A stretch of 64,000 nt of DNA, from contig NZ_RHNO01000012.1 in NCBI RefSeq assembly GCF_003946265.1, forward strand, positions 1 through 64,000. The letters run 5' to 3'. Source of the stretch: Levilactobacillus yonginensis. Its GTDB lineage: Bacteria; Bacillota; Bacilli; Lactobacillales; Lactobacillaceae. The translations under genes and the position numbers were made by a program. Positions 1 through 64,000 of the stretch are shown here, in pieces; position 1 is the first letter of the stretch, and every line of letters begins with the position of its first letter. Below the pieces are notes generated by a model that was given only the letters and a program-made list of their open reading frames with translations, was not told where the DNA came from and did not search any database.

Positions 1-2
1 AT

Positions 3-224
3 ACCGCGGTGAAGCCGCTTAATCAAATCTACAAAAATTATAGTATTTCATCCGTCAACTTGACAGGGACTAGTACAAAGATGTACAATGATACTTTTTA
101 TCGTTACGGTTATGACGGCGTCAGAGATAATCGGGTAATCTTCGTAAGATTTTTCCTGGATGATGCTACTCATGGATCGAGAATTGATGTGAAGATGAAC
201 GGGCAACTACATCAAGCATATTAG
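3..224 (+). CDS. C-terminal end of an unknown protein (5' truncated by window edge)
   Basis: An open frame runs in from the window edge and stops at the TAG at 222-224, giving about 73 visible residues. The only possible start inside it, a GTG at 9, has no ribosome binding site, so the gene most likely begins outside the window. The visible end is polar and aromatic (many Tyr, Asn, Asp), with no membrane segment and no motif I recognise. A strong hairpin terminator follows 33 bases after the stop, which supports it being a real gene end. Function not assigned. Confidence 0.5.
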   Translation, partial: TAVKPLNQIYKNYSISSVNLTGTSTKMYNDTFYRYGYDGVRDNRVIFVRFFLDDATHGSRIDVKMNGQLHQAY

Positions 225-256
225 GATTGATGCGAAAATTCCCCAAAAATAATCAT

Positions 257-299
257 ATTAAAAACATGATTCTGGTTGTTTAAGAATCATGTTTTTAAT
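257..299 (+). terminator. Intrinsic terminator after the truncated first gene
   Basis: A perfect 17-bp inverted repeat (257-273 with 283-299) with a 9-base loop. The arms are A/T-rich at the base, so a U-rich end is built into the stem and it may terminate in both directions. Confidence 0.75.
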
Positions 300-316
300 T
301 GTGCACTGGTGCCGGT

Positions 317-346
317 TTGAATAAATTTATATCTTTGTTCTATTAT
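317..346 (+). promoter_or_regulatory. Possible promoter of the surface-protein remnant
   Basis: TTGAAT at 317-322 and TATTAT at 341-346 are separated by 18 bases. This lies about 75 bases upstream of the remnant ORF. It is a sequence match only. Confidence 0.35.
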
Positions 347-421
347 CTTCTCGCGTGAATTTGAGAGCAGGTTTCGGCTGCTACCAATGAGCGGTCAAAA
401 TTCAGAAAGAAGTGATCTGAT

Positions 422-634
422 ATGCGATTCAAGCAAGTATCACGTGAAGGTGATATGAAGTTTTACTATAAGCTTTTTAAGGCAGGCAAACAGTTAGTCA
501 ATGCCCCTATCGGAAAGTTAGCACTGACAAGTGCCGTTTTATTTACGATAGCGTTAGGCGGGGTCAATGCGGATACGGATACAACCGGAAGTGCTGATCC
601 GACCTCAACACAAACGAGTTTTTTGGTTAAATGA
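422..634 (+). pseudogene. Remnant of a KxYKxGKxW-type signal-peptide surface protein
   Basis: The frame encodes 70 residues from the ATG at 422, or 59 from the ATG at 455. Residues KLFKAGKQL, followed by a hydrophobic stretch (LALTSAVLFTIALGG) and an acidic/Thr-Ser segment, match the layout of the KxYKxGKxW signal peptide, with Leu where Trp is usual. That signal normally fronts very large serine-rich adhesins exported by the accessory Sec system. Here the frame stops after only about 20 residues past the signal, and a terminator begins 9 bases later, so the body of the protein is missing. It is either a deletion remnant or, less likely, a small secreted peptide. Confidence 0.6.
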
Positions 635-642
635 ATAAAAGC

Positions 643-679
643 GCCGCAAACGATTGGTAATTTCTCAATCGTTTGCGGC
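643..679. terminator. Bidirectional terminator between the remnant and nrdF
   Basis: A perfect 14-bp stem (643-656 with 666-679), GC-rich at its base, with T-rich sequence on both outer sides. It can serve the convergent remnant and the nrd operon. Confidence 0.8.
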
Positions 680-693
680 ATTTTATTTAGTGC

Positions 694-1689
694 TTATTTA
701 CTGGGATCTTGCGGATCAGCTGGCTCACCGATATTGTAGTCATCATCGTTCATGGCTTCAACGTTACCTAGGAGATAACCGTTCCCAACTTGGGAGAAGA
801 AGTCGTGGTTGGCCGTCGACGTGGAAATACCGTTCATGACCACGGGATCGACGTCTTCAGCAGTGTCGGGGAACAAGGGATCTTGGCCCAGGTTCATCAA
901 GGCTTTGTTGGCGTTATAGCGGATGAACGTTAGAACCTTGTCCGACCAACCAATTTGGTCGTAGAGGGTGTGGGTGTATTGTTCCTCATTCGCATAAAGC
1001 TTGTAAAGAAAGTCGTACATCCAGTCCTTCATCTGTTGTTGCTCGTTGTCCGTCAGTTCCTTCATGCCAAGCTGGAATTTGTAGCCAATGTAGGTGCCAT
1101 GGACGGATTCGTCACGTAGAATCAATTTAATGATTTCAGCGACGTTATTTAGCTTGTTGTGTCCCAGGTAGTAGAGGGGCGTGAAGAAACCAGAGTAGAA
1201 CAAGAAAGTTTCCAAGAAGACACTCGAAATCTTTTTCTTCAACGGATGTTCATCATCGTGATAGAGATCATAGATGCGTTTGGTCTTATTTTGGAGAAAT
1301 TCTTCAGAATCACTCCATTGGAAAATTTCGTCAATTTCATCTGGCGTGTTCAGCGTGGAAAAAATGGTGGAATAGCTCTTCGCGTGAACGGATTCCATGA
1401 ATTGGATGTTGTTCAGTACGGCCGTTTCGTGTGGGGTTCGGACATCCCGGCGCAGAGCGGCCATCCCATCTTGAGATTGGAGCGTGTCTAACAGGGTCAA
1501 ACCCCCAAAGACGTGGCCCACGACCCATTTATGGTCGGTGTCCAGTGTGCGCCAGTCATCCAAATCGTTGGAAACGGGAATCCGGGTATCCAGCCAAAAT
1601 TGTTCCGTGAGTTTTTCCCAGGTGGCCTTGTCGATTTCATCGGAAACTTGGTTCCAGTTGATTGCATTATAATTTTCAGTTCTTGCCAT
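694..1689 (-). CDS. nrdF: Class Ib ribonucleotide reductase, small (radical) subunit
   Basis: NrdF holds the dimetal centre and tyrosyl radical that drive reduction of ribonucleoside diphosphates by NrdE. At 331 residues it has the family length. Expected ligands are visible: Asp68, Glu99 and His102 within MESVHAKSYS, with the radical Tyr at about 106, and the second Glu/His pair in RDESVHGTY. The start ATG has an AAAGGAG ribosome binding site. It is the last gene of the minus-strand nrdH-nrdE-nrdF order, 45 bases after nrdE. No nrdI flavodoxin gene is next to it. Confidence 0.96.
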   Translation of the reverse strand: MARTENYNAINWNQVSDEIDKATWEKLTEQFWLDTRIPVSNDLDDWRTLDTDHKWVVGHVFGGLTLLDTLQSQDGMAALRRDVRTPHETAVLNNIQFMESVHAKSYSTIFSTLNTPDEIDEIFQWSDSEEFLQNKTKRIYDLYHDDEHPLKKKISSVFLETFLFYSGFFTPLYYLGHNKLNNVAEIIKLILRDESVHGTYIGYKFQLGMKELTDNEQQQMKDWMYDFLYKLYANEEQYTHTLYDQIGWSDKVLTFIRYNANKALMNLGQDPLFPDTAEDVDPVVMNGISTSTANHDFFSQVGNGYLLGNVEAMNDDDYNIGEPADPQDPSK

Positions 1690-1734
1690 GATGCCACTCC
1701 TTTTTGCGGTCCGCTTTACAGGTGGGGGAGGTTC

Positions 1735-3900
1735 CTAAATAACACAACTCTCACACTGGTTGGCGCCGACTTCATTGTTGTCATCGGTAAATGTCCGGAC
1801 ATAGTAGATGGACTTGATGCCCTTGCGATAAGCATAGTTCCGCAAAATGCTGAGATCTCGCGTCGTCATCTTATCGGTACGGCCGTTTTTCCACTCGTAC
1901 AGACCGGTTGGAATTGTCGAACGCATGAACAACGTTAGGCTCATTCCTTGGTCCACGTGCTTTTGGGCAGCGGCGTAAACGTCGATGACCCGGCGCATGT
2001 CGGTGTCGTAAGCAGACTTGTAGTAAGGCATGGTGTCGTTGTCCAGGTAAGGTGCTGGGTAGTAGATCTTACCGATCGTCTTTTCCTGGCGTTCTTCAAT
2101 TCGGTTGATGATGGGGTGCAGACTAGCAGTCGTATCGTTGATATAGGAGATCGACCCGTTGGGGGCAACGGCCATCCGGTTCTGATGGTAGAGGCCATCA
2201 CGCATGACGGCAACCTTAAGGTCAGCCCAGTCTGCAGGTGATGGTAACCAAACGTCAGCGAAGAGGTCCTGGACCTTTTCGTTGGTTGGTCGCCAATCCT
2301 GTTCCGTGTACCGGTCGAAGTAGGTTCCAGAAGCGTAAGCACTCTTAGCAAAGTTGTGGAACGTTTCGTGCTTTTCCTTAGCAATTTGGTTAGAGGCCTT
2401 TAACGTCCAATAGTTGAGTAGCATGAAGTAGGTGCTGGTGAAGGCCACGCTATCTTTGGAACCGTACATCATATGGTTCTTGGCAAAGTAGCTGTGCAGG
2501 CCCATGGCGCCTAATCCAATGGTGTGCGCGAGGTGGTTACCCTTTTGAATGGATGGCACGACGTCGATATCCGAATGATCGGTCACAAACGTCAAGGCCC
2601 GGACCATGGTTTCCACAGAATGACCGAAGTTTGGTGACGTCATCAGGTTAACGATGTTAGTCGACCCCAGGTTGCAGGAGATATCGGTACCGAGCTTGAC
2701 GTATTCCTGCTGGTTGTTAACAGTTGACGGTGTCTGAACCTGCATAATCTCAGAACACAGGTTACTCATCACGATGCGCCCGTCAATGGGGTTCTCCCGG
2801 TTAGCAGTATCGATGTTGACGATGTATGGGTAACCGGATTCCTGTTGGAGCTTACCAATATCAGTTTCCAAATCCCGGGCCTTCATCTTCTTCTTGTGAA
2901 TGTCGGGATTGGCGACCATGTTGTCGTACTCAGTTGAAATATCCACGTAGGAGAATGGCTTGCCATAGATTCGTTCGACGTCGTAAGGACTGAAGAGGTA
3001 CATGTCTGCGTCCTGTTCACAGAGTTCGTAAAACTTATCGGGCACAGTGATGCCTAGTGAGAGTGTCTTGAGCCGAATTTTTTCGTCGGCGTTTTCCTTC
3101 TTGGCACTCAAAAAGGCCACGATATCTGGATGGAACACGCTCAGGTAAACGACCCCGGCACCTTGCCGTTGTCCCAATTGGTTGGAGTAGGAGAAACTGT
3201 CTTCCAGCAATTTCATGACTGGAACGACGCCTGAGGCAGCCCCTTCAATGTGTTTGATTGGGTCACCGGCCCCCCGTAAGTTAGAGAGACTGATGCCGAC
3301 CCCACCACCGATACGGGAAAGCTGTAGGGCAGAATTGATGGTCCGACCAATGGTATTCATGTCATCAGTCGATTGAATCAAGAAACAGGATACTAATTCA
3401 CCACGGCGTGAACGGCCAGCGTTCAAAAAGCTGGGGGTAGCGGGTTGGTACCGCTGATGAATGATTTCGTCGGCCAGGTCATGGGCCAATTGTTCGTTAC
3501 CATCGGCGAAGTCTAAGGCGTTCATAGCGACCCGGTCAATAAAGTTTTCTAAGTAAAAATCATTGTCGTCAGTTTTCAGTGCATATTGGGCGTAGAATTT
3601 GTACGCTGCCATAAAGGATTTAAAGTGGAAATTTTGACCACGTAAGAAGGCGTACAGGTCTTCGATGAAGCTGAAGTCATACTGGTCAATGATGTGTTTT
3701 TCGACGTAATTATTGTCGACCAAGTAGTTGAAGCGGTCTTTCAATGAGGCGAACTTCTTGGTGTTGGGTTCGACATTTTCTTTGATGAAGGCTTGGAGCG
3801 CTTCTTGGTCCTTGTTTAACGGAATTTGGCCGTTAACGGGGATATTGATCTCGTTGTTTAAGTCGTAATACGTGACGTTCTTTAAGTCCTTTAGGCTCAT
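1735..3900 (-). CDS. nrdE: Class Ib ribonucleotide reductase, large (catalytic) subunit
   Basis: NrdE reduces NDPs to dNDPs, using the radical from NrdF and electrons from NrdH. The family's active-site cysteines are visible: one in LVSCFLIQS (about residue 174), one in SNLCSEIM, and the C-terminal swinging pair CESC four residues before the end. The frame is open three codons further upstream (TTG at 3909). I prefer the ATG at 3900, because AGAAAGAAG sits at the right distance from it, giving 721 residues. It lacks the long N-terminal ATP cone of class Ia enzymes, as expected for class Ib. It is co-oriented with nrdH, but a hairpin lies between them. Confidence 0.96.
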   Translation of the reverse strand: MSLKDLKNVTYYDLNNEINIPVNGQIPLNKDQEALQAFIKENVEPNTKKFASLKDRFNYLVDNNYVEKHIIDQYDFSFIEDLYAFLRGQNFHFKSFMAAYKFYAQYALKTDDNDFYLENFIDRVAMNALDFADGNEQLAHDLADEIIHQRYQPATPSFLNAGRSRRGELVSCFLIQSTDDMNTIGRTINSALQLSRIGGGVGISLSNLRGAGDPIKHIEGAASGVVPVMKLLEDSFSYSNQLGQRQGAGVVYLSVFHPDIVAFLSAKKENADEKIRLKTLSLGITVPDKFYELCEQDADMYLFSPYDVERIYGKPFSYVDISTEYDNMVANPDIHKKKMKARDLETDIGKLQQESGYPYIVNIDTANRENPIDGRIVMSNLCSEIMQVQTPSTVNNQQEYVKLGTDISCNLGSTNIVNLMTSPNFGHSVETMVRALTFVTDHSDIDVVPSIQKGNHLAHTIGLGAMGLHSYFAKNHMMYGSKDSVAFTSTYFMLLNYWTLKASNQIAKEKHETFHNFAKSAYASGTYFDRYTEQDWRPTNEKVQDLFADVWLPSPADWADLKVAVMRDGLYHQNRMAVAPNGSISYINDTTASLHPIINRIEERQEKTIGKIYYPAPYLDNDTMPYYKSAYDTDMRRVIDVYAAAQKHVDQGMSLTLFMRSTIPTGLYEWKNGRTDKMTTRDLSILRNYAYRKGIKSIYYVRTFTDDNNEVGANQCESCVI

Positions 3901-3944
3901 ACTAATCAACTCTTCTTTCTCTCAATAGGTGCGAAAAATCAAAC

Positions 3945-3978
3945 AAAAAAGCGCCACCGTGAACAGACACGACGTCGC
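3945..3978 (-). terminator. Hairpin with U-tract between nrdH and nrdE (possible attenuator)
   Basis: Read on the minus strand, an 11-bp stem (3978-3968 with 3961-3951) with one mismatch and two G-U pairs encloses a 6-base loop and is followed at once by six Ts. It has terminator form but lies inside an apparent operon. It may therefore set the nrdH to nrdEF ratio. Confidence 0.55.
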
Positions 3979-4004
3979 CAAGACGGGTTAGTGCCGAACT
4001 TAAA

Positions 4005-4232
4005 TTAGCCCGCGATTTGGGTTAATTGATCAGGTCGGAAGCCATAAAAGGCTGGGTGACCGGGTGCTTCAATTACGGGAACCGCCTGGAAACCTTTTTC
4101 TTTTAGGTAAGTCACATATTCTGGATTCTGGTTAATATTACGTTCCTCGAATTCCACGTTGTGTTCGCTGAGAAAACGCTTTGTCATCTTGCACTGCATG
4201 CAATTGTTCTTTGAGTAAATCGTTACTTTCAT
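4005..4232 (-). CDS. nrdH: NrdH-redoxin, electron donor of class Ib RNR
   Basis: A small glutaredoxin-like protein that passes electrons from thioredoxin reductase to NrdE. The redox motif CMQC is at residues 11-14 from the chosen start, and the C-terminal GFRPDQL matches the NrdH family. An upstream in-frame GTG at 4241 would add three residues. The ATG at 4232 is preferred because an AGAGGA site lies about 10 bases before it. The product is 75 residues, the family size. It is first gene of the nrd operon; trxB at 49.1 kb could supply its reductant. Confidence 0.93.
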   Translation of the reverse strand: MKVTIYSKNNCMQCKMTKRFLSEHNVEFEERNINQNPEYVTYLKEKGFQAVPVIEAPGHPAFYGFRPDQLTQIAG

Positions 4233-4270
4233 TGTTGCCACATCCTCTAAATTTCATTATCAATGTGTTC

Positions 4271-4298
4271 AGTGTACACCAGATATGGAAAAATACAA
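4271..4298 (-). promoter_or_regulatory. Promoter of the nrdHEF operon
   Basis: On the minus strand, a -35 TTGTAT (4298-4293) and a -10 TACACT (4276-4271) are 16 bases apart, about 40 bases before the nrdH start. Confidence 0.55.
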
Positions 4299-4307
4299 TC
4301 AAAAAAG

Positions 4308-4355
4308 ACACCATATTTGGTAGTTGGAACATACAATAACTACTAAATGTGGTGT
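4308..4355. promoter_or_regulatory. Tandem NrdR-box-like operator
   Basis: Two 16-mers, 4308-4323 and 4340-4355, begin 32 bases apart. They are related to each other in inverted orientation (14 of 16 positions agree) and resemble the NrdR box (ACAC, an A/T centre, GTGT). NrdR normally binds paired boxes about three helical turns apart, upstream of RNR operons. The pair sits just upstream of the nrdH -35. The assignment rests on sequence pattern and position. Confidence 0.6.
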
Positions 4356-4431
4356 CTGAGCTGTTAAATTTATTTTGTTTGGCCTCGACCCGTTTTCTAC
4401 GGTAAAATAGGTCTAAAAGGTGGCGGAAATA

Positions 4432-5034
4432 TTGACTAATCATTATTATACACAAAATCCAGACGTTTTACACGAAGAACATCATTGGCCGTTTACTCTC
4501 TTAGGCAACGAATTGTTGTTTACCACCGACAACGGTGTCTTCTCGAAAAATCGCGTGGACTACGGTTCACGGGCGCTCTTAGCGGCCTTCAATGCCGACC
4601 AGACGCCGGCTGGCCCCTGGCTTGACTTGGGGACGGGATATGGTCCTATCGGCCTAGCATTGGCTAAGAAGTGGCCTGAACGACAGGTGACAATGGTCGA
4701 TGTGAATGAGTTGGCGTTAGCGCTGGCTCGCCAAAATGCAGTGGCTAACCAAATTGAAAATGTTGAAATCAAGACGTCAGATATCTATGCGGACGTCACG
4801 GAGCGTTACGCGGCTATCCTTACTAACCCACCGGTTCGGGCTGGTAAAAAGGTGGTTACAGCGATGTTGACGGGGGCCAAAGAACACCTGCTACCAGGCG
4901 GAACATTGACCGTTGTTCTGCAAAAGAAGCAGGGGGCACCGTCAGCTGAGAAGACGATGAAAGAAACGTTTGGTAACTGTGCCATCATCAAGAAAGACAA
5001 AGGGTATTACATCTTAGAAAGCACACTGAATTAA
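4432..5034 (+). CDS. Class I SAM-dependent methyltransferase, RsmC-like
   Basis: It likely methylates a guanine in 16S rRNA (RsmC/YbxB family). The SAM-binding motif I, DLGTGYGPIG, is at residues 65-74 and the catalytic NPPVRAGK at about 132-139. The frame extends to a GTG at 4420, but the TTG at 4432 fits better. It has AAAGGTGG eight bases upstream, and the resulting MTNHYYTQNP matches how this family usually begins. The product is 200 residues, the single-domain Gram-positive form. It is followed by tadA after 28 bases, so the two translation-related genes are probably co-transcribed. Confidence 0.85.
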   Translation: MTNHYYTQNPDVLHEEHHWPFTLLGNELLFTTDNGVFSKNRVDYGSRALLAAFNADQTPAGPWLDLGTGYGPIGLALAKKWPERQVTMVDVNELALALARQNAVANQIENVEIKTSDIYADVTERYAAILTNPPVRAGKKVVTAMLTGAKEHLLPGGTLTVVLQKKQGAPSAEKTMKETFGNCAIIKKDKGYYILESTLN

Positions 5035-5062
5035 CTGTTAGCAATGAAAGGAGGCGGTCCGC

Positions 5063-5593
5063 GTGCGACAAGTCAGTTACAGTCCAATAGAACGACACTA
5101 CATGCAAGAAGCACTCTTTGAAGCTGACCAGGCTGGCCTGATTGGGGAGGTGCCTATCGGTGCGGTCATCGTTCACGGTGATCAAATCGTGGGGCGTGGC
5201 CATAATCTCAGGGAACACGGAAATGATGCCACCATGCACGCGGAAGTCCGGGCCATTGAGGAGGCCTGTGCTACATTACATAGTTGGCGTTTAGAAGATT
5301 GCCAACTGTATGTGACGATTGAGCCGTGTCTCATGTGTAGTGGTGCCATTATCAATTCACGAATTCCGGTGGTCTACTATGGCGCCAGGGACCCCAAGGC
5401 GGGCGCGGTCGACAGCCTTTACGAGACGTTGACGGACAGTCGGCTAAATCACCGGGTGACGGTGTACGAGGGTCTGATGGCTAAGAGTGCTGGCGAACGC
5501 ATGGTAAGTTTCTTCCAGGCAGCTCGTAAGCGACAGAAGGCGGCCAAAAAGGCCCGGAAAGCTGCTCAGCGGTCCCAGCAGGTTGAGGAGTAA
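5063..5593 (+). CDS. tadA: tRNA-specific adenosine deaminase (A34 to inosine)
   Basis: TadA deaminates the wobble adenosine of tRNA-Arg(ACG). Zinc-site residues are visible: HAE at 59-61 (His ligand, catalytic Glu) and PCLMC at 88-92 (two Cys ligands). The C-terminal helix is unusually Lys/Arg/Ala rich. The GTG start has a strong AAAGGAGG site. At 176 residues it is slightly longer than average because of the basic tail. A 111-nt palindromic repeat begins 22 bases after the stop. Confidence 0.93.
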   Translation: MRQVSYSPIERHYMQEALFEADQAGLIGEVPIGAVIVHGDQIVGRGHNLREHGNDATMHAEVRAIEEACATLHSWRLEDCQLYVTIEPCLMCSGAIINSRIPVVYYGARDPKAGAVDSLYETLTDSRLNHRVTVYEGLMAKSAGERMVSFFQAARKRQKAAKKARKAAQRSQQVEE

Positions 5594-5614
5594 GTGGGCT
5601 GCAGTGGCTGAAAC

Positions 5615-5725
5615 GTGGTCGGTGAGGCAGCTGGTTCCGCTTAACCCCGTAAAAATAAGAATCCAAGCCCGGGATTCTCATTTTTACGATGTTAATGCTC
5701 ACCAGCTAAGCGCCTCACCGACCAC
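5615..5725 (+). repeat. 111-nt structured palindromic repeat, copy 1
   Basis: The outer stem is a perfect 14 bp (5615-5628 with 5712-5725). Inside are AGCTGG/CCAGCT and TTAAC/GTTAA complementarities, then an inner stem (about 5648-5656 with 5680-5688), continued by AGAATCC/GGATTCT around a 7-base loop. Reverse-complemented copy 2 (28364-28474) aligns along its full length without gaps (about 76 of 111 identical by my count). It lies directly 3' of tadA and just upstream of the SRP RNA promoter. It is not a simple terminator, since no strong T-run follows. Its role is unknown. Confidence 0.85.
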
Positions 5726-5740
5726 TCTTTAATAACATCC

Positions 5741-5769
5741 TAGACACTCCGCTAAAATCATGCTACACT
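5741..5769 (+). promoter_or_regulatory. Promoter of the SRP RNA gene
   Basis: TAGACA (5741-5746), a 17-base spacer and TACACT (5764-5769), preceded by TGC. The predicted start is near 5776. Confidence 0.7.
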
Positions 5770-5775
5770 AGTATT

Positions 5776-5887
5776 TGCCGTTAAGGCCTTGGAGCAAGGG
5801 TGGGCTTACGAATCGTGTCAGGTCCGGAAGGAAGCAGCACTAAGTTCGTTTCGCTTTGTGCTTCAAGTTTATGAGCTAATTCCAACT
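5776..5887 (+). ncRNA. ffs: Signal recognition particle RNA (small bacterial type)
   Basis: The universally conserved SRP RNA tip is present: GTCAGGTCCGGAAGGAAGCA at about 5816-5835, which carries the GGAA tetraloop and the Ffh-binding internal loop. Flanking arms pair (TTGGA at 5789-5793 with TCCAA at 5881-5885), so this is the short form of roughly 100 nt without an Alu domain. The ends are approximate and set by the promoter and the following terminator. It forms SRP with Ffh for co-translational membrane targeting. Confidence 0.92.
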
Positions 5888-5914
5888 CCTAGTCCGTGGA
5901 CTGGGAGTTTTTTT
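5884..5914 (+). terminator. Terminator of the SRP RNA
   Basis: AACTCCTAGTCC pairs with GGACTGGGAGTT around a 2-base loop, followed by a run of Ts. Confidence 0.85.
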
Positions 5915-6028
5915 GTGCCTAATTTAGGGTGTTCAGCTATTTACCAGTGAAACTATCTATATGGAAGAAAAAATATTTTATTGTGGTAGCGGATACGGTT
6001 TGAGGCCCAACAGCGGTTGGCATGGAGA

Positions 6029-6078
6029 CGGGGGGGATTCCCGAAATACTTGCGGTCAATCCGTGGCGGGGACCCCCG
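6029..6078. other. Nested hairpin upstream of dnaX
   Basis: CGGGGG (6029-6034) pairs with CCCCCG (6073-6078), and inside it GGATT (6035-6039) pairs with AATCC (6058-6062). The dnaX -10 hexamer lies nine bases after it, so the structure occupies the -35 region. Role unknown; the rest of 5915-6163 holds no gene. Confidence 0.5.
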
Positions 6079-6086
6079 AAAAAGGC

Positions 6087-6092
6087 TATAAT
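6087..6092 (+). promoter_or_regulatory. -10 element of the dnaX operon promoter
   Basis: A perfect TATAAT lies about 70 bases before the dnaX ATG. No good -35 hexamer is seen at the expected distance. Confidence 0.45.
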
Positions 6093-6163
6093 TGTTATCA
6101 GTGAATTTTAAAAATGTGTCACTTAAACAAATGATTTTAACCTCACGGAAAGGAACGGATTGC

Positions 6164-7933
6164 ATGGCTTATCAAGCACTTTATCGGGTTTGGCGGCCCC
6201 AAAGATTTGACGACATGATTGGGCAAGAAGTGATTACCCGAACGCTTAAGAACGCGATTACCACGAATCAGATCAGTCACGCCTATCTCTTTGCCGGTCC
6301 TCGTGGAACGGGGAAGACTTCAGCGGCTAAGATTTTTGCCAAAGCCATCAACTGTCACCACCAAACGGACGGTGAACCTTGCAACGAATGTGAGGCGTGT
6401 CGGGCAATTACCGATGGGACTTTGAACGACGTCATTGAAATTGATGCGGCGTCTAACAACGGGGTCGAAGAAATTCGTGACATTCGGGATAAAGTAAAAT
6501 ACGCGCCAACGGTTGCCGACTACAAGGTATACATCATTGATGAAGTCCACATGTTGTCGACGGGGGCGTTCAACGCCTTACTGAAGACCTTGGAAGAACC
6601 GCCCGCAAATGTCATCTTTATTTTGGCGACGACGGAACCGCACAAGATTCCGGCAACGATTATTTCCCGAACGCAACGGTTTGATTTCAAACGGATTGCA
6701 GCGAGCGATAGTTACGATCGGATGATCTACATCCTGAAACAAAAGGATGTAACTTACGATGACCAGGCTGTTAAGGTGATTGCGAAGGCGGCTGAAGGTG
6801 GTATGCGGGATGCCCTGAGTATCCTGGATCAAGCGTTGTCCTTTGGCGACAACGAAATCACCCTGGATAATGCCCTCTTAGTTACAGGGAGCGTTACCCA
6901 TGAACTCCTGGCGACCTACGTCCAACAGGTACTGGTCGGGGACACCAAGGCAGCATTAGCGACCCTACAGTCCGTACTGGAAGCCGGTAAAGATGCTGAG
7001 CGCTTTACCGAAGACGTGATTGGCTACGCCCGTGACTTATTGCTGTACCAGCAGGCACCACAATTGGTGGAAGAAGCAGAAATGGGCAGTGTCAGTGATG
7101 ACTTTAAAGCCTTAGCGGAAAAGACGCCAGCCCAGACCATGTACGCTATGATCAATGAGCTGAACGCGATTCAGCAGCAGATGCGGTTTACGACCCATCC
7201 GGACGTTTATTTAGAAATTTTGACAATTAAGTTGGCTGAAATTGGTCGGCAATCGGGGACACCGGTGGCGACGCCGACAGCTGCGACACCCAATGCAGCC
7301 GCGCCAAGTGCACCGGCGCCCGCCGCTACTGAGGCGCAGGGAACACCAGCCGTGGCCGAGTTGCAACATGAAATCGATCAGCTACGTTCTGCGGTCAAGC
7401 ACCTTGAACAAGCGCCCGCACCGACTAAGGCAGCTGCTCCGGCTAAGCCCCGGGTCAATAAGTCTGCACCGGCTAAGGAAGTCAACTTAGCTAAGATCTA
7501 TCCCGTTCTGGGGAGTGCCACGCGAGAAAAGCTGAATCAGTTGCAGGAGGCTTGGCCAGACTTATTGAACAGTTTATCAGTCACTCAGCGGGCCGTGATG
7601 AAGGTTTCGCAACCCGTAGCGGCAGCGGATTCAGGCGTGATTGTTGCCTTTGACTACTCATTCTTGTATCAACGGGCAACAACCGATAATGAGCTGACGG
7701 ATGCCTTAGAAAATGGGTTGGACCGCATGATCGGTGCCGCTCTGCCGGTGGTCTTTGTACCAAAGGATGAGTGGCCAGTTATTCGAAAGAATTACTTGAC
7801 GGCGCATAAGGCTGAGTTGCAAAATAACGCAGAGGGTGAACCGGAAGAACCGGCGACACCCGCAGCCAATCCAGTTGTGACCAAGGCGGAAGAATTATTT
7901 GGTAAAGAGATTGTTGATGTGAAAAAAGATTAA
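6164..7933 (+). CDS. dnaX: DNA polymerase III subunit gamma/tau
   Basis: The AAA+ clamp-loader ATPase that loads the beta clamp and, through its C-terminal part, ties the polymerase to the helicase. Walker A GPRGTGKT is at 45-52, four zinc cysteines are at 64, 73, 76 and 79, and DEVH is at 126-129. A Pro/Ala-rich linker (about 365-445) precedes the tau region. The open frame reaches back to 6092, but the ATG at 6164 has a GGAAAGGA site and matches the family start [12 protein letters not shown]. The product is 589 residues. It heads a dnaX-ybaB-recR-yaaL cluster typical of Firmicutes. Confidence 0.97.
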
Positions 7934-7953
7934 ATTTTGGAAGGATGATTAAA

Positions 7954-8271
7954 ATGCGGAACATGGGAAATATGGGTAGCATGATGAAACAAATGCGCCA
8001 GATGCAAAAGAAAATGGAAGAGGACCAAGCTAATTTAAACGCCCAAAGCTTTACTGGGACGTCTCCTGATGATTTAGTGCAAGCAACCTTTACTGGCGAA
8101 CGGAAGATGACTGATCTGACGATCAAGCCAGAAGCCATCGATCCTGATGATCCTGACATGCTGGCTGACTTAGTGTTAGCAGCTGTTAATGATGCTTTGG
8201 GCAAGGTTGATGACACGACGAAGCAGACCATGGGGAAGTACACGCAAGGCATGAACATCCCTGGTATGTAA
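7954..8271 (+). CDS. ybaB: YbaB/EbfC nucleoid-associated protein
   Basis: A small dimeric DNA-binding protein that almost always sits between dnaX and recR. The sequence opens with a Met/Gln-rich helix ([21 protein letters not shown]) and ends in a Met-rich tail, both typical. The frame is open from an ATG at 7945 that directly abuts the GGAAGG site. The ATG at 7954 has correct spacing and is preferred, giving 105 residues. Confidence 0.94.
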
Positions 8272-8293
8272 TTAAGAAAGGACGTTGTGAGGC

Positions 8294-8893
8294 ATGCAGT
8301 ACCCAGAACCAATTGCACAACTGATCGACAGTTACATGAAGTTGCCGGGAATTGGCCAAAAGTCCGCCACACGACTTGCCTTTTTCACGATTGATATGCA
8401 GGAAGACGACGTGACGGCCTTTTCAAAGGCGTTGGTTGCGGCCAAAAAGGATCTTCACTTTTGTTCGATCTGTGGCAACATTACCGAAACGGATCCGTGT
8501 GTGATCTGTGCTGACAAGACGCGGGATCAGTCCCACGTTTTGGTGGTTGAACAGGCCAAGGACATCATGGTCATGGAAAAGATGAAGGAATATCACGGCC
8601 TGTATCACGTCCTCCACGGGGTTATGTCGCCGATTGAGGGTAAAGGTCCTGAGGATTTGAATATTTCTAGCCTGATCAATCGGTTGCAACAGAATCCTAC
8701 GATCAAAGAAGTGATCATTGCCACTAATGCAACGCCTGAAGGTGAAGCGACGGCGATGTATCTGTCACGTTTGATTAAGCCGGCCGGTATCAAAGTTACC
8801 CGGTTAGCTCACGGCTTATCCGTGGGGAGTGACATCGAATACGCTGATGAAATGACGTTGTTCAAGGCCGTAGAAGGCCGAACGGAAATGTAG
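8294..8893 (+). CDS. recR: Recombination protein RecR
   Basis: RecR forms a ring clamp that works with RecO to load RecA at gaps. Visible are the N-terminal helix-hairpin-helix ([14 protein letters not shown]), a C4 zinc finger (Cys57, 60, 69 and 72) and a Toprim domain beginning near [13 protein letters not shown]. At 199 residues it is of normal length. Spacing to ybaB and yaaL is short, so all are probably one transcript. Confidence 0.97.
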
Positions 8894-8904
8894 GAGGTCT
8901 CCCG

Positions 8905-9156
8905 ATGTTCGGAAGAAAGAAGCGCCAACTTCCTCGGCTCAAGGCGGCTTACGATGATCAGCTTTTAGCAACCATCGATGCTGCGAAGGACCGTTGGGAC
9001 CATGCGAAGCAAACGGAAGAAGCCATTGCCGATGCGGACAATCAAATGACCGCGAATACGGCATTAGCGCGGCAGACGTACTTGTTTTTATACCGGGAAG
9101 CCCGTCGGCGCAAAGTCCGGGGCAAGCACATTTCAGCCGCTATTTTCCGCGACTAA
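8905..9156 (+). CDS. yaaL: YaaL-family (DUF2508) protein
   Basis: An 83-residue charged protein with an AGGAGG site and an ATG 11 bases after recR. It is rich in Lys/Arg/Ala/Asp and mostly helical, with no membrane segment. In Firmicutes a DUF2508 gene regularly follows recR, and its length and composition fit. The family has no established function. A hairpin at 9187-9213 closes the operon. Confidence 0.8.
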   Translation: MFGRKKRQLPRLKAAYDDQLLATIDAAKDRWDHAKQTEEAIADADNQMTANTALARQTYLFLYREARRRKVRGKHISAAIFRD

Positions 9157-9186
9157 TAGGGCAACTAGTTGAAGAGTAACCAAATG

Positions 9187-9213
9187 GAGGTCGAGACATG
9201 TAGTCTCGGCCTC
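9187..9213 (+). terminator. Probable terminator of the dnaX-recR operon
   Basis: An 11-bp stem with one mismatch (9187-9197 with 9203-9213) and a 5-base loop. The following T-tract is weak (TTGATAT), so termination efficiency is uncertain. Confidence 0.55.
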
Positions 9214-9451
9214 TTGATATCTAGAGGACATGTTAGGCAAAACTTATTGTGAGTGATCTCTTGGGTAGCGCTTTGAGATCGGTCTTGAGGTGACAACCCA
9301 GCTATTTAGGTGAAGTTTTAACAATTTGATGCTGAAAATGCCAAATTCAGTTAGATTAGCTAGTATGGGACGTATAATCTAGTCGTTGCTGGACGCTGGC
9401 TAAAATAACTTCTAATTTAATAGCTAAACTGTGATAAGCAATGGATGCAAA
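9214..9451. other. Gene-free interval between yaaL and tmk
   Basis: I see no coding frame of note. A short GATCTC/GAGATC inverted repeat lies around 9258-9283. The rest is A/T-rich and unremarkable up to the tmk promoter. Confidence 0.5.
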
Positions 9452-9480
9452 TAGACATCAATTCTGAATTCAAGTACAAT
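9452..9480 (+). promoter_or_regulatory. Promoter of the tmk operon
   Basis: TAGACA (9452-9457), a 17-base spacer and TACAAT (9475-9480). The predicted transcript would start near 9487, leaving only a short leader. Confidence 0.6.
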
Positions 9481-9512
9481 ATAACTATCAATCAAAAATG
9501 GGGTCGAGTATC

Positions 9513-10154
9513 TTGTCAGGAACGTTTATTAGCTTTGAAGGACCAGATGGTGCGGGAAAAACGAGTGCACTGAAGGCAATAACGGCGCAGATTACACCGC
9601 TATTGGGTGACCGGTTGACGATTACCCGGGAACCAGGGGGCAATCCCATTTCCGAGAGTATTCGCGCGGTTATTTTGGATCGAAAAAATACGGCCATGGA
9701 CTATCGGACCGAAGCCCTGCTGTATGCAGCGGCGCGGCGACAACATTTAGCCGAAACGATTCTACCGGCCTTGGCTGCCGACCAACTCGTGCTTTGCGAC
9801 CGGTACGTTGATAGTTCCGTTGCCTATCAAGGAGCGGGGCGTCAGATCGGTGAGCAAGCCGTCGCAGAGATGAACAATTTTGCGACCGATGGCTTACTGC
9901 CTGAATTGACGATTTATTTCGATGTGCCTGCCGAGGTGGGATTACAGCGTATTCAGGCGCACCGTCAACCCGACAAGGTTGATCGACTCGACGTTGAACA
10001 AACGGCCTTTCATGACCGGGTGCGGGCGGCCTACCTGCGTTTGCAGGCAGCCCATCCAGACCGAATCAAGCTGATTGATGCGACGCAATCACCGGACCAA
10101 GTGGTTCAGGAATCGCTAGCATTGATCAAGCAAACAGCCCGCAGGTATTTTTAA
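9513..10154 (+). CDS. tmk: Thymidylate kinase
   Basis: Converts dTMP to dTDP for DNA synthesis. The P-loop GPDGAGKT is at residues 10-17, the DR motif in LVLCDRYVDSS, and the LID Arg-rich region near the middle. An ATG at 9498 lies upstream in frame but without a site and only about 11 bases from the predicted transcript start. The TTG at 9513, giving MSGTFISFEGPDG, matches the family start and is preferred (213 residues). It begins the tmk-darA-holB-yabA-rsmI cluster of Firmicutes. Confidence 0.95.
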   Translation: MSGTFISFEGPDGAGKTSALKAITAQITPLLGDRLTITREPGGNPISESIRAVILDRKNTAMDYRTEALLYAAARRQHLAETILPALAADQLVLCDRYVDSSVAYQGAGRQIGEQAVAEMNNFATDGLLPELTIYFDVPAEVGLQRIQAHRQPDKVDRLDVEQTAFHDRVRAAYLRLQAAHPDRIKLIDATQSPDQVVQESLALIKQTARRYF

Positions 10155-10179
10155 CCGGCATTGAGGGAGGAAATTCACA

Positions 10180-10509
10180 ATGAAATTACTAATCGCTATC
10201 GTCCAGGATAAGGACGCTAATCGGCTAAGCAATGAGTTTATTGACCATGACATTCGGGCAACCCGGCTGTCCACTACTGGTGGGTTCTTAAAGTCTGGTA
10301 ACACGACCTTTATGATTGGGTTAGAGGACGAACGGGTGGATGAAGTTCTGGATATGATCAAGGCAGCCAGTCACACGCGGCAGCAATTTATGACCCCACC
10401 GGTTAATTTGGATGCGCAATTGGACAGTACGTCAGCGTACCCGGTTGAAGTTCAGGTCGGTGGTGCGACGGTGTTTGTCATGCCAGTTGACCAATTTCAC
10501 CGCTTTTAG
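10180..10509 (+). CDS. darA: Cyclic-di-AMP receptor, PII-like (DarA/PstA)
   Basis: A small trimeric PII-like protein that binds c-di-AMP; its downstream target is unknown in most species. The 109-residue sequence has the family start MKLLIAIVQDKDA and the TTGGFLKSGNTTFMIGLED segment that forms the ligand pocket. Its position between tmk and holB is the conserved one. A KimA-type potassium importer, a known c-di-AMP target class, is also in the window (23.6 kb). Confidence 0.92.
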   Translation: MKLLIAIVQDKDANRLSNEFIDHDIRATRLSTTGGFLKSGNTTFMIGLEDERVDEVLDMIKAASHTRQQFMTPPVNLDAQLDSTSAYPVEVQVGGATVFVMPVDQFHRF

Positions 10510-10518
10510 GGGGCCGAG

Positions 10519-11532
10519 ATGACTGAAGAATCCGTAGTGGCTACGGCCCAACGGCTTCAACCGCAACTGGTAAGCCACTTTATGCATCTGATTCAGCAAC
10601 AGCATCTGTCCCACGCCTACCTCTTCAACGGTGCCGATGGGACTGGGCGGCAGGTAGTGGCCCGAACGATTGCCATGCGCCTGTTTTGCCAAAACATCAC
10701 GGCTGAGGGCTTGCCTTGTGGGCAGTGTTCCGAGTGTCGGCGGATTTTAGCAGGCGACCACCCCGATGTGGTCACGGTGATTCCAGACGGGCAACGAATC
10801 AAGGTGGACCAGGTTCGGTACCTCAAGGCCGAGTTCACGAAGAGTGCGGTTGAGGGGAACCAGAAGATCTTTATTGTGGATCAGGTCGACCGGATGACTA
10901 CGAGTGCGGCCAATAGCTTATTGAAGTTTATTGAGGAACCCGTGGGCAATACGGTAGCCTTATTATTGACGGCTAACAAAAATTTGATTTTGCCCACGAT
11001 TCTGTCGCGAACACAGGTGGTTGATTTCTTGCGAGTGGCACCACAAGCGTTGGCTAGTGCCTTAGCTGACGCTGGAATTGCCCCCAGCCAGCGCTACTTG
11101 TTAGCTACGTTGACGGAAAGTGTGCAGGCAGCACAGGAGCTGACGACCGATGACTGGTTGAAGGATGCTCAAACCAAAGTTGGCCAGTGGTTTACGGCTT
11201 GCTGTCAGGGTGATGAGCGGGCGTTTGTCCGCGTGCAATCCGAGTTGTTACCCTTGGCGTTGAATCGTGATCGACAAGGAGTGCTCCTAGATATGCTCGT
11301 GCAGGTTTGGCACGATGCATTACGGCAACAGGCTGGTGAAGCAGGCGACCAATTAGCATTTCCACAGGTGGCGCAGGCCAGCCAACAGATAGCGCACCAG
11401 TTGACCATTGATCAGTTAGTTACGATTATGACATTGACGCTGGCAACTCGCAGTCAATTAGCGGGGAACATGAATTTTCAAACAATTTTAGAAGCCTTAA
11501 CTTTACAAATCTTAGCGCAGGTAACGCGTTAA
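10519..11532 (+). CDS. holB: DNA polymerase III subunit delta'
   Basis: The stator subunit of the clamp loader. It is homologous to DnaX: Cys57, 67, 70 and 73 form the zinc module, and the second AAA+ motifs (FIVDQVDRMT, NSLLKFIEEP) are clear. The Walker A site reads GADGTGRQ, lacking the catalytic Lys, as expected because delta' does not hydrolyse ATP. At 337 residues it is of normal size. It starts 10 bases after darA. Confidence 0.94.
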   Translation: MTEESVVATAQRLQPQLVSHFMHLIQQQHLSHAYLFNGADGTGRQVVARTIAMRLFCQNITAEGLPCGQCSECRRILAGDHPDVVTVIPDGQRIKVDQVRYLKAEFTKSAVEGNQKIFIVDQVDRMTTSAANSLLKFIEEPVGNTVALLLTANKNLILPTILSRTQVVDFLRVAPQALASALADAGIAPSQRYLLATLTESVQAAQELTTDDWLKDAQTKVGQWFTACCQGDERAFVRVQSELLPLALNRDRQGVLLDMLVQVWHDALRQQAGEAGDQLAFPQVAQASQQIAHQLTIDQLVTIMTLTLATRSQLAGNMNFQTILEALTLQILAQVTR

Positions 11533-11560
11533 AATAAGGTTAGCACTGGAGGGTGGCAGT

Positions 11561-11899
11561 TTGGATAAACAGGAAGTATACGATCAATTTAAGAGTCTTG
11601 AAGCGCAGTTGGACCAAATGTCGGCCCAGTTCTCTGACTTACAGGCAGAGATGACCAAGGTCTTTGAGCAGAATGCGGAATTAGAAATTGAAAATCAACA
11701 TCTGCGGGATCTGGTCAGAGAACTCCAGCGCACCTTGCCGGAAGACCCAGAGACCCCCCAGGGACTATCGAAGTCCCGGCAGATTCTGGAAAAGTTGTAT
11801 GAGGAAGGGTTTCACGTGTGTCGGGAATTTTACGGGACACGGCGTAAGCAAGACGAGGAATGTGCCTTTTGCTTAGAAGTTATTTATCGTGATCAGTAG
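11561..11899 (+). CDS. yabA: Replication initiation control protein YabA
   Basis: Binds DnaA and the beta clamp to prevent re-initiation. Two parts are visible: an N-terminal leucine-zipper-like coiled coil (residues about 5-60, heptads of Leu/Met/Ile) and a C-terminal zinc module (His85, Cys87, Cys101, Cys104). The start is TTG with GGAGGG about 8 bases before it. At 112 residues it matches the family length and its usual place between holB and rsmI. Confidence 0.94.
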   Translation: MDKQEVYDQFKSLEAQLDQMSAQFSDLQAEMTKVFEQNAELEIENQHLRDLVRELQRTLPEDPETPQGLSKSRQILEKLYEEGFHVCREFYGTRRKQDEECAFCLEVIYRDQ

Positions 11900-11908
11900 G
11901 AGGCAATA

Positions 11909-12790
11909 ATGGAACGACGAAGAAGTTTTCAGCGTGACGAAGAAGGGCATTTATACCTGGTTCCCACGCCAATCGGTAACTTGGATGACATGACGTTTCG
12001 GGCAGTTAAGACGCTGCAGAACGCGGATCTGATTGCTGCAGAAGACACACGGAATACGCAAAAGCTGCTCAACCATTTTGAAATTGAGACGAAGCAAATC
12101 AGTTTTCACGAACACAACACACAGGAACGCATTCCCCAACTAATTGCGAAACTGCAAACGGGGATGGATATTGCCCAGGTCAGTGATGCGGGGATGCCGT
12201 CCATCTCTGATCCAGGCCATGAACTAGTGAATGCCTGCATTGAAGCACACATTCCGGTGGTGCCTTTACCAGGTGCTAATGCTGGTTTAACGGCACTCAT
12301 TGCCTCCGGTTTAGCCCCACAACCATTTTACTTCTACGGCTTTTTGGATCGGAAGCCCAAGGATCAACGAGCTGAAATTGATAGTTTAGCTCAGCGACCA
12401 GAAACGTTGATTTTCTACGAGGCACCACACCGGTTAAAGAAGACGTTGCAGAATTTAGCAGATGGTTTTGGTGATGATCGACCAGCTGTTTTGTGTCGGG
12501 AGTTAACCAAGCGCTATGAAGAATTCCTGCGCGGTTCCTTAGCAGAGTTGGCCGATTGGGCCGCTAACGATACGGTACGGGGCGAATTTGTTGTCCTGGT
12601 TGGCGGGAATCCTGCGCCCACCACGACTGCGACCACTGCTGTTGACCTAAGCGAACCCGTTGAAGTGCAAGTTGATCGGTTGATTGCGGCCGGCGACAAG
12701 CCAAACGCTGCCATTAAAGAAGTGGCGAATCTTCGAGGGGTTAAGAAGCAAGAAATTTATCGCCAATATCACCATTTAGACAAGGAGTGA
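11909..12790 (+). CDS. rsmI: 16S rRNA (cytidine-1402-2'-O) methyltransferase
   Basis: Adds the 2'-O-methyl of m4Cm1402 in the ribosomal P site. The tetrapyrrole-methylase fold is recognised from PTPIGNLDD (19-27), the AEDTRNT motif, SDAGMPSISDPG and PLPGANA. At 293 residues it is of usual length. The stop overlaps the first possible start of the next gene, indicating translational coupling. Confidence 0.96.
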   Translation: MERRRSFQRDEEGHLYLVPTPIGNLDDMTFRAVKTLQNADLIAAEDTRNTQKLLNHFEIETKQISFHEHNTQERIPQLIAKLQTGMDIAQVSDAGMPSISDPGHELVNACIEAHIPVVPLPGANAGLTALIASGLAPQPFYFYGFLDRKPKDQRAEIDSLAQRPETLIFYEAPHRLKKTLQNLADGFGDDRPAVLCRELTKRYEEFLRGSLAELADWAANDTVRGEFVVLVGGNPAPTTTATTAVDLSEPVEVQVDRLIAAGDKPNAAIKEVANLRGVKKQEIYRQYHHLDKE

Positions 12791-12795
12791 CCCAG

Positions 12796-13536
12796 GTGGC
12801 CGCAAATGAGTTTTCCGAAAAACATCGTGTCGTTTACTATGAGGTAGACGACACGGCCCACTTGACCCTCGCCATGTTGATCAATTTATTTGTATTGGTC
12901 TCCGAGGATCAGAATACTGCACTGAACCTGACCACCGATTTTATTAAGAGTCAGGGCGTGGGCTGGGTCGTTACCCAGTACCATATTCAAATCGATCGGC
13001 TCCCACAGACGGGGGATGAGGTGACGGTTAAGACTCGCGCCACTTCATACAACCGGTATTTTGCCTACCGGGAGTACTGGCTATTCGATGCCGCTGGTCA
13101 GCAACTGGCCTATGGTGAGGGTATCTGGGTAACGATGAGTTATGAGAACAGAAAGATTGCGACGATCCCTGACGCCATCATGGCACCATACGCCAGCAAA
13201 CAACAGACCCGCTTGCCACGGTTACCACGACCGGACCGGGCTGATGCAACGCTGACGGGGGTATTTAAGCCGTACACGGTGCGGTATTTTGACATCGATA
13301 ATAACGGCCACGTGAACAATGCGCACTACTTTGAATGGATGCTGGATGCGTTGCCAGCTAATTTTCTGCGACAACAGCAGCCAACAGACGTCAAGATTCG
13401 GTTTGAAAATGAGGTTCAATACGGCCATCAAGTGATCAGTGAGGTTCGCCGTTCGACAGCTACGACGACACAACACACCGTTAAGTTGGGAACGACCACG
13501 GCGGTGGAAGCAACGGTAACTTGGGAAAAAGCCTAA
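12796..13536 (+). CDS. Acyl-ACP thioesterase
   Basis: Hydrolyses acyl-ACP to free fatty acid, ending or redirecting chain elongation. Two tandem hotdog domains are visible. The first has GVGWVVTQYHIQI with DEVTVKTRA. The second has YFDIDNNGHVNNAHYFEWMLDA, with the Asn/His catalytic region. The GTG at 12787 overlaps the rsmI stop, but AAGGAG is correctly spaced from the GTG at 12796, which is preferred (246 residues). It is the last gene of this run. Confidence 0.88.
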   Translation: MAANEFSEKHRVVYYEVDDTAHLTLAMLINLFVLVSEDQNTALNLTTDFIKSQGVGWVVTQYHIQIDRLPQTGDEVTVKTRATSYNRYFAYREYWLFDAAGQQLAYGEGIWVTMSYENRKIATIPDAIMAPYASKQQTRLPRLPRPDRADATLTGVFKPYTVRYFDIDNNGHVNNAHYFEWMLDALPANFLRQQQPTDVKIRFENEVQYGHQVISEVRRSTATTTQHTVKLGTTTAVEATVTWEKA

Positions 13537-13710
13537 ACTTGGAAAATCAGGCAGGTAAGGTGTAGCCACGGCAGCTTTGTGGTAGTATAGTAAACTGATA
13601 AAGACAGTCAACGGAAAAATCATCCGGGCGTTGAGCGGTGACGCCGGTTTTAGCGTTTCCGGAGTTTTAAAAGTTATGGCGAAACACAGTGAAGGGGAAC
13701 GTAAGCAATT

Positions 13711-14433
13711 ATGAAGATTTTAGCAATTGATACATCAAATCGACCACTGAGTGTTGCCGTCTTAGATGACAGCACGGTGTTAGCTGCCATTACGGTAACC
13801 GTTCACCAAAAGCATGCAGAGTACTTGTTACCCGAAATTGAACGTTTGATGGGGATGGCAGGGTTAAAGCCAGCCGACCTAGACCGCATCGTTGTGGCAG
13901 CTGGTCCGGGATCTTATACCGGAATCCGGATTGCCGTGACAACGGCCAAGACACTAGCCACGACGTTAAATATCGACTTAGTAGCCGTATCGAGCTTGGC
14001 CACACTGGCGGCTAATGTGCCAGTCGAAGGGGCCTTGGTGGCACCACTATTTGATGCCCGTAATCAGAACGTCTTCGCCGGTTTATACCGGATCAAAGAC
14101 GGTCAACCGACAGCGGTCATTGCAGATGCCCATACGAATATTACGACTTTCTTAGAAGCTGTTAAGGAGTATGCAGAACCCGTCTGGTTCTTAGGGGATG
14201 CTGACCACTTCACGGAATTGATTAACACGACTGTGTCAGCCGCCACACCACGAATCAGTCCCTGGTTGAATTTGCCACAAGTGGCGACGATTGGCTTACT
14301 GGGCCAGCAAATGACTCCCGTGAAGGACGTTGACCGCTTTGTGCCCAACTATCTTCGTTTGACGCAGGCTGAAGCTGAATGGCGCGCTAAGAACCCGAAA
14401 GAGGACGTCGAATCATATGTTGAAAAAATTTAA
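13711..14433 (+). CDS. tsaB: tRNA t6A37 biosynthesis protein TsaB
   Basis: The scaffold partner of TsaD in threonylcarbamoyl-adenosine synthesis for ANN-decoding tRNAs. The ASKHA-like fold begins MKILAIDTSNRPLSVAVLDD and has GPGSYTGIRIAV, the family hallmark. At 240 residues it is normal. It overlaps rimI by 17 bases, and tsaD follows, so the three genes form the usual cluster. Confidence 0.95.
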   Translation: MKILAIDTSNRPLSVAVLDDSTVLAAITVTVHQKHAEYLLPEIERLMGMAGLKPADLDRIVVAAGPGSYTGIRIAVTTAKTLATTLNIDLVAVSSLATLAANVPVEGALVAPLFDARNQNVFAGLYRIKDGQPTAVIADAHTNITTFLEAVKEYAEPVWFLGDADHFTELINTTVSAATPRISPWLNLPQVATIGLLGQQMTPVKDVDRFVPNYLRLTQAEAEWRAKNPKEDVESYVEKI

Positions 14434-15001
14434 AGTCTGGTATAAAAATGTATTTGGAAGTCGGAATGAACTCGCTCGCGAAGAGGCCATGGATGTGAAA
14501 AATCACCGGGTCGAGATTCGAGATGTCACTTATTTTGTGGCGAAGGCGTTGTTTACTGATATTCCAGAAATGATTGAGATTGAAAAGGCAGTATACGCCG
14601 GTAAGGCACCGTGGGATTCAACGGCGTTTGCCAATGAGTTACGGCGTGAGAAGGACCGGCTGTATTTAGTTGTGCGGAAGAATGATCGGCTGTTGGCCTT
14701 TATCGGCAGCACGTTTGACGACCGGACGCGTGACGCGCATATTACTAATATCGCCGTCTTACCGGAGTTTCAAAGTCGGGGCTTAGGTCGTTTCCTGTTA
14801 GGCGTCATGATTAAGAAGGCACGCCAGATGGGTTACAAGTCCGTGAGCTTAGAAGTTCGGGTCTCGAACCAAAATGCCCAAAAGCTATACCGTGAGTTGA
14901 ACTTTGAACAATCCGGTATTAAGCGGGGGTATTACTTCGGTGATCACGAAGACGCTGCTGATATGACGTTGTATTTAAATGATGAATCTGATCCAGACTA
15001 A
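14417..15001 (+). CDS. rimI: Ribosomal-protein-alanine N-acetyltransferase (RimI-type GNAT)
   Basis: A GNAT acetyltransferase. The acetyl-CoA binding segment [19 protein letters not shown] and the following [20 protein letters not shown] are typical of RimI. At 194 residues it has an extra basic N-terminal part of about 40 residues before the GNAT domain. The start at 14417 lies inside tsaB; an in-frame ATG at 14489 is an alternative. It sits between tsaB and tsaD, the standard position. Confidence 0.9.
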
Positions 15002-15033
15002 GGCGAGTTGGCGCTTGGCCGCTCGTTTTTTTT

Positions 15034-16107
15034 GTGAGAGCAATTGGGAATTTGAAAGAGGGAGTGAGTCCAACGGATAAGCGAAATTTAATTTTAGCAT
15101 TTGAGTCGAGTTGTGACGAAACGAGTGTAGCGGTGATTGAAGACGGCCATAAAATTTTGTCCAACATTGTGGCAACTCAAATCAAGAGTCATCAACGCTT
15201 TGGCGGTGTCGTGCCGGAAGTTGCCAGTCGCCATCACATTGAAGAAGTGACGTTGTGTATCGCTGATGCTTTGAGCGAAGCCCAGGTAGGCTATGATGAT
15301 TTAGACGCCGTGGCTGTGACGTATGGTCCCGGTTTGGTCGGGGCTCTGTTGATTGGTGTGACGGCTGCTAAGACGGTGGCCTTTGCCCACAACTTACCTT
15401 TGATTCCAGTTAATCATATGGCAGGGCACATCTATGCGGCCCGTTACGTGGAACCAATTGAATTTCCAGCCATGGCTCTGTTGGTTTCAGGGGGGCATAC
15501 CGAGTTGGTTTACATGCCAGCTGAAAATGAGTTTGAAATCATCGGTGAAACGCGGGACGATGCTGCCGGTGAAGCCTATGATAAAGTTGGCCGGGTCATG
15601 GGTGTGAACTACCCAGCCGGTAAGACGGTTGATGAATGGGCCCACCAAGGCCACGATACGTTCAAGTTCCCCCGGGCAATGGAGAAGGACGACAACTTCG
15701 ACTTTAGTTTTAGTGGGTTGAAGAGTGCTTTCATCAATACCACGCACCATGCCGATCAGATTGGCGAAAAGCTGAACAAGCAGGACCTGTCCGCTAGTTT
15801 CCAACAGGCAGTCGTTGACGTTTTAGCCGAGAAGACCCAGCGGGCGTTGGCCGACTATCCCGTTAACCAGTTGATTTTGGCTGGTGGCGTGGCTGCCAAC
15901 CAGGGGCTACGTGAACGTTTGGAACGCGACTTGTCCAGCAATCCCACGACTCATCTGGTTAAAGCACCCCTGAAGTTGTGTGGCGATAACGCTGCTATGA
16001 TTGGGGCGTTTGCCTACGTGGCGTTTAAGCACGGCGTCTTTGCCGACGCAACGTTGAATGCTGATCCTAGTTTGGAATTTGACTGGGTAGCTGATCCCGT
16101 TAAATAA
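15034..16107 (+). CDS. tsaD: tRNA t6A37 threonylcarbamoyltransferase
   Basis: Transfers the threonylcarbamoyl group to A37 of tRNA, with TsaB and TsaE. Metal-binding histidines are in NHMAGH (His128 and His132 from this start), and the ATP-binding [10 protein letters not shown]-like and VSGGHTEL segments are present. The exact start is unclear: the frame opens at a GTG at 15034 without a good site, while the strongest purine-rich site (GAGGGAG, about 15058) is followed by no well-spaced standard codon. The core begins at about [14 protein letters not shown]. Up to 357 residues. Confidence 0.95.
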
Positions 16108-16164
16108 GGATTGGGTATTGGTGTTTAGTCAGACATAGCGGAAAATTGCCGCCTTACCGTTCGC

Positions 16165-16305
16165 CAAATTTGGACCGGAACGCGGTGGGAAGGACGGGAC
16201 AAGCCAAAAGGCGGTCTTGCCCCTCGCTTGAAGCCGCAAAGCACGTCTTCAAGCCGCCATTTTCAAGAAAATCACTTGAAAATCCCACGGCTGAGTCCAA
16301 ATTTG
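16165..16305. other. Large multi-branched foldable element A
   Basis: CAAATTTGGAC (16165-16175) pairs perfectly with GTCCAAATTTG (16295-16305), and GTGGGA (16185-16190) with TCCCAC (16283-16288). Three hairpins lie inside: about 16196-16223 (imperfect), GCTTGAAG/CTTCAAGC (16226-16233 with 16247-16254) and TTTTCAAG/CTTGAAAA (16260-16267 with 16275-16282). Short open frames exist on both strands across it, which is a by-product of its symmetry. I do not consider it coding. It may be a structured RNA or a dispersed repeat. Confidence 0.6.
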
Positions 16306-16409
16306 ACTCACTCTCGGCTACCCAGTGGCGCGCCAATAATATTTCGTAAGTGCTGTCATGTAGGTATTTAAGTTAGCTTAATTTCCAAGAACCCGTTTAA
16401 CCGGAGGGG

Positions 16410-16564
16410 GTCAGAGGTGGAGCCAGCTGTGTCGACGATGTAAGCCGATTTCGGCTTACACCGTGGGACGTGTTTGGAGACTGGTGGTTTTCCAGGCTTC
16501 AAACCGAGCCGAAGGACCGCTTCTCAGGCCGGAGGCGTTCCCCACAGCAGGCGGAATCTCTGAC
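16410..16564. other. Large multi-branched foldable element B
   Basis: GTCAGAG and GCTGTG on the left (16410-16431) pair with CACAGC and CTCTGAC on the right (16543-16564). Inside are a perfect hairpin GTAAGCCGA/TCGGCTTAC (about 16440-16457) and an imperfect 13-bp stem (about 16472-16504). GC content is higher than in ordinary intergenic DNA. No coding frame is convincing. The remaining DNA between 16108 and 16650 shows nothing else. Confidence 0.55.
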
Positions 16565-16650
16565 TGCCGCAGGTTTAAGTCTATAGCGCTTTACTAGTCT
16601 TGGTTTGATAACGGTTTTCGAACTTTCAGTCTTTAACTAAGAATACAATG

Positions 16651-16701
16651 GCACTGCAAAAGGGACGGTCACATTTAATGTGACCGTCCCTTTTGCAGTG
16701 C
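16651..16701. terminator. Perfect 24-bp palindromic terminator
   Basis: Arms 16651-16674 and 16678-16701 are perfectly complementary around a 3-base loop. It lies 13 bases beyond the stop of the minus-strand secreted-protein gene. T/A runs inside the stem allow termination from either side. Confidence 0.8.
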
Positions 16702-16714
16702 GTTATTTTTAGGA

Positions 16715-17545
16715 TTAATTGTGTTTGCCGATAATGAAGGCATAGCCACTATCCATATGTGAGTCACTATAGGTAGTCCGGTACGTACTATCGACGATGT
16801 TAAGTCCAATTCGGTAGTTTTTAGAGAGGTGGTTTAACTTGTTGGTCGTGTACCCGTAGGAAGCTAAAATCGCTTTTACTTTCTGGACGCGGGTCTTCAC
16901 GGGTGTATTTTTACTGGCATTCAGGTAAGTGATTACTTTTGGAAATTTAACGATAGTATACTTGGTCAAATCAGGTTTGACAGAATATGGTGATGGGGCA
17001 ATGTCAGGGAAGTAGCTCGCATTAGTTATTGCAGCAATATCTGTCATTTTGAGTGTGACTTTGTTATTTGGAAACAGCTTGATGATTTCGCGAGTTATTT
17101 TTTGTGAGGGCGATTTTTTGAGATAACTAAGGTAGTCGCCATTATTTACAAAGAAGTCTAAGCGTAAATAATTTGATTGAAGTTCTTTCTTGCCAAATCC
17201 TAATTCTAAGTTACCATGCCAGACGTATCCCGAGACTAAGTCAGTATGTTTTTTATTGTGGCCAGTGATGTAAGTATACTTAGCGGTGGTCTTGCCGTGC
17301 TTTAGTATTTCGCTACCACGTCCGTACCAAGAGTTGTTGGGATAGTCTTTCAAATAGAACTTAACCTTGGTGTGTTTGGCGTTCCAAACTGCAATCGATT
17401 TTTTGGGATATTTAGCACGATTAATGGTGGTCTTTTGCCAAAAAGATTGTTTTTGAATTGAATACTTAGCCTTAGCTGAGCCAGATTGTGATAGCCCAAA
17501 TATTGTGATAATGGCAATAAGTGCAGCAACTAGCAACTTTTTCAT
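16715..17545 (-). CDS. Secreted protein of unknown function, CcpA-controlled
   Basis: A 276-residue protein with a clear Sec signal peptide (MKK, then LLVAALIAIITIFGL, cleavage near SGSAKA). The mature part is Lys/Tyr/Thr-rich, with repeated YxxxKY patterns and little cysteine. I recognise no enzymatic motif and no sortase signal, so it is probably released or loosely wall-bound. The frame extends upstream to 17590, but the ATG at 17545 has an AGGGGGGA site and starts the signal peptide. A catabolite-response site overlaps its promoter. It is flanked by terminators, so monocistronic. Confidence 0.75.
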   Translation of the reverse strand: MKKLLVAALIAIITIFGLSQSGSAKAKYSIQKQSFWQKTTINRAKYPKKSIAVWNAKHTKVKFYLKDYPNNSWYGRGSEILKHGKTTAKYTYITGHNKKHTDLVSGYVWHGNLELGFGKKELQSNYLRLDFFVNNGDYLSYLKKSPSQKITREIIKLFPNNKVTLKMTDIAAITNASYFPDIAPSPYSVKPDLTKYTIVKFPKVITYLNASKNTPVKTRVQKVKAILASYGYTTNKLNHLSKNYRIGLNIVDSTYRTTYSDSHMDSGYAFIIGKHN

Positions 17546-17593
17546 GGTAGTGTCCCCCCTAATTTTTGGTTCCCCGGAATCGCTGTTCAATGC

Positions 17594-17622
17594 ATTATAT
17601 CATGCTTAAGAAAGCGCTTTCT
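17594..17622 (-). promoter_or_regulatory. Promoter with overlapping CcpA (cre) site
   Basis: On the minus strand there is a perfect extended -10 (TGA before TATAAT, 17599-17594). The fully symmetrical AGAAAGCGCTTTCT lies at 17609-17622, covering the spacer and -35 area, and has the core of a catabolite-response element. Binding of CcpA here would block polymerase. Confidence 0.7.
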
Positions 17623-17706
17623 AAAATTATCAGCTATTGTTGGCTAGAAAATGGAAAGGGGACAAGAAAGGAGTAATCGCTCTGTGGCCCTGGAAAATTG
17701 AGAATT

Positions 17707-17738
17707 AAAAAAGGGCCTGAGATATTTGTCTCAGGCCC
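17707..17738 (-). terminator. Terminator of the ABC-F gene
   Basis: A 10-bp stem (17713-17722 with 17729-17738). On the minus strand it is followed by six Ts. Confidence 0.85.
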
Positions 17739-17767
17739 TAATGCTATTTGGTTTAAACTAAAGCGCG

Positions 17768-19720
17768 TTAATCCTCAAATTCCTCTAACGCCAGGCTTTT
17801 TTCAGTCCAGTCAGTTTCGGTACTGTCGAGTTCCGTTGTGATTCGGTTCAGGTCAGCCTGAAGATCACCAAGTTTGCCGGCGTCGTTAAAGTTTTCTGGC
17901 GCGCTCATTTGGGTTTCAACTGCGGCCTTTTGCTTTTCTAAATCGCCAAGTTTTTCTTCAAGAGCATCTACCTGCCGGCTTAATTTCCGTTTGGCCTTTT
18001 GCTGTTCCTTTTGTTGTTGATAGTCGACCTGCGTCTGCTTGGGAGCTGTGACTGTTGGATGAGCAGCCTCTGCTTCAGCTGCTTCTTTGGCAGCGTAAGC
18101 GTCCTGCTCAGCCTTCTTGGAGACATAGTAGTCGTAGTCGCCCAGGTAACGGGTCGTTCCTGCCGGTGCCAGCTCAACAACTTGCGTGGCTACTTGGTTG
18201 ATGAAGTACCGGTCATGGGAAACGAAGAGAATGGTGCCATCGAACTCGTTTAGGGCGTTTTCCAACACTTCGCGACTGTCGATGTCCAAATGGTTCGTCG
18301 GTTCGTCTAGCATTAAGAAGTTGTCGTGGCGCAGGGCTAGCTTGGTTAGCAGAAGTCGGGCCCGTTCCCCACCACTGAGGCTGTGGACGGATTTGTCGAC
18401 GTCACTTCCGGTAAACAGAAAGCTACCCAGAATTGAACGAATATCGCCTTCTGGTGTGGTGGGATGATCATCCCACAGCTCATGCAACACGGTTTTCTTA
18501 TCATGGAGAGTTGCTTGATCTTGATCGTAGTAGCCAGTGTCCACACCGGTACCAAAGATAATCTGGCCCTGAATGGCCGGAATCCGGCCGAGAATCGTTT
18601 TCAAAAGAGTCGATTTTCCAATCCCGTTGGGACCAACAATGGCGACAGCCTGATGTTTCTTGATATCCAGGTTAACGGGCTGACAGAGGATCTGATCATC
18701 GTACCCGACTGCGCCGTTAACGACATCCAGAACCACGTTACCGCTCTGACGGGTGGGTTTAAAAGTGAACCGAGCAACTTTTTCATCACCCTCAGGTTTG
18801 TCCATCTTGTCCATTTTCTCCAACTGTTTTCGGCGAGCTTGGGCCCGCTTGGTCGTGGAGGCCCGAACAATGTTTTTGTTCACAAAGTCCTCAAGTTTAC
18901 CAATTTCGGCCTGTTGCTTATCATATTCCTTCCATTCTTGGCGGAGCCGTTCAGCCTTGGATGAAATGTAATGGGAATAGTTACCAGGGTAGTGAACCAG
19001 GCCGCCATGGGCCATATCATAGACGTCGTTGACCACGTGATCCAGGAAGTACCGGTCATGGGAAACGACCAGAATAGCGCCCGGATAACCCTGTAGGTAG
19101 CCTTCCAACCAGGTTAAAGTTTCGACGTCCAAATGGTTGGTGGGTTCGTCGAGGATCAAGAGGTCGGGGCGTTCTAGCAGGAGTTTAGCGAGAGCAAGCT
19201 GGGTTCGCTGGCCACCGGACAATTCATTAATCGGTTTATCGTAGTATTCCTCACCAAATTCAAAACCGTGCAGCACGCCGCGAATCTCGGCCTGATAGCC
19301 GTACCCGTTTTGGTCGCTGAAGTCTTGTTGTAATTGGTCGTAAGTGGCACTGATCTGTTGAAACCGGTCCTCGTCTGCAATGACGTCAGGGTTACTCATT
19401 TCGGCTTCCAGTTCGTGAATCCGGTTTTCCATGGCACGGAGTTTTGCGAAGACACTCAACATTTCGTTCCAAACGGTTTTGGTGGAGGCCAGGCCAGCAT
19501 TTTGTGCTTGGTAGCCCATCGTCAGGCCACGTTTGGTAGTAATCTGGCCAACGTCAGGCCGAGTTTCGCCAGCAATCATCTTAAGTAGAGTAGATTTCCC
19601 CGCACCGTTGCGGCCAACTAGGGCGACCCGGCCGTGTTCAGGAACATCCATACTGACATTCTCAAATAAAACGGTGGCACCAAACCGCCGCGTCACTTGT
19701 TGCACTTGTAATAGAATCAC
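17768..19720 (-). CDS. ABC-F family ATPase (YdiF-like)
   Basis: A soluble tandem-ABC protein without membrane segments, of the ribosome-associated ABC-F class. Walker A sites are GRNGAGKS (36-43) and GPNGIGKS (near 360). Two LSGG signatures are seen (NELSGGQRTQLALAKLL and HSLSGGERARLLLTKLA), each followed by a DEPTNHLD Walker B. The interdomain linker is Lys/Arg-rich and the C-terminus (about 560-650) is a predicted coiled coil. The GTG start has AAGGAGG. Its place between tsaD and rex is as for ydiF of Bacillus. It acts on ribosomes rather than in transport; the exact role is unproven. Confidence 0.92.
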   Translation of the reverse strand: MILLQVQQVTRRFGATVLFENVSMDVPEHGRVALVGRNGAGKSTLLKMIAGETRPDVGQITTKRGLTMGYQAQNAGLASTKTVWNEMLSVFAKLRAMENRIHELEAEMSNPDVIADEDRFQQISATYDQLQQDFSDQNGYGYQAEIRGVLHGFEFGEEYYDKPINELSGGQRTQLALAKLLLERPDLLILDEPTNHLDVETLTWLEGYLQGYPGAILVVSHDRYFLDHVVNDVYDMAHGGLVHYPGNYSHYISSKAERLRQEWKEYDKQQAEIGKLEDFVNKNIVRASTTKRAQARRKQLEKMDKMDKPEGDEKVARFTFKPTRQSGNVVLDVVNGAVGYDDQILCQPVNLDIKKHQAVAIVGPNGIGKSTLLKTILGRIPAIQGQIIFGTGVDTGYYDQDQATLHDKKTVLHELWDDHPTTPEGDIRSILGSFLFTGSDVDKSVHSLSGGERARLLLTKLALRHDNFLMLDEPTNHLDIDSREVLENALNEFDGTILFVSHDRYFINQVATQVVELAPAGTTRYLGDYDYYVSKKAEQDAYAAKEAAEAEAAHPTVTAPKQTQVDYQQQKEQQKAKRKLSRQVDALEEKLGDLEKQKAAVETQMSAPENFNDAGKLGDLQADLNRITTELDSTETDWTEKSLALEEFED

Positions 19721-19739
19721 GTTGAACCAACCTCCTTAA

Positions 19740-20055
19740 TGTTCGAAAATTCAATTTTTAATTTTGGGAAGGACTGTCAGCAGGTAATTACCACTGCTGG
19801 TAAATTTAATGATGACTGAAGACTTGAGTCACTTAATTAGTTATGGCAAATTTATTAAAGTTAGTGAAGAATTTGAATGTGACAAGTTGAGACTTGATCA
19901 AGCGCTTTCCGGTGATTAATTATGGGTCGCAATCAGCGAGTAAACCGCGGCGGGACGCTACCAACCGTGGGGGCTAATCACAATGGTCACCGATACAATC
20001 TATTCTATCATATTCTGACCCTAGACCGAAATTTGAAAAAAATTGTGAAAAATAT
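19740..20055. other. Gene-free divergent interval between the ABC-F gene and rex
   Basis: It holds the upstream regions of both genes. A 78-codon frame starting at 19922 runs through the rex promoter and lacks a binding site, so I do not accept it. AAGCGCTTT near 19898 resembles a catabolite-response core but is only half matched. Confidence 0.4.
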
Positions 20056-20094
20056 TTGCAATTTGTTTCACAAGGCGAGTGGTTATGCTATAAT
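20056..20094 (+). promoter_or_regulatory. rex promoter with Rex-like operator
   Basis: TTCACA (20067-20072), a 16-base spacer and a perfect TATAAT (20089-20094). The 18-mer at 20056-20073 matches the Rex consensus (TTGTGA, six bases, TCACAA) mainly in its right half, 13 of 18 positions, and overlaps the -35. This suggests autoregulation by the NADH/NAD+ ratio. Confidence 0.6.
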
Positions 20095-20190
20095 CTTTAG
20101 GAAAGTTAATTTCACAATCGGATTGTATTTAAAGTGTATGTTGTCATTTACGGAGTGACAACGAGTGCTATTGATTAGGAGGGCCCTCAT

Positions 20191-20829
20191 TTGACAGACC
20201 AAAAGATTCCCCGCGCAACAGCTAAACGGTTGCCAATTTACTACCGTTACCTGAATATTTTGCTGGACGCGGACAAGACACGTGTTTCATCGACCGAGCT
20301 ATCAGAGGCCGTTAAAGTTGATTCTGCAACTATTCGGCGTGATTTTTCCTACTTCGGTGCCTTAGGTAAGCGAGGTTACGGATATGATGTTGAAAGTTTA
20401 TTGAAGTTTTTCAAGAAAATCTTGAATCAGGATCGGTTGACTAACGTTGCTTTGATCGGGGTTGGTAACTTGGGCCACGCGCTATTGAACTTCAACTTCC
20501 ACCAGGACAGTAACGTTCGGATCAGTGCGGCTTTCGATGTGAATGAAGACATCGCCAACACCATTCAGAGTGGGGTACCAATCTATCCGATGACTGATCT
20601 ACGGACGCAGTTGGAAGAACAACAGATTGAAGTGGCAATTTTAACTGTGCCATCTCCCGTTGCGCAAGAAGTCACGAATAACGCCATCGCTGGTGGTATC
20701 AAGGGTATCTTGAACTTCACACCATTACGGATCACGGTGCCAAAGAATATTCGGGTGCAAAACGTTGATTTGACTAATGAGTTACAAACGTTGATCTACT
20801 TCTTGGAACACTATAACGATAAAAACTAA
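20191..20829 (+). CDS. rex: Redox-sensing transcriptional repressor Rex
   Basis: Senses the NADH/NAD+ ratio and represses fermentative and redox genes. The N-terminal winged helix (residues 1-80) carries [26 protein letters not shown] Rossmann domain with GVGNLGHA (90-97) binds the dinucleotide, and a C-terminal swapped helix ends the protein. The start is TTG with AGGAGG. At 212 residues it is typical. It is followed by a terminator and then groESL. Confidence 0.97.
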
Positions 20830-20864
20830 TTGACTCGGATTGAATTGGGTCACTTAGGTGAGGG

Positions 20865-20896
20865 GAAGCTGTGATAAAATCATGGCTTCTTTTTTT
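20865..20896 (+). terminator. Terminator of rex
   Basis: GAAGCTGTGAT pairs with ATCATGGCTTC (two wobble or mismatch positions) around AAA, followed by seven Ts. Confidence 0.85.
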
Positions 20897-21090
20897 GCGT
20901 GTTTTTGAATACCGAGCCAATGCTAGCTATGTAATCAGCCTTAACTGGTTTAGCACGTTTAAGGCCCACACCGGGTATGATTTTGCGTCATAAATAAAGG
21001 GAATCGACAATCGAATAGTTAATTTTTCGCGAGCTTTCACGGGTGCCAAGGCATTTCCGGAAACGGTTGCAAAATAGTTTGTCAAATTCC

Positions 21091-21157
21091 TTGATTTTTA
21101 GCGAAAAAAACCATATATTAGATATTGTGATTAGCACTTATGTTAGTCAAGTGCTAA
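21091..21157 (+). promoter_or_regulatory. groESL promoter with CIRCE element
   Basis: TTGATT (21091-21096), a 17-base spacer and TATATT (21114-21119). The inverted repeat TTAGCACTT-N9-AAGTGCTAA at 21131-21157 is a CIRCE operator, the binding site of HrcA, one base per arm from the usual consensus. The rest of 20897-21090 shows no gene. Confidence 0.93.
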
Positions 21158-21192
21158 CAGTGCTAAAAAGTAAGTTTATTGGAGGGATTCAA

Positions 21193-21477
21193 GTGTTAAA
21201 ACCATTAGGAGACCGCGTCATTTTGGATCAACCACAAGAAGAAGAAACCACGGTTGGTGGCATTGTTTTGGCAAGTAATGCTCAGGAAAAGCCTTCAACG
21301 GCAAACGTTGTTGCTGTTGGTGATGGCCGTGTGTTAGACAATGGCGATAAGGTAGCCCCAACTGTTAAAGTTGGCGACAAGGTATTGTTCGACAAGTATG
21401 CCGGCACGGAAGTTAAGTACCAAGATTCGACGTACCTTGTTTTACACGAAAAGGACTTAGTCGCAGTTATTGACTAA
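21193..21477 (+). CDS. groES: Co-chaperonin GroES
   Basis: The 10-kDa lid of the GroEL folding chamber. The frame is open back to 21043 across the CIRCE element, but the real start is the GTG at 21193 with GGAGGG upstream, giving [14 protein letters not shown] and 94 residues. The mobile loop [13 protein letters not shown] is visible at about 15-30. It is transcribed with groEL under HrcA control. Confidence 0.97.
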
Positions 21478-21525
21478 CCTTTCCCACTGATACAGAGCAT
21501 AATTAAAAATTTTAGTATGAGGTGA

Positions 21526-23160
<1,635 letters not shown>

Positions 23161-23186
23161 GCTTCATCAATTAATTGATAATTAAG

Positions 23187-23216
23187 ACGTCGATCCGTTG
23201 TGGGTCGGCGTTTTTT
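23187..23216 (+). terminator. Terminator of groESL
   Basis: ACGTCGATCC pairs with GGGTCGGCGT around a short loop, followed by six Ts. Confidence 0.85.
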
Positions 23217-23595
23217 GTATGGGTGAACCGCTAAAAGTGGTCGACCAAGTGGTGAGGTTTTTTCAGAGGCCCACCGGGGGGCGTTTTTATCCAAAGACAC
23301 CACGGTGCGTGTGGTGAACTTGGGTGGCGAACTTGAGTGAATCAAACGCCGCTAAATCAACCTTTGGGGGTAGCAATAAATCAAAGTGAAAAACAACCCT
23401 TTATTTCTCTCACGCTTTGCCGGATAATGGAAAAGTTCGGTTGCCAAATCTTCGGTTGCGAAGTCAGAGATTTGTGGTAATGTTTACCTAGTTGTAGTAG
23501 AATTACGTCTGCATTCGAACTTGAATTAAATCAAGCAATTATACGACGGGTGAATGCCCGTCTTCATTATTTATGGAGATAAGGAGTAAATAGTC
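23217..23595 (+). other. Leader/intergenic region before the potassium importer
   Basis: There is no gene. It holds a 10-bp palindrome TGGTCGACCA (about 23236-23245), a CACCAC/GTGGTG hairpin near 23299 and a GACGGG/CCCGTC hairpin (23545-23562) just before the AAGGAG site. I looked for the conserved blocks of a c-di-AMP (ydaO) riboswitch, which precedes this gene family in Bacillus, and did not find them. Confidence 0.5.
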
Positions 23596-25431
23596 ATGTG
23601 GCGTTATTTAAAGCGGGTTTTAATTGGAAAACCCCTCAAGACCATGGACGAAGGCGGTCAGGCGCTAACCAAGTTTAAAGCGCTGGCTCTCTTGTCGTCT
23701 GATGCGTTATCTTCCGTGGCTTATGGTACTGAGCAAATCACCACAGTCCTAATTACCTTGTCAGCGGCTGCATTGATGTATCAATTGTGGGTTGCTGCAC
23801 TGGTCTTAGTTCTGTTATTTGCGATTACGCTTTCTTACCAGCAAATTATTCATGCCTACCCATCTGGTGGTGGCGCCTACGTTGTAGCCAGTACGAACTG
23901 GGGGCAATCGGCAGGATTGATTGCCGGTGGTTCCTTGCTCGTTGACTACATGTTGACCGTGGCGGTTTCCACGACTTCTGGGACTGAAGCCATTACGTCG
24001 GCAATTCCGGCGCTATATCCGTATTCTGTATGGGTATCAGTCTTAATTGTGATTGGCATTATGTTGTTGAACCTGCGGGGGATGCGTGAATCGGCAGCGT
24101 TTCTCACGGTTCCCGTTTACCTGTTCATCCTGATGATTATTGTGATGATCGGGGTTGGGTTCTACAACATTGTGACGGGTAACATCACGTATCACGCGGC
24201 GGCCTCGTTTAACGGTCCCGTCCAAGGCATGACGTTATTGCTGTTCTTCCGGGCCTTCTCGTCCGGGTCTTCTTCCCTGACTGGGGTGGAAGCCATCAGT
24301 AACGCTGTGCCTAACTTCAAGGAGCCCAAGCGTCACAACGCGGCGGCGACCTTGGCAATTATGGCGGGAATCTTGGCCATCTTCTTCGCTGGGATTACGT
24401 TCTTGAGTTACTACATGGGGATTCGGCCACAAAGTAACCAGACGGTCTTGTCTCAAATCGGGACCGGCGTCTTCGGTCACGGTGTCTTCTATTACATCCT
24501 ACAGTTGTCCACGGCGATGATTTTGGCAGTGGCAGCCAACACCGGGTTCTCAGCCTTTCCAATCTTGGCTTACAACCTGGCCAAGGATAAGTTCTTACCG
24601 CATGCTTACCTGGACAGAGGGGACCGGTTAGGTTACTCTAACGGAATTATTTCTTTGGCCGTTGGCGCAATCGTTCTGATCTTTATCTTCCATGGGCAAA
24701 CGACTTTACTGATTCCACTGTACGCGGTCGGGGTTTTCGTGCCATTTACGTTGTCACAATCAGGGATGATTATTCACTGGTTCAGAACGCGTGAGGGGTT
24801 CTGGTTAGGCAAGGCCTTCATCAACTTGATTGGGGCTCTTATTTCCCTGGTCCTCGTGGTCTTCTTACTGTTCTTACACTTTGGCAACGTTTGGCCATAC
24901 CTGATCATCATGCCTTTGATTCTGCTGTTGTTCTACCGAATCAATCAGCATTATCACAACGTGGCTAAACAGTTACGGGTCGCTGCTAAGGAAAAGGCCG
25001 ACATCCATCAATACGATGGGGCAACGGTCATTGTCCTGGTCAGCAACATCACCCGGGTAACGTCTGGTGCCATTAATTACGCACAGTCCATTGGGGATTA
25101 TGTCATTGCGATGCACGTGTCCTTCGATGAAAATCCTGAGAAGGAGCACAAGACAGCTCAGGAATTCAAAGAGGAGTTCCCAGACATTCGGTTTGTGGAT
25201 ATCCATTCCTCCTACCGGTCGATTGCGACGCCAACGTTGCGGTTCTGTGACGTGATTGCGAAGCGGGCGGCGGAACGGAACTTTACGACTACGGTCCTGG
25301 TTCCACAATTCGTTCCCCGGCACCCTTGGCAAAACGTCTTGCATAACCAAACTGCGTTACGGTTACGGACGATTTTGAACTCACGGGAAAACATCATTGT
25401 TTCGACTTATAATTATCATTTAAAAGAGTAG
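23596..25431 (+). CDS. kimA: High-affinity potassium importer, KimA/YdaO type
   Basis: A proton-coupled K+ importer of the APC superfamily. The 611-residue protein has about 12 membrane segments and a soluble C-terminal domain (about 470-611). Highly characteristic stretches are LIGKPLKTMDEGG, ALALLSSDALSSVAYGTEQI, YPSGGGAYVV, SLLVDYMLTVAVS and the C-terminal HVSFDENPEKEHK...LHSSYRS-like region. In Bacillus, c-di-AMP binds this transporter and shuts it. DarA in this window fits that pathway. It is monocistronic between terminators. Confidence 0.88.
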   Translation: MWRYLKRVLIGKPLKTMDEGGQALTKFKALALLSSDALSSVAYGTEQITTVLITLSAAALMYQLWVAALVLVLLFAITLSYQQIIHAYPSGGGAYVVASTNWGQSAGLIAGGSLLVDYMLTVAVSTTSGTEAITSAIPALYPYSVWVSVLIVIGIMLLNLRGMRESAAFLTVPVYLFILMIIVMIGVGFYNIVTGNITYHAAASFNGPVQGMTLLLFFRAFSSGSSSLTGVEAISNAVPNFKEPKRHNAAATLAIMAGILAIFFAGITFLSYYMGIRPQSNQTVLSQIGTGVFGHGVFYYILQLSTAMILAVAANTGFSAFPILAYNLAKDKFLPHAYLDRGDRLGYSNGIISLAVGAIVLIFIFHGQTTLLIPLYAVGVFVPFTLSQSGMIIHWFRTREGFWLGKAFINLIGALISLVLVVFLLFLHFGNVWPYLIIMPLILLLFYRINQHYHNVAKQLRVAAKEKADIHQYDGATVIVLVSNITRVTSGAINYAQSIGDYVIAMHVSFDENPEKEHKTAQEFKEEFPDIRFVDIHSSYRSIATPTLRFCDVIAKRAAERNFTTTVLVPQFVPRHPWQNVLHNQTALRLRTILNSRENIIVSTYNYHLKE

Positions 25432-25478
25432 TTGTTGAACTGAACTGTTGATTAGCAGGTCAGTCGGCGACACCATTA

Positions 25479-25512
25479 AAGGCATTGGGACTTTCGTCTC
25501 GGTGCTTTTTTT
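25479..25512 (+). terminator. Terminator of the potassium importer gene
   Basis: AAGGCATTGGGAC pairs (with G-U pairs) with GTCTCGGTGCTT, followed by seven Ts. Confidence 0.7.
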
Positions 25513-25572
25513 GTTGGATTGAAACGCTGAAAAAGTCCGTCTCAGAAAGTGGTTGGGCAATAATGGGACAAC

Positions 25573-25604
25573 AAAAAAGGTTCTCCCGGTTGGGGGAGAA
25601 CCTT
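25573..25604 (-). terminator. Terminator of the lrgAB operon
   Basis: An 11-bp stem (25577-25587 with 25594-25604). On the minus strand it ends in a T-run. Confidence 0.85.
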
Positions 25605-25620
25605 GCGTAAATGTTGAATT

Positions 25621-26427
25621 TTAACGTAGGCCAACCAGTGAAGCAAATTGTGGTACCACCAAGTCGACGACGATTGAGATAACGACGACGGCGATGGAGG
25701 CCATGGATCCCTGAATGGATCCCAGTTGTAAGGCTTTCGCTGAACCGACCGTCTTCCCAGCGGTTCCTAATCCTAATCCGGCACCGATTGGGTCGTTGTT
25801 GATCCGGAAAACTTTTACCAGCCAGTCACCTAAAGCGTAGATGATGACGGCGTTTAGGATACAAACCATGGCGGTAATGGCCGGGTTCCCACCGATAGCT
25901 GCCGCAATTGGCATTGCGATGGCCGTAGTGGCCCCGGTAGGCAGTAATGAAGCCAACGTCCCCTTGGATAGTCCGAAGAGCTTACCAGCCTCGTAAATGA
26001 TGAATAACGAGATGACCAGTCCAACGACCAGTGAGAGGACAATTTCTAACCAGAAACGCTTGACGATATCATTCCGTCGATACAGAGGAATGGCAAAGGC
26101 AATGGTTGCTGGGTTTAAGAACCAGAAGATGATATTTCCTCCGGGGAGGTAGGCCGACTTGTAAAAAGTGGCAGTGTCCGTGCCAAAGGCTTTGGCGAGG
26201 AGGAAGAGGATAAAAATCCCTAACACCATCCCCACGAAGAGGGGTTGGAAGATAAAGAATCCGTTACTAATTTTAAAGAGCCATTGGCCGATTAAGAAGA
26301 CGACCAACGTGAGAAAAATCCCAAAAACAGCGTTACCCGCAGAGGCACCAGTGGCTGTTTTACTTAGGCCATCGCCTAGCCACTTGCCCCAAACCGCCAT
26401 CTCGGCGGCAACATTTAAGCTGATCAT
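25621..26427 (-). CDS. lrgB: LrgB family membrane protein (pyruvate/murein-hydrolase export type)
   Basis: A polytopic membrane protein of 268 residues with the LrgB/YohK hallmark ILPTGATTAIAMPIA-like segment (here LLPTGATTAIAMPIAAAIGG) and the C-terminal GLGLGTAGKTVGSAKAL. LrgAB was named as an antiholin pair. In Bacillus and some streptococci its homologue (PftAB) is a facilitated pyruvate transporter. It is the second gene after lrgA. Here the operon carries a catabolite-response site, which fits pyruvate handling better than lysis control; that is inference. Confidence 0.87.
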   Translation of the reverse strand: MISLNVAAEMAVWGKWLGDGLSKTATGASAGNAVFGIFLTLVVFLIGQWLFKISNGFFIFQPLFVGMVLGIFILFLLAKAFGTDTATFYKSAYLPGGNIIFWFLNPATIAFAIPLYRRNDIVKRFWLEIVLSLVVGLVISLFIIYEAGKLFGLSKGTLASLLPTGATTAIAMPIAAAIGGNPAITAMVCILNAVIIYALGDWLVKVFRINNDPIGAGLGLGTAGKTVGSAKALQLGSIQGSMASIAVVVISIVVDLVVPQFASLVGLR

Positions 26428-26472
26428 AATTCTCCATCCTTTTCTGTTGAGTGTTAATCGTTGTCAGGCAAA

Positions 26473-26913
26473 TTATTGGTCGATATCGGTATTTCCGTGG
26501 AAGACGTGCTTCCGAATCCAAATAAATCCGGCCGTGGTGTAGGCGATGACGACCAGCATCACAATCGTTGCAATGATAACCACGATGATGATCTTAACGC
26601 CTTCAGCTTGCAGTACTTTTAGACTGGCAGCCAGCTGGATTCCTGAGGGAACGAACAGAAAGGCAATTAAACTGATTAAGAAGTCCCCAAACTTCTCAAC
26701 ATTCCGGAGCTTCACGATGTGGGTGGCTAGTAGGACGTAGAGGAGAATCAGTCCGACCACTGGCGTGGGCACCGGAAAACTAGCAGGAAACAGAGGGGAA
26801 ATAAGGCTGGAAACGAACAGAATAGCAGCGAAGATACCCATTTGAATCAAGATGGGAGAAGCTTGTTCTTTTTCTGGAGCTTCTGCTGATGAAACTTTTT
26901 TATTAGCAGCCAT
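26473..26913 (-). CDS. lrgA: LrgA family membrane protein, partner of LrgB
   Basis: A holin-like protein with four membrane segments (about residues 25-140) after a short charged N-terminus. SFPVPTPVVGLILLYVLL and the VPSGIQLAASLKVL region are typical of LrgA/CidA. The frame extends upstream, but the ATG at 26913 has AAAGGAGAG at the right distance, giving 146 residues. It is encoded directly before lrgB, 45 bases apart. The two proteins likely form one transporter. Confidence 0.87.
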   Translation of the reverse strand: MAANKKVSSAEAPEKEQASPILIQMGIFAAILFVSSLISPLFPASFPVPTPVVGLILLYVLLATHIVKLRNVEKFGDFLISLIAFLFVPSGIQLAASLKVLQAEGVKIIIVVIIATIVMLVVIAYTTAGFIWIRKHVFHGNTDIDQ

Positions 26914-27003
26914 TGAAAACTCTCCTTTCAATTGATGACCTGGTTGCACGACAATCCCCAAAATTTAGAGGGCAAGCCTGTTCTGAAGTGAATGCATAAT
27001 TGT

Positions 27004-27032
27004 ATTATATGGGCTGTAAGCGCTTAAAACAA
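27004..27032 (-). promoter_or_regulatory. lrgAB promoter with CcpA (cre) site
   Basis: On the minus strand: TTGTTT (27032-27027), a 17-base spacer and a perfect TATAAT (27009-27004). TGTAAGCGCTTAAA at 27015-27028 lies between and over the hexamers and is a near-perfect catabolite-response element, so CcpA should repress lrgAB when preferred sugar is present. Confidence 0.8.
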
Positions 27033-27190
27033 GCGTAAATATCGTATTCACTATACGTTTATAAGTATTAATTATTATCCGTGTGATAAATCACAAATGC
27101 CGTTATTGTAGACTGGCGCCCAGTGGGGATGGGTGGACCAAAGTTGCGGCACTTTTCACAAAAAAACTTTTTTTACAAACTAAATGGTGG

Positions 27191-27219
27191 TTGTGTTTAA
27201 TTTACGAGATTTGTATAAT
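27191..27219 (+). promoter_or_regulatory. Promoter of tagO
   Basis: TTGTGT (27191-27196), a 17-base spacer and a perfect TATAAT (27214-27219), about 38 bases before the start codon. The remainder of 27033-27190 shows an ACTGG/CCAGT hairpin near 27112 and nothing else. Confidence 0.7.
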
Positions 27220-27256
27220 TAGCAAAAGAACCATTAGGAAAGAATGAGGACACTTT

Positions 27257-28354
27257 ATGAAATTTGAGATTATTGTTAGCTTGTTTGCTACCATGATTAT
27301 CTCCGCGGTCCTAACCCCGTTTGTACGCCGCTTTGCGTTTCAAATTGGTGCGGTGGATAAACCGAATCAGCGCCGGGTCAACAAGGTTCCCATGCCGACG
27401 TTGGGCGGCCTAGCTATCTTTATTGCGTTTACTTTTTCAACGATGTTTTTATTGCGAGATCAAATGCCAACACAACAGCTGTGGGGGCTGTTCGGTGGCG
27501 AATGCATCATCGTCGCTGGTGGGATGATCGACGATGTCTTCGAACTGAAACCACGACAAAAGGTGATGTTTCAGCTGTTAGCGGCCATTGAAGTTTACTT
27601 CGTGGCGGGTATCCGGATGCGGTATCTAACGTTACCATTTGTGGGTGCTTGGCACTTTGGCTGGTTATCGTTGCCCATTACGTTGTTGTGGATCGTTGCC
27701 ATCGTTAATGCCATCAACCTGATCGATGGGTTAGATGGGTTGGCAACGGGGGTCTCGATCATTGCGTTAACGACGACTGGGATTACCGGGCTGTTCTTCT
27801 TGAACGTCGCGAATACCTGGGTGGCAATCATGATTTTTGCGCTAGTTGCTGCTATGGTGGGTTTCCTGCCTTACAACTTTTTCCCAGCCCGTATTTACTT
27901 GGGGGACACAGGGGCGCAGTTCATTGGATTTATGATTGCCTGCTTCTCCCTGTATGGTTTGAAAAACGTGACCTTCATTTCCGTGATCATTCCGGTGATC
28001 ATTCTGGGTGTTCCCATCACGGATACGGTGTACGCCATGATTCGCCGGATTTTGAATCGGCAACCCATTTCTCACGCGGATAAGCACCATTTGCATCACC
28101 GCTTGATGCAATTGGGATTGACGCACCGTCAGACGGTTTTGGTAATTTACGGGATTGCGTTAATTTTCTCGTTCATTTCACTGTTGTACCCGTTGTCCAC
28201 AATTTGGGGGTCGGTCCTGTTGACCATCGCAATTCTGATTGGCTTGGAGCTATTCGTTGAAGCCATCGGACTAGTGGGGTCGGACCGACAGCCACTCTTA
28301 CACTGGATCAACCGAGTCGTTAAGAAGTTAACGTCGAAGAATTCGGAAAGATAG
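27257..28354 (+). CDS. tagO: Undecaprenyl-phosphate GlcNAc-1-phosphate transferase
   Basis: Starts wall teichoic acid (and related polysaccharide) synthesis by attaching GlcNAc-1-P to the lipid carrier. It is of the MraY/WecA superfamily, 365 residues with about 11 membrane segments. Catalytic markers are the Asp-Asp pair at about 91-93 (GGMIDDVFELKPRQK), NAINLIDGLDGLATG at 151 on, the LGDTGAQF loop and the HADKHHLHHRL histidine motif. It is a single gene under its own promoter. A second copy of the 111-nt repeat begins 10 bases after its stop. Confidence 0.92.
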   Translation: MKFEIIVSLFATMIISAVLTPFVRRFAFQIGAVDKPNQRRVNKVPMPTLGGLAIFIAFTFSTMFLLRDQMPTQQLWGLFGGECIIVAGGMIDDVFELKPRQKVMFQLLAAIEVYFVAGIRMRYLTLPFVGAWHFGWLSLPITLLWIVAIVNAINLIDGLDGLATGVSIIALTTTGITGLFFLNVANTWVAIMIFALVAAMVGFLPYNFFPARIYLGDTGAQFIGFMIACFSLYGLKNVTFISVIIPVIILGVPITDTVYAMIRRILNRQPISHADKHHLHHRLMQLGLTHRQTVLVIYGIALIFSFISLLYPLSTIWGSVLLTIAILIGLELFVEAIGLVGSDRQPLLHWINRVVKKLTSKNSER

Positions 28355-28363
28355 GGATAAAGA

Positions 28364-28474
28364 GTGGGCCTAAAGGCGGTTAGCTGGCGAGCATTAACGG
28401 TGATAACCGAAAAATCCCGGTCCTGGATTATTTGGTTATCAGTGTTAAGCGGAGTCAGCTGCCTTTGGGCGCAC
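28364..28474 (-). repeat. 111-nt structured palindromic repeat, copy 2
   Basis: The same length as copy 1 and alignable to it in reverse complement without gaps. Outer arms 28364-28377 and 28461-28474 pair at 12 of 14 positions. Conserved blocks are AGGCAGCTG, TCCGCTTAAC, CCGGGATT, GTTAATGCTC and CCAGCTAA. The inner stem reads TGATAACC/GGTTATCA instead of CGTAAAAA/TTTTTACG, so pairing is kept while sequence changes. Like copy 1 it begins within 25 bases of a stop codon, here tagO. Confidence 0.85.
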
Positions 28475-28503
28475 GTTTCCACCACATAAAAATTCGCCAA
28501 CAC

Positions 28504-28539
28504 AAAAGGAGCCAGGGGAAAAATCCCCTGGCTCCTTTT
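28504..28539. terminator. Bidirectional terminator between tagO and yvyE
   Basis: A perfect 16-bp stem (28504-28519 with 28524-28539) with an AAAA loop. AAAA/TTTT ends make it work for both convergent genes. Confidence 0.88.
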
Positions 28540-28580
28540 ACGTGGAGTCGCATATTAATACCGCTAGCGTTCAGGTAAGC

Positions 28581-29243
28581 TTAGTCGATCGAACGGCTAC
28601 TGGCGTTGATTTCGACAGGCACTTCATTGTAAGCGATGTCGCCCAGTTCAACGGTTAGGCGGTCACTTAACAGATTAGTGATCGCGGTTTGCGTGGCGGT
28701 CACGGCGTCCAAATCAACGGCAATGGTGACCGCGACCGCAGACGTGTACGCGGTGTCCAAAATACTGATCTGATTTTCAGTCAGGTAGTGGTTAAGGCGG
28801 TCGTAGTTGGGATAGTCCACGGTAATCGTCATGGCTTGCTGCCGGACGAGTTTGACGACGCCGACTGCTTCAATTCCAGTAGAGGTGGCGTTGCTGTAAG
28901 CCCGAATCAGGCCCCCGGCCCCCAGCTTGATGCCGCCAAAGTAACGGGTGACCACACCAATGACGTTGTGCAGGTGGTTACGTTGGAGCACCGTGAGAAT
29001 GGGAACACCGGCGGTACCGGATGGTTCGCCGTTGTCGCTTTCTCGTTGAATTTCATCGTGTTCACCGACCATGTAGGCCCAACAATGATGGGTGGCTTTC
29101 GGTTCTCGCGCGGTTACCGCAGCAATGAATGCTTTAGCTTCATCTTCGCTGGATACACGACCGAGGTCGGCAATGAACCGTGATTTTTTAATTTCGAGTT
29201 CGTGATTGCCACTTGCTTGAATGGTTAAGTAGTCAGTTTCCAT
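28581..29243 (-). CDS. yvyE: IMPACT/YigZ family protein
   Basis: A two-domain cytoplasmic protein of the IMPACT family. The N-terminal RNase-S5-like domain carries KSRFIADLGRV, ATHHCWAYMVG, SDNGEPSGTAGVPIL and NVIGVVTRYFGGIKLGAGGLIRAYSNAT. A smaller ferredoxin-like domain follows. At 220 residues it is the bacterial length. The bacterial role is not firmly known; the eukaryotic relative controls translation. The ATG start has AAAGGTG. It is transcribed away from comFA. Confidence 0.92.
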   Translation of the reverse strand: METDYLTIQASGNHELEIKKSRFIADLGRVSSEDEAKAFIAAVTAREPKATHHCWAYMVGEHDEIQRESDNGEPSGTAGVPILTVLQRNHLHNVIGVVTRYFGGIKLGAGGLIRAYSNATSTGIEAVGVVKLVRQQAMTITVDYPNYDRLNHYLTENQISILDTAYTSAVAVTIAVDLDAVTATQTAITNLLSDRLTVELGDIAYNEVPVEINASSRSID

Positions 29244-29338
29244 TGGCAGACACCTTTCTTCTAAAATAAAGTTAGTTTAAAAAAATAGCGGCTCCCTTCA
29301 CGTAGTTAATCAGTAAAGGCAGGAAGGGAGAGCTTTTC

Positions 29339-30652
29339 TTGGATAATGATGAACAATTCTTTGGGCGGTGGGTCCCGTCTTCAAGACCCCCTTTGGAACC
29401 GTTGGCAAACCGTGAGGCAATTGAGCAGAGCCGCGGTTCAGCGCAGTGTACCCGCTGTGGGCACAGGCTAACTGTAGCTGATCAGCTGCCGAACGGGGCA
29501 CTGTATTGTCGGCAGTGCTTACAATTGGGTCGTTTGACCACGCACCATAAATTATACACTATTCCGGAACCCAATCAGTTTCCGATGATGACGGAATCGC
29601 CATTGACCTGGTCAGGGCAGCTTAAGCCACAACAGGTGGTGGCTGCAACAGCGATACGTGAATTAGTGGCAACTAAGCGGAATCAGTTATTGTGGGCGGT
29701 CACCGGCGCTGGTAAGACGGAAATCCTGTATCCGGCACTAGCTTGGGCGTTACAGCAAGGCTGGCGGGTCGCCTGGGCATCGCCACGGGTGGATGTTTGT
29801 TTAGAACTGGCGCCGCGGTTAGCCCGGGCCTTTGCTGGGGTGCCACAAGCGGTCTTACATGGGAAACAGGAACATTCTTATACCTACCGGCAGCTGACAA
29901 TTTGTACCACGCACCAGCTTTTGCGGTTTCAGGCCGCCTTTGATTGGCTGATTGTGGATGAAGTCGATGCTTTTCCGCTGACCACAAGTCCAATGCTACA
30001 ACGTGCTGTGAAACAAGCTCAGAAGCCTAGCGGGAGTCATATTTTTTTGACGGCAACGCCGGGTCCTCATCTACAAAAGTTAGTCGCACAACGAAAAATA
30101 GCCGTGACCTACGTGCCCTTACGCTATCACGGCTACTTGCTCCCACAGATGAAGGTTCATCTGTGCTGGCAGTGGCGACAGCGTTTGCTGAAGGGACAGC
30201 TACCTGGCCAACTCGTTCGTCAATTACGTGAGTATCAGCGGACGGGACAGCGTTTTCTCCTCTTTGTTCCCCATATCGCGGATTTGCCACCAATTGCAGC
30301 AGCCTTGGATCAGGCAGGGGTCGTTGGTGGGGTGACGGTCCACGCTGCTGATGCCGAGCGAGCTGAAAAGGTTCAGGCGATGCGTGATGGTCGTTGTCAG
30401 TTTTTGGTGACGACCACCATTCTTGAACGAGGGGTGACGTTTCCCAACGTGGCCGTGGTTATTTTGGGTGGGGATGATGCCGTCTTTTCAACGGCAGCCT
30501 TAGTCCAAATTGCTGGTCGAGCTGGCCGCCACGCTGCGCATCCACGGGGTGAAGTGACGTGTTATTGTCAGAGCCAGTCACGAACGATTCAGCAGGCACG
30601 TGCCATGATCAACCATTTGAATCGGCAGGGACGTCAGCAGGGTGGTCAGTGA
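29339..30652 (+). CDS. comFA: Competence DNA translocase ComFA
   Basis: A membrane-associated DEAD-like ATPase that helps drive transforming DNA into the cell. A four-cysteine zinc finger (Cys37, 40, 57 and 60) precedes a helicase core with Walker A TGAGKT (122-127), DEVD near residue 204, FLTATPG and the C-terminal LVQIAGRAGR motif. At 437 residues it is normal. The start is TTG with AGGAAGGGAG 8 bases before. It overlaps comFC by one base, the usual comF operon. Confidence 0.94.
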   Translation: MDNDEQFFGRWVPSSRPPLEPLANREAIEQSRGSAQCTRCGHRLTVADQLPNGALYCRQCLQLGRLTTHHKLYTIPEPNQFPMMTESPLTWSGQLKPQQVVAATAIRELVATKRNQLLWAVTGAGKTEILYPALAWALQQGWRVAWASPRVDVCLELAPRLARAFAGVPQAVLHGKQEHSYTYRQLTICTTHQLLRFQAAFDWLIVDEVDAFPLTTSPMLQRAVKQAQKPSGSHIFLTATPGPHLQKLVAQRKIAVTYVPLRYHGYLLPQMKVHLCWQWRQRLLKGQLPGQLVRQLREYQRTGQRFLLFVPHIADLPPIAAALDQAGVVGGVTVHAADAERAEKVQAMRDGRCQFLVTTTILERGVTFPNVAVVILGGDDAVFSTAALVQIAGRAGRHAAHPRGEVTCYCQSQSRTIQQARAMINHLNRQGRQQGGQ

Positions 30653-31326
30653 TGCCGTTGTGTGTATGGTGTAATCGTGCTATTTCCCAGACGGTGACTC
30701 TTACGCAACTACTCAGTTGGGGACAATTTCCAGTCCAGGAGGTTTGCGAAGCTTGTCAGGAACGACTAACGCGCATCACGGGTAGTTGTTGTCCACAATG
30801 CGGTCGTCAGCAGCGTGCTGCCACTATTTGTCATGACTGTGAACGTTGGCACGATGGGGTAGTCAATCGGGCACTATTTCAGTACGATGCTGGTTTCAAG
30901 GCGTACATGCAACAGTACAAGTTTCAGGGAGACTATGCGTTACGAGTCGTGGTGCAAGCGGCGTTAGCTCAAGCTTTACAGCGAACGACTTATGACGTGT
31001 TGGTTCCGGTTCCAGTGGATGCAGCAACCCGGCAGGACCGCGGATTCAATCAAGTGACGGGGTGGCTGACCGGCCAACCCTTTTTTCAGGTACTGGAAGT
31101 GGTTGCCGACCATAAAGAACGTCCCCAGTCTGCCAAGACGCGAGCCGAACGATTGGTTACACCACAACCGTTTTCATTAGCTCCGAATGCGTGCAAGTTG
31201 CTGCATCAACGACGTGTTTTGCTCCTAGATGACGTCTACACAACAGGACGGACAATTCGGCATGCCATTGATCAAATTAATTTGAGCGGAGCGAAAGCGG
31301 TTACTAGCTTGACTTTAGCGCGTTAA
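30652..31326 (+). CDS. comFC: Competence protein ComFC (phosphoribosyltransferase fold)
   Basis: Needed for DNA uptake together with ComFA; the biochemical role is unsettled. N-terminal zinc-ribbon-like cysteines (CVWC, CEAC, CCPQCG, CHDC) precede a PRTase domain with RRVLLLDDVYTTGRTI. The frame is open further upstream inside comFA, but the ATG that overlaps the comFA stop (TGATG) is the logical start, giving 224 residues. Presence of intact comFA and comFC suggests retained natural competence machinery. Confidence 0.93.
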   Translation: MPLCVWCNRAISQTVTLTQLLSWGQFPVQEVCEACQERLTRITGSCCPQCGRQQRAATICHDCERWHDGVVNRALFQYDAGFKAYMQQYKFQGDYALRVVVQAALAQALQRTTYDVLVPVPVDAATRQDRGFNQVTGWLTGQPFFQVLEVVADHKERPQSAKTRAERLVTPQPFSLAPNACKLLHQRRVLLLDDVYTTGRTIRHAIDQINLSGAKAVTSLTLAR

Positions 31327-31351
31327 ATTGTGATTAATTTACTTAGATTAA

Positions 31352-31380
31352 TTGTTTATGAGAGGGCTTTCTATTATAAT
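31352..31380 (+). promoter_or_regulatory. Promoter of hpf
   Basis: TTGTTT (31352-31357), a 17-base spacer and a perfect TATAAT (31375-31380). Confidence 0.8.
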
Positions 31381-31392
31381 AAATGTAAGCAA

Positions 31393-31447
31393 AGCATATT
31401 AGAAGAGTGGTCCTTCTAATGCTAAGCAAGCCAAGTATCTCTTGGCT
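31393..31447 (+). promoter_or_regulatory. Two-hairpin leader of hpf
   Basis: Hairpin one is AGCATATTAGAAG with CTTCTAATGCT (31393-31423, two-base bulge). Hairpin two is AGCCAAG with CTTGGCT (31429-31447). The second ends about 3 bases before the GAAGGGAG ribosome binding site, so folding could affect translation or mRNA stability. Confidence 0.55.
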
Positions 31448-31464
31448 GAAGGGAGAGAAGTTTT

Positions 31465-32019
31465 ATGCTCACATTTAATATTCGTGGTGAAAACATCGAA
31501 GTTACTGACGCAATACGGGATTACGTTGAAAAGCGTATCAGCAAGTTGGAGAAATATTTCGACAACAACGTTGAGGCAATTGCGCATATCAACCTGAAGG
31601 TCTACCAAAATAAGACAGCGAAGGTTGAAGTAACAATCCCACTCCCATACTTGACATTACGGGCAGAGGAAACCTCTCCGGACTTATATGCAAGTGTTGA
31701 CCTGGTTACGGACAAGTTGGAACGTCAGATCCGCAAGTACAAGACTAAGGTTAACCGTAAGTCCCGGGAAAAAGGTTACAAAAACCTCGACTTCTCAGCT
31801 GAAACGCCAGACGCCGATTCCGACGATAATGGTGAGTTAGAAGTTGTCCGGACCAAGCGGGTTTCTTTGAAGCCGATGGATAATGAAGAGGCCGTTCTGC
31901 AAATGGACATGTTAGGTCACGACTTCTTTATCTACGAAGATGCTGAAACCAATGGTATTAGCATCGTCTACCGCCGGAATGACGGTCGGTACGGTTTGAT
32001 TGAAGCCGACGACGAGTAA
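31465..32019 (+). CDS. hpf: Ribosome hibernation promoting factor, long form
   Basis: Dimerises 70S ribosomes into inactive 100S particles under stress or in stationary phase. An N-terminal S30AE domain (about 1-100; FNIRGENIEVTDAIRDYVEKRISKLEKYF) is joined by a charged linker to the C-terminal dimerisation domain (VSLKPMDNEEAVLQMDMLGHDFFIYEDAETN). At 184 residues it is the long HPF of Firmicutes, so no separate Rmf is needed. It lies immediately before secA, as in Bacillus. Confidence 0.96.
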   Translation: MLTFNIRGENIEVTDAIRDYVEKRISKLEKYFDNNVEAIAHINLKVYQNKTAKVEVTIPLPYLTLRAEETSPDLYASVDLVTDKLERQIRKYKTKVNRKSREKGYKNLDFSAETPDADSDDNGELEVVRTKRVSLKPMDNEEAVLQMDMLGHDFFIYEDAETNGISIVYRRNDGRYGLIEADDE

Positions 32020-32032
32020 TGTTAAATCAACT

Positions 32033-32066
32033 AACGAAGCACTGCGAGCTTGCAGTGCTTTTTTAG
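32033..32066 (+). terminator. Terminator of hpf
   Basis: AAGCACTGC pairs with GCAGTGCTT, with flanking CTAA/TTAG also able to pair, and a T-run. Confidence 0.85.
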
Positions 32067-32218
32067 TTATAATTCGAAGAAGAAAGCGGTTACCCTTGCG
32101 TTGACCACGTCTTAAAGTTTCATCTTGGGTTGGTTAGTGGTAAAATGTAGGTTGATTTATTGTAAATAAATGGGTAACTTTAAATAGACTTATTAAATGT
32201 ACTGAAGGGAATTCTCAC

Positions 32219-34582
32219 ATGCCAAATATTTTGAAACGATGGGTCGAAAGTGATCGCCGGACTTTACGACGCCTCAGTAAATTAGCGGACCAAGTTGGTT
32301 CTTACGCTGATGAATACGAACAACTTTCAGACGATGATCTGAAGGCGAAAACGCCAGAGTTCAAGCAGCGCTACCAAGACGGCGAAACTTTAGACGATTT
32401 ACTGCCTGAAGCCTTTGCTGCAATTCGTGAGGGCGCACGGCGGGTCCTCGGTCTCTATCCATTCCACGTGCAAATCATGGGGGGAATTGTGCTTCACGAA
32501 GGGAACATCTCCGAAATGAAGACCGGTGAAGGGAAAACCTTGACCGCCACGATGCCTGTCTACCTAAACGCCATTGCCGGCAAAGGGGTTCACGTTGTTA
32601 CGGTTAACGAATACTTATCCGCCCGTGATGCCACTGAAATGGGTGAACTGTATTCTTGGATGGGCTTAACGGTTGGCTTAAACTCCGCTGAAAAGTCACC
32701 GGAAGAGAAGCGTGAAGCCTACAATGCCGATATCACTTATTCGACCAACGGGGAAATCGGGTTCGATTACCTGCGTGATAACATGGTCGTCTACAAAGAA
32801 GACATGGTACAGCGTCCACTGAACTTCGCGATTGTCGATGAAGTTGACTCCATTTTGATCGATGAAGCACGGACGCCATTGATTATTTCTGGCCAATCCG
32901 AAGGCACGAGTGCCCTGTACCAACGGGTAGATCGCTTTGCTAAGACATTACATGAAAAAGATGACTTTAAGATCGACTTGGAATCTAAGACGGTTGCTTT
33001 AACCGATCAAGGGATTGAAAAAGCCGAAAAGTACTTCAACTTAAAGAACCTGTATGATACGGACAACACGGCCTTGACCCACCATTTGGATCAAGCGCTG
33101 CGGGCCAACTTTATCATGTTACGTGATAAAGATTACGTGGTTCAAGACGGTGAAGTTCTGATTGTTGACTCCTTTACTGGACGGGTTATGGACGGTCGTC
33201 GTTACTCAGACGGGTTGCACCAAGCCATTGAAGCCAAAGAAGGCGTTGAGATTCAGGAAGAAACCAAGACGATGGCCAACATCACCTACCAAAACTTATT
33301 CCGGATGTACAAAAAGCTTTCCGGGATGACTGGTACGGCGAAGACCGAAGCCGAAGAATTCCGGGAAATCTACAACATGGAAGTTGTTTCCGTGCCAACC
33401 AACAAACCAGTTGTCCGGGTCGACCAACCTGACTTGTTGTACCCAACCTTGGAATCTAAATTCGATGCCGTTATTCGGGAAATCAAGGACTTGCATGAAA
33501 AGGGCCAACCAATGTTGATTGGTACCGTAGCAGTTGAAACTTCCGAATATTTGTCCGAACGGTTGGATCAAGAAAAGATTCCTCACGTGGTCTTGAACGC
33601 CAAGAACCATGCGAAGGAAGCCGATATTATTCAAAACGCCGGTCAACGTGGTGCCGTTACGATTGCCACCAACATGGCTGGGCGGGGGACCGATATTAAA
33701 TTGGGACCCGGCGTTGTCGAAATTGGTGGGTTAGCCGTTATCGGGACTGAACGACATGAATCACGGCGGATCGATAACCAACTTCGTGGCCGTTCAGGTC
33801 GTCAAGGTGATCCTGGTATGACCCAGTTCTACCTGTCCTTGGAAGATGATTTGATGCGTCGGTTCGGTTCAGACCGGGTCAAGAGTTTCTTGGAACGGAT
33901 GAACGTTGACGGTGAAGATGCCGTTATCCGGAGCCGCATGATCACGAAGCAAGTTGAATCCGCCCAAAAGCGGGTTGAAGGGAATAACTACGATTCCCGG
34001 AAGAATGTGCTGCAATACGATGACGTGATGCGTCAACAACGGAACGTTATCTACGGCGAACGGAACCAGATCATTAACCAAGAAGAATCTCTCAAGTGGG
34101 TTCTGATGCCAATGATCAAGCGGACCGTTGATCGCGTGGTTGACTTGCATACGCAAGGCGACCAAGCAGATTGGGACTTAGATACGTTACTGGACTTTGG
34201 GATTTCCGCAATGGTTACGCCTGAAAAGATCAGTTTAGACGCTCTGAAGAACAAGACGGCGGACGAGATCAAGGAATTCTTTATGGGCTTGGCCAACGAC
34301 GTCTACGCCGAAAAGCAAAAACAACTTTACGATCCAGCACAAATGTTGGAATTTGAAAAGGTTGTGCTGTTGCGGGTCGTAGACTCTCACTGGACCGATC
34401 ATATCGATGCCATGGATCAATTGCGTCAATCAATTGGCTTGCGTGGATACGGGCAATTGAACCCATTAGTTGAATACCAACAAGATGGGTTCCGGATGTT
34501 TGAAGAAATGATTTCAAACATTGATTACGATACTACCCGGTTATTCATGAAGTCTGAAATTCGACAAAATATTACCCGGTAA
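32219..34582 (+). CDS. secA: Protein translocase ATPase SecA
   Basis: The motor of the Sec export pathway. Nucleotide-binding TGEGKT is at 102-107, the [19 protein letters not shown] segment follows, and [15 protein letters not shown] and [13 protein letters not shown] mark the second motor domain. At 787 residues it ends in a short tail without the Cys-rich zinc motif found in many SecAs, as is common in lactobacilli. It is the housekeeping SecA. I see no SecA2 here, which matters for the KxYKxGKxW remnant at the window start. Confidence 0.97.
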
Positions 34583-34592
34583 ACGGGAACGT

Positions 34593-34624
34593 GACGAGGC
34601 GGGAAGAGATTCCAGCCTCGTTTT
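34593..34624 (+). terminator. Terminator of secA
   Basis: CGAGGC and GGAA pair with TTCC and GCCTCG (34595-34620), followed by TTTTG. Confidence 0.75.
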
Positions 34625-34732
34625 GTCTTAACCGATGGGAATCGGTTATGGCATGAAAATGAATGTTGGCTTGTTTTGACCTAGGCAGGTCACCAAACCA
34701 ACTGAAAATAACTTTAAAGGAGCCAATGCACA

Positions 34733-35849
34733 ATGGAATTAAGCGATGCAAAACGTGAAATTGCGACCATGCGCAGTCAGTTAACCGGCTTTAGGGGGTC
34801 GCTTTGACTTTGATGCTTTAAATGAAAGCATTAGTGTCAATGAGTCCCAAATGGCTGAACCCAATTTTTGGGACGATGCACAGGCGGCACAACGATTGAT
34901 CGATGAGACCAATGAAATGAAGAAAAAGGTCGACGAATATCAGAATCTCGCTAACCAAATCGATGACCTCGAGGTGGCGCTGGAGCTACTCCAAGAGGAA
35001 CCAGATGCAGATATGCAGGCGGAGTTTGAACAGGACTTTGCGACGGCACAGAAGGCTCTCCAGCAGTATAGTCTCAACATGCTACTGAACCAGAAGTATG
35101 ACCGTAACAACGCGATCCTGGAAATTCATCCCGGGGCCGGGGGCACAGAATCTCAGGACTGGGGTGACATGCTCATGCGGATGTACACGCGTTGGGCGGA
35201 GCAACATGACTTTAAAGTCACGGTATTGGACTACCAGCCGGGCGACGTTGCTGGGTTAAGTAGTGCCACTTTGCTGATTGCTGGGCACAACGCCTACGGT
35301 TATCTGCGCTCTGAAAAGGGCGTTCATCGCTTGGTTCGTATCTCACCATTTGATTCAGCTGGGCGGCGTCACACATCGTTTGCTTCCGTTGACGTCCTGC
35401 CAGAATTGGATGATTCTGTGGATGTTGAAATCAATCCGGCAGACTTGAAGGTTGACGTTTACCGGGCATCCGGTGCCGGTGGACAACACGTCAACAAGAC
35501 GTCTTCCGCGGTTCGGATCACCCACTTGCCTACTGGAATCGTGACCCAAAGTCAGGCGCAACGGTCACAGCTTCAAAACCGCCAAACGGCAATGGGGATG
35601 TTGCGGGCTAAACTCTATGAACGGGAAGAGGAAAAGAAGGCCGAGGAAAAGGCCAAGCTTGAGGGCGACCAAATGGACATTGGTTGGGGCTCCCAAATTC
35701 GGTCATATGTTTTCCACCCGTATACCATGGTCAAAGACCACCGCACCAATTATGAAACAGGGAACGGGCAGGCCGTCATGGACGGGGACCTGGATCCTTT
35801 TATTGATGCTTTTCTACAGTGGCAATTGAGTCAGAAGAATCCGGATTAA
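34733..35849 (+). CDS. prfB: Peptide chain release factor 2 (programmed +1 frameshift)
   Basis: Recognises UAA and UGA stops. The gene is read in two frames: ATG at 34733 (AAAGGAG upstream), 24 codons, then an in-frame TGA at 34805-34807. A +1 shift at CTT TGA C moves into the long downstream frame, resuming with GAC at 34806. The merged product begins MELSDAKREIATMRSQ and is about 371 residues. The stop-recognition SPF tripeptide is in ISPFDSAGRRHTS and the catalytic GGQ in SGAGGQHVNK. Low RF2 favours the shift, so the gene senses its own product. Confidence 0.96.
34793..34808 (+). promoter_or_regulatory. RF2 autoregulatory frameshift site
   Basis: AGGGGG acts as an internal Shine-Dalgarno-like sequence three bases before the slippery CTT, followed by the TGA stop and C. 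The element has the standard layout. Confidence 0.95.
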
Positions 35850-35887
35850 TGATTTAGCAAAATCTGATTATTAAGATAATGGTTGCG

Positions 35888-35934
35888 CGGGTAACACGAA
35901 TGTCGTGTTGCCCGTTTTTGTTTCATGCTATACT
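35888..35934 (+). promoter_or_regulatory. prfB terminator followed by an extended -10 promoter
   Basis: CGGGTAACACG pairs with CGTGTTGCCCG (35888-35914; one wobble) and is followed by five Ts. TGC-TATACT (35926-35934) then forms an extended -10 for the next gene. Confidence 0.75.
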
Positions 35935-35970
35935 GGGGACAGCTATTTTTTCAGGAAGGATGTCGATTTC

Positions 35971-37125
35971 ATGCGGACATTAATTGCGCTGGGGAGCTAT
36001 TTGCTCCAGCCGCTGTTGTGGCTTGCCATTATTCGGGTCTGGTTGACCAGTAAGTCACGTATTAAAACTGAACGTCGTAGTTTTGGAAGTGCGGTGTACA
36101 GTGATCATTATGAGTTGCGGCATATGTTAACTCAGGGCTTGCTCCTGGGAGCGGGACTTTCGCTGCTCAACTTTTTGCTTGGATTTAGTTTGCCACTATT
36201 GTGGATTATCATTTATGAGGTTTTGGGTTTAGTCACCCTGTTGCTACTGCCAACCACTGTTTTACCAGTGACCTTAATCGTGGTGACGACCTTGCTAACG
36301 GTTCTGGCAGGGCCTTACATAACGGATAAGCCCGATTTGTCGACTGTTGGATTGAGTTGGCACGGGGTGGCTCACCTCAATTACTTATGGTTATTGGCCA
36401 TCTTCTTCATGCTTTTGGGGCACTGGTTGGCGAACTACGGTGGCCGCTTTGTGAGTCCCAAGATTTACGCCAAGCAGCGGGGGAAGCGAATTGCTGGCTA
36501 TCCGTGGCGTGAGCTGTTGGTGCTCCCAATGGTGACGCTAGTGCCAGGTGATTGGTTTACCAGTCAGCTGAGCTTTTGGCCAGTACTGAATATCCACGGT
36601 CAAACGTACGCCATTCTGGTAGTCCCATTGTTGCTGGGGCTAAGGTTCACGATTTTTCGGCAAGTGCCCCGCGAAGTCTATCGTCGTTTAGCCCGTAAAA
36701 TGGTATGGCTCGCTGCATTGAGCTTGGTTTGTTTGGGCTGGACGGCCTGGCGCCCACAAGATTTGCCGGTCGGATTAATCGTCCTGTTAGTTGGTTACGG
36801 ACTAGTCCTATGGCAAGCTAAACGTTATGATGAACGCCAACAATTCTGGTATTCTCAAGTCGATGATGGCGTTCGTGTCTTAGCCATCCGTCCCCGCACA
36901 CCCGCAGTCAAAATGGACTTAGAGGCGGGGGACATCATTTTAGAGTGTAATCATCAAGCAATTAATAGTGAAACGAGTTTTTATGAAGCCTTATTAGCTA
37001 ATCCAACGTATTGTCATTTACGGGTGCGTGATGTTCAGGGGGAACTGAAAGTGACCGAAACGGCCATTTATTCAGGCGCACCACATGAGATTGGCATCGT
37101 CCTATTCAGAGATCAGGAGGGGTAA
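35971..37125 (+). CDS. Polytopic membrane protein with C-terminal PDZ domain (MinJ-like)
   Basis: About eight membrane segments (residues 1-285) are followed by a cytoplasmic PDZ domain (about 295-384), seen from VRVLAIRPRTPAVKMDLEAGDIILECNHQAINSETSFYEAL. The frame extends to 35905, but the ATG at 35971 has AGGAAGGA and begins the first membrane helix, giving 384 residues. In Bacillus the PDZ membrane protein MinJ, which bridges DivIVA to MinCD, is encoded in the same region after prfB. A division-site role is inferred from fold and synteny. phoP follows after 4 bases. Confidence 0.75.
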   Translation: MRTLIALGSYLLQPLLWLAIIRVWLTSKSRIKTERRSFGSAVYSDHYELRHMLTQGLLLGAGLSLLNFLLGFSLPLLWIIIYEVLGLVTLLLLPTTVLPVTLIVVTTLLTVLAGPYITDKPDLSTVGLSWHGVAHLNYLWLLAIFFMLLGHWLANYGGRFVSPKIYAKQRGKRIAGYPWRELLVLPMVTLVPGDWFTSQLSFWPVLNIHGQTYAILVVPLLLGLRFTIFRQVPREVYRRLARKMVWLAALSLVCLGWTAWRPQDLPVGLIVLLVGYGLVLWQAKRYDERQQFWYSQVDDGVRVLAIRPRTPAVKMDLEAGDIILECNHQAINSETSFYEALLANPTYCHLRVRDVQGELKVTETAIYSGAPHEIGIVLFRDQEG

Positions 37126-37129
37126 ACCT

Positions 37130-37837
37130 ATGAGTAGAGTCTTAGTCGTCGATGACGAGCCTGCCATCGTGACGTTGCTACAATACAACCTGGAACAAGC
37201 AGATTATCAAGTTGTGACGGCAATTGACGGTGAGCAGGCCTTAAACCTAGCGTTACATGAGAAGTTTGATGTCATTTTGTTAGATTTAATGTTACCTAAG
37301 ATGGATGGCGTGGAAGTGACCAAACGTTTGCGCCAGGAAAAGATTAGTACGCCCATCATTATGATTACGGCTAAGACCAGCGAATTCGATACCGTTTTTG
37401 GGTTGGAATTAGGTGCTGACGATTACATCACGAAACCGTTCAGTCCTCGTGAGGTCATTGCACGAATGAAGGCAGTCATGCGGCGGTACCACGATGACGA
37501 GCCACAGGCGACGACCCCAACGAAGGTCGATCACCGGTTGCAAGTCGCTGATTTGACGATTGATCAGGATAAGTTTCAAGTTAAACGGGGAACGACGCCC
37601 ATTGATTTGACGCCTAAGGAATTTGAACTTTTGCTTTTCTTTGCGAAGCGGCCGGGTAAGGTTTGGAGCCGTGAGCAGTTACTAGAAGGTGTTTGGGGAT
37701 TTGACTACAGTGGGCAAACCCGGATGGTGGACATTCACGTGTCCCACCTGCGCGAAAAAATTGAGCTCGACCCGAAGCATCCAGTTCTCTTGAAGACTGT
37801 GCGAGGGTTTGGCTACACGTTTGAGGCGCAGCCATGA
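37130..37837 (+). CDS. phoP: Phosphate-response regulator PhoP
   Basis: An OmpR-family response regulator. The receiver domain has Asp8, Asp9 and phosphoacceptor Asp52 (LLDLMLPKMDG), and conserved Lys in YITKPFS. The C-terminal winged helix contains DLTPKEFELLLFFAKRPGKVWSREQLL and VDIHVSHLREKI. The true start is the ATG at 37130 with AGGAGGGG, giving 235 residues. It overlaps phoR by four bases. The PHO box upstream of pstS is its likely target. Confidence 0.94.
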   Translation: MSRVLVVDDEPAIVTLLQYNLEQADYQVVTAIDGEQALNLALHEKFDVILLDLMLPKMDGVEVTKRLRQEKISTPIIMITAKTSEFDTVFGLELGADDYITKPFSPREVIARMKAVMRRYHDDEPQATTPTKVDHRLQVADLTIDQDKFQVKRGTTPIDLTPKEFELLLFFAKRPGKVWSREQLLEGVWGFDYSGQTRMVDIHVSHLREKIELDPKHPVLLKTVRGFGYTFEAQP

Positions 37838-39177
37838 TTCGCCGTCTAACGACAGCCTTGTTGATCACGGGTGGCTTGAACATCCTGTTAGTGTGGTTGG
37901 TTGATTCGCCACACTTAGGCTTGGCATTGCTGGTGGCCTGGTCCTTAGCAATTCTGGAAACGGTCGCGATTGGTTATCTGATCAGGTGGGGGGATCAGCG
38001 GATCTCAATCCTCACGAACAAAGTTCAGGGGATTCGCCGTGAGGAGACACCTGCCCACGTGCTCTTGTCACCGCATGATCCGTTTTATCAATTGGCGTTG
38101 CAGATCAATTATCTGCAGACCCAGCAGCGGAAGGTGCAACGCCAAATGGCCGGGCAAAATCAAGAGTTTGCCACGCTACTAGATTATCTACCCATCGGGG
38201 TGATGGTCATCGATCGCTATCGCAAGGTTGAGCTAGCTAACCCGGCGATGGAACAGTTCTTACAGCATCGAATTTCTCCACGACGGCACCTGTTTACCCA
38301 GGATGTCCGACAGTTCGAGCTGGCCAGTCTCATCAACTCGGCGTTAAGCGAACGACAAACGCAGCATAAGACTTTAAAGCTACCGGGGGTTACCGCCGAT
38401 CGAACCGTCGATGTTCGAGCAGTGTATACGGCAACCTCTCAGGATTATTTTCAGGTGTTGGTCTTACTGTACGATGTGACGGAGGTCTATGCCGTTGAAC
38501 AGATGCAGATGGACTTTGTGTCGAACGCTTCTCATGAGCTGAAGACACCAGTTACAGCGATTTCAGGGTTTGCCAAGACGTTGTTAGCGGGAGCAAAGGA
38601 TGATCCGGAGAAGTCCGTTGAATTCCTAAAGATCATTGACGAACAGAGTGAACGCTTAGTTGAGTTGATCAACGATGTATTGACGATTTCCCATATTGAA
38701 TCGGGGAATGCTGTCGAGGCAACCGCGGTTCCCGTTGGTCAGATGGTGGCCAATCAAGTCCGGTTATTGGCGCCATTGGCGGGTGTGAATCAGGTGACTC
38801 TGGTCAATCAGGTACCCAATGACTTAATTGAAACGACTGACCGCAGAAAGTTTGACCAGATCTTGAAGAACGTGCTGGGAAATGCCATCAAATATAATCG
38901 GCCACAGGGGTCGATTACGATTTCAACGACTAAGTCGGGACGGTCGTGGGCGTTGATTATTGCCGACACGGGTGTGGGGATTTCTCCCCAGGATCAGTTA
39001 AGGGTCTTTGAACGATTCTACCGAGCAGACGTGTCTCACTCGAACCAACTAGTCAGTGGGAGTGGCCTGGGCCTCGCAATTGTCCGGGAACTCGTGGAGT
39101 CATTGAATGGTAAAATTGATTTACAAAGCGCAATTGACGAAGGAACGACGGTTACGATGACCTTTCCTGTCGACTAG
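37834..39177 (+). CDS. phoR: Phosphate-sensing histidine kinase PhoR
   Basis: Two N-terminal membrane helices with almost no extracellular part lie at about 5-50. A PAS-like domain follows (about 110-215; LLDYLPIGVMVIDRYRKVELANPAME), then the H box with His234 (SNASHELKTPVTAISGF). The ATPase domain has the N box (KFDQILKNVLGNAIKYN) and G boxes (IADTGVGIS, GSGLGLAIV). The short sensor fits PhoR kinases that read phosphate through the Pst complex and PhoU rather than binding it outside. 447 residues. Confidence 0.93.
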   Translation: MIRRLTTALLITGGLNILLVWLVDSPHLGLALLVAWSLAILETVAIGYLIRWGDQRISILTNKVQGIRREETPAHVLLSPHDPFYQLALQINYLQTQQRKVQRQMAGQNQEFATLLDYLPIGVMVIDRYRKVELANPAMEQFLQHRISPRRHLFTQDVRQFELASLINSALSERQTQHKTLKLPGVTADRTVDVRAVYTATSQDYFQVLVLLYDVTEVYAVEQMQMDFVSNASHELKTPVTAISGFAKTLLAGAKDDPEKSVEFLKIIDEQSERLVELINDVLTISHIESGNAVEATAVPVGQMVANQVRLLAPLAGVNQVTLVNQVPNDLIETTDRRKFDQILKNVLGNAIKYNRPQGSITISTTKSGRSWALIIADTGVGISPQDQLRVFERFYRADVSHSNQLVSGSGLGLAIVRELVESLNGKIDLQSAIDEGTTVTMTFPVD

Positions 39178-39186
39178 CGTTGCCCC

Positions 39187-39221
39187 AACGGGACTCACCA
39201 AAGTGGTGAATCCCGTTTTTT
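39187..39221 (+). terminator. Terminator of phoPR
   Basis: AACGGGACTCACC pairs with GGTGAATCCCGTT around AAAGT, followed by a T-run. Confidence 0.85.
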
Positions 39222-39254
39222 ATTTTGCGTAATAATTCCTAATATTGGGTTACA

Positions 39255-39308
39255 TTTACACAACCTTTACAATACGTCTACCAGACATTTACATTCGTTC
39301 GCTATACT
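39255..39308 (+). promoter_or_regulatory. PHO box and promoter of the pst operon
   Basis: Four hexamers lie at exact 11-base steps: TTTACA (39255), TTTACA (39266), TCTACC (39277) and TTTACA (39288). This is the direct-repeat array bound by phosphorylated PhoP in Firmicutes. TATACT at 39303-39308 is the -10, 9 bases after the last repeat, so PhoP takes the place of a -35. A GGTTGAG/CTCAACC hairpin at 39321-39342 lies in the leader. Confidence 0.9.
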
Positions 39309-39360
39309 TACTTTTGAAATGGTTGAGCCGCGACGCTCAACCGATAGGAGGTCAAGCGGT

Positions 39361-40245
39361 ATGTCTAAAAAACGCTGGGTACAAGGACTCGTTCTGGTTG
39401 TCTTACTAGTCTTAGGAGTCTTTGCTTATCAAACGCGTCAGGTCAGCCACGCGGGGGAATCCATCACCGCGGTTGGGTCGACAGCTCTGCAACCCTTAGT
39501 GGAGGCGGCAGGGGAACAGTATACGGGAGAACACTTAGGAACGTTCGTAAACGTCCAGGGTGGGGGTACTGGAACTGGTCTTAGCCAAATTCAAGAGGGT
39601 GCTGTGCAGATTGGTAATTCCGATCTGTTTGCCGCTGAGCAAAAAGGCATCCGTTCGACTGAACTGGTTGACCACCGGGTAGCCGTGGTCGGCATTACGC
39701 CAATCGTCAATAAAAAAGTGGGCGTCAAAAACTTATCGACTAAGCAATTAATCGGGGTATTTACTGGTAAGATCACCAACTGGCAACAGGTAGGGGGAGC
39801 TAACCTCCCCGTTGTTTTGATCAATCGGGCTCAGGGAAGCGGAACCCGGGCAACGTTTGAGCAATTTGGCTTGAACAAAAGTCGCTCAAAGACGGCGCAG
39901 GAACAGGATTCCTCGGGGATGGTGCGGTCAATTGTGGCCACCACTCCGGGCGCAATCAGTTACGTGGCGTTTTCCTACGTGGACAAAACGGTCCAAGAAC
40001 TGGATTTGAATCACGTCGCCCCAACGGAGGTCAACGTGACCACGAACAAATGGCGAATTTGGTCCTATGAACACTTGTATACCAAGGGACAGCCAACCGG
40101 GTTGACCAAGAACTTCATTACGTATGTTCAGTCACCAGCAGTTCAAAAAACGCTGGTCCGTCAACTGGGTTATTTGTCACCTGATCAAATGCAAGTTGAA
40201 CGGAATGCACAGGGACACGTTAAACAGTTGGGAGGCACGAAGTAA
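39361..40245 (+). CDS. pstS: Phosphate-binding protein PstS
   Basis: Captures extracellular phosphate for the Pst ABC importer. The ligand-loop motifs ITAVGSTALQPLVEA and QGGGTGTGL, and INRAQGSGTRATF, are clear. The start is the ATG at 39361 with AGGAGGT, 294 residues. The N-terminus (about residues 5-25) is one hydrophobic helix without a lipobox cysteine, unlike the lipoprotein PstS of most Gram-positives. It may be anchored by an uncleaved helix or released. First gene of pstSCAB1B2-phoU. Confidence 0.94.
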   Translation: MSKKRWVQGLVLVVLLVLGVFAYQTRQVSHAGESITAVGSTALQPLVEAAGEQYTGEHLGTFVNVQGGGTGTGLSQIQEGAVQIGNSDLFAAEQKGIRSTELVDHRVAVVGITPIVNKKVGVKNLSTKQLIGVFTGKITNWQQVGGANLPVVLINRAQGSGTRATFEQFGLNKSRSKTAQEQDSSGMVRSIVATTPGAISYVAFSYVDKTVQELDLNHVAPTEVNVTTNKWRIWSYEHLYTKGQPTGLTKNFITYVQSPAVQKTLVRQLGYLSPDQMQVERNAQGHVKQLGGTK

Positions 40246-41174
40246 TGAAAGCAACGCAACAGTTAGAACAACAATTAAAGCGGCGTTCTAAGGCCGCCAA
40301 ATTGGAAATCTGGGGGCGGGTCGTTAGCTTCTCAGCACTGCTCTTGATTGTGGCCGTCGTGGTTGCCATCATCGGGTTTGTTGCCTCTAAGGGGATTGCG
40401 ACGTTTACGAGCAATCACGTTAATCTCTGGGACTTTCTAACCGGTAAGCAATGGAATCCTAACATTACGGATGCTAATGGTAAGCCCGAAGTTGGCGCAT
40501 TACCCATGATTGTGGGGTCCTTCTTAATCACAATTTTATCAGCGTTAGTGGCTACGCCCTTTGCAATTGGAACGGCAGTCTTTATGAATGAAATCTCTCC
40601 CAATAAGGGAGCCAAGATTTTACAACCCGTTACGGAATTGTTGGTGGGAATTCCCTCAGTAGTGTATGGATTTATTGGGTTGTCCGTGGTGGTCCCCGTG
40701 ACGCGGGCCATTTTCGGTGGGAGTGGTTTCGGGATTCTCTCAGGAACCTGTGTGCTCTTCGTGATGATTTTACCCACGGTAACGTCCATGAGTGCCGATG
40801 CGTTGAAGTCGGTTCCTCGTTATTACCGGGAAGCGTCACTAGCCTTGGGCGCGACGCAATGGCAGACCATCTATAAAGTAGTCCTCCGGGCGGCAACGCC
40901 GGGACTAATGACGGCGGTAGTTTTCGGGATGGCTCGGGCCTTCGGTGAGGCTTTGGCCGTACAAATGGTTATCGGGAACGCGGCGTTAATGCCCAATAGT
41001 CTGGTGTCACCATCATCGACGCTGACGTCTGTCTTGACGACGGGAATTGGGAACACCGTGATGGGCTCCCTACAGAACAATGCGCTCTGGTCATTGGCAC
41101 TCGTTCTCTTACTGATGTCCTTAATCTTTAACTTAATTATTCGCTTGATTGGCCGAAAGGGGCGCTTGCAATAA
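40245..41174 (+). CDS. pstC: Phosphate ABC transporter permease PstC
   Basis: One of two membrane subunits of the phosphate importer. About six membrane helices and a typical ABC-permease loop (EASLALGATQWQTIYKVVLRAATPGL) are seen in 309 residues. An N-terminal basic stretch of about 25 residues precedes the first helix. The ATG overlaps the pstS stop by one base (TAATG). Confidence 0.96.
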   Translation: MKATQQLEQQLKRRSKAAKLEIWGRVVSFSALLLIVAVVVAIIGFVASKGIATFTSNHVNLWDFLTGKQWNPNITDANGKPEVGALPMIVGSFLITILSALVATPFAIGTAVFMNEISPNKGAKILQPVTELLVGIPSVVYGFIGLSVVVPVTRAIFGGSGFGILSGTCVLFVMILPTVTSMSADALKSVPRYYREASLALGATQWQTIYKVVLRAATPGLMTAVVFGMARAFGEALAVQMVIGNAALMPNSLVSPSSTLTSVLTTGIGNTVMGSLQNNALWSLALVLLLMSLIFNLIIRLIGRKGRLQ

Positions 41175-42058
41175 TGACTTCTAAAAAACAAAATCAGCTA
41201 GCCATTGGTGCTCTTTACGGAATTGCCGGGTTAGTTGTCCTGATTCTGCTTGCGCTATTGGGGTACATCTTAGTGAGTGGGATGCCTAAATTGAGTTGGC
41301 ACTTTCTAACTTCTCCAGCCAAGGCGTTCTTGTCTGGCGGTGGGGTGGGAATCCAACTGTTCAATTCCTTTTACCTCTTGATCCTGGCGATGCTGATTTC
41401 ATTTCCCATTGCTTTGGGTGCGGCAATCTACCTCTATGAATACGCGAAGGATAACTGGGTGACTGCCACGATTCGAACGGCCATTGAAATTCTAAGCTCA
41501 CTGCCATCGGTGGTGGTTGGGTTGTTTGGTTTCCTGTTCTTCGTGGTGAAGTTACGGTTGGGCTTCTCCATTCTTTCTGGAGCCTTTGCGTTAACCTTCT
41601 TCAACCTACCGTTGTTGACGCGGAGCATTGAGGATTCACTCCGAACAATCAGTGACGTTCAACGCGAAGGTGGTTTGGCGTTGGGGTTGTCGCGTTGGGA
41701 AACGGTGACCCGGGTCATCTTGCCAGCAGCAGTGCCCAGTATTTTGACCGGTGTTATCTTAAGTGCCGGCCGGGTCTTCGGTGAAGCTGCCGCTTTAATT
41801 TATACGGCGGGTCAAAGCGCCCCAGCGTTGAACTTTGCCGACTGGAATCCATTCAATATCTCCAGTCCATTGAATCCGATGCGGCCAGCTGAAACGTTGG
41901 CAGTCCACATTTGGAAAATCAATTCTGAGGGCATCATGCCGGACGCGAAAGCCATTTCGTCTGGGTCGTCCGCTGTTTTGGTCCTGGCAATCTTGCTATT
42001 TAATTTCGCCGCCCGCTACCTAGGTAAGCGGCTGTACAAGCGGCTAACATCTGCATAA
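41174..42058 (+). CDS. pstA: Phosphate ABC transporter permease PstA
   Basis: The partner permease of PstC. Six membrane helices in 294 residues, with the EAA-like loop [26 protein letters not shown] and the [15 protein letters not shown] segment. It overlaps the pstC stop by one base, so stoichiometric coupling is likely. Confidence 0.96.
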
Positions 42059-42071
42059 AGGAGGGCACGCC

Positions 42072-42896
42072 ATGTTTGTGAATAACGACGTCAGAAAGTC
42101 TGAAGAAATGTTAGAACGACACGTCACCCAACCAAGTGAGGCGGGGCACCCCATTATTCTGTCGACCGAGGACCTGCACGTGTATTATGGCAAAAAGGAA
42201 GCCCTGTTCGAGGGTGACCTGCAATTTGCCAGTAACCAAATTACGGCGTTGATAGGGCCTTCGGGTTCCGGTAAATCCACGTTCTTACGGTCCTTGAACC
42301 GAATGAATGATCGAATTGCGACGGTGACTGGGCGCATCATGTATCGTGGCGTGGACATTAACCAACCGGCCGTGGACGTCTATGAGATGCGTCGGCGGGT
42401 GGGGATGGTGTTCCAACGCCCTAATCCGTTTGCCAAATCAATCTACGATAACATCGCGTTTGCTTTACGCCTGCGTGGGGTGACGGGCAAACACGAGTTG
42501 GATGAAATTGTAGAAACATCCCTCAAACAGGCAGCACTTTGGGACCAGGTCAAGGATGACTTGAACAAGAGTGCCTTGGCGCTGTCCGGGGGACAAGCGC
42601 AGCGGTTATGCATTGCCAGAGCGATTGCCGTCAAACCCGATATTTTGTTGTTGGATGAGCCGGCAAGTGCTTTGGATCCCGTGTCAACCGGTCAGCTGGA
42701 AGACACGTTGTTGGAATTGAAGGAGAATTACACCATTATCATCGTGACGCACAACATGCAACAAGCGGCCCGAATCAGTGAATACACGGCATTTTTCAAT
42801 CAGGGGCGGGTGTTGGAATACGACACCACGAGCCAAATATTTACGAATCCACAGGTTCAGGTCACGAGTGATTATGTTTCGGGGAACTTCGGCTAA
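42072..42896 (+). CDS. pstB: Phosphate ABC transporter ATPase PstB (copy 1)
   Basis: Energises PstCA. Walker A GPSGSGKS, signature [17 protein letters not shown] (Gln-Ala where Gln-Gln is usual) and Walker [14 protein letters not shown] are present. At 274 residues it has a 30-residue N-terminal extension compared with the next gene. It is followed after 15 bases by a second PstB. Pairs of PstB genes are common in lactobacilli and streptococci. Confidence 0.94.
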
Positions 42897-42911
42897 GAGG
42901 AGGAAAAGAAC

Positions 42912-43670
42912 ATGAGTAAGGAAATTTTGACGACACAGGACCTACATCTGTATTATGGGGATAAGGAAGCTTTGAAGGGAATCAACCTGAACTTCGATGA
43001 GAAGGGCATTACCGCGTTGATTGGACCATCCGGTTGTGGGAAGTCCACGTATCTGCGGACACTGAATCGCATGAACGACTTGATTCCCAACGTGACTATT
43101 ACGGGAACCATTAAATTTAAGGACCAGAATCTCTATTCACCTAGTGCGGATACGGTTGAAATTCGGAAAGAAATTGGGATGGTCTTTCAGCAACCGAACC
43201 CCTTTCCATTCTCAATCTATGACAACGTCATTTACGGCTTGCGAATTGCCGGTGAGAAAGACAAAGAAAAACTGGATGCTGTGGTTGAAAAATCCTTGCG
43301 GCAAGCAGCGGTTTGGGATGAAGTGAAGGACCATTTGCATGAAAGTGCGTTGGCCCTTTCTGGTGGGCAACAGCAACGGGTCTGCATTGCACGAGTGCTC
43401 GCCGTTTCACCAGAGATTATTCTGTTGGACGAACCGACCAGCGCACTGGATCCGGTGTCCAGCAGTCAAATTGAAGCAACTCTCTTGAATTTACGGAATG
43501 ATTATACGATTATTATCGTAACCCATAACCTCCAGCAAGCCTCGCGAATCGCTGATCGAACAGCGTTCTTCATGAATGGTGAGCTGATTGAGGTGGATCA
43601 AACCAAGAACATTTTTATGAATCCCGCCAAGAAACAGACGGAAGACTACATTAGTGGGCGCTTTGGCTAA
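42912..43670 (+). CDS. pstB: Phosphate ABC transporter ATPase PstB (copy 2)
   Basis: A 252-residue second ATPase with Walker A GPSGCGKS, signature [17 protein letters not shown] and [12 protein letters not shown]. It closely resembles the standard PstB and is clearly diverged from copy 1, so this is an old duplication rather than a recent one. The AGGAGG site precedes the ATG. The two may form a heterodimer or work alternately. Confidence 0.95.
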
Positions 43671-43681
43671 GGAGGTAACTT

Positions 43682-44359
43682 ATGCGAAGATTATTTGATG
43701 ATGAGTTAGCAGATTTAGACGCTGACTTTACAGAAATGGGGATGCTGGTTAGTGAGGTCATTCAGCAATCGGTAGATTCTTTTACGAATCGGGATGCCGT
43801 GGCCGCCCAGCATATTATTGATACTGATCATGAAATCAACCAACGTGAAATTGCGTTGGAAAAGAAGACGTTTGAGATGATTGCCCTGTACCAGCCAGTG
43901 ACGACTGACTTGCGAGAAATCGTTACGATTTTAAAGGCCGTCTCAGAACTGGAACGAGCAGGGGACCACGCGAGAAACATTGCTCATGCGACCATTAAGT
44001 TTGGCTCCAAGCAGAAGATTCCGGTCCTGGAAGAGTTAATCGACCAAATGGGCCAGTTGGGCACGCAAATGATCAAGGATGTCCTGACGGCTTACGTGAA
44101 CAAGGATGAACACGAAGCTCGTAAATTAGCAGACATTGATCGTAAGTTGGACCAATTGAATCATCAGGTTAGAGCAGATAGCTATCAACAAATGCGGCAG
44201 GACCCAGTCTTTGAAACCGGTGCTTCCATTTACCTGAACGTGGCCCAAGATTTGAGCCGCATCGGGGATTACGTGACAAACGTGTGTGAATGGATCGTCT
44301 ATCTGAAATCTGGGCAAATCATTGAATTGAATCCAGCCAACCAGGATTCAACGGACTAA
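43682..44359 (+). CDS. phoU: Phosphate-signalling regulator PhoU
   Basis: Links Pst transporter activity to PhoR and dampens phosphate uptake. Two three-helix bundles in 225 residues. Each carries the metal-binding E/DxxxD pattern, visible in VSELERAGDHARNIA and VAQDLSRIGDYVTNV. Last gene of the pst operon, after which a terminator hairpin occurs. Confidence 0.96.
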   Translation: MRRLFDDELADLDADFTEMGMLVSEVIQQSVDSFTNRDAVAAQHIIDTDHEINQREIALEKKTFEMIALYQPVTTDLREIVTILKAVSELERAGDHARNIAHATIKFGSKQKIPVLEELIDQMGQLGTQMIKDVLTAYVNKDEHEARKLADIDRKLDQLNHQVRADSYQQMRQDPVFETGASIYLNVAQDLSRIGDYVTNVCEWIVYLKSGQIIELNPANQDSTD

Positions 44360-44389
44360 ACGTTAACCAAAACTGAAGATTTAGATGAA

Positions 44390-44419
44390 CGACCACTGGA
44401 AACTTGCTTTCAGTGGTCG
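44390..44419 (+). terminator. Terminator of the pst operon
   Basis: CGACCACTG pairs perfectly with CAGTGGTCG, with GAAA/TTTC extending it, and T-rich sequence follows. Confidence 0.75.
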
Positions 44420-44475
44420 CTTTCGTTATTCTTGCCGTAATAGGAAATCAATTTTACAAAAGGAAGTGTCCGTCG

Positions 44476-44811
44476 ATGGCAGCAAAAAAACGTTTTGTTC
44501 GTTCCCGTACGAACCGATTAGTTGGTGGGGTATTGGGCGGAATCGCCGAATACTTTAATTGGAATGCCAACCTCTTACGGCTAATTTACGTGTTAGTTTC
44601 TCTCGCGATTCCGACCCACGGAATCTTGGGATTATTAGTGTATGTGGTCGTCATGACCTTCATGCCGCTGGATGATTCTCGACCTGTTGGGGGACCCAGC
44701 TTGCGCGACCTCTTTCGGGGGGGAACAGACGCCGCACAGGATTCTGGTCGCAAAGTGATTCATGATGTGACTGAGCAGGATATTAAGAATCAGCACAAGG
44801 ATGGTGAGTAG
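44476..44811 (+). CDS. PspC domain membrane protein
   Basis: A small envelope-stress protein with a PspC domain: RSRTNRLVGGVLGGIAEYFNWNANLLRLIYVLVSLAIP, then a second hydrophobic helix and a charged tail. The ORF opens further upstream within the terminator region, but the ATG at 44476 with AGGAAG is preferred, giving 111 residues. It is followed at once by a YvlD-family gene, a pair that in Bacillus belongs to the LiaRS/SigW-type envelope-stress genes. No regulator is encoded next to it here. Confidence 0.85.
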   Translation: MAAKKRFVRSRTNRLVGGVLGGIAEYFNWNANLLRLIYVLVSLAIPTHGILGLLVYVVVMTFMPLDDSRPVGGPSLRDLFRGGTDAAQDSGRKVIHDVTEQDIKNQHKDGE

Positions 44812-44812
44812 C

Positions 44813-45184
44813 GTGGGCTTTTGGCGACGAATATTCTTTAATGCCCTAATATTCCTGGCTCTAGCGGGGTTCTTTCAAAGCTCCTGGGCAGGGAGCCTGC
44901 AAAACTCCTTCGTAGTATCTAGTGTGTGGGTCGCCATTCTGGCGAGTCTGGTGCTCGCGTTGTTGAATGCAGTCGTCCGGCCCATTCTATTCGTATTATC
45001 ACTCCCAATCACTATTTTGACCCTCGGGTTGTTCAGCATTGTCATTAATGCGGCCATGTTGGAGCTGACCTCGGCGTTGGTAGGGAACAGCTTTGCCTTC
45101 ACCTCGTTTGGGACGACCATGATCATCGCGGTGGTAATGGCGCTTTTCAATACAATTATTAGCGATCACTATGCTCGAGGATAA
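44813..45184 (+). CDS. YvlD-like membrane protein (phage holin family 4 superfamily)
   Basis: A small four-helix membrane protein with LVLALLNAVVRPILFVLSLPITILTLGLFSIVINAAMLELTSALVG, the family core. The GTG at 44813 is preferred, since GGATGGTGAG lies upstream; an ATG at 44801 would overlap the PspC gene and has no site. The product is 123 residues. Despite the family name there is no phage context, and it is likely part of the envelope-stress pair. Confidence 0.82.
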   Translation: MGFWRRIFFNALIFLALAGFFQSSWAGSLQNSFVVSSVWVAILASLVLALLNAVVRPILFVLSLPITILTLGLFSIVINAAMLELTSALVGNSFAFTSFGTTMIIAVVMALFNTIISDHYARG

Positions 45185-45274
45185 GTTGACTCGCAAACGA
45201 ATTAATTTGGTAGGAGTCGACCCCGTAAAGTGCTAAAATTAAAGTAGTTTACTATGCAGTAAGGAGGAGCGCCC

Positions 45275-46210
45275 ATGACAGAGAGTGTCACAGTGGCCGA
45301 CCTCGTCAAGGTGAACCGGTTGGATATTTATTCCGGTGAAGATGACTTGGACCGACCAATTACCACCAGTGATATTTCACGTCCCGGTCTGGAATTGACC
45401 GGTTACTTTAATTATTACCCAGCTCGACGAGTGCAGTTACTTGGAATTACTGAAACGTCGTTTGCTAAAGGGATGAGTCACGAGAAATTGTTGGATGTCA
45501 TGCGGAAAATGTGTCAACCTGAAACACCCGCATTCGTGATTTCTACGCAGTTGGATCCGCCAGAAGAGTTGAAAGAATCCGCTAAGGAAGCTGGAATTCC
45601 CATCTTAGGAACGAAGCTGACAACTTCGCGGGTCCTCAGTAACATGACTAACTTCTTAGAAGGTAAGTTGGCGGAACGTCAGTCAGTTCACGGTGTTTTA
45701 GTCGATATCTACGGTGTTGGGGTCATGATTACTGGTGACTCTGGTGTCGGGAAGAGTGAAACGGCGTTGGAACTGGTTAAACGGGGCCACCGGCTGATTG
45801 CCGACGACCGAGTTGAAGTTTACCAACAAGACGAACAGACCCTGGTAGGGGCGGCACCGGCCATTCTTAGCCATCTGTTGGAAATCCGTGGGATTGGGAT
45901 CATCGATGTCATGAACCTCTTTGGTGCTGGCGCAGTGCGTTCTGAAACGGATATTGACCTGATTGTGCACCTGGAAGCCTGGCACGATGATAACCACTTT
46001 GATCGCTTAGGTAACAACAGTGAGTCACAACGGTTCTTTGACGTTGTTGTGCCTAAGATTACGATTCCAGTTAAGACTGGGCGTAACTTAGCAATCATTA
46101 TTGAAGCGGCAGCCATGAACTTCCGGGCCCGTTCCATGGGATACGATGCAACAAAGGTTTTTGATGAGAACTTAAAGCGCTTAATTAAAAAGAACGGAAA
46201 TAACTCATAA
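45275..46210 (+). CDS. hprK: HPr(Ser) kinase/phosphorylase
   Basis: Phosphorylates HPr at Ser46 when glycolytic intermediates are high, creating the CcpA co-repressor, and reverses this when energy is low. The N-terminal domain is followed by Walker A GDSGVGKS at 154-161 and the signature region [19 protein letters not shown]. 311 residues, with an AAGGAGG site. It supplies the signal for the two catabolite-response sites seen in this window. It heads the hprK-lgt-gpsA-galU-trxB order known in lactobacilli. Confidence 0.97.
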
Positions 46211-46215
46211 GGGAG

Positions 46216-47079
46216 ATGGGCGTTATCTTTTCACCAATCGTGGCGGCGCTTAACCCCATCGCCATTCATTTAGGGCCCATTGCCGTTCACTGGTACGGGA
46301 TTATCATTGCTGCGGGCGTTGTTCTCGCAGTCACGTTAGCGGTCCGTGAAGGTCGGCGGCGGGGAATTAATCCCGATGACATCTACGACATGATTTTGTG
46401 GGCGTTACCCGCAGCATTGATTGCTGCGCGGCTGTATTACGTCGTCTTTAATTGGAACTACTATGCTAAGCACGCCAGTGAAATCATTGCGATTTGGGAT
46501 GGTGGAATTGCCATCTATGGGTCCCTGATTGGGGCTGGAATCGTCGTGGTTATCTTCTGTCGGTCACGGTTTATTCCAACCTGGCTGATGTTGGATGTGG
46601 CAGCGCCAACCGTAATTTTAGGCCAAGCCATTGGTCGGTGGGGGAACTTCATGAATCAAGAAGCCTATGGTCGCGTGACCAGTCTGGCGTTCTTGCAGGG
46701 GTTGCACCTACCTAACTGGATCATTGGACAAATGTTGGTCAACGGGATGTACCGCCAGCCAACGTTCCTCTATGAGTCCACTTGGAGTCTCATGGGGTTC
46801 GTTGTCCTAATGAGCTTACGTCACTATCCTGGGTTATTTCGCCAGGGTGAGGTGTTCCTTGCCTACGTGATGTGGTATTCATTTGGTCGGTTCTTCATCG
46901 AGGGTATGCGGACGGATAGTCTGTGGCTGTTCCATCTGTTACGCATCTCACAAGCCTTATCAGTTGTGTTGTTCGTGGGAGCCCTGATTATTTGGATCTA
47001 CCGGCGGCGAGAAGCTAATCCACCGGTAGCCTACCTTGACGGGAATCCGTTTCGAGAAAAAACTAAACTTTCTAAATAA
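46216..47079 (+). CDS. lgt: Prolipoprotein diacylglyceryl transferase
   Basis: Adds diacylglycerol to the lipobox cysteine of prolipoproteins. Seven membrane helices in 287 residues, with the Lgt signature [13 protein letters not shown] starting at about residue 140. The annotated ATG lies only a base or so after a GGGAG site, which is unusually close. No better internal start exists, so translation may be coupled to hprK (5-base gap). Confidence 0.94.
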
Positions 47080-47094
47080 GGAGAATCCATTACT

Positions 47095-48108
47095 ATGTCA
47101 GAGAAAATTGCAGTACTCGGTGCCGGTTCATGGGGGTCAATTTTAGCGAGCGTCCTGGATGAAAATGGGCATGATGTTCGGTTATGGTCGTACAACCCTA
47201 AGCAGGTTGAGGAACTGAATACGCAGCACACCAACTCACACTACATCAAGGATTACACGTTCTCACCTTCATTAGTAGCTTACTCCGACCTAGCCAGCGC
47301 TCTGGACGGGGTTGATGCCATCTTATTCGTGGTGCCAACCAAGGCTATCCGGTCCGTTGCTGGAAACGTTGCGGCAATTCTGAAGGAAAAGAATTTACAG
47401 CCCCAATTGATCCACGCTAGCAAGGGAATCGAGCAGAAGACGTACAAGCGGCTCTCACAAGTATTGGAAGAAGAAATTCCTGAAAGTAACCGCAAAGGGG
47501 TCACGGTATTGTCCGGACCTAGTCACGCTGAAGACGTTGCACGTAAGGACATTACGTTGGTCACCGCGGCTAGTGCGAACCCAGAATCAGCTAAATTTGT
47601 TCAAAAATTATTCATGACACCATACTTCCGGGTTTACACGAACTCTGACGTTATCGGTGTTGAAATCGGGGCGGCTCTGAAGAACATCATCGCTTTAGGG
47701 GCTGGTGCGTTACATGGCTTAGGCTATGGGGATAATGCTAAGGCTGCGCTGATGACTCGGGGCTTGGCCGAAATTTCTCGGTTGGGCACGTCGTTCGGGG
47801 CTGACCCAATGACTTTCATCGGGTTATCCGGTGTCGGCGATATCATCGTGACCGCAACGAGTTCTAATTCACGGAACTGGCGGGCCGGTGATGAACTAGG
47901 CCGCGGTGAAGCGTTAGATGATGTCATCAACCACATGGGTATGGTGATTGAAGGCTTAGCTACGACCAAGGCAGCTTACGAGCTATCAAAGGAACGTGGC
48001 GTTTCAATGCCTATCACTGAAGCTATTTACCAAGTTATTTATGAAGGCAAGGACATTCGGCAGGCTATTTCAGATTTGATGCAACGTGAAGGCCGTTCTG
48101 AATTTTAA
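47095..48108 (+). CDS. gpsA: Glycerol-3-phosphate dehydrogenase (NAD(P)+)
   Basis: Makes sn-glycerol-3-phosphate from dihydroxyacetone phosphate for phospholipid and teichoic acid. The N-terminal Rossmann motif GAGSWGS, the [13 protein letters not shown] loop and the catalytic Lys region [19 protein letters not shown] are present. 337 residues, AAGGAG site, 15 bases after lgt. Confidence 0.97.
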
Positions 48109-48139
48109 TTGCAGGGGATACGAGGAAGGATTTTGAACT

Positions 48140-49045
48140 ATGAGAAAAGTTAGAAAAGCAGTGATTCCAGCGGCGGGTCTGGGGACCCGTTTCTTACCAG
48201 CCACCAAGGCATTAGCCAAGGAAATGCTACCAATCGTGGACAAGCCAACGATCCAATTTATCGTTGAAGAAGCACGTAAATCAGGAATTGAAGACATCGT
48301 CATCGTTGATGGCAAGTCAAAGCGGTCAATCGAAGATCACTTTGATTCCAATCCTGAACTGGAAGCTAATCTGGAGGCTAAGCATAAGGATGAACTTTTG
48401 CGTCAGGTTCAGGAAACTACTGGCATGAATCTTTACTTCATTCGCCAGCCTTATCCTCGTGGCTTAGGTGATGCGGTTTTAACGGCGAAGGCCTTTATTG
48501 GGGACGAACCGTTCATCGTTATGTTGGGTGATGACATGACTGACAGTAAGGTACCACTGACTAAGCAACTGATCGACCGTTACAACGAAACGGGTGCTTC
48601 CACGTTGGCCGTGATGCGGGTGCCTCACAAGGACACTGCCAAGTATGGCGTCATCAATCCTTCAGAAGAAACGGAACCAGGTTTGTACAACGTTACGAAC
48701 TTCGTTGAGAAGCCACAGCCAGATGAGGCACCAAGTGATTTGGCGATCATTGGCCGGTACCTGTTCACACCAGAGATTTTTGAAGCATTGGAAAACACGC
48801 CGGTTGGTTTAGGCAACGAATTACAATTGACGGATGCCATTGACCGACTCAACCAGACACAACGAGTCTTTGCCCACGAATATAAGGGCAAACGATTTGA
48901 TGTCGGTAACAAGTTCGGTTGGATTCAAACCAACATTGAATACGGTCTGCAACACCCTGAAACCAAAGATCAACTCCGGGCCTACATCAAGGAACTCGGA
49001 ACGAAGTTGACCGCAGCTGATGAAAAGGCAGCCAAGTCGAAATAG
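48140..49045 (+). CDS. galU: UTP-glucose-1-phosphate uridylyltransferase
   Basis: Forms UDP-glucose for glycolipid and polysaccharide synthesis. Nucleotide-binding [27 protein letters not shown] is near the start. VEKP and [16 protein letters not shown] mark the sugar site. 301 residues. Together with gpsA and tagO it feeds envelope polymers. Confidence 0.96.
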
Positions 49046-49110
49046 GTGACAAACTTACTTTTAAATAGTAAAGTATCATTTAGGCTAAAGAGCAGAAGGG
49101 AGCGTTACAC

Positions 49111-50052
49111 GTGAAAAACTATGATGTTATTGTCATCGGTGCGGGTCCTGGCGGTATGACTGGGGCGCTATATGCGTCACGGGCTAACTTGTCAGTCCTG
49201 ATGCTCGACCGGGGAATTTACGGTGGGCAAATGAACAACACCGCTGCGATTGAAAATTATCCTGGGTTCAAGTCGGTCCTCGGACCAGACCTGGCAAAGG
49301 ATATGTATGATGGGTCAACCCAGTTCGGCGCTGAATTTGCGTACGGCAGTGTTGAATCTATTGAAGACCACGGCGACCATAAGGTTGTGAAGACTGATGA
49401 TGGCGATTACTCAGCCAAGGCAGTCATCGTGGCAACGGGCTCCGAGTATAAGAAACTTGGTGTCCCTGGTGAAGATGAATTTGGTGGCCGAGGCGTTTCC
49501 TACTGCGCGGTCTGCGACGGTGCGTTCTTTAAGAATCGTGAAGTCATTGTTGTTGGTGGGGGAGATTCTGCGATTGAAGAAGGAATCTACTTAGCCGGTT
49601 TGGCTTCTAAGGTGACGATTGTGGTTCGGCGTGATCAACTCCGAGCACAAAAGATCATCCAAGACCGGGCCTTTGCCAACGAAAAGATTGAATTTGTTTG
49701 GAACACGAACGTAACGGCCATTTTGGGTGACGAGATGAAGGTTACGGGCGTTGCGACTAAGAATAACCAGACCGGTGAAACCGGTGAATTAGCAGCTAGT
49801 GGGGTCTTCATTTACGTGGGGACTTTACCAATGACCGACGCCTTCAAGGGCTTAGGTATCTTGGACGAAGCTGGCTGGATCAAGACCGATGATCACATGG
49901 CAACTGCCGTTCCTGGTATCTTTGCTATTGGTGACGTTCGGCAAAAAGACCTGCGGCAGATTACCACGGCCGTTGGTGACGGTGGTATCGCTGGTCAAGA
50001 AGCCTTCAGTTATTTGGAGACTTTAAAATCAAAGGCGGCTTCCGCCCAATAA
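49111..50052 (+). CDS. trxB: Thioredoxin reductase
   Basis: An NADPH-dependent flavoenzyme that keeps thioredoxin (and NrdH) reduced. FAD motif GAGPGG is near residue 10, redox pair CAVC at 132-135 and NADPH motif GGGDSAIEEG just after. 313 residues with a GTG start and AAGGGAG site. It follows galU by 65 bases that may contain its own promoter. Functionally it links to nrdHEF at the window start. Confidence 0.96.
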   Translation: MKNYDVIVIGAGPGGMTGALYASRANLSVLMLDRGIYGGQMNNTAAIENYPGFKSVLGPDLAKDMYDGSTQFGAEFAYGSVESIEDHGDHKVVKTDDGDYSAKAVIVATGSEYKKLGVPGEDEFGGRGVSYCAVCDGAFFKNREVIVVGGGDSAIEEGIYLAGLASKVTIVVRRDQLRAQKIIQDRAFANEKIEFVWNTNVTAILGDEMKVTGVATKNNQTGETGELAASGVFIYVGTLPMTDAFKGLGILDEAGWIKTDDHMATAVPGIFAIGDVRQKDLRQITTAVGDGGIAGQEAFSYLETLKSKAASAQ

Positions 50053-50064
50053 CATGTTAAACTT

Positions 50065-50102
50065 AGCGGAGACGACCTCATCGGGGTGGTTTCCGCTTTT
50101 TT
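50065..50102 (+). terminator. Terminator of trxB
   Basis: AGCGGAGACGACC pairs with GGTGGTTTCCGCT (one mismatch), followed by six Ts. Confidence 0.85.
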
Positions 50103-50181
50103 GTCGGCAGGATTTCTAAGAGCTGCTATTTAATGGCAGCTAGCGGCGATGAAAACTAAATTTTAAGGGAGCTGAGCAAAC

Positions 50182-50820
50182 GTGGGAATGAATCAATTTT
50201 TACAGAGTTTAAGTGACTTGGAGACAATTGACCGGGCACCGGGGTACTTTAAATTTGAGCAACATTCCGTGGCTGCTCACTCATTCAAGGTTGCCGAAGT
50301 TGCACAATTCTTAGGAGACGTGGAAGAGCAGGCTGGTCACCAGGTAAACTGGCGCTTGCTGTACGAAAAGGCTCTAAATCACGATTATACTGAACGGTTT
50401 ATCGGAGATATTAAGACACCCGTGAAGTACGCGACCCCCGAGTTACGCACGATGCTGGCTGATGTGGAGACTTCCCTGACTGCCAATTTTATTCATAATG
50501 AAATTCCCAAACAGTTTCAGGCGGCCTACACTCGGCGCCTGGGTGAGGGCAAGGACGACACGTTGGAAGGACAAATCCTTTCGGTTGCAGATAAAGTAGA
50601 CTTGTTGTACGAGTCCTTTGGCGAGATTCAGAAGGGCAATCCAGAACCCGTCTTCACGGAAATTTATCGTGAGAGTTTGTCAACGATTCTAAAGTTCAAA
50701 CAAATGCCGTGTGTGCGTTATTTCTTATCGGATGTTTTGCCTGAGATGTTGGCCGCTGACTTCAGTGACCGGCAAAAGCTGGCGCAATTAACGGACCACT
50801 TATTGGAGGATAATGATTAA
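50182..50820 (+). CDS. HD-domain hydrolase (YfbR-like nucleotidase family)
   Basis: The HD metal pattern is visible: His28, His33, then the His67-Asp68 pair in ALNHDYTERFIGDI, and a later Asp in LSVADKVDLLYESF. This order fits YfbR-type 5'-deoxynucleotidases. The substrate cannot be told from sequence. The GTG at 50182 is about 10 bases after AAGGGAG; an ATG two codons later is an alternative. The stop is directly followed by the ATG of the next gene. Confidence 0.82.
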   Translation: MGMNQFLQSLSDLETIDRAPGYFKFEQHSVAAHSFKVAEVAQFLGDVEEQAGHQVNWRLLYEKALNHDYTERFIGDIKTPVKYATPELRTMLADVETSLTANFIHNEIPKQFQAAYTRRLGEGKDDTLEGQILSVADKVDLLYESFGEIQKGNPEPVFTEIYRESLSTILKFKQMPCVRYFLSDVLPEMLAADFSDRQKLAQLTDHLLEDND

Positions 50821-51348
50821 ATGAAACTTGCTGAAGTTTGGAATCAGAGTTTGACCGGGGCTACGGTGCGGCCATTAACGCATGCGGACGACGATATGAT
50901 CTATGCGTTTCAAGCGGCTCATCCGGCCTATTTTGACCATTTTCAAGACCATCCAGTAACCCGTCAGGAGGCTATTCAGGACGTCACGGATATTCCGTTG
51001 AACGCTTTGCCAGAGCAGAAGGCCTACCTGGGAGTTTTTCAGGATGAACAGTTAGTGATCCTGGTAGATCTGATTATCGATTATCCATTGCCAAGTTTGG
51101 TGTGGTTGGGGATGTGGATGCCGGCTAAGACTTTGACGACAACGGAGGCGGCCGCATATTACCGCAGTTTGGTAGCGGTACTCCACGAGGCTGGTGCCGT
51201 TCAACTTCAGCTTAGCGTCTTCATGGGTGATCGGCAGATGAAACAATTCTGGGAAGACTTACAACTCACTGCTGTCCAGACGACCAGTGTTGTAAAAGGG
51301 GACCGAACTGCCAACATTACCATCTATCAGGATAAATTCTCTCGATAG
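50821..51348 (+). CDS. GNAT-like acetyltransferase, function unknown
   Basis: A 175-residue protein that begins immediately after the upstream stop (TAA ATG), so it is translationally coupled to the HD-domain gene. The pattern VRPLTHADDDMIYAFQ, a central LGVFQDEQLVILVDLIIDYP and WLGMWMPAKTLT resembles the GNAT fold, but a clear acetyl-CoA loop (Q/RxxGxG/A) is not evident. Assignment to the superfamily is therefore tentative and a substrate cannot be named. Confidence 0.55.
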   Translation: MKLAEVWNQSLTGATVRPLTHADDDMIYAFQAAHPAYFDHFQDHPVTRQEAIQDVTDIPLNALPEQKAYLGVFQDEQLVILVDLIIDYPLPSLVWLGMWMPAKTLTTTEAAAYYRSLVAVLHEAGAVQLQLSVFMGDRQMKQFWEDLQLTAVQTTSVVKGDRTANITIYQDKFSR

Positions 51349-51361
51349 GACGCCTGAGTGG

Positions 51362-51387
51362 CGAAAGTATGTTCGGTATGGTAAAAT
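51362..51387 (+). promoter_or_regulatory. LexA (SOS) box and promoter of uvrBA
   Basis: CGAAAGTATGTTCG at 51362-51375 matches the Gram-positive LexA/DinR box (CGAAC-N4-GTTCG) at all but one or two positions. TAAAAT at 51382-51387 is a likely -10. uvrBA is SOS-induced in Firmicutes, so position and sequence agree. Confidence 0.75.
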
Positions 51388-51398
51388 ATTTGAACGTG

Positions 51399-51425
51399 AT
51401 GGGAAGCGCTCCGTTTCCCATTTTT
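51399..51425 (+). terminator. Hairpin plus T-run in the uvrB leader
   Basis: ATGGGAA pairs with TTCCCAT around an 8-base loop, followed by five Ts. It lies after the predicted uvrB start site, so it could both end the upstream operon and attenuate uvrB. A further GGCTGG/CCAGCC hairpin lies at about 51445-51480. Confidence 0.6.
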
Positions 51426-51512
51426 CTGATGAAATTAACTAGACGGCTGGGGATTAGTTGTTCGGCAACGGCGCCAGCCCATTAATAATTTGAGGTAGGG
51501 AGGTTACCATCT

Positions 51513-53519
51513 ATGATCGACCGACAAACGGACAAAAAATTTGATCTGGTGTCAAAGTATCAGCCAACGGGGGATCAACCTGAAGCGATTCGTCAATTGA
51601 CCCAAGGCATTGAGGGCGGTGAAAAGGCGCAGATTCTCTTGGGAGCTACCGGGACCGGGAAGACTTTTACGATTTCTAACGTTATCAAGAACGTTAACAA
51701 GCCTACGCTCGTGCTGTCCCATAATAAGACGTTAGCGGGCCAATTGTACGGGGAATTCAAGCAGTTTTTCCCTAACAACGCGGTTGAGTACTTTGTGAGT
51801 TACTATGATTACTACCAACCGGAAGCGTACGTGCCTTCGAGTGATACGTACATTGAAAAAGATTCATCTATCAACGATGAAATCGATAAGTTACGACACT
51901 CGGCAACGAGTTCCTTGCTGGAAAGAAATGACGTCATTGTGGTGGCCTCGGTTTCCTCTATTTTCGGGTTAGGGGACCCCACTGAATATAAGAATCACGT
52001 GGTTTCCTTGCGAGTTGGTCAGGAGATTGAGCGGGATGCACTCCTGCGTAAATTGGTGAATATTCAATTCGAACGCAACGACTACGACTTTCAGCGGGGC
52101 CGGTTCCGGGTTCACGGTGATGTGGTCGAAATCTTCCCGGCGTCACGGAATGACCGAGCGCTACGGGTTGAATTCTTTGGCGATGAGATTGATCGCATTC
52201 GTGAGGTTGATTCACTGACTGGCGAAATCGTGGGCGACCGTGAACACGTTGCTATTTTCCCGGCAACCCACTTTATGACCAACGATGACATCATGGCCCA
52301 GGCTACGAACGGTATCGAGGGTGAACTGAAGGACCGGGTCACTGAACTTGAAGGTGACGGTAAGTTGCTTGAAGCACAACGCCTGAAGCAACGGACTACG
52401 TACGATGTTGAAATGATGCGGGAAATGGGCTACACGAGTGGGATTGAGAACTATTCTCGCTGGATGGATGGCCGCAAACCTGGTGAACCACCATATACCT
52501 TACTGGACTTCTTCCCGAAAGACTTTTTGTTGGTCGTTGATGAATCTCACGTGACGATGCCACAAGTCCGGGGGATGTACAATGGTGACCGCGCTCGGAA
52601 ACAACAGTTGGTGGACTACGGTTTTCGATTGCCGAGTGCTTTGGACAACCGGCCACTGAAGTTAAACGAAGTGGAACAACACATTAATCAGGTCGTTTAC
52701 ATGTCGGCCACACCGGGACCTTACGAGCATGAGCAAACGGACCACGTCGTTCAACAGATCATTCGACCGACCGGGTTACTGGATCCAACCATCGAAGTTC
52801 GCCCAATTATGGGGCAAATGGATGACTTAGTTGGTGAAATCAATGCGCGCGTTGAAAAGAACGAGCGAACTTTCGTCACGACCCTGACCAAAAAGATGTC
52901 TGAAGATTTGACGGATTATTTAAAGGATTTAGGCATCAAGGTGGCCTACTTGCACTCCGACATTAAGACGTTGGAGCGGACTGAAATTATGCGTGACCTG
53001 CGTTTGGGTAAGTACGATGTTTTGGTCGGAATTAATCTGTTGCGGGAAGGAATCGATATCCCCGAAGTTTCCTTGGTAGCGATTTTGGATGCGGATAAGG
53101 AAGGTTTCTTACGGAACGAACGGTCACTGATTCAAACGATTGGTCGGGCGGCTCGGAACTCCCATGGGGCAGTCATTATGTACGCGGACTCCACCACGGA
53201 ATCTATGCAGGCAGCCATTGATGAGACGGCTCGCCGGCGGAAGGTTCAGATTGCTTATAACAAGGAACACGGCATTACGCCAACGACAATTATCAAACCA
53301 ATTCGTGATTTGATTGCGGTCACTAAGAAGAACGATAATGGTGATGAGAAGGATGACTTCGTTGCCAGTGACTTTGAGGATATGACCAAGGAAGACCAAG
53401 AGAAATTGATTGCCCGGTTGGAAGACGAAATGCGTGCGGCTGCTAAGAAGCTCGACTTTGAGCAGGCCGCTTCGTTACGGGATACAGTTATGGATATGAA
53501 GACCGAAATTGGTGATTAG
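51513..53519 (+). CDS. uvrB: Excinuclease ABC subunit B
   Basis: The damage-verification helicase of nucleotide excision repair. Walker A GATGTGKT is at 44-51, the beta-hairpin region [21 protein letters not shown] follows, then DESHVT, and [13 protein letters not shown] as motif VI. The C-terminal UVR coiled coil ([11 protein letters not shown]) that binds UvrC is present. 668 residues. uvrA follows after 20 bases. Confidence 0.98.
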
Positions 53520-53539
53520 GTCGGTGAGGAGACAAGCAA

Positions 53540-56410
53540 TTGGCAAATGATAAAATTGTGATTCACGGGGCACGGGCCCATAATTTAAAGGACATCGACG
53601 TCACGATTCCGAAAAACAAGTTGGTCGTCATCAGTGGGTTGTCAGGTTCTGGGAAGAGTTCCCTCGCCTTTGACACCCTCTACGCTGAAGGTCAACGTCG
53701 TTACGTGGAAAGCTTGTCGTCATACGCACGGCAGTTTTTGGGACAAATGGATAAGCCAGATGTTGACTCCATCGATGGGTTAAGTCCGGCTATCTCTATT
53801 GACCAAAAAACCACGTCTAAGAATCCTCGGTCCACCGTGGGGACGGTCACTGAAATCAACGATTACTTACGTCTGCTCTGGGCCCGGGTAGGAACGCCTA
53901 TCTGTCCGAATGACGGTACGGAGATCACGAGTCAAAGTGTTGAACAAATGGTTGACCAGATTCTGGACCTGCCGGAACGGACTAAACTTCAGATTCTTTC
54001 GCCCATTGTGCGGGGGAAGAAGGGGCAGCACAAAAAGATCTTTGAAAAGATTCAGCGTGAGGGCTTTGTCCGGGTTCGGGTCGATGGTGAGACCATGGAC
54101 TTAGATGACGTGCCTGAATTAAACAAGAATCAAAATCATGATATTTCAATTGTGATTGATCGCATCGTGGTTAAGTCTGGTATTCGGTCCCGGTTATTTG
54201 ATTCTTTTGAAGCAGCCCTGCGGTTAAGCGGTGGATATGCGGTGGCCGATTTGATCGATGGAGACCCCATGATTTTTTCTGAACACTACGCTTGTCCAGT
54301 CTGTGGGTTCACAGTGGGTGAATTGGAACCGCGGCTGTTCTCTTTCAACGCGCCATTTGGCGCTTGCCCAGACTGTGATGGTTTAGGGGTCAAGTTGGAA
54401 GTCGATTTGGATTTAGTTGTTCCAGATCGGACTAAGACGTTGCGCGAAGGAGCTTTGGAGCCTTGGAATCCGATTAGTTCACAGTACTATCCTGCTTTAT
54501 TGGAACAGGCTTGTGATGCCTTTGATGTTGACATGGATACGCCATTTAAGGATTTGTCCAAGACGGACCAAGCGATGGTTTTATACGGTTCTCAGGGCAA
54601 GGAGTTCCACTTCCACTATGAAAATGATTTCGGTGGCGTGCGCGACATTGACGTGGCCTTTGAAGGGGTTATTCCCAACGTTAACCGGCGTTACCATGAA
54701 ACAAACAGTGAATTTACCCGGGACGTTATGCGTAAATACATGACGGAGCTAACCTGCCAGACTTGTCACGGTTACCGGTTAAATCGCCAAGCCTTGAGTG
54801 TTAAGATCAATCATCAACACATTGGTGAGGTTTCCAACTTGCCTGTGGATAAGGAGCTCTCGTTCTTCAAGGACCTTTCCTTTGGTGAACAAAACCAGGT
54901 GATCGCGCAACCTATTTTAAAGGAAATTCGGGACCGGTTGACGTTCTTACGGAACGTGGGCCTGGACTACCTGACACTGAGTCGCTCTGCCCGGACATTA
55001 TCTGGTGGGGAAGCACAGCGGATTCGGTTAGCTACGCAGATTGGGTCCAATCTTTCTGGTGTGTTGTACATCCTGGATGAACCATCCATCGGATTACATC
55101 AACGTGATAACGACCGGTTGATTGCCTCGTTGAAGCAAATGCGGGACCTTGGTAACACCCTGATTGTGGTTGAACATGATGAGGACACGATGCGGGCTGC
55201 AGACTATATTGTTGATATCGGTCCCGGTGCTGGTGAGAACGGGGGCCACGTGATGGCTGCTGGTACGCCGAAACAGGTGATGCGGTCACGCAAATCCTTA
55301 ACGGGTCAGTACTTGGCGGGTAAGCAGTATATCCCAGTTCCCTTGGAACGCCGTGAAGGTAATGGCAAAGAGATTCGGATAACTGGCGCCGCCGAGAACA
55401 ACTTGAAGGACGTTACAGTAGATTTTCCTCTAGGTGAATTTGTGGTCGTGACGGGGGTTTCTGGTTCAGGTAAGTCAACGTTAGTGAATACAATTTTGAA
55501 GCGGGCGTTGGCGCAAAAACTGAATAATAATTCAGAGAAGCCTGGGAAGTACCAGAGTATCGCGGGTGTGAAGAACATTGAACGGCTAGTCGATATCGAC
55601 CAGAGTCCAATTGGCCGGACCCCTCGCAGTAATCCAGCCACCTACACAGGTGTGTTTGATGATGTGCGGACCCTCTTTGCCCAGACCAATGATGCTAAGC
55701 TGCGTGGTTATCAGAAGGGACGTTTCAGTTTTAACACCAAGGGGGGCCGTTGTGAGGCCTGTCACGGTGATGGTATCTTGAAGATTGAAATGAACTTCTT
55801 GCCAGACGTTTACGTTCCTTGTGAGGTCTGCCATGGCACACGCTACAATTCCGAAACCCTGGAAGTCGAATACAAGGGGAAGAATATTTCAGACGTTCTG
55901 AACATGACGGTCAGTGAAGCTTTGAAGTTCTTTGAAGCGATTCCTAAGATCACGCGGAAGCTGCAGACGATTCAGGACGTTGGTTTAGGTTACGTAAAGT
56001 TGGGCCAACCAGCCACGACGCTATCTGGTGGTGAGGCGCAACGGATGAAGTTGGCTTCCGAACTGCACAAGCAACAGAATGGGAAGAACTTCTACATTCT
56101 TGATGAACCGACTACCGGGTTGCACACTGACGACATCAAGCGGTTGTTGGTCGTTCTCCACCGGTTGGTAGATAAGGGCAACACTGTTCTGGTGATTGAG
56201 CACAATCTGGATGTCATCAAGACGGCCGACCATTTGATTGACTTGGGTCCTGAAGGTGGGGAAGCCGGCGGTAACGTCGTTGCTACCGGAACACCTGAAG
56301 AACTCGCTGAAGTAACGGACAGTTATACTGGGAAGTACCTAAAGCCCGTCTTAGAACGGGACAAGGCCCGGACGTTGGCTGATCAAAAACCAGTTAAAGC
56401 TAAAAAGTAA
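53540..56410 (+). CDS. uvrA: Excinuclease ABC subunit A
   Basis: The damage-recognition ATPase that loads UvrB. Two ABC modules are seen: GLSGSGKSS near the start and GVSGSGKST near 640, each with an LSGGEAQR signature and DEP Walker B ([20 protein letters not shown]). Zinc fingers are CPVC...CPDC and CEAC...CEVC. 956 residues. The start is TTG with a GAGGAG site. Standard uvrBA operon. Confidence 0.98.
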
Positions 56411-56458
56411 TGAAAGACTGGTCGGTGGAACCGTTCACGGCTAGCTATTAAATGGGTG

Positions 56459-56489
56459 AAGGGCCTGGGACAAAAGTCTCAGGTCCTTT
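56459..56489 (+). terminator. Terminator of uvrBA
   Basis: AGGGCCTGGGAC pairs with GTCTCAGGTCCTT (G-U pairs) around AAAA. The rest of 56411-56714 has a small GGTTA/TAACC hairpin near 56530 and no gene. Confidence 0.8.
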
Positions 56490-56714
56490 CTTATCGCCAA
56501 GTTTACCCTGTTGAAGCGGGTACCAGCCGGCGGTTAGGTCTGCTTAACCTTGAGCATCAATACTCACGGGTCAATTGCCATCCTTAGTGTTAAGAATGTT
56601 TAATGTAAGGTATAGGGGTGATTTTTTTGCCCCACAACTTGTGAGAAACGGCGAAAACCAGTACAATGGTTGAAACCAGTCGTCAAATGACTGAATTTGT
56701 GAGGAGATGCAAAT

Positions 56715-57260
56715 ATGTTTGATATGAATCGGTCCCGTTGGGGATTTGACTGGAGCGAGTTTATTCTCGGCATTTTATTTTTAGTTGCCGCCTTTGGCTT
56801 CTTTCGCTCACCAAAAATTGGTCTTACCGGATTAGCTATTATCTTTGCCTTCATGGCGTTGCTGAGTGGGTTGACCACAATTGCTGGGTACAAGAAACTA
56901 CGTGAGGTAACTGGGATGCGAGCAAACTTTGCGTTAGCATTCGGTATCTTAGACATCTTAATTGCAGTTGTGTTCTTCTTTGATATGGACAGCGCCATCG
57001 TTTCATTGGGCTACCTATTTGCCCTGTGGTTTATCTTTGATTCCGTTGAACGGTTAGTCGTGGCTAGTCACTTGCGTCGCTTTGGTGGCGGCTTCTACTG
57101 GCTGTCCATCGTTTTGGACGTTGTGACGTTAGTTGTGGGAATCATGTTGTTTGTCCACCCAGTAGTTGCAGCCCTTTCCCTGAACGTCTTATTAGCCTTC
57201 TTCTTCGTGATTTTCGGTGTGAACGCTATCTGGATTGCGTTTGCTCGTAGTCGGTCTTAG
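56715..57260 (+). CDS. HdeD/DUF308-like membrane protein
   Basis: A 181-residue protein with six predicted membrane helices arranged as three pairs, with the sequence pattern of DUF308/HdeD proteins (repeated LGILFLVAAFGFF / AFGILDILIAVVFFF / LDVVTLVVGIMLFVHP). The family is linked to acid resistance in enterobacteria; in lactobacilli its role is unknown. The ATG has GAGGAGA upstream. It stands alone between two terminators. Confidence 0.75.
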   Translation: MFDMNRSRWGFDWSEFILGILFLVAAFGFFRSPKIGLTGLAIIFAFMALLSGLTTIAGYKKLREVTGMRANFALAFGILDILIAVVFFFDMDSAIVSLGYLFALWFIFDSVERLVVASHLRRFGGGFYWLSIVLDVVTLVVGIMLFVHPVVAALSLNVLLAFFFVIFGVNAIWIAFARSRS

Positions 57261-57280
57261 ACCTGCTAATATTGTCAATT

Positions 57281-57327
57281 AAAGCTAGTGTGAGATCATT
57301 CGTTGTGGTGATCCGCACTGGCTTTTT
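57281..57327 (+). terminator. Terminator of the DUF308 gene
   Basis: AAAGCTAGTGTGAGATCA pairs, with mismatches, with TGATCCGCACTGGCTTT, followed by Ts. Confidence 0.8.
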
Positions 57328-57450
57328 TGGTGGTGTCATTATGGATTGTCGACCAAGGGGGATGACTGGATTTAGGGTACGCAGATTTTAAAGAATGTTC
57401 GGTATTTTTCGACTTTTTCCGGGTTAATTTGTAGGAATCATTAGGAAAAG

Positions 57451-57471
57451 ACACACCCGGTGTGTTATACT
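57451..57471 (+). promoter_or_regulatory. rapZ promoter with a palindrome against the -10
   Basis: ACACACC-C-GGTGTGT (57451-57465) is a perfect 7-bp inverted repeat, directly abutting TATACT (57466-57471). Such a position is typical of a repressor operator. No known regulator is assigned. Confidence 0.5.
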
Positions 57472-57510
57472 GCTAAAAGATTGTTTCAATTTAGGAGCAG
57501 GAGGAGAGCC

Positions 57511-58395
57511 ATGACTGAAGAAATCCATTTGGTAATCATTACCGGGATGAGTGGGGCCGGTAAGACGGTCGCCATGCAAAGTTTTGAAGATTTAGGCTAT
57601 TTTTGTATTGATAACATGCCCCCTTCGTTGCTGCCAAAATTCTGGGACTTAGTTCGAGAGTCCGGTAAGTTATCGAAGATTGCTTTAGTGATTGATTTAC
57701 GTTCACGGGCTTTTTACGATGAAATCGTGCGCATGCTGAATGATGTTGCGGTGCACGGGACTATGAACGCCCAGGTATTATTTTTGGATGCTTCGGACGA
57801 GGAATTGGTTTCTCGGTACAAAGAGACGCGGCGCTCTCATCCGTTAGCGCGGAATGGTCGTGTGATGGAGGGGATTCAGCGGGAACGTAAATTGCTGGAG
57901 CCCATTCGTCAGGCGGCCCAGTTGGTCATTGATACGACCAAGCTGAGTCCCCGTAAGCTTCGTGAAGAAATTTTCCATAATTATGAAACCGAAACGACCC
58001 AGGCTTTTCACATTGAGATGATGTCGTTTGGCTTTAAATACGGGTTGCCAATTGATGCTGATATTGTCATGGATGTTCGGTTTTTACCGAATCCGTACTA
58101 CTTGCCCGAGCTGCGAGAACAAACGGGATTGGACAAACCAGTGTATGATTATGTGATGAGTCAGCCACAGACTGAAGAGTTTTATCAACAATTTTTAGGT
58201 CTGTTGACAACAATTGTCCCGGGCTACAAAAAAGAAGGAAAATCTAGTCTTACCATTGCTATTGGGTGTACGGGTGGCCAGCACCGGTCCGTTGCAATTA
58301 CGGAACGAATCGGCAAGGCCTTAGGGGATGCCTACCCCGTTCACGTGACCCATCGCGATATTGAGAAGCGAAAGGAGTCCGCTAATCGATCATGA
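57511..58395 (+). CDS. rapZ: RNase adapter / nucleotide-binding protein RapZ (YvcJ)
   Basis: A P-loop protein: Walker A GMSGAGKT at 12-19, and the C-terminal domain with [18 protein letters not shown]. In E. coli RapZ controls GlmS through small RNAs; in Bacillus YvcJ affects competence. The frame extends upstream, but the ATG at 57511 with AGGAGGAG is preferred, giving 294 residues. First gene of rapZ-yvcK-whiA; its stop overlaps yvcK by four bases. Confidence 0.95.
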
Positions 58396-59405
58396 GAGAG
58401 GTAATGAACAGCCGCCGACCAAAAATTGTGGTCATTGGTGGAGGAACGGGACTGCCCGTCATTCTGCGTAATTTACGCGATCAGGACGTGGATATCACGG
58501 CAGTAGTCACCGTTGCTGATGATGGGGGATCGTCCGGTATCATTCGACATTACGTCAACGTAGTGCCGCCTGGAGATATTCGAAACGTGATGGTGGCGCT
58601 AGCTGAGGTCCCTTCAATTTATAAGGAATTGTTCCAATACCGCTTCGAAACGACCGACGATTTCTTTGCAGGGCACGCGATCGGTAACTTAATCATTGCG
58701 GCTTTGTCCGAAATGCGCGGTGGAATTTTCGATGCCGTTCAGGAGCTGTCTAAGCTGATGCGAGTCAACGGCCACATTTACCCGGCCGCCAATGAACCAT
58801 TGGAGTTACATGCCCAGTTTGATGATGGGAGCACGCTCAGTGGGGAATCGGAAATCACGGCCGCACACAAATTAATCAAGCGGGTGTGGGTTGAAACGAG
58901 TGACCATCACCAGCAACCTCACGCGGTTCAACCAGTGATCGATGCGATTATGAACGCTGACCAAATTGTGCTGGGACCTGGTAGCTTATTTACCAGTATC
59001 CTGCCCAATTTAATGATCGATAGTGTTGGTCAAGCCGTTAAGGAGAGCTCTGCTGAAGTTGTTTACATCTGCAATATCATGACGCAGAAGGGTGAAACGG
59101 AAAACTTCACGGATGCCGATCACGTTCGGGTTTTGAACAAACATTTAAACACAAACTTTATTGATACTGTATTGGTCAATACGCGTAAAGTGCCTGACCA
59201 GTACATTGATTACCAGCGCTGGGACGAAATGTCTCAACCGGTCCGACATGATTTTCAGGGACTCCGTGATCAGGGGTGCCGGGTCATTTCGACCGACTTT
59301 TTACAACTACGCGATAATGGGGCGTTCCACAACGGGCAAGAGGTCGTTCACGAACTCTTGAATCTGATTGGGCAGCCACGTTATCGAATGAAACGGAGGC
59401 CTTAA
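58392..59405 (+). CDS. yvcK: Gluconeogenesis/cell-shape factor YvcK
   Basis: A CofD-like protein needed for growth on gluconeogenic carbon and for peptidoglycan homeostasis; it binds UDP-sugars. [13 protein letters not shown] starts at residue 16, and [10 protein letters not shown] and [13 protein letters not shown] follow. 337 residues. The ATG at 58392 overlaps the rapZ stop; an ATG four codons later is possible. Conserved middle gene of this triad. Confidence 0.95.
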
Positions 59406-59407
59406 CG

Positions 59408-60346
59408 GTGTCGTATGCCAGTGAAGTCAAAAAAGAATTAACCACCCTCGAGGTTCATCGGGAGAACGCAAAGGCCGAGCTGGTCGCGTTGATTCGGATG
59501 AACGGGGCGCTAGGTCTTGCTAATCACCGCTTTGTCTTGAACGTGCAGACAGAAAATCCAGCGATTGCGCGTCGGATGTACCAATTGCTCAAACAGTTTT
59601 ACGACTTGGAGAGTGAACTGTTAGTTCGTCGAAAGATGAAATTAAAGAAGAATAATCTGTACATTGTTCGGGTTAAAACTGGCGTGACGGAGGTTTTATC
59701 TGATTTAGGAATTTTCGACGGGATGCAGCTCTTAGAGTCAGTTCCAAAGGAAATTTTTGATGATGATATGCGGGTTCGGTCCTATCTCCGTGGGGCCTTT
59801 CTGGCCGGTGGGTCCGTGAACAATCCCGAAACCAGTCGGTATCATTTGGAGATTTACTCTTTGTATGAGGAGCATAACCAGATGATTGCTGAGATGATGA
59901 ACCGTTATAACTTAAATGCACGGACAATTGTCCGCCGTAGTGGGTACATCACTTACCTGAAGGGTGCCGAGAAAATTGCGGACTTTCTTTCACTGATCGG
60001 TGCGACGACGGCAATGCTCCGCTTTGAAGATGTTCGGATCATGCGGGACATGCGGAATTCCGTCAATCGCTTGGTAAACTGCGAGAATGCTAACCTGGAT
60101 AAGGTGGCCAACGCGTCGACCCGTCAAATCGATAACATCCAGTTTATCGAGGCAACCGTGGGGTTAGGACAACTGCCCACTAAACTACGGGAAGTGGCAG
60201 AGACCCGGCTAGCACATACGGAAGTCAGCTTGAAAGAGTTAGGCGACCTGGTACCCGGTGGGCCAATCTCAAAGTCTGGGATCAATCATCGTTTACGTAA
60301 GATCAATGACTATGCAAAACAGTTAAGGGAAGAGGCTTCGGCCTAA
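59408..60346 (+). CDS. whiA: DNA-binding protein WhiA
   Basis: A LAGLIDADG-like N-terminal part ([22 protein letters not shown]) joined to a C-terminal helix-turn-helix ([29 protein letters not shown]). In Firmicutes it affects division and chromosome segregation. The start is GTG, 2 bases after yvcK. 312 residues, usual length. Confidence 0.96.
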
Positions 60347-60407
60347 ATAAAAGCGTCACTGACATTTCGGCAAGGAAGCCTGCTGAAATGGCGGTGACGC
60401 TTTTATT
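60346..60407 (+). terminator. Terminator of rapZ-yvcK-whiA
   Basis: AATAAAAGCGTCAC pairs with GTGACGCTTTTATT, with a second stem inside (CATTTCGGCA with TGCTGAAATG). Ends are A/T-rich, so it may act in both directions. Confidence 0.85.
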
Positions 60408-60539
60408 CTGGGGCCAGACTGGTTCCGAGAAGTAGTTAATTAATGAAAACGCTACCATTATATAGACAACTAATTGGTGGGCCAATCGTCATGGCCGCCG
60501 GGCTGACGATTTTCAGTTGGGGATGTTATCGTGGAAGCA

Positions 60540-60573
60540 CAAAAAAACACCACTGGCCGTTAGCCAATGGTGT
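60540..60573 (-). terminator. Terminator of clpP
   Basis: On the minus strand ACACCATTGGC pairs with GGCCAGTGGTGT around a 4-base loop, followed by a T-run. Confidence 0.88.
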
Positions 60574-60583
60574 TTTGAAGAAA

Positions 60584-61180
60584 TTACTTCTTTTGTTCAC
60601 TACTGTTAGTCATGATGTGGTCGATCAAACCATAATCGACGGCTTCTTGAGCACTCAAGTAGTTATCCCGTTCAGTATCTTGATTCAGACGCTCAACTGG
60701 TTGACCAGAATTATCAGCCAAGATTTGGTTGATTAATTGACGAGTCTTCAAGATTTCACGAGCAGCAATTTCAATTTCAGTCTGTTGCCCTTGGGCACCA
60801 CCGGATGGTTGGTGAATCATCACTTGGGCGTGAGGCAATGCAAACCGCTTGCCCTTAGTCCCGGATGAAGCCAAAACACTGGCCATGGAAGCTGCCATCC
60901 CCAACGTAATCGTTTGAACGTCGGATTGGATGAAGTTCATGGTATCGTAAATGGCTAAGCCGGAAGAAACCACACCACCAGGTGAGTTGATGTAAAGTGA
61001 AATGTCCTTGGTGGAGTCTTGGGCGTCCAAGAAGAGCAACTGTGCAATGATGGCGTTGGCCATGTCATCTTCGATGGGACCTGATAACATGATGATCCGG
61101 TCCTTTAATAGTCGTGAATAGATATCATAAGCCCGTTCGCCACGGGATGATTGTTCAATAACTGTTGGTACTAAATTCAT
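60584..61180 (-). CDS. clpP: ATP-dependent Clp protease proteolytic subunit
   Basis: Serine protease chamber working with ClpX/ClpC/ClpE. The catalytic triad is visible: Ser98 (GMAASMAS), His123 (VMIHQP) and Asp172. 198 residues. It is single and minus strand, under a CtsR-type promoter. The clpP-then-cggR arrangement is typical for lactobacilli. Confidence 0.98.
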
Positions 61181-61237
61181 GACAAGATAGCCTCCCTTTT
61201 TGCTTTTAAATGGCTAGCAGTTTGCTAACATGGTGCT

Positions 61238-61267
61238 AGTTTACCGCTAAGGTCAGGGTAGGTCAAA
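61238..61267 (-). promoter_or_regulatory. clpP promoter with CtsR operator
   Basis: Minus-strand TTGACC (61266-61261), a 17-base spacer and TAAACT (61243-61238). On the plus strand GGTCAGG-GTA-GGTCAAA (61251-61267) is the CtsR heptad direct repeat with 3-base spacing, lying over the -35. CtsR would repress clpP until heat stress. Confidence 0.85.
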
Positions 61268-61274
61268 CAATTAG

Positions 61275-61322
61275 ACTCTGTTAATTCCCCTAACCTTTTG
61301 ACTAAAACTATCATAACAGAGT
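61275..61322. promoter_or_regulatory. 9-bp inverted repeat between clpP and the LytTR gene
   Basis: ACTCTGTTA (61275-61283) and TAACAGAGT (61314-61322) are perfect inverted copies 30 bases apart. Two ACGTCA copies (61331 and 61365) follow at 34-base spacing. Their function is unknown; they are candidate regulatory sites for the divergent genes. Confidence 0.4.
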
Positions 61323-61452
61323 TTACTTAAACGTCACGTATTCTGTCACATCTTTTGACCACTTACGTCAACTGACCGACCACTCGCGCTACAACCATTT
61401 TCTTTCCGGAAGAGGTGTGGTTTACTAGGATTAACGAAAAGGGGGTGGAGAC

Positions 61453-61896
61453 TTGAAGGTCCACGTTGAAATTGATGGCGAACTGACTGAACCAGAAGTG
61501 GTGATCAAAGCACCGACGGCAGCAACAGCTGACCAATTGCAAGCAGCCCTAACGGCGGTTCAGGCGCCATTGACCATCACTCTGAGTCAGCGGGGAAGCC
61601 ATTACCAAGTGAATCTGGCGGAGGTGCTATTCTTCGAAGTGGCTGATCATCAGGTGACTGTGCATACGGCTTCAGAGATGTACAGTACGCGTCGACCATT
61701 GACTGAATTGGCCAGCGATTTGCCGGCTAACTTCCAACGGGTCTCCAAGTCTGCCATCCTCAACCGTGACCAAGTTTTATCGCTCACCAAATCAGTGACG
61801 GGTAACCTGGTTCACTTTCAAAAATCACACAAGCAGCTCTACGTCTCACGGCGATTCTATAAGGCCCTGCAGATAGCATTAGAGCGAAAGGGGTAG
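61453..61896 (+). CDS. LytTR-type DNA-binding regulator without receiver domain
   Basis: A 147-residue protein. The C-terminal part (about 50-147) has the LytTR pattern: YQVNLAEVLFFEVADHQVTVHT, then RRPLTELASDLPANFQRVSKSAILNRDQV and a final FYKALQIAL helix. The N-terminal 45 residues do not look like a phospho-receiver domain, so it is not a classical response regulator. The start is TTG. It is followed after 7 bases by a LiaF-like membrane protein, which may be its control partner. Confidence 0.82.
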   Translation: MKVHVEIDGELTEPEVVIKAPTAATADQLQAALTAVQAPLTITLSQRGSHYQVNLAEVLFFEVADHQVTVHTASEMYSTRRPLTELASDLPANFQRVSKSAILNRDQVLSLTKSVTGNLVHFQKSHKQLYVSRRFYKALQIALERKG

Positions 61897-61903
61897 GTTA
61901 ATT

Positions 61904-62629
61904 ATGCATCGAAATTGGTTCTGGGGTGTCTTCCTAGTTTTGGCGGCCGGTATTTTGGTCACCAGTCAGCTGGGCATTCTGACGTATCACATTGGATTTT
62001 GGACGCTATTAGTTGCCATGTTTTTAGTGGCAGCATTAGTGGAAAGTTTGATTCACTTTGCCGTGTCGGGGACGGTGTTTTCGTTGGCCTTTCTGGCAAT
62101 TATTTTTGCCAAGCCATTGGGGATCACTGCGCTAGCACCTTGGACGATTTTAGGGGCCGCACTGTTATTGACGGCTGGTTTGTCTATGATTATCAAGCCA
62201 CGGTGGCGTTGGCGGCGACAAGTTCGATTTGCTGAGAAGTCTTGGCATCATGGTGATAATCATCATTGGCAGGAGGAAGACATTGCTAGCTTGACGGAAG
62301 ATGATGCCGTGGTGAATGTGAATATGAGTAGTAGTATTCGCTACCTGCAGTCAACGAACTTTCAGCGGGCAGCCATTCGCGTCAACATGGGGAATGCCAA
62401 GGTTTATCTGGACAACGTCGCACTGAGTGAGGACGGGGCGACCATCCTCGTAGACGCCTCGTTTGGTGGAATTGAACTTTACTTGCCACGGACTTGGAAC
62501 ATTGAGACGGATGTCGATACGAACTTTGGTGCCGTCGGTGAGAAAGGGGTTCAAGAAACGGGGGACGGTCCGGTGGTACGGATTCAAGGAAGTGTTTCGT
62601 TTGGTAGTGTTTCATTAATTTACGTTTAA
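61904..62629 (+). CDS. LiaF-like membrane protein
   Basis: Four or five N-terminal membrane helices (residues 1-105), a cytoplasmic linker rich in His/Trp/Glu, and a C-terminal beta-rich domain (about 140-241) with the repeated GNAKVYLDNV / ASFGGIELYLPRTWNIETDVDTNFG / VSFGSVSLIYV strands of LiaF/YvqF proteins. LiaF inhibits the envelope-stress kinase LiaS in Bacillus. No LiaRS pair is adjacent here; the partner is the LytTR protein just upstream. 241 residues. Confidence 0.8.
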   Translation: MHRNWFWGVFLVLAAGILVTSQLGILTYHIGFWTLLVAMFLVAALVESLIHFAVSGTVFSLAFLAIIFAKPLGITALAPWTILGAALLLTAGLSMIIKPRWRWRRQVRFAEKSWHHGDNHHWQEEDIASLTEDDAVVNVNMSSSIRYLQSTNFQRAAIRVNMGNAKVYLDNVALSEDGATILVDASFGGIELYLPRTWNIETDVDTNFGAVGEKGVQETGDGPVVRIQGSVSFGSVSLIYV

Positions 62630-62657
62630 GCTCAGCAGAAAATATTTACCCGACCCC

Positions 62658-62686
62658 TTGAATTTATATTCAGCATCAGGTATAGT
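62658..62686 (+). promoter_or_regulatory. Promoter of the first tRNA-Arg
   Basis: TTGAAT, a 17-base spacer and TATAGT, preceded by ATCAGG. The second tRNA-Arg promoter has the same layout. Confidence 0.75.
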
Positions 62687-62717
62687 AATTAGGTGCTCAA
62701 AAAGCCGATGCTGTTTT

Positions 62718-62789
62718 GCGCCCGTAGTGTAATGGATCGCACGTAAGATTCCGGTTCTTGAAATGGGGGTTCGATTCCCTCCGGGCGCA
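62718..62789 (+). tRNA. tRNA-Arg (anticodon CCG), copy 1
   Basis: A 72-nt cloverleaf: acceptor GCGCCCG with CGGGCGC, discriminator A, anticodon stem TAAGA/TCTTG around the loop TTCCGGT, so the anticodon is CCG (reads CGG), and a T arm with GGTTCGATTCC. CCA is not encoded. It has its own promoter and terminator and is identical to the copy at 63598. Confidence 0.93.
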
Positions 62790-62796
62790 TCAGTTG

Positions 62797-62827
62797 CCGC
62801 AACGTTGCCTAACGTTGCGGTTTTTTT
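62797..62827 (+). terminator. Terminator of tRNA-Arg copy 1
   Basis: CCGCAACGTT pairs perfectly with AACGTTGCGG, followed by seven Ts. Confidence 0.9.
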
Positions 62828-62831
62828 GTCC

Positions 62832-62864
62832 AAAAAAACGTGGTGGAGAAATTCCCACCACGTT
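62832..62864 (-). terminator. Terminator of the ECF S-component gene
   Basis: On the minus strand AACGTGGTGG pairs with CCACCACGTT (62864-62855 with 62846-62837), followed by a run of Ts. Confidence 0.88.
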
Positions 62865-62869
62865 GCGTA

Positions 62870-63469
62870 TTAAACATTCAGTTGATCCCAGCGCTTGCGC
62901 AACGTGCCCGCAATTAACGGCGCGACGAGCACATCAAGGATGAATTCAGGAACGGCATTGGTGACTAAGGAAATCATTAGGACGTATCCTAAAGTTTGAT
63001 TGCCTTTTGCGCCGAAGGCTGAGGCAACTTCGGGCGTTTGATAGAATAAGTAAACTAGTCCTAGAACCAGGAGACTGTTGACCAGAGCAGCACAGCCAGC
63101 GCCTAGTTGCATGGCGTGACGATCGGACCACTGATGGTGCCGCGCCCACAGAAAGAGTCCACCAGCGGCCAAACCCATTAGGAAACGGGGAAGTACCGAG
63201 ATCAATGGATTCGTAAAGATTAAGGGCGCAACGGGACTTGAAGGCCAGGTGAAAGCCCGAATGAATGTAAGGAGTCCCCAGAATAGGCCAATGGCCATGC
63301 CATCCTTAGGGCCTAGTGCGGTCCCGGCTACAATGACCGTTAGGCCGATCAGGGTCATGCTAAAGGGTCCTAACGGAATATAGCCCAGGAAGGGTAAAAT
63401 ATTTTGGAGCAAAACAATCGCCATCAGTAGGGCGTCCACTACCAAGCGAAAGGTCTTATGTCGCGTCAT
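62870..63469 (-). CDS. ECF transporter S component (vitamin-binding subunit)
   Basis: A 199-residue membrane protein with six helices and the ECF S-component look: TFRLVVDALLMAIVLLQNILPFLGYIPLGPFSMTLIGL, then LGPKDGMAIGLFWGLLTFIR and NPLISVLPRFLMGLAAG. The substrate is not certain; pantothenate or another vitamin is possible. The start ATG at 63469 has GGAGGT; the frame upstream has no site. It lies alone between the two tRNA-Arg genes and relies on an energising module encoded elsewhere. Confidence 0.82.
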   Translation of the reverse strand: MTRHKTFRLVVDALLMAIVLLQNILPFLGYIPLGPFSMTLIGLTVIVAGTALGPKDGMAIGLFWGLLTFIRAFTWPSSPVAPLIFTNPLISVLPRFLMGLAAGGLFLWARHHQWSDRHAMQLGAGCAALVNSLLVLGLVYLFYQTPEVASAFGAKGNQTLGYVLMISLVTNAVPEFILDVLVAPLIAGTLRKRWDQLNV

Positions 63470-63540
63470 CTGTTGAAACCTCCACGAAAAGTTAATGCCG
63501 TTATTATAGCATGTTTTTCGCGACAAAAAGAGAAATCGTC

Positions 63541-63569
63541 TTGTATTTTTATCCAATATCAGTTATAGT
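63541..63569 (+). promoter_or_regulatory. Promoter of the second tRNA-Arg
   Basis: TTGTAT, a 17-base spacer and TATAGT, preceded by ATCAGT. Confidence 0.75.
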
Positions 63570-63597
63570 AATAAATGTGTTGTTTAGCACAGGTTAT

Positions 63598-63669
63598 GCG
63601 CCCGTAGTGTAATGGATCGCACGTAAGATTCCGGTTCTTGAAATGGGGGTTCGATTCCCTCCGGGCGCA
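63598..63669 (+). tRNA. tRNA-Arg (anticodon CCG), copy 2
   Basis: Base-for-base identical to the copy at 62718-62789 over all 72 nt. Flanks differ apart from the -35/-10 pattern, so only the tRNA and promoter type are shared. Confidence 0.93.
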
Positions 63670-63682
63670 TTCGCAAAGCGGT

Positions 63683-63714
63683 CGAGTCTGAGGTTTTCTC
63701 AGGCTCGTTTTTTT
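63683..63714 (+). terminator. Terminator of tRNA-Arg copy 2
   Basis: CGAGTCTGAG pairs with CTCAGGCTCG (one wobble), followed by seven Ts. Confidence 0.88.
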
Positions 63715-63760
63715 ATTATCTTAATTGTAAAGGCTTTCACAAATTAAGCGGTGTAAGTGC

Positions 63761-63789
63761 TTGCTAAAGTGGCTGCTGGAGCATATAAT
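63761..63789 (+). promoter_or_regulatory. Promoter of the cggR-like gene
   Basis: TTGCTA (63761-63766), a 17-base spacer and a perfect TATAAT (63784-63789). Two degenerate catabolite-like sequences lie upstream (63726-63739 and 63752-63765). Confidence 0.6.
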
Positions 63790-63830
63790 TCTTAACTGTA
63801 AGGTTGGCTTGGGTTGGCCTTCAATTTTTT

Positions 63831-63864
63831 GACCAGGGTGGGCGTTATTTAGCCACCACTGGTC
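63831..63864 (+). other. Stem-loop in the cggR leader
   Basis: GACCAGGGTGGGC pairs with GCCACCACTGGTC at 11 of 13 positions around an 8-base loop. No T-run follows, so it is not a simple terminator. Confidence 0.5.
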
Positions 63865-63893
63865 GGTTACTGTCCCACTAGGAGGTAAGCAGG

Positions 63894-64000
63894 ATGCAGG
63901 ATGATTGGCAGTGGGTAGAAGCAATTATGCCCCAAATGGTTGAAAAGCTGACCAACCGCTTCCGCATGCTACAGGGTGTTGCAAATCTCCAACCAGTTGG
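63894..64000 (+). CDS. cggR: Start of a CggR-like glycolysis regulator (3' truncated by window edge)
   Basis: Thirty-five codons are visible from the ATG at 63894 (AGGAGGT upstream). MQDDWQWVEAIMPQMVEKLT followed by NRFRMLQGVANLQPVG resembles the N-terminal winged helix start of CggR, the SorC-family repressor of the gapA operon. Its position after clpP is where lactobacilli keep cggR-gap-pgk-tpi-eno. The rest of the gene is outside the window. Confidence 0.72.
   Translation, partial: MQDDWQWVEAIMPQMVEKLTNRFRMLQGVANLQPV

Follow-up and report, generated by a model that had tools for sequence, protein, structure and literature searches.

Compensatory base-pair changes are the usual proof of a functional RNA structure. 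The two palindromic elements in the window (the whole stretch of DNA that was analysed, 64,000 nt) belong to a large family of imperfect hairpins in which covariation is very clear, and in which this covariation is lost when copies that stayed in place are compared. We put the probability at roughly two in three that the repeat is a small non-autonomous mobile element that is recognised or copied as a folded single strand and lands at the 3' ends of genes. In our best reading, its behaviour resembles that of a small mobile element more than that of a regulatory RNA on which the individual host genes depend.

Two copies of the repeat in the window

A preliminary description of this DNA had reported a palindromic element of 111 nt that is present twice and has compensatory changes in its stem. 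The coordinates and the length of the two segments were right; in an ungapped alignment, copy 1 and the reverse complement of copy 2 were identical at 76 of 111 positions, and all five of the compensatory pairs listed for the inner stem were correct. The predicted fold of copy 1 has 44 pairs, of which 10 have both bases changed between the copies and can form in each of them. The window contains a pattern of two conserved blocks twice, whereas 100 shuffled sequences never contained it, and both copies folded better on both strands than dinucleotide shuffles (z from −5.2 to −11.3; 0 of 200 shuffles as good). By covariance model, however, the element is about 123 nt long rather than 111, with copy 1 at 5608..5730 on the minus strand (127.4 bits, versus 39.4 bits for the plus strand) and copy 2 at 28359..28481 on the plus strand (125.9 bits). 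These are the RNA-like strands. The strand originally presented is the weaker-paired one; folding energies were −70.6 for the opposite versus −63.4 kcal/mol for the presented strand of one copy, and −62.7 versus −41.9 kcal/mol for the other.

The host gene of copy 2 (27257..28354, plus strand) encodes a glycosyl transferase family 4 protein (PF00953, 1.3e-39), which we take to be TagO/WecA-like, and the 5' end of the RNA-like strand lies 4 nt past its stop codon. The hairpin is followed on the plus strand by a spacer (28482..28503) and a second, terminator-like hairpin (28504..28539), which is bidirectional and consists of an A-tract, an inverted repeat and a T-tract; the unit of hairpin, spacer and second hairpin measures ~180 nt. 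The convergent neighbour (28581..29243, minus strand) encodes a UPF0029/DUF1949 protein, presumably YigZ-like. A TATA-like stretch beside GAAACGTG was considered as a promoter and rejected by eye, a terminator and not a −35 box being in front of it.

Copy 1 is an exception to the layout that is usual for the family (see below). It lies between the gene for a nucleoside deaminase (5063..5593, plus strand; PF14437, PF00383), presumably TadA-like, and that for the bacterial small SRP RNA (5786..5872, plus strand, Rfam); the 3' end of its RNA-like strand is 14 nt past the end of the deaminase gene (5593), to which it is antisense, and no terminator hairpin was seen 3' of it. The statement that each copy begins no more than 25 bases from a stop codon therefore holds only if opposite ends are mixed, the RNA-strand 5' end for copy 2 and the 3' end for copy 1. 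Rfam searched over the whole window gave no family above threshold except tRNA and SRP RNA, and copy 2 did not match near any gathering score.

A large family in Lactobacillaceae and beyond

The element turned out to be a member of a large family rather than one of a pair. A BLAST search with copy 1 as query returned 25 further places in the same genome, and these places together with copies 1 and 2 formed a first alignment of 27 own copies. A pattern scan gave 119 usable copies from other species; they were picked by exact matches to two blocks, which makes the conservation of these blocks among them a given, whereas the 27 own copies were not selected in this way. The named genomes in the scan represent at least eleven genera of Lactobacillaceae (among 80 of 114 stretches listed). 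A covariance model (R1) was built from 87 copies, i.e. the 27 own ones and every second one of the 119. On the model strand, R1 detected 43 strong sites in the own genome, scoring 54 to 135 bits, plus three weaker ones, and reverse-strand readings of the 43 sites scored at most 42 bits. R1 was built partly from these copies, so that their match is no independent proof; the sites missed by BLAST are independent.

Many further copies were found by the model in other Lactobacillaceae and beyond: in at least 64 of 121 genomes and at least 22 of 40 genera of the family, in at least 41 of 246 genomes of the order, and in at least 25 of 76 genomes of one other family of the order. These counts are lower bounds because stricter filters applied in searches over 40 genomes. 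The distribution is patchy within a genus, with one weak match in one genome (G084) versus at least 29 in each of four other genomes of the same genus, and the stems of the copies follow a consensus for each species group. Pattern matches in two viral contigs and in a Chryseobacterium MAG were judged by eye to be chance, since the other conserved blocks are missing.

Head-to-tail rows, with elements a few bases apart, were seen at five loci and in three genomes from the searches beyond Lactobacillaceae; they occur both in Lactobacillaceae and in another family of the order. At one locus (L364), shorter hairpin units come after a full one, 3' of a glutamine synthetase gene. In the nearly closed chromosome of a sister genome (G149, C1), none of the 49 element matches falls in a 772-kb arc (110844–883245) centred near the point opposite dnaA (1755655), and a gap of this size appeared in none of 20000 random sets; the arc is possibly a terminus rich in accessory genes. 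Three contigs of the own genome (C2, C62 and C13) share their first roughly 80 bases, which lead into an element and its terminator; the assembly breaks there, perhaps at a longer repeat, e.g. an rRNA operon or insertion sequence.

Fold, strand and covariation

Read on the RNA-like strand, the repeat unit is an imperfect hairpin of 123 nt that has AGAGTG and CACGTTTC at its ends and GAGCATTAAC and GTTAAGCGGA as fixed internal blocks. The fixed blocks are kept across genera, and the conserved fold with fixed internal blocks, as proposed from the two copies in the window, is strongly supported across the family. The RNA-like strand was the better folded one in 27 of 27 own copies (mean −65.4 versus −47.0).

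Covariation was tested on this strand. Double changes occurred at 33 of the 41 consensus pairs, and the number of double-changed cells was 695, compared to a mean of 174 in shuffles. Paired cells amounted to 93.4%, versus 72.1% in shuffles and 31–42% when the partners were slid by 1–3 columns; the latter control leans in favour of the structure, as the structure was derived from the same alignment. At pairs without a fixed wobble, G-U exceeded A-C (134 versus 41, p 1e-12), and such an excess on one strand means that what matters is one specific single strand.

In the sister genome G145, the copy on the side of the tadA-like gene (L240) has a left inner arm that is now an exact inverted copy of the right arm, making the palindrome more perfect. 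From the sequence, this is likely to be an arm-to-arm templating event.

Genomic placement

The usual layout is a stop codon, a few nucleotides, the hairpin, about 25 nt and often a terminator-like hairpin. Gene neighbours were assigned with a crude ORF caller, not from annotation, for 146 copies (27 own and 119 other); 50 copies lie between convergent genes, 44 are tandem sense, 25 tandem antisense and one divergent, while for 26 the neighbourhood is incomplete. In 64 of the 146 copies a stop codon (ORF of at least 60 codons) is present from 15 nt before to 12 nt after the start of AGAGTG, and in a further 20 it is within 16–40 nt of that start. Within 40 nt, stop codons were found on the sense side only for 79 copies, on the antisense side only for 12, on both sides for 5 and on neither for 50. 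In six copies the first two bases of AGAGTG are the last two of a TAG stop codon. Elements are also present 3' of a tRNA gene (L013) and, in congeneric species, 3' of the SRP RNA terminator (L264, L267).

A second, terminator-like hairpin accompanies the repeat often but not always. It was found within 110 nt downstream of 41 of 141 copies, versus 77 of 718 control stretches, by a strict terminator search that probably misses many, and the 80 nt that follow the repeat also fold more stably than control stretches (mean −21.7 versus −17.8). In the young subfamily of the genus, the hairpin travels with a short spacer and the second hairpin.

Filled, empty and altered sites

The site behind the tagO-like gene was compared at 30 loci. 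A full element is present in the own genome and in the two sister genomes G145 and G149 and absent elsewhere among the 30; one genome (G128) has a decayed remnant, and another (G053) has instead a shortened element behind the stop codon of the convergent UPF0029/DUF1949 gene. Three other sites are filled in one species and empty in another. One is filled in L017 and L296 and empty in L318, where a hairpin exists in the empty site. At the second (L307 filled, L293 empty), the hairpin and a new terminator are found in place of the resident terminator. The third (L270 and L353 filled, L331 empty) is a divergent promoter region, and no hairpin is evident in the empty site. No clear target-site duplication was found at these three sites, each of which is compatible with insertion or deletion. 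We infer that the empty sites would represent the older state and that stem-loops would be the target.

Same-site copies in sister species

Of 42 own copies, 30 (28 plus the two in the window) have a counterpart at the same place in sister G145 or G149, a count that rests on those sister copies that were fetched. Many copies are therefore old. Forty same-site pairs were divided at an element identity of 88%, a threshold of our own choice, into 18 similar and 22 divergent pairs. In the similar pairs, 17 changes are between a Watson-Crick pair and G-U and 19 between a Watson-Crick pair and A-C; a further 17 are single changes of other kinds, 5 exchange one non-standard pair for another and 3 are double, which makes 3 double versus 58 single. 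The near equality of G-U and A-C is what is expected without selection for pairing on either strand, and the ratio of 17:19 differs from the 134:41 of the family (p 2e-4). The divergent pairs (55–88% identical) have 187 double and 108 single changes, and over 41 same-site pairs, pairing is retained in 174 double changes and lost in 18. Because double changes lower the identity by which the pairs were split, the split itself accounts for part of their contrast between the two groups; the ratio of G-U to A-C is not affected by this.

Copies are thus many and covary family-wide, yet undisturbed copies simply diverge. The family covariation does not come from copies staying in place, and the paired changes come with copy turnover. 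This bears on two proposals of the preliminary description. Selection on the fold agrees with the family-wide covariation and the excess of G-U, but the pairing is unprotected in similar same-site copies. Between a structured RNA and a hairpin substrate of a transposase or recombinase, the hairpin substrate is favoured, because the lack of preserved pairing in similar same-site copies argues against selection of the fold at each host locus. We infer that selection would act at mobilisation. The resident copies do show differences in rate: in a set of 18 similar pairs, all but one of them the same as above, conserved columns (≥70%) changed at 51 of 1455 positions and variable columns at 75 of 701, compared to 94 of 1027 in the downstream 60 nt and 119 of 2153 in the upstream 120 nt, which is mostly coding. 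That the conserved columns are slower than the downstream flank would be explained by constraint or by correction by other copies, and suggests that some constraint or conversion remains in resident copies.

At three clean sites the stem was replaced while the surroundings stayed nearly the same. The elements L268/L309, L012/L313 and L013/L317 are 69, 71 and 86% identical, and both 120-nt flanks are 91–99% identical (96/94, 93/91 and 99/96%, respectively). In L013/L317 it is the outer helix that changed, along with a single pair of the adjoining helix and a handful of unpaired positions; only one base differs in the inner hairpin. Since the replacement touches one helix only, a simple re-insertion of the whole element does not explain it. 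Several other same-site pairs also differ downstream, which looks like a joint exchange of hairpin and terminator. Up to 15 of the 41 pairs are replaced at 1–9% flank divergence, which cannot be ordinary point mutation plus selection and requires block replacement. A search among 123 copies gave no close donor for the three clean replacements (best identity 0.72–0.77). The arms of the first helix were readable in 77 of the 123 copies; most of those that were checked lacked an identical counterpart, and the arm of L014 had at least four.

These replacements leave room for a tentative alternative, which we hold to be possible but somewhat unlikely, namely that the repeat is a cassette, the stems of which would be rewritten at their site, one helix at a time and with both arms changing together, with flanks, spacer and terminator untouched, and which would move without a dedicated transposase. 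If this were true, a DNA or RNA copying process, rather than slow mutation and selection, would generate the compensatory changes, and covariation in repeats of this kind would reflect copying and not RNA function.

A putative regulatory RNA in the 3'-UTR is unlikely. The transcribed hairpin would bind a protein, protect the mRNA end or be released as a small RNA, and host selection would keep the fold gene by gene. The better folding of the sense strand (27 of 27 copies), the stop codon near the AGAGTG start (64 of 146) or within 40 nt at the sense side only (79 copies), the fixed blocks across genera, the slower conserved columns and the 30 of 42 own copies common to the sisters all fit this reading; yet pairing is not protected in similar same-site copies, presence is patchy within a genus, host genes are unrelated where looked at, and copies are found antisense to genes, behind tRNA and SRP RNA genes and, in one case, in a divergent promoter region.

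We find it improbable that the paired changes arose by hairpin-templated mutation, in which the inverted repeat would be unstable, one arm would be rewritten from the other during replication and neither selection nor mobility would be needed. The left arm of L240, a copy of the right one, is as expected from such a process, and so is the concentration of stem changes in single helices on both arms with the flanks the same; but continual arm copying predicts double changes, which are 3 versus 58 single ones in the similar same-site copies, and the copy number and the filled and empty sites are left without an account.

Search for an enzyme or carrier

Three enzyme families were searched in 20 genomes: Y1_Tnp (IS200), RVT_1 (reverse transcriptase) and DEDD_Tnp_IS110. 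None of them tracks the copy number of the element, and no parent transposon was found among them. On contig C8 of G145, an IS110-family transposase domain with one in-frame stop (70604–71062) lies ~240 bp from an element (70240–70363). The motif GTTAAGC of the repeat fits GTTRRRY, which we take to be the pattern of the integron attC R-box. With a single copy of the young subfamily (L024) as query, blastn gave no matches in 72,556 plasmids (at 1e-6) or in 50,697 phages (at 1e-4); the search reaches close relatives, and more diverged members on plasmids or phages could escape it.

REP palindromes are described in PMC3733652 as lying behind coding regions, between convergent or tandem genes, with the folded strand as the substrate. 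The present repeat is also a palindrome at such places, but a REP/RAYT-type palindrome mobilised in trans by an IS200-like Y1 tyrosine transposase is highly improbable: the small palindrome, the tandem rows, the position behind genes, a strand bias as expected for folded single-stranded DNA and the Y1 genes in the own genome (5 matches) and both sisters speak for it, whereas the element is far longer than the 20–40 bp given for REPs in PMC3733652, a GTAG-tag test was not passed, and Y1 presence does not track the element, five genomes (G111, G042, G062, G119 and G103) having at least 29 element matches each and no PF01797 (Y1) match, and three (G037, G008 and G034) having Y1 genes and no element match.

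Relation to known repeats

The nearest described thing would be EFAR/Efa-1. Efa-1 of Enterococcus faecalis is given in PMC2267715 as an intergenic repeat of 163 nt in 65 copies that forms a pair of adjacent stem-loops, and EFAR elements are listed among the MITEs of enterococci in PMC3733652. Compared by description only, the present repeat agrees in its dozens of copies and their intergenic place, and its 123-nt hairpin is often, but not always, accompanied by a second hairpin, as in copy 2. In work of Venditti and colleagues from 2007, EFAR is reported to be an L-shaped double stem-loop that inserts into stem-loop targets, which are partly deleted in the process; the site L307/L293 would fit such an insertion. 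In our best reading, the present repeat may work like EFAR/Efa-1. EFAR has been described for one species or genus, however, whereas the present repeat occurs in at least eleven genera of Lactobacillaceae and in other families of the order. With respect to MITEs in general, the whole present unit is an inverted repeat, and no target duplication is evident at the three sites.

The L. plantarum supermotifs (LPSM, Wels et al. 2009) share with the present repeat an intergenic position, a cruciform-like structure and many copies in a lactobacillus; according to PMC5643018 they are 800–1000 nt long and L. plantarum-specific, whereas the present element is about 123 nt and order-wide. Structured RNAs in Rfam likewise combine strong covariation with fixed loops, but no Rfam family matches the present repeat. 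Searches of open-access papers turned up no description of this ~123-nt hairpin family in lactobacilli, subscription papers being outside their scope.

Proposed mechanism and meaning

Against the repeat being mobile stand the lack of a mobilising gene among the three enzyme families and of a clear target-site duplication at the three sites, as well as the slower conserved columns and the age of many copies. As a mobile repeat, its folded strand would be recognised by some machinery and placed at the 3' ends of transcription units, probably by landing in or beside existing stem-loops, i.e. terminators or older copies. Such landing would lead to positions behind stop codons, to positions behind tRNA and SRP RNA genes and to tandem rows, and an incoming hairpin could overwrite an older one. 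Fold and strand would be kept by selection for being recognised or mobilised and not by the host gene, host selection would remove insertions elsewhere, and in resident copies the pairing would decay.

If this is right, mobile palindromes can mimic functional RNAs. The family would define an order-wide mobile hairpin of lactic acid bacteria, and it would pose a testable question: what copies the hairpin, and how do both of its arms change together?
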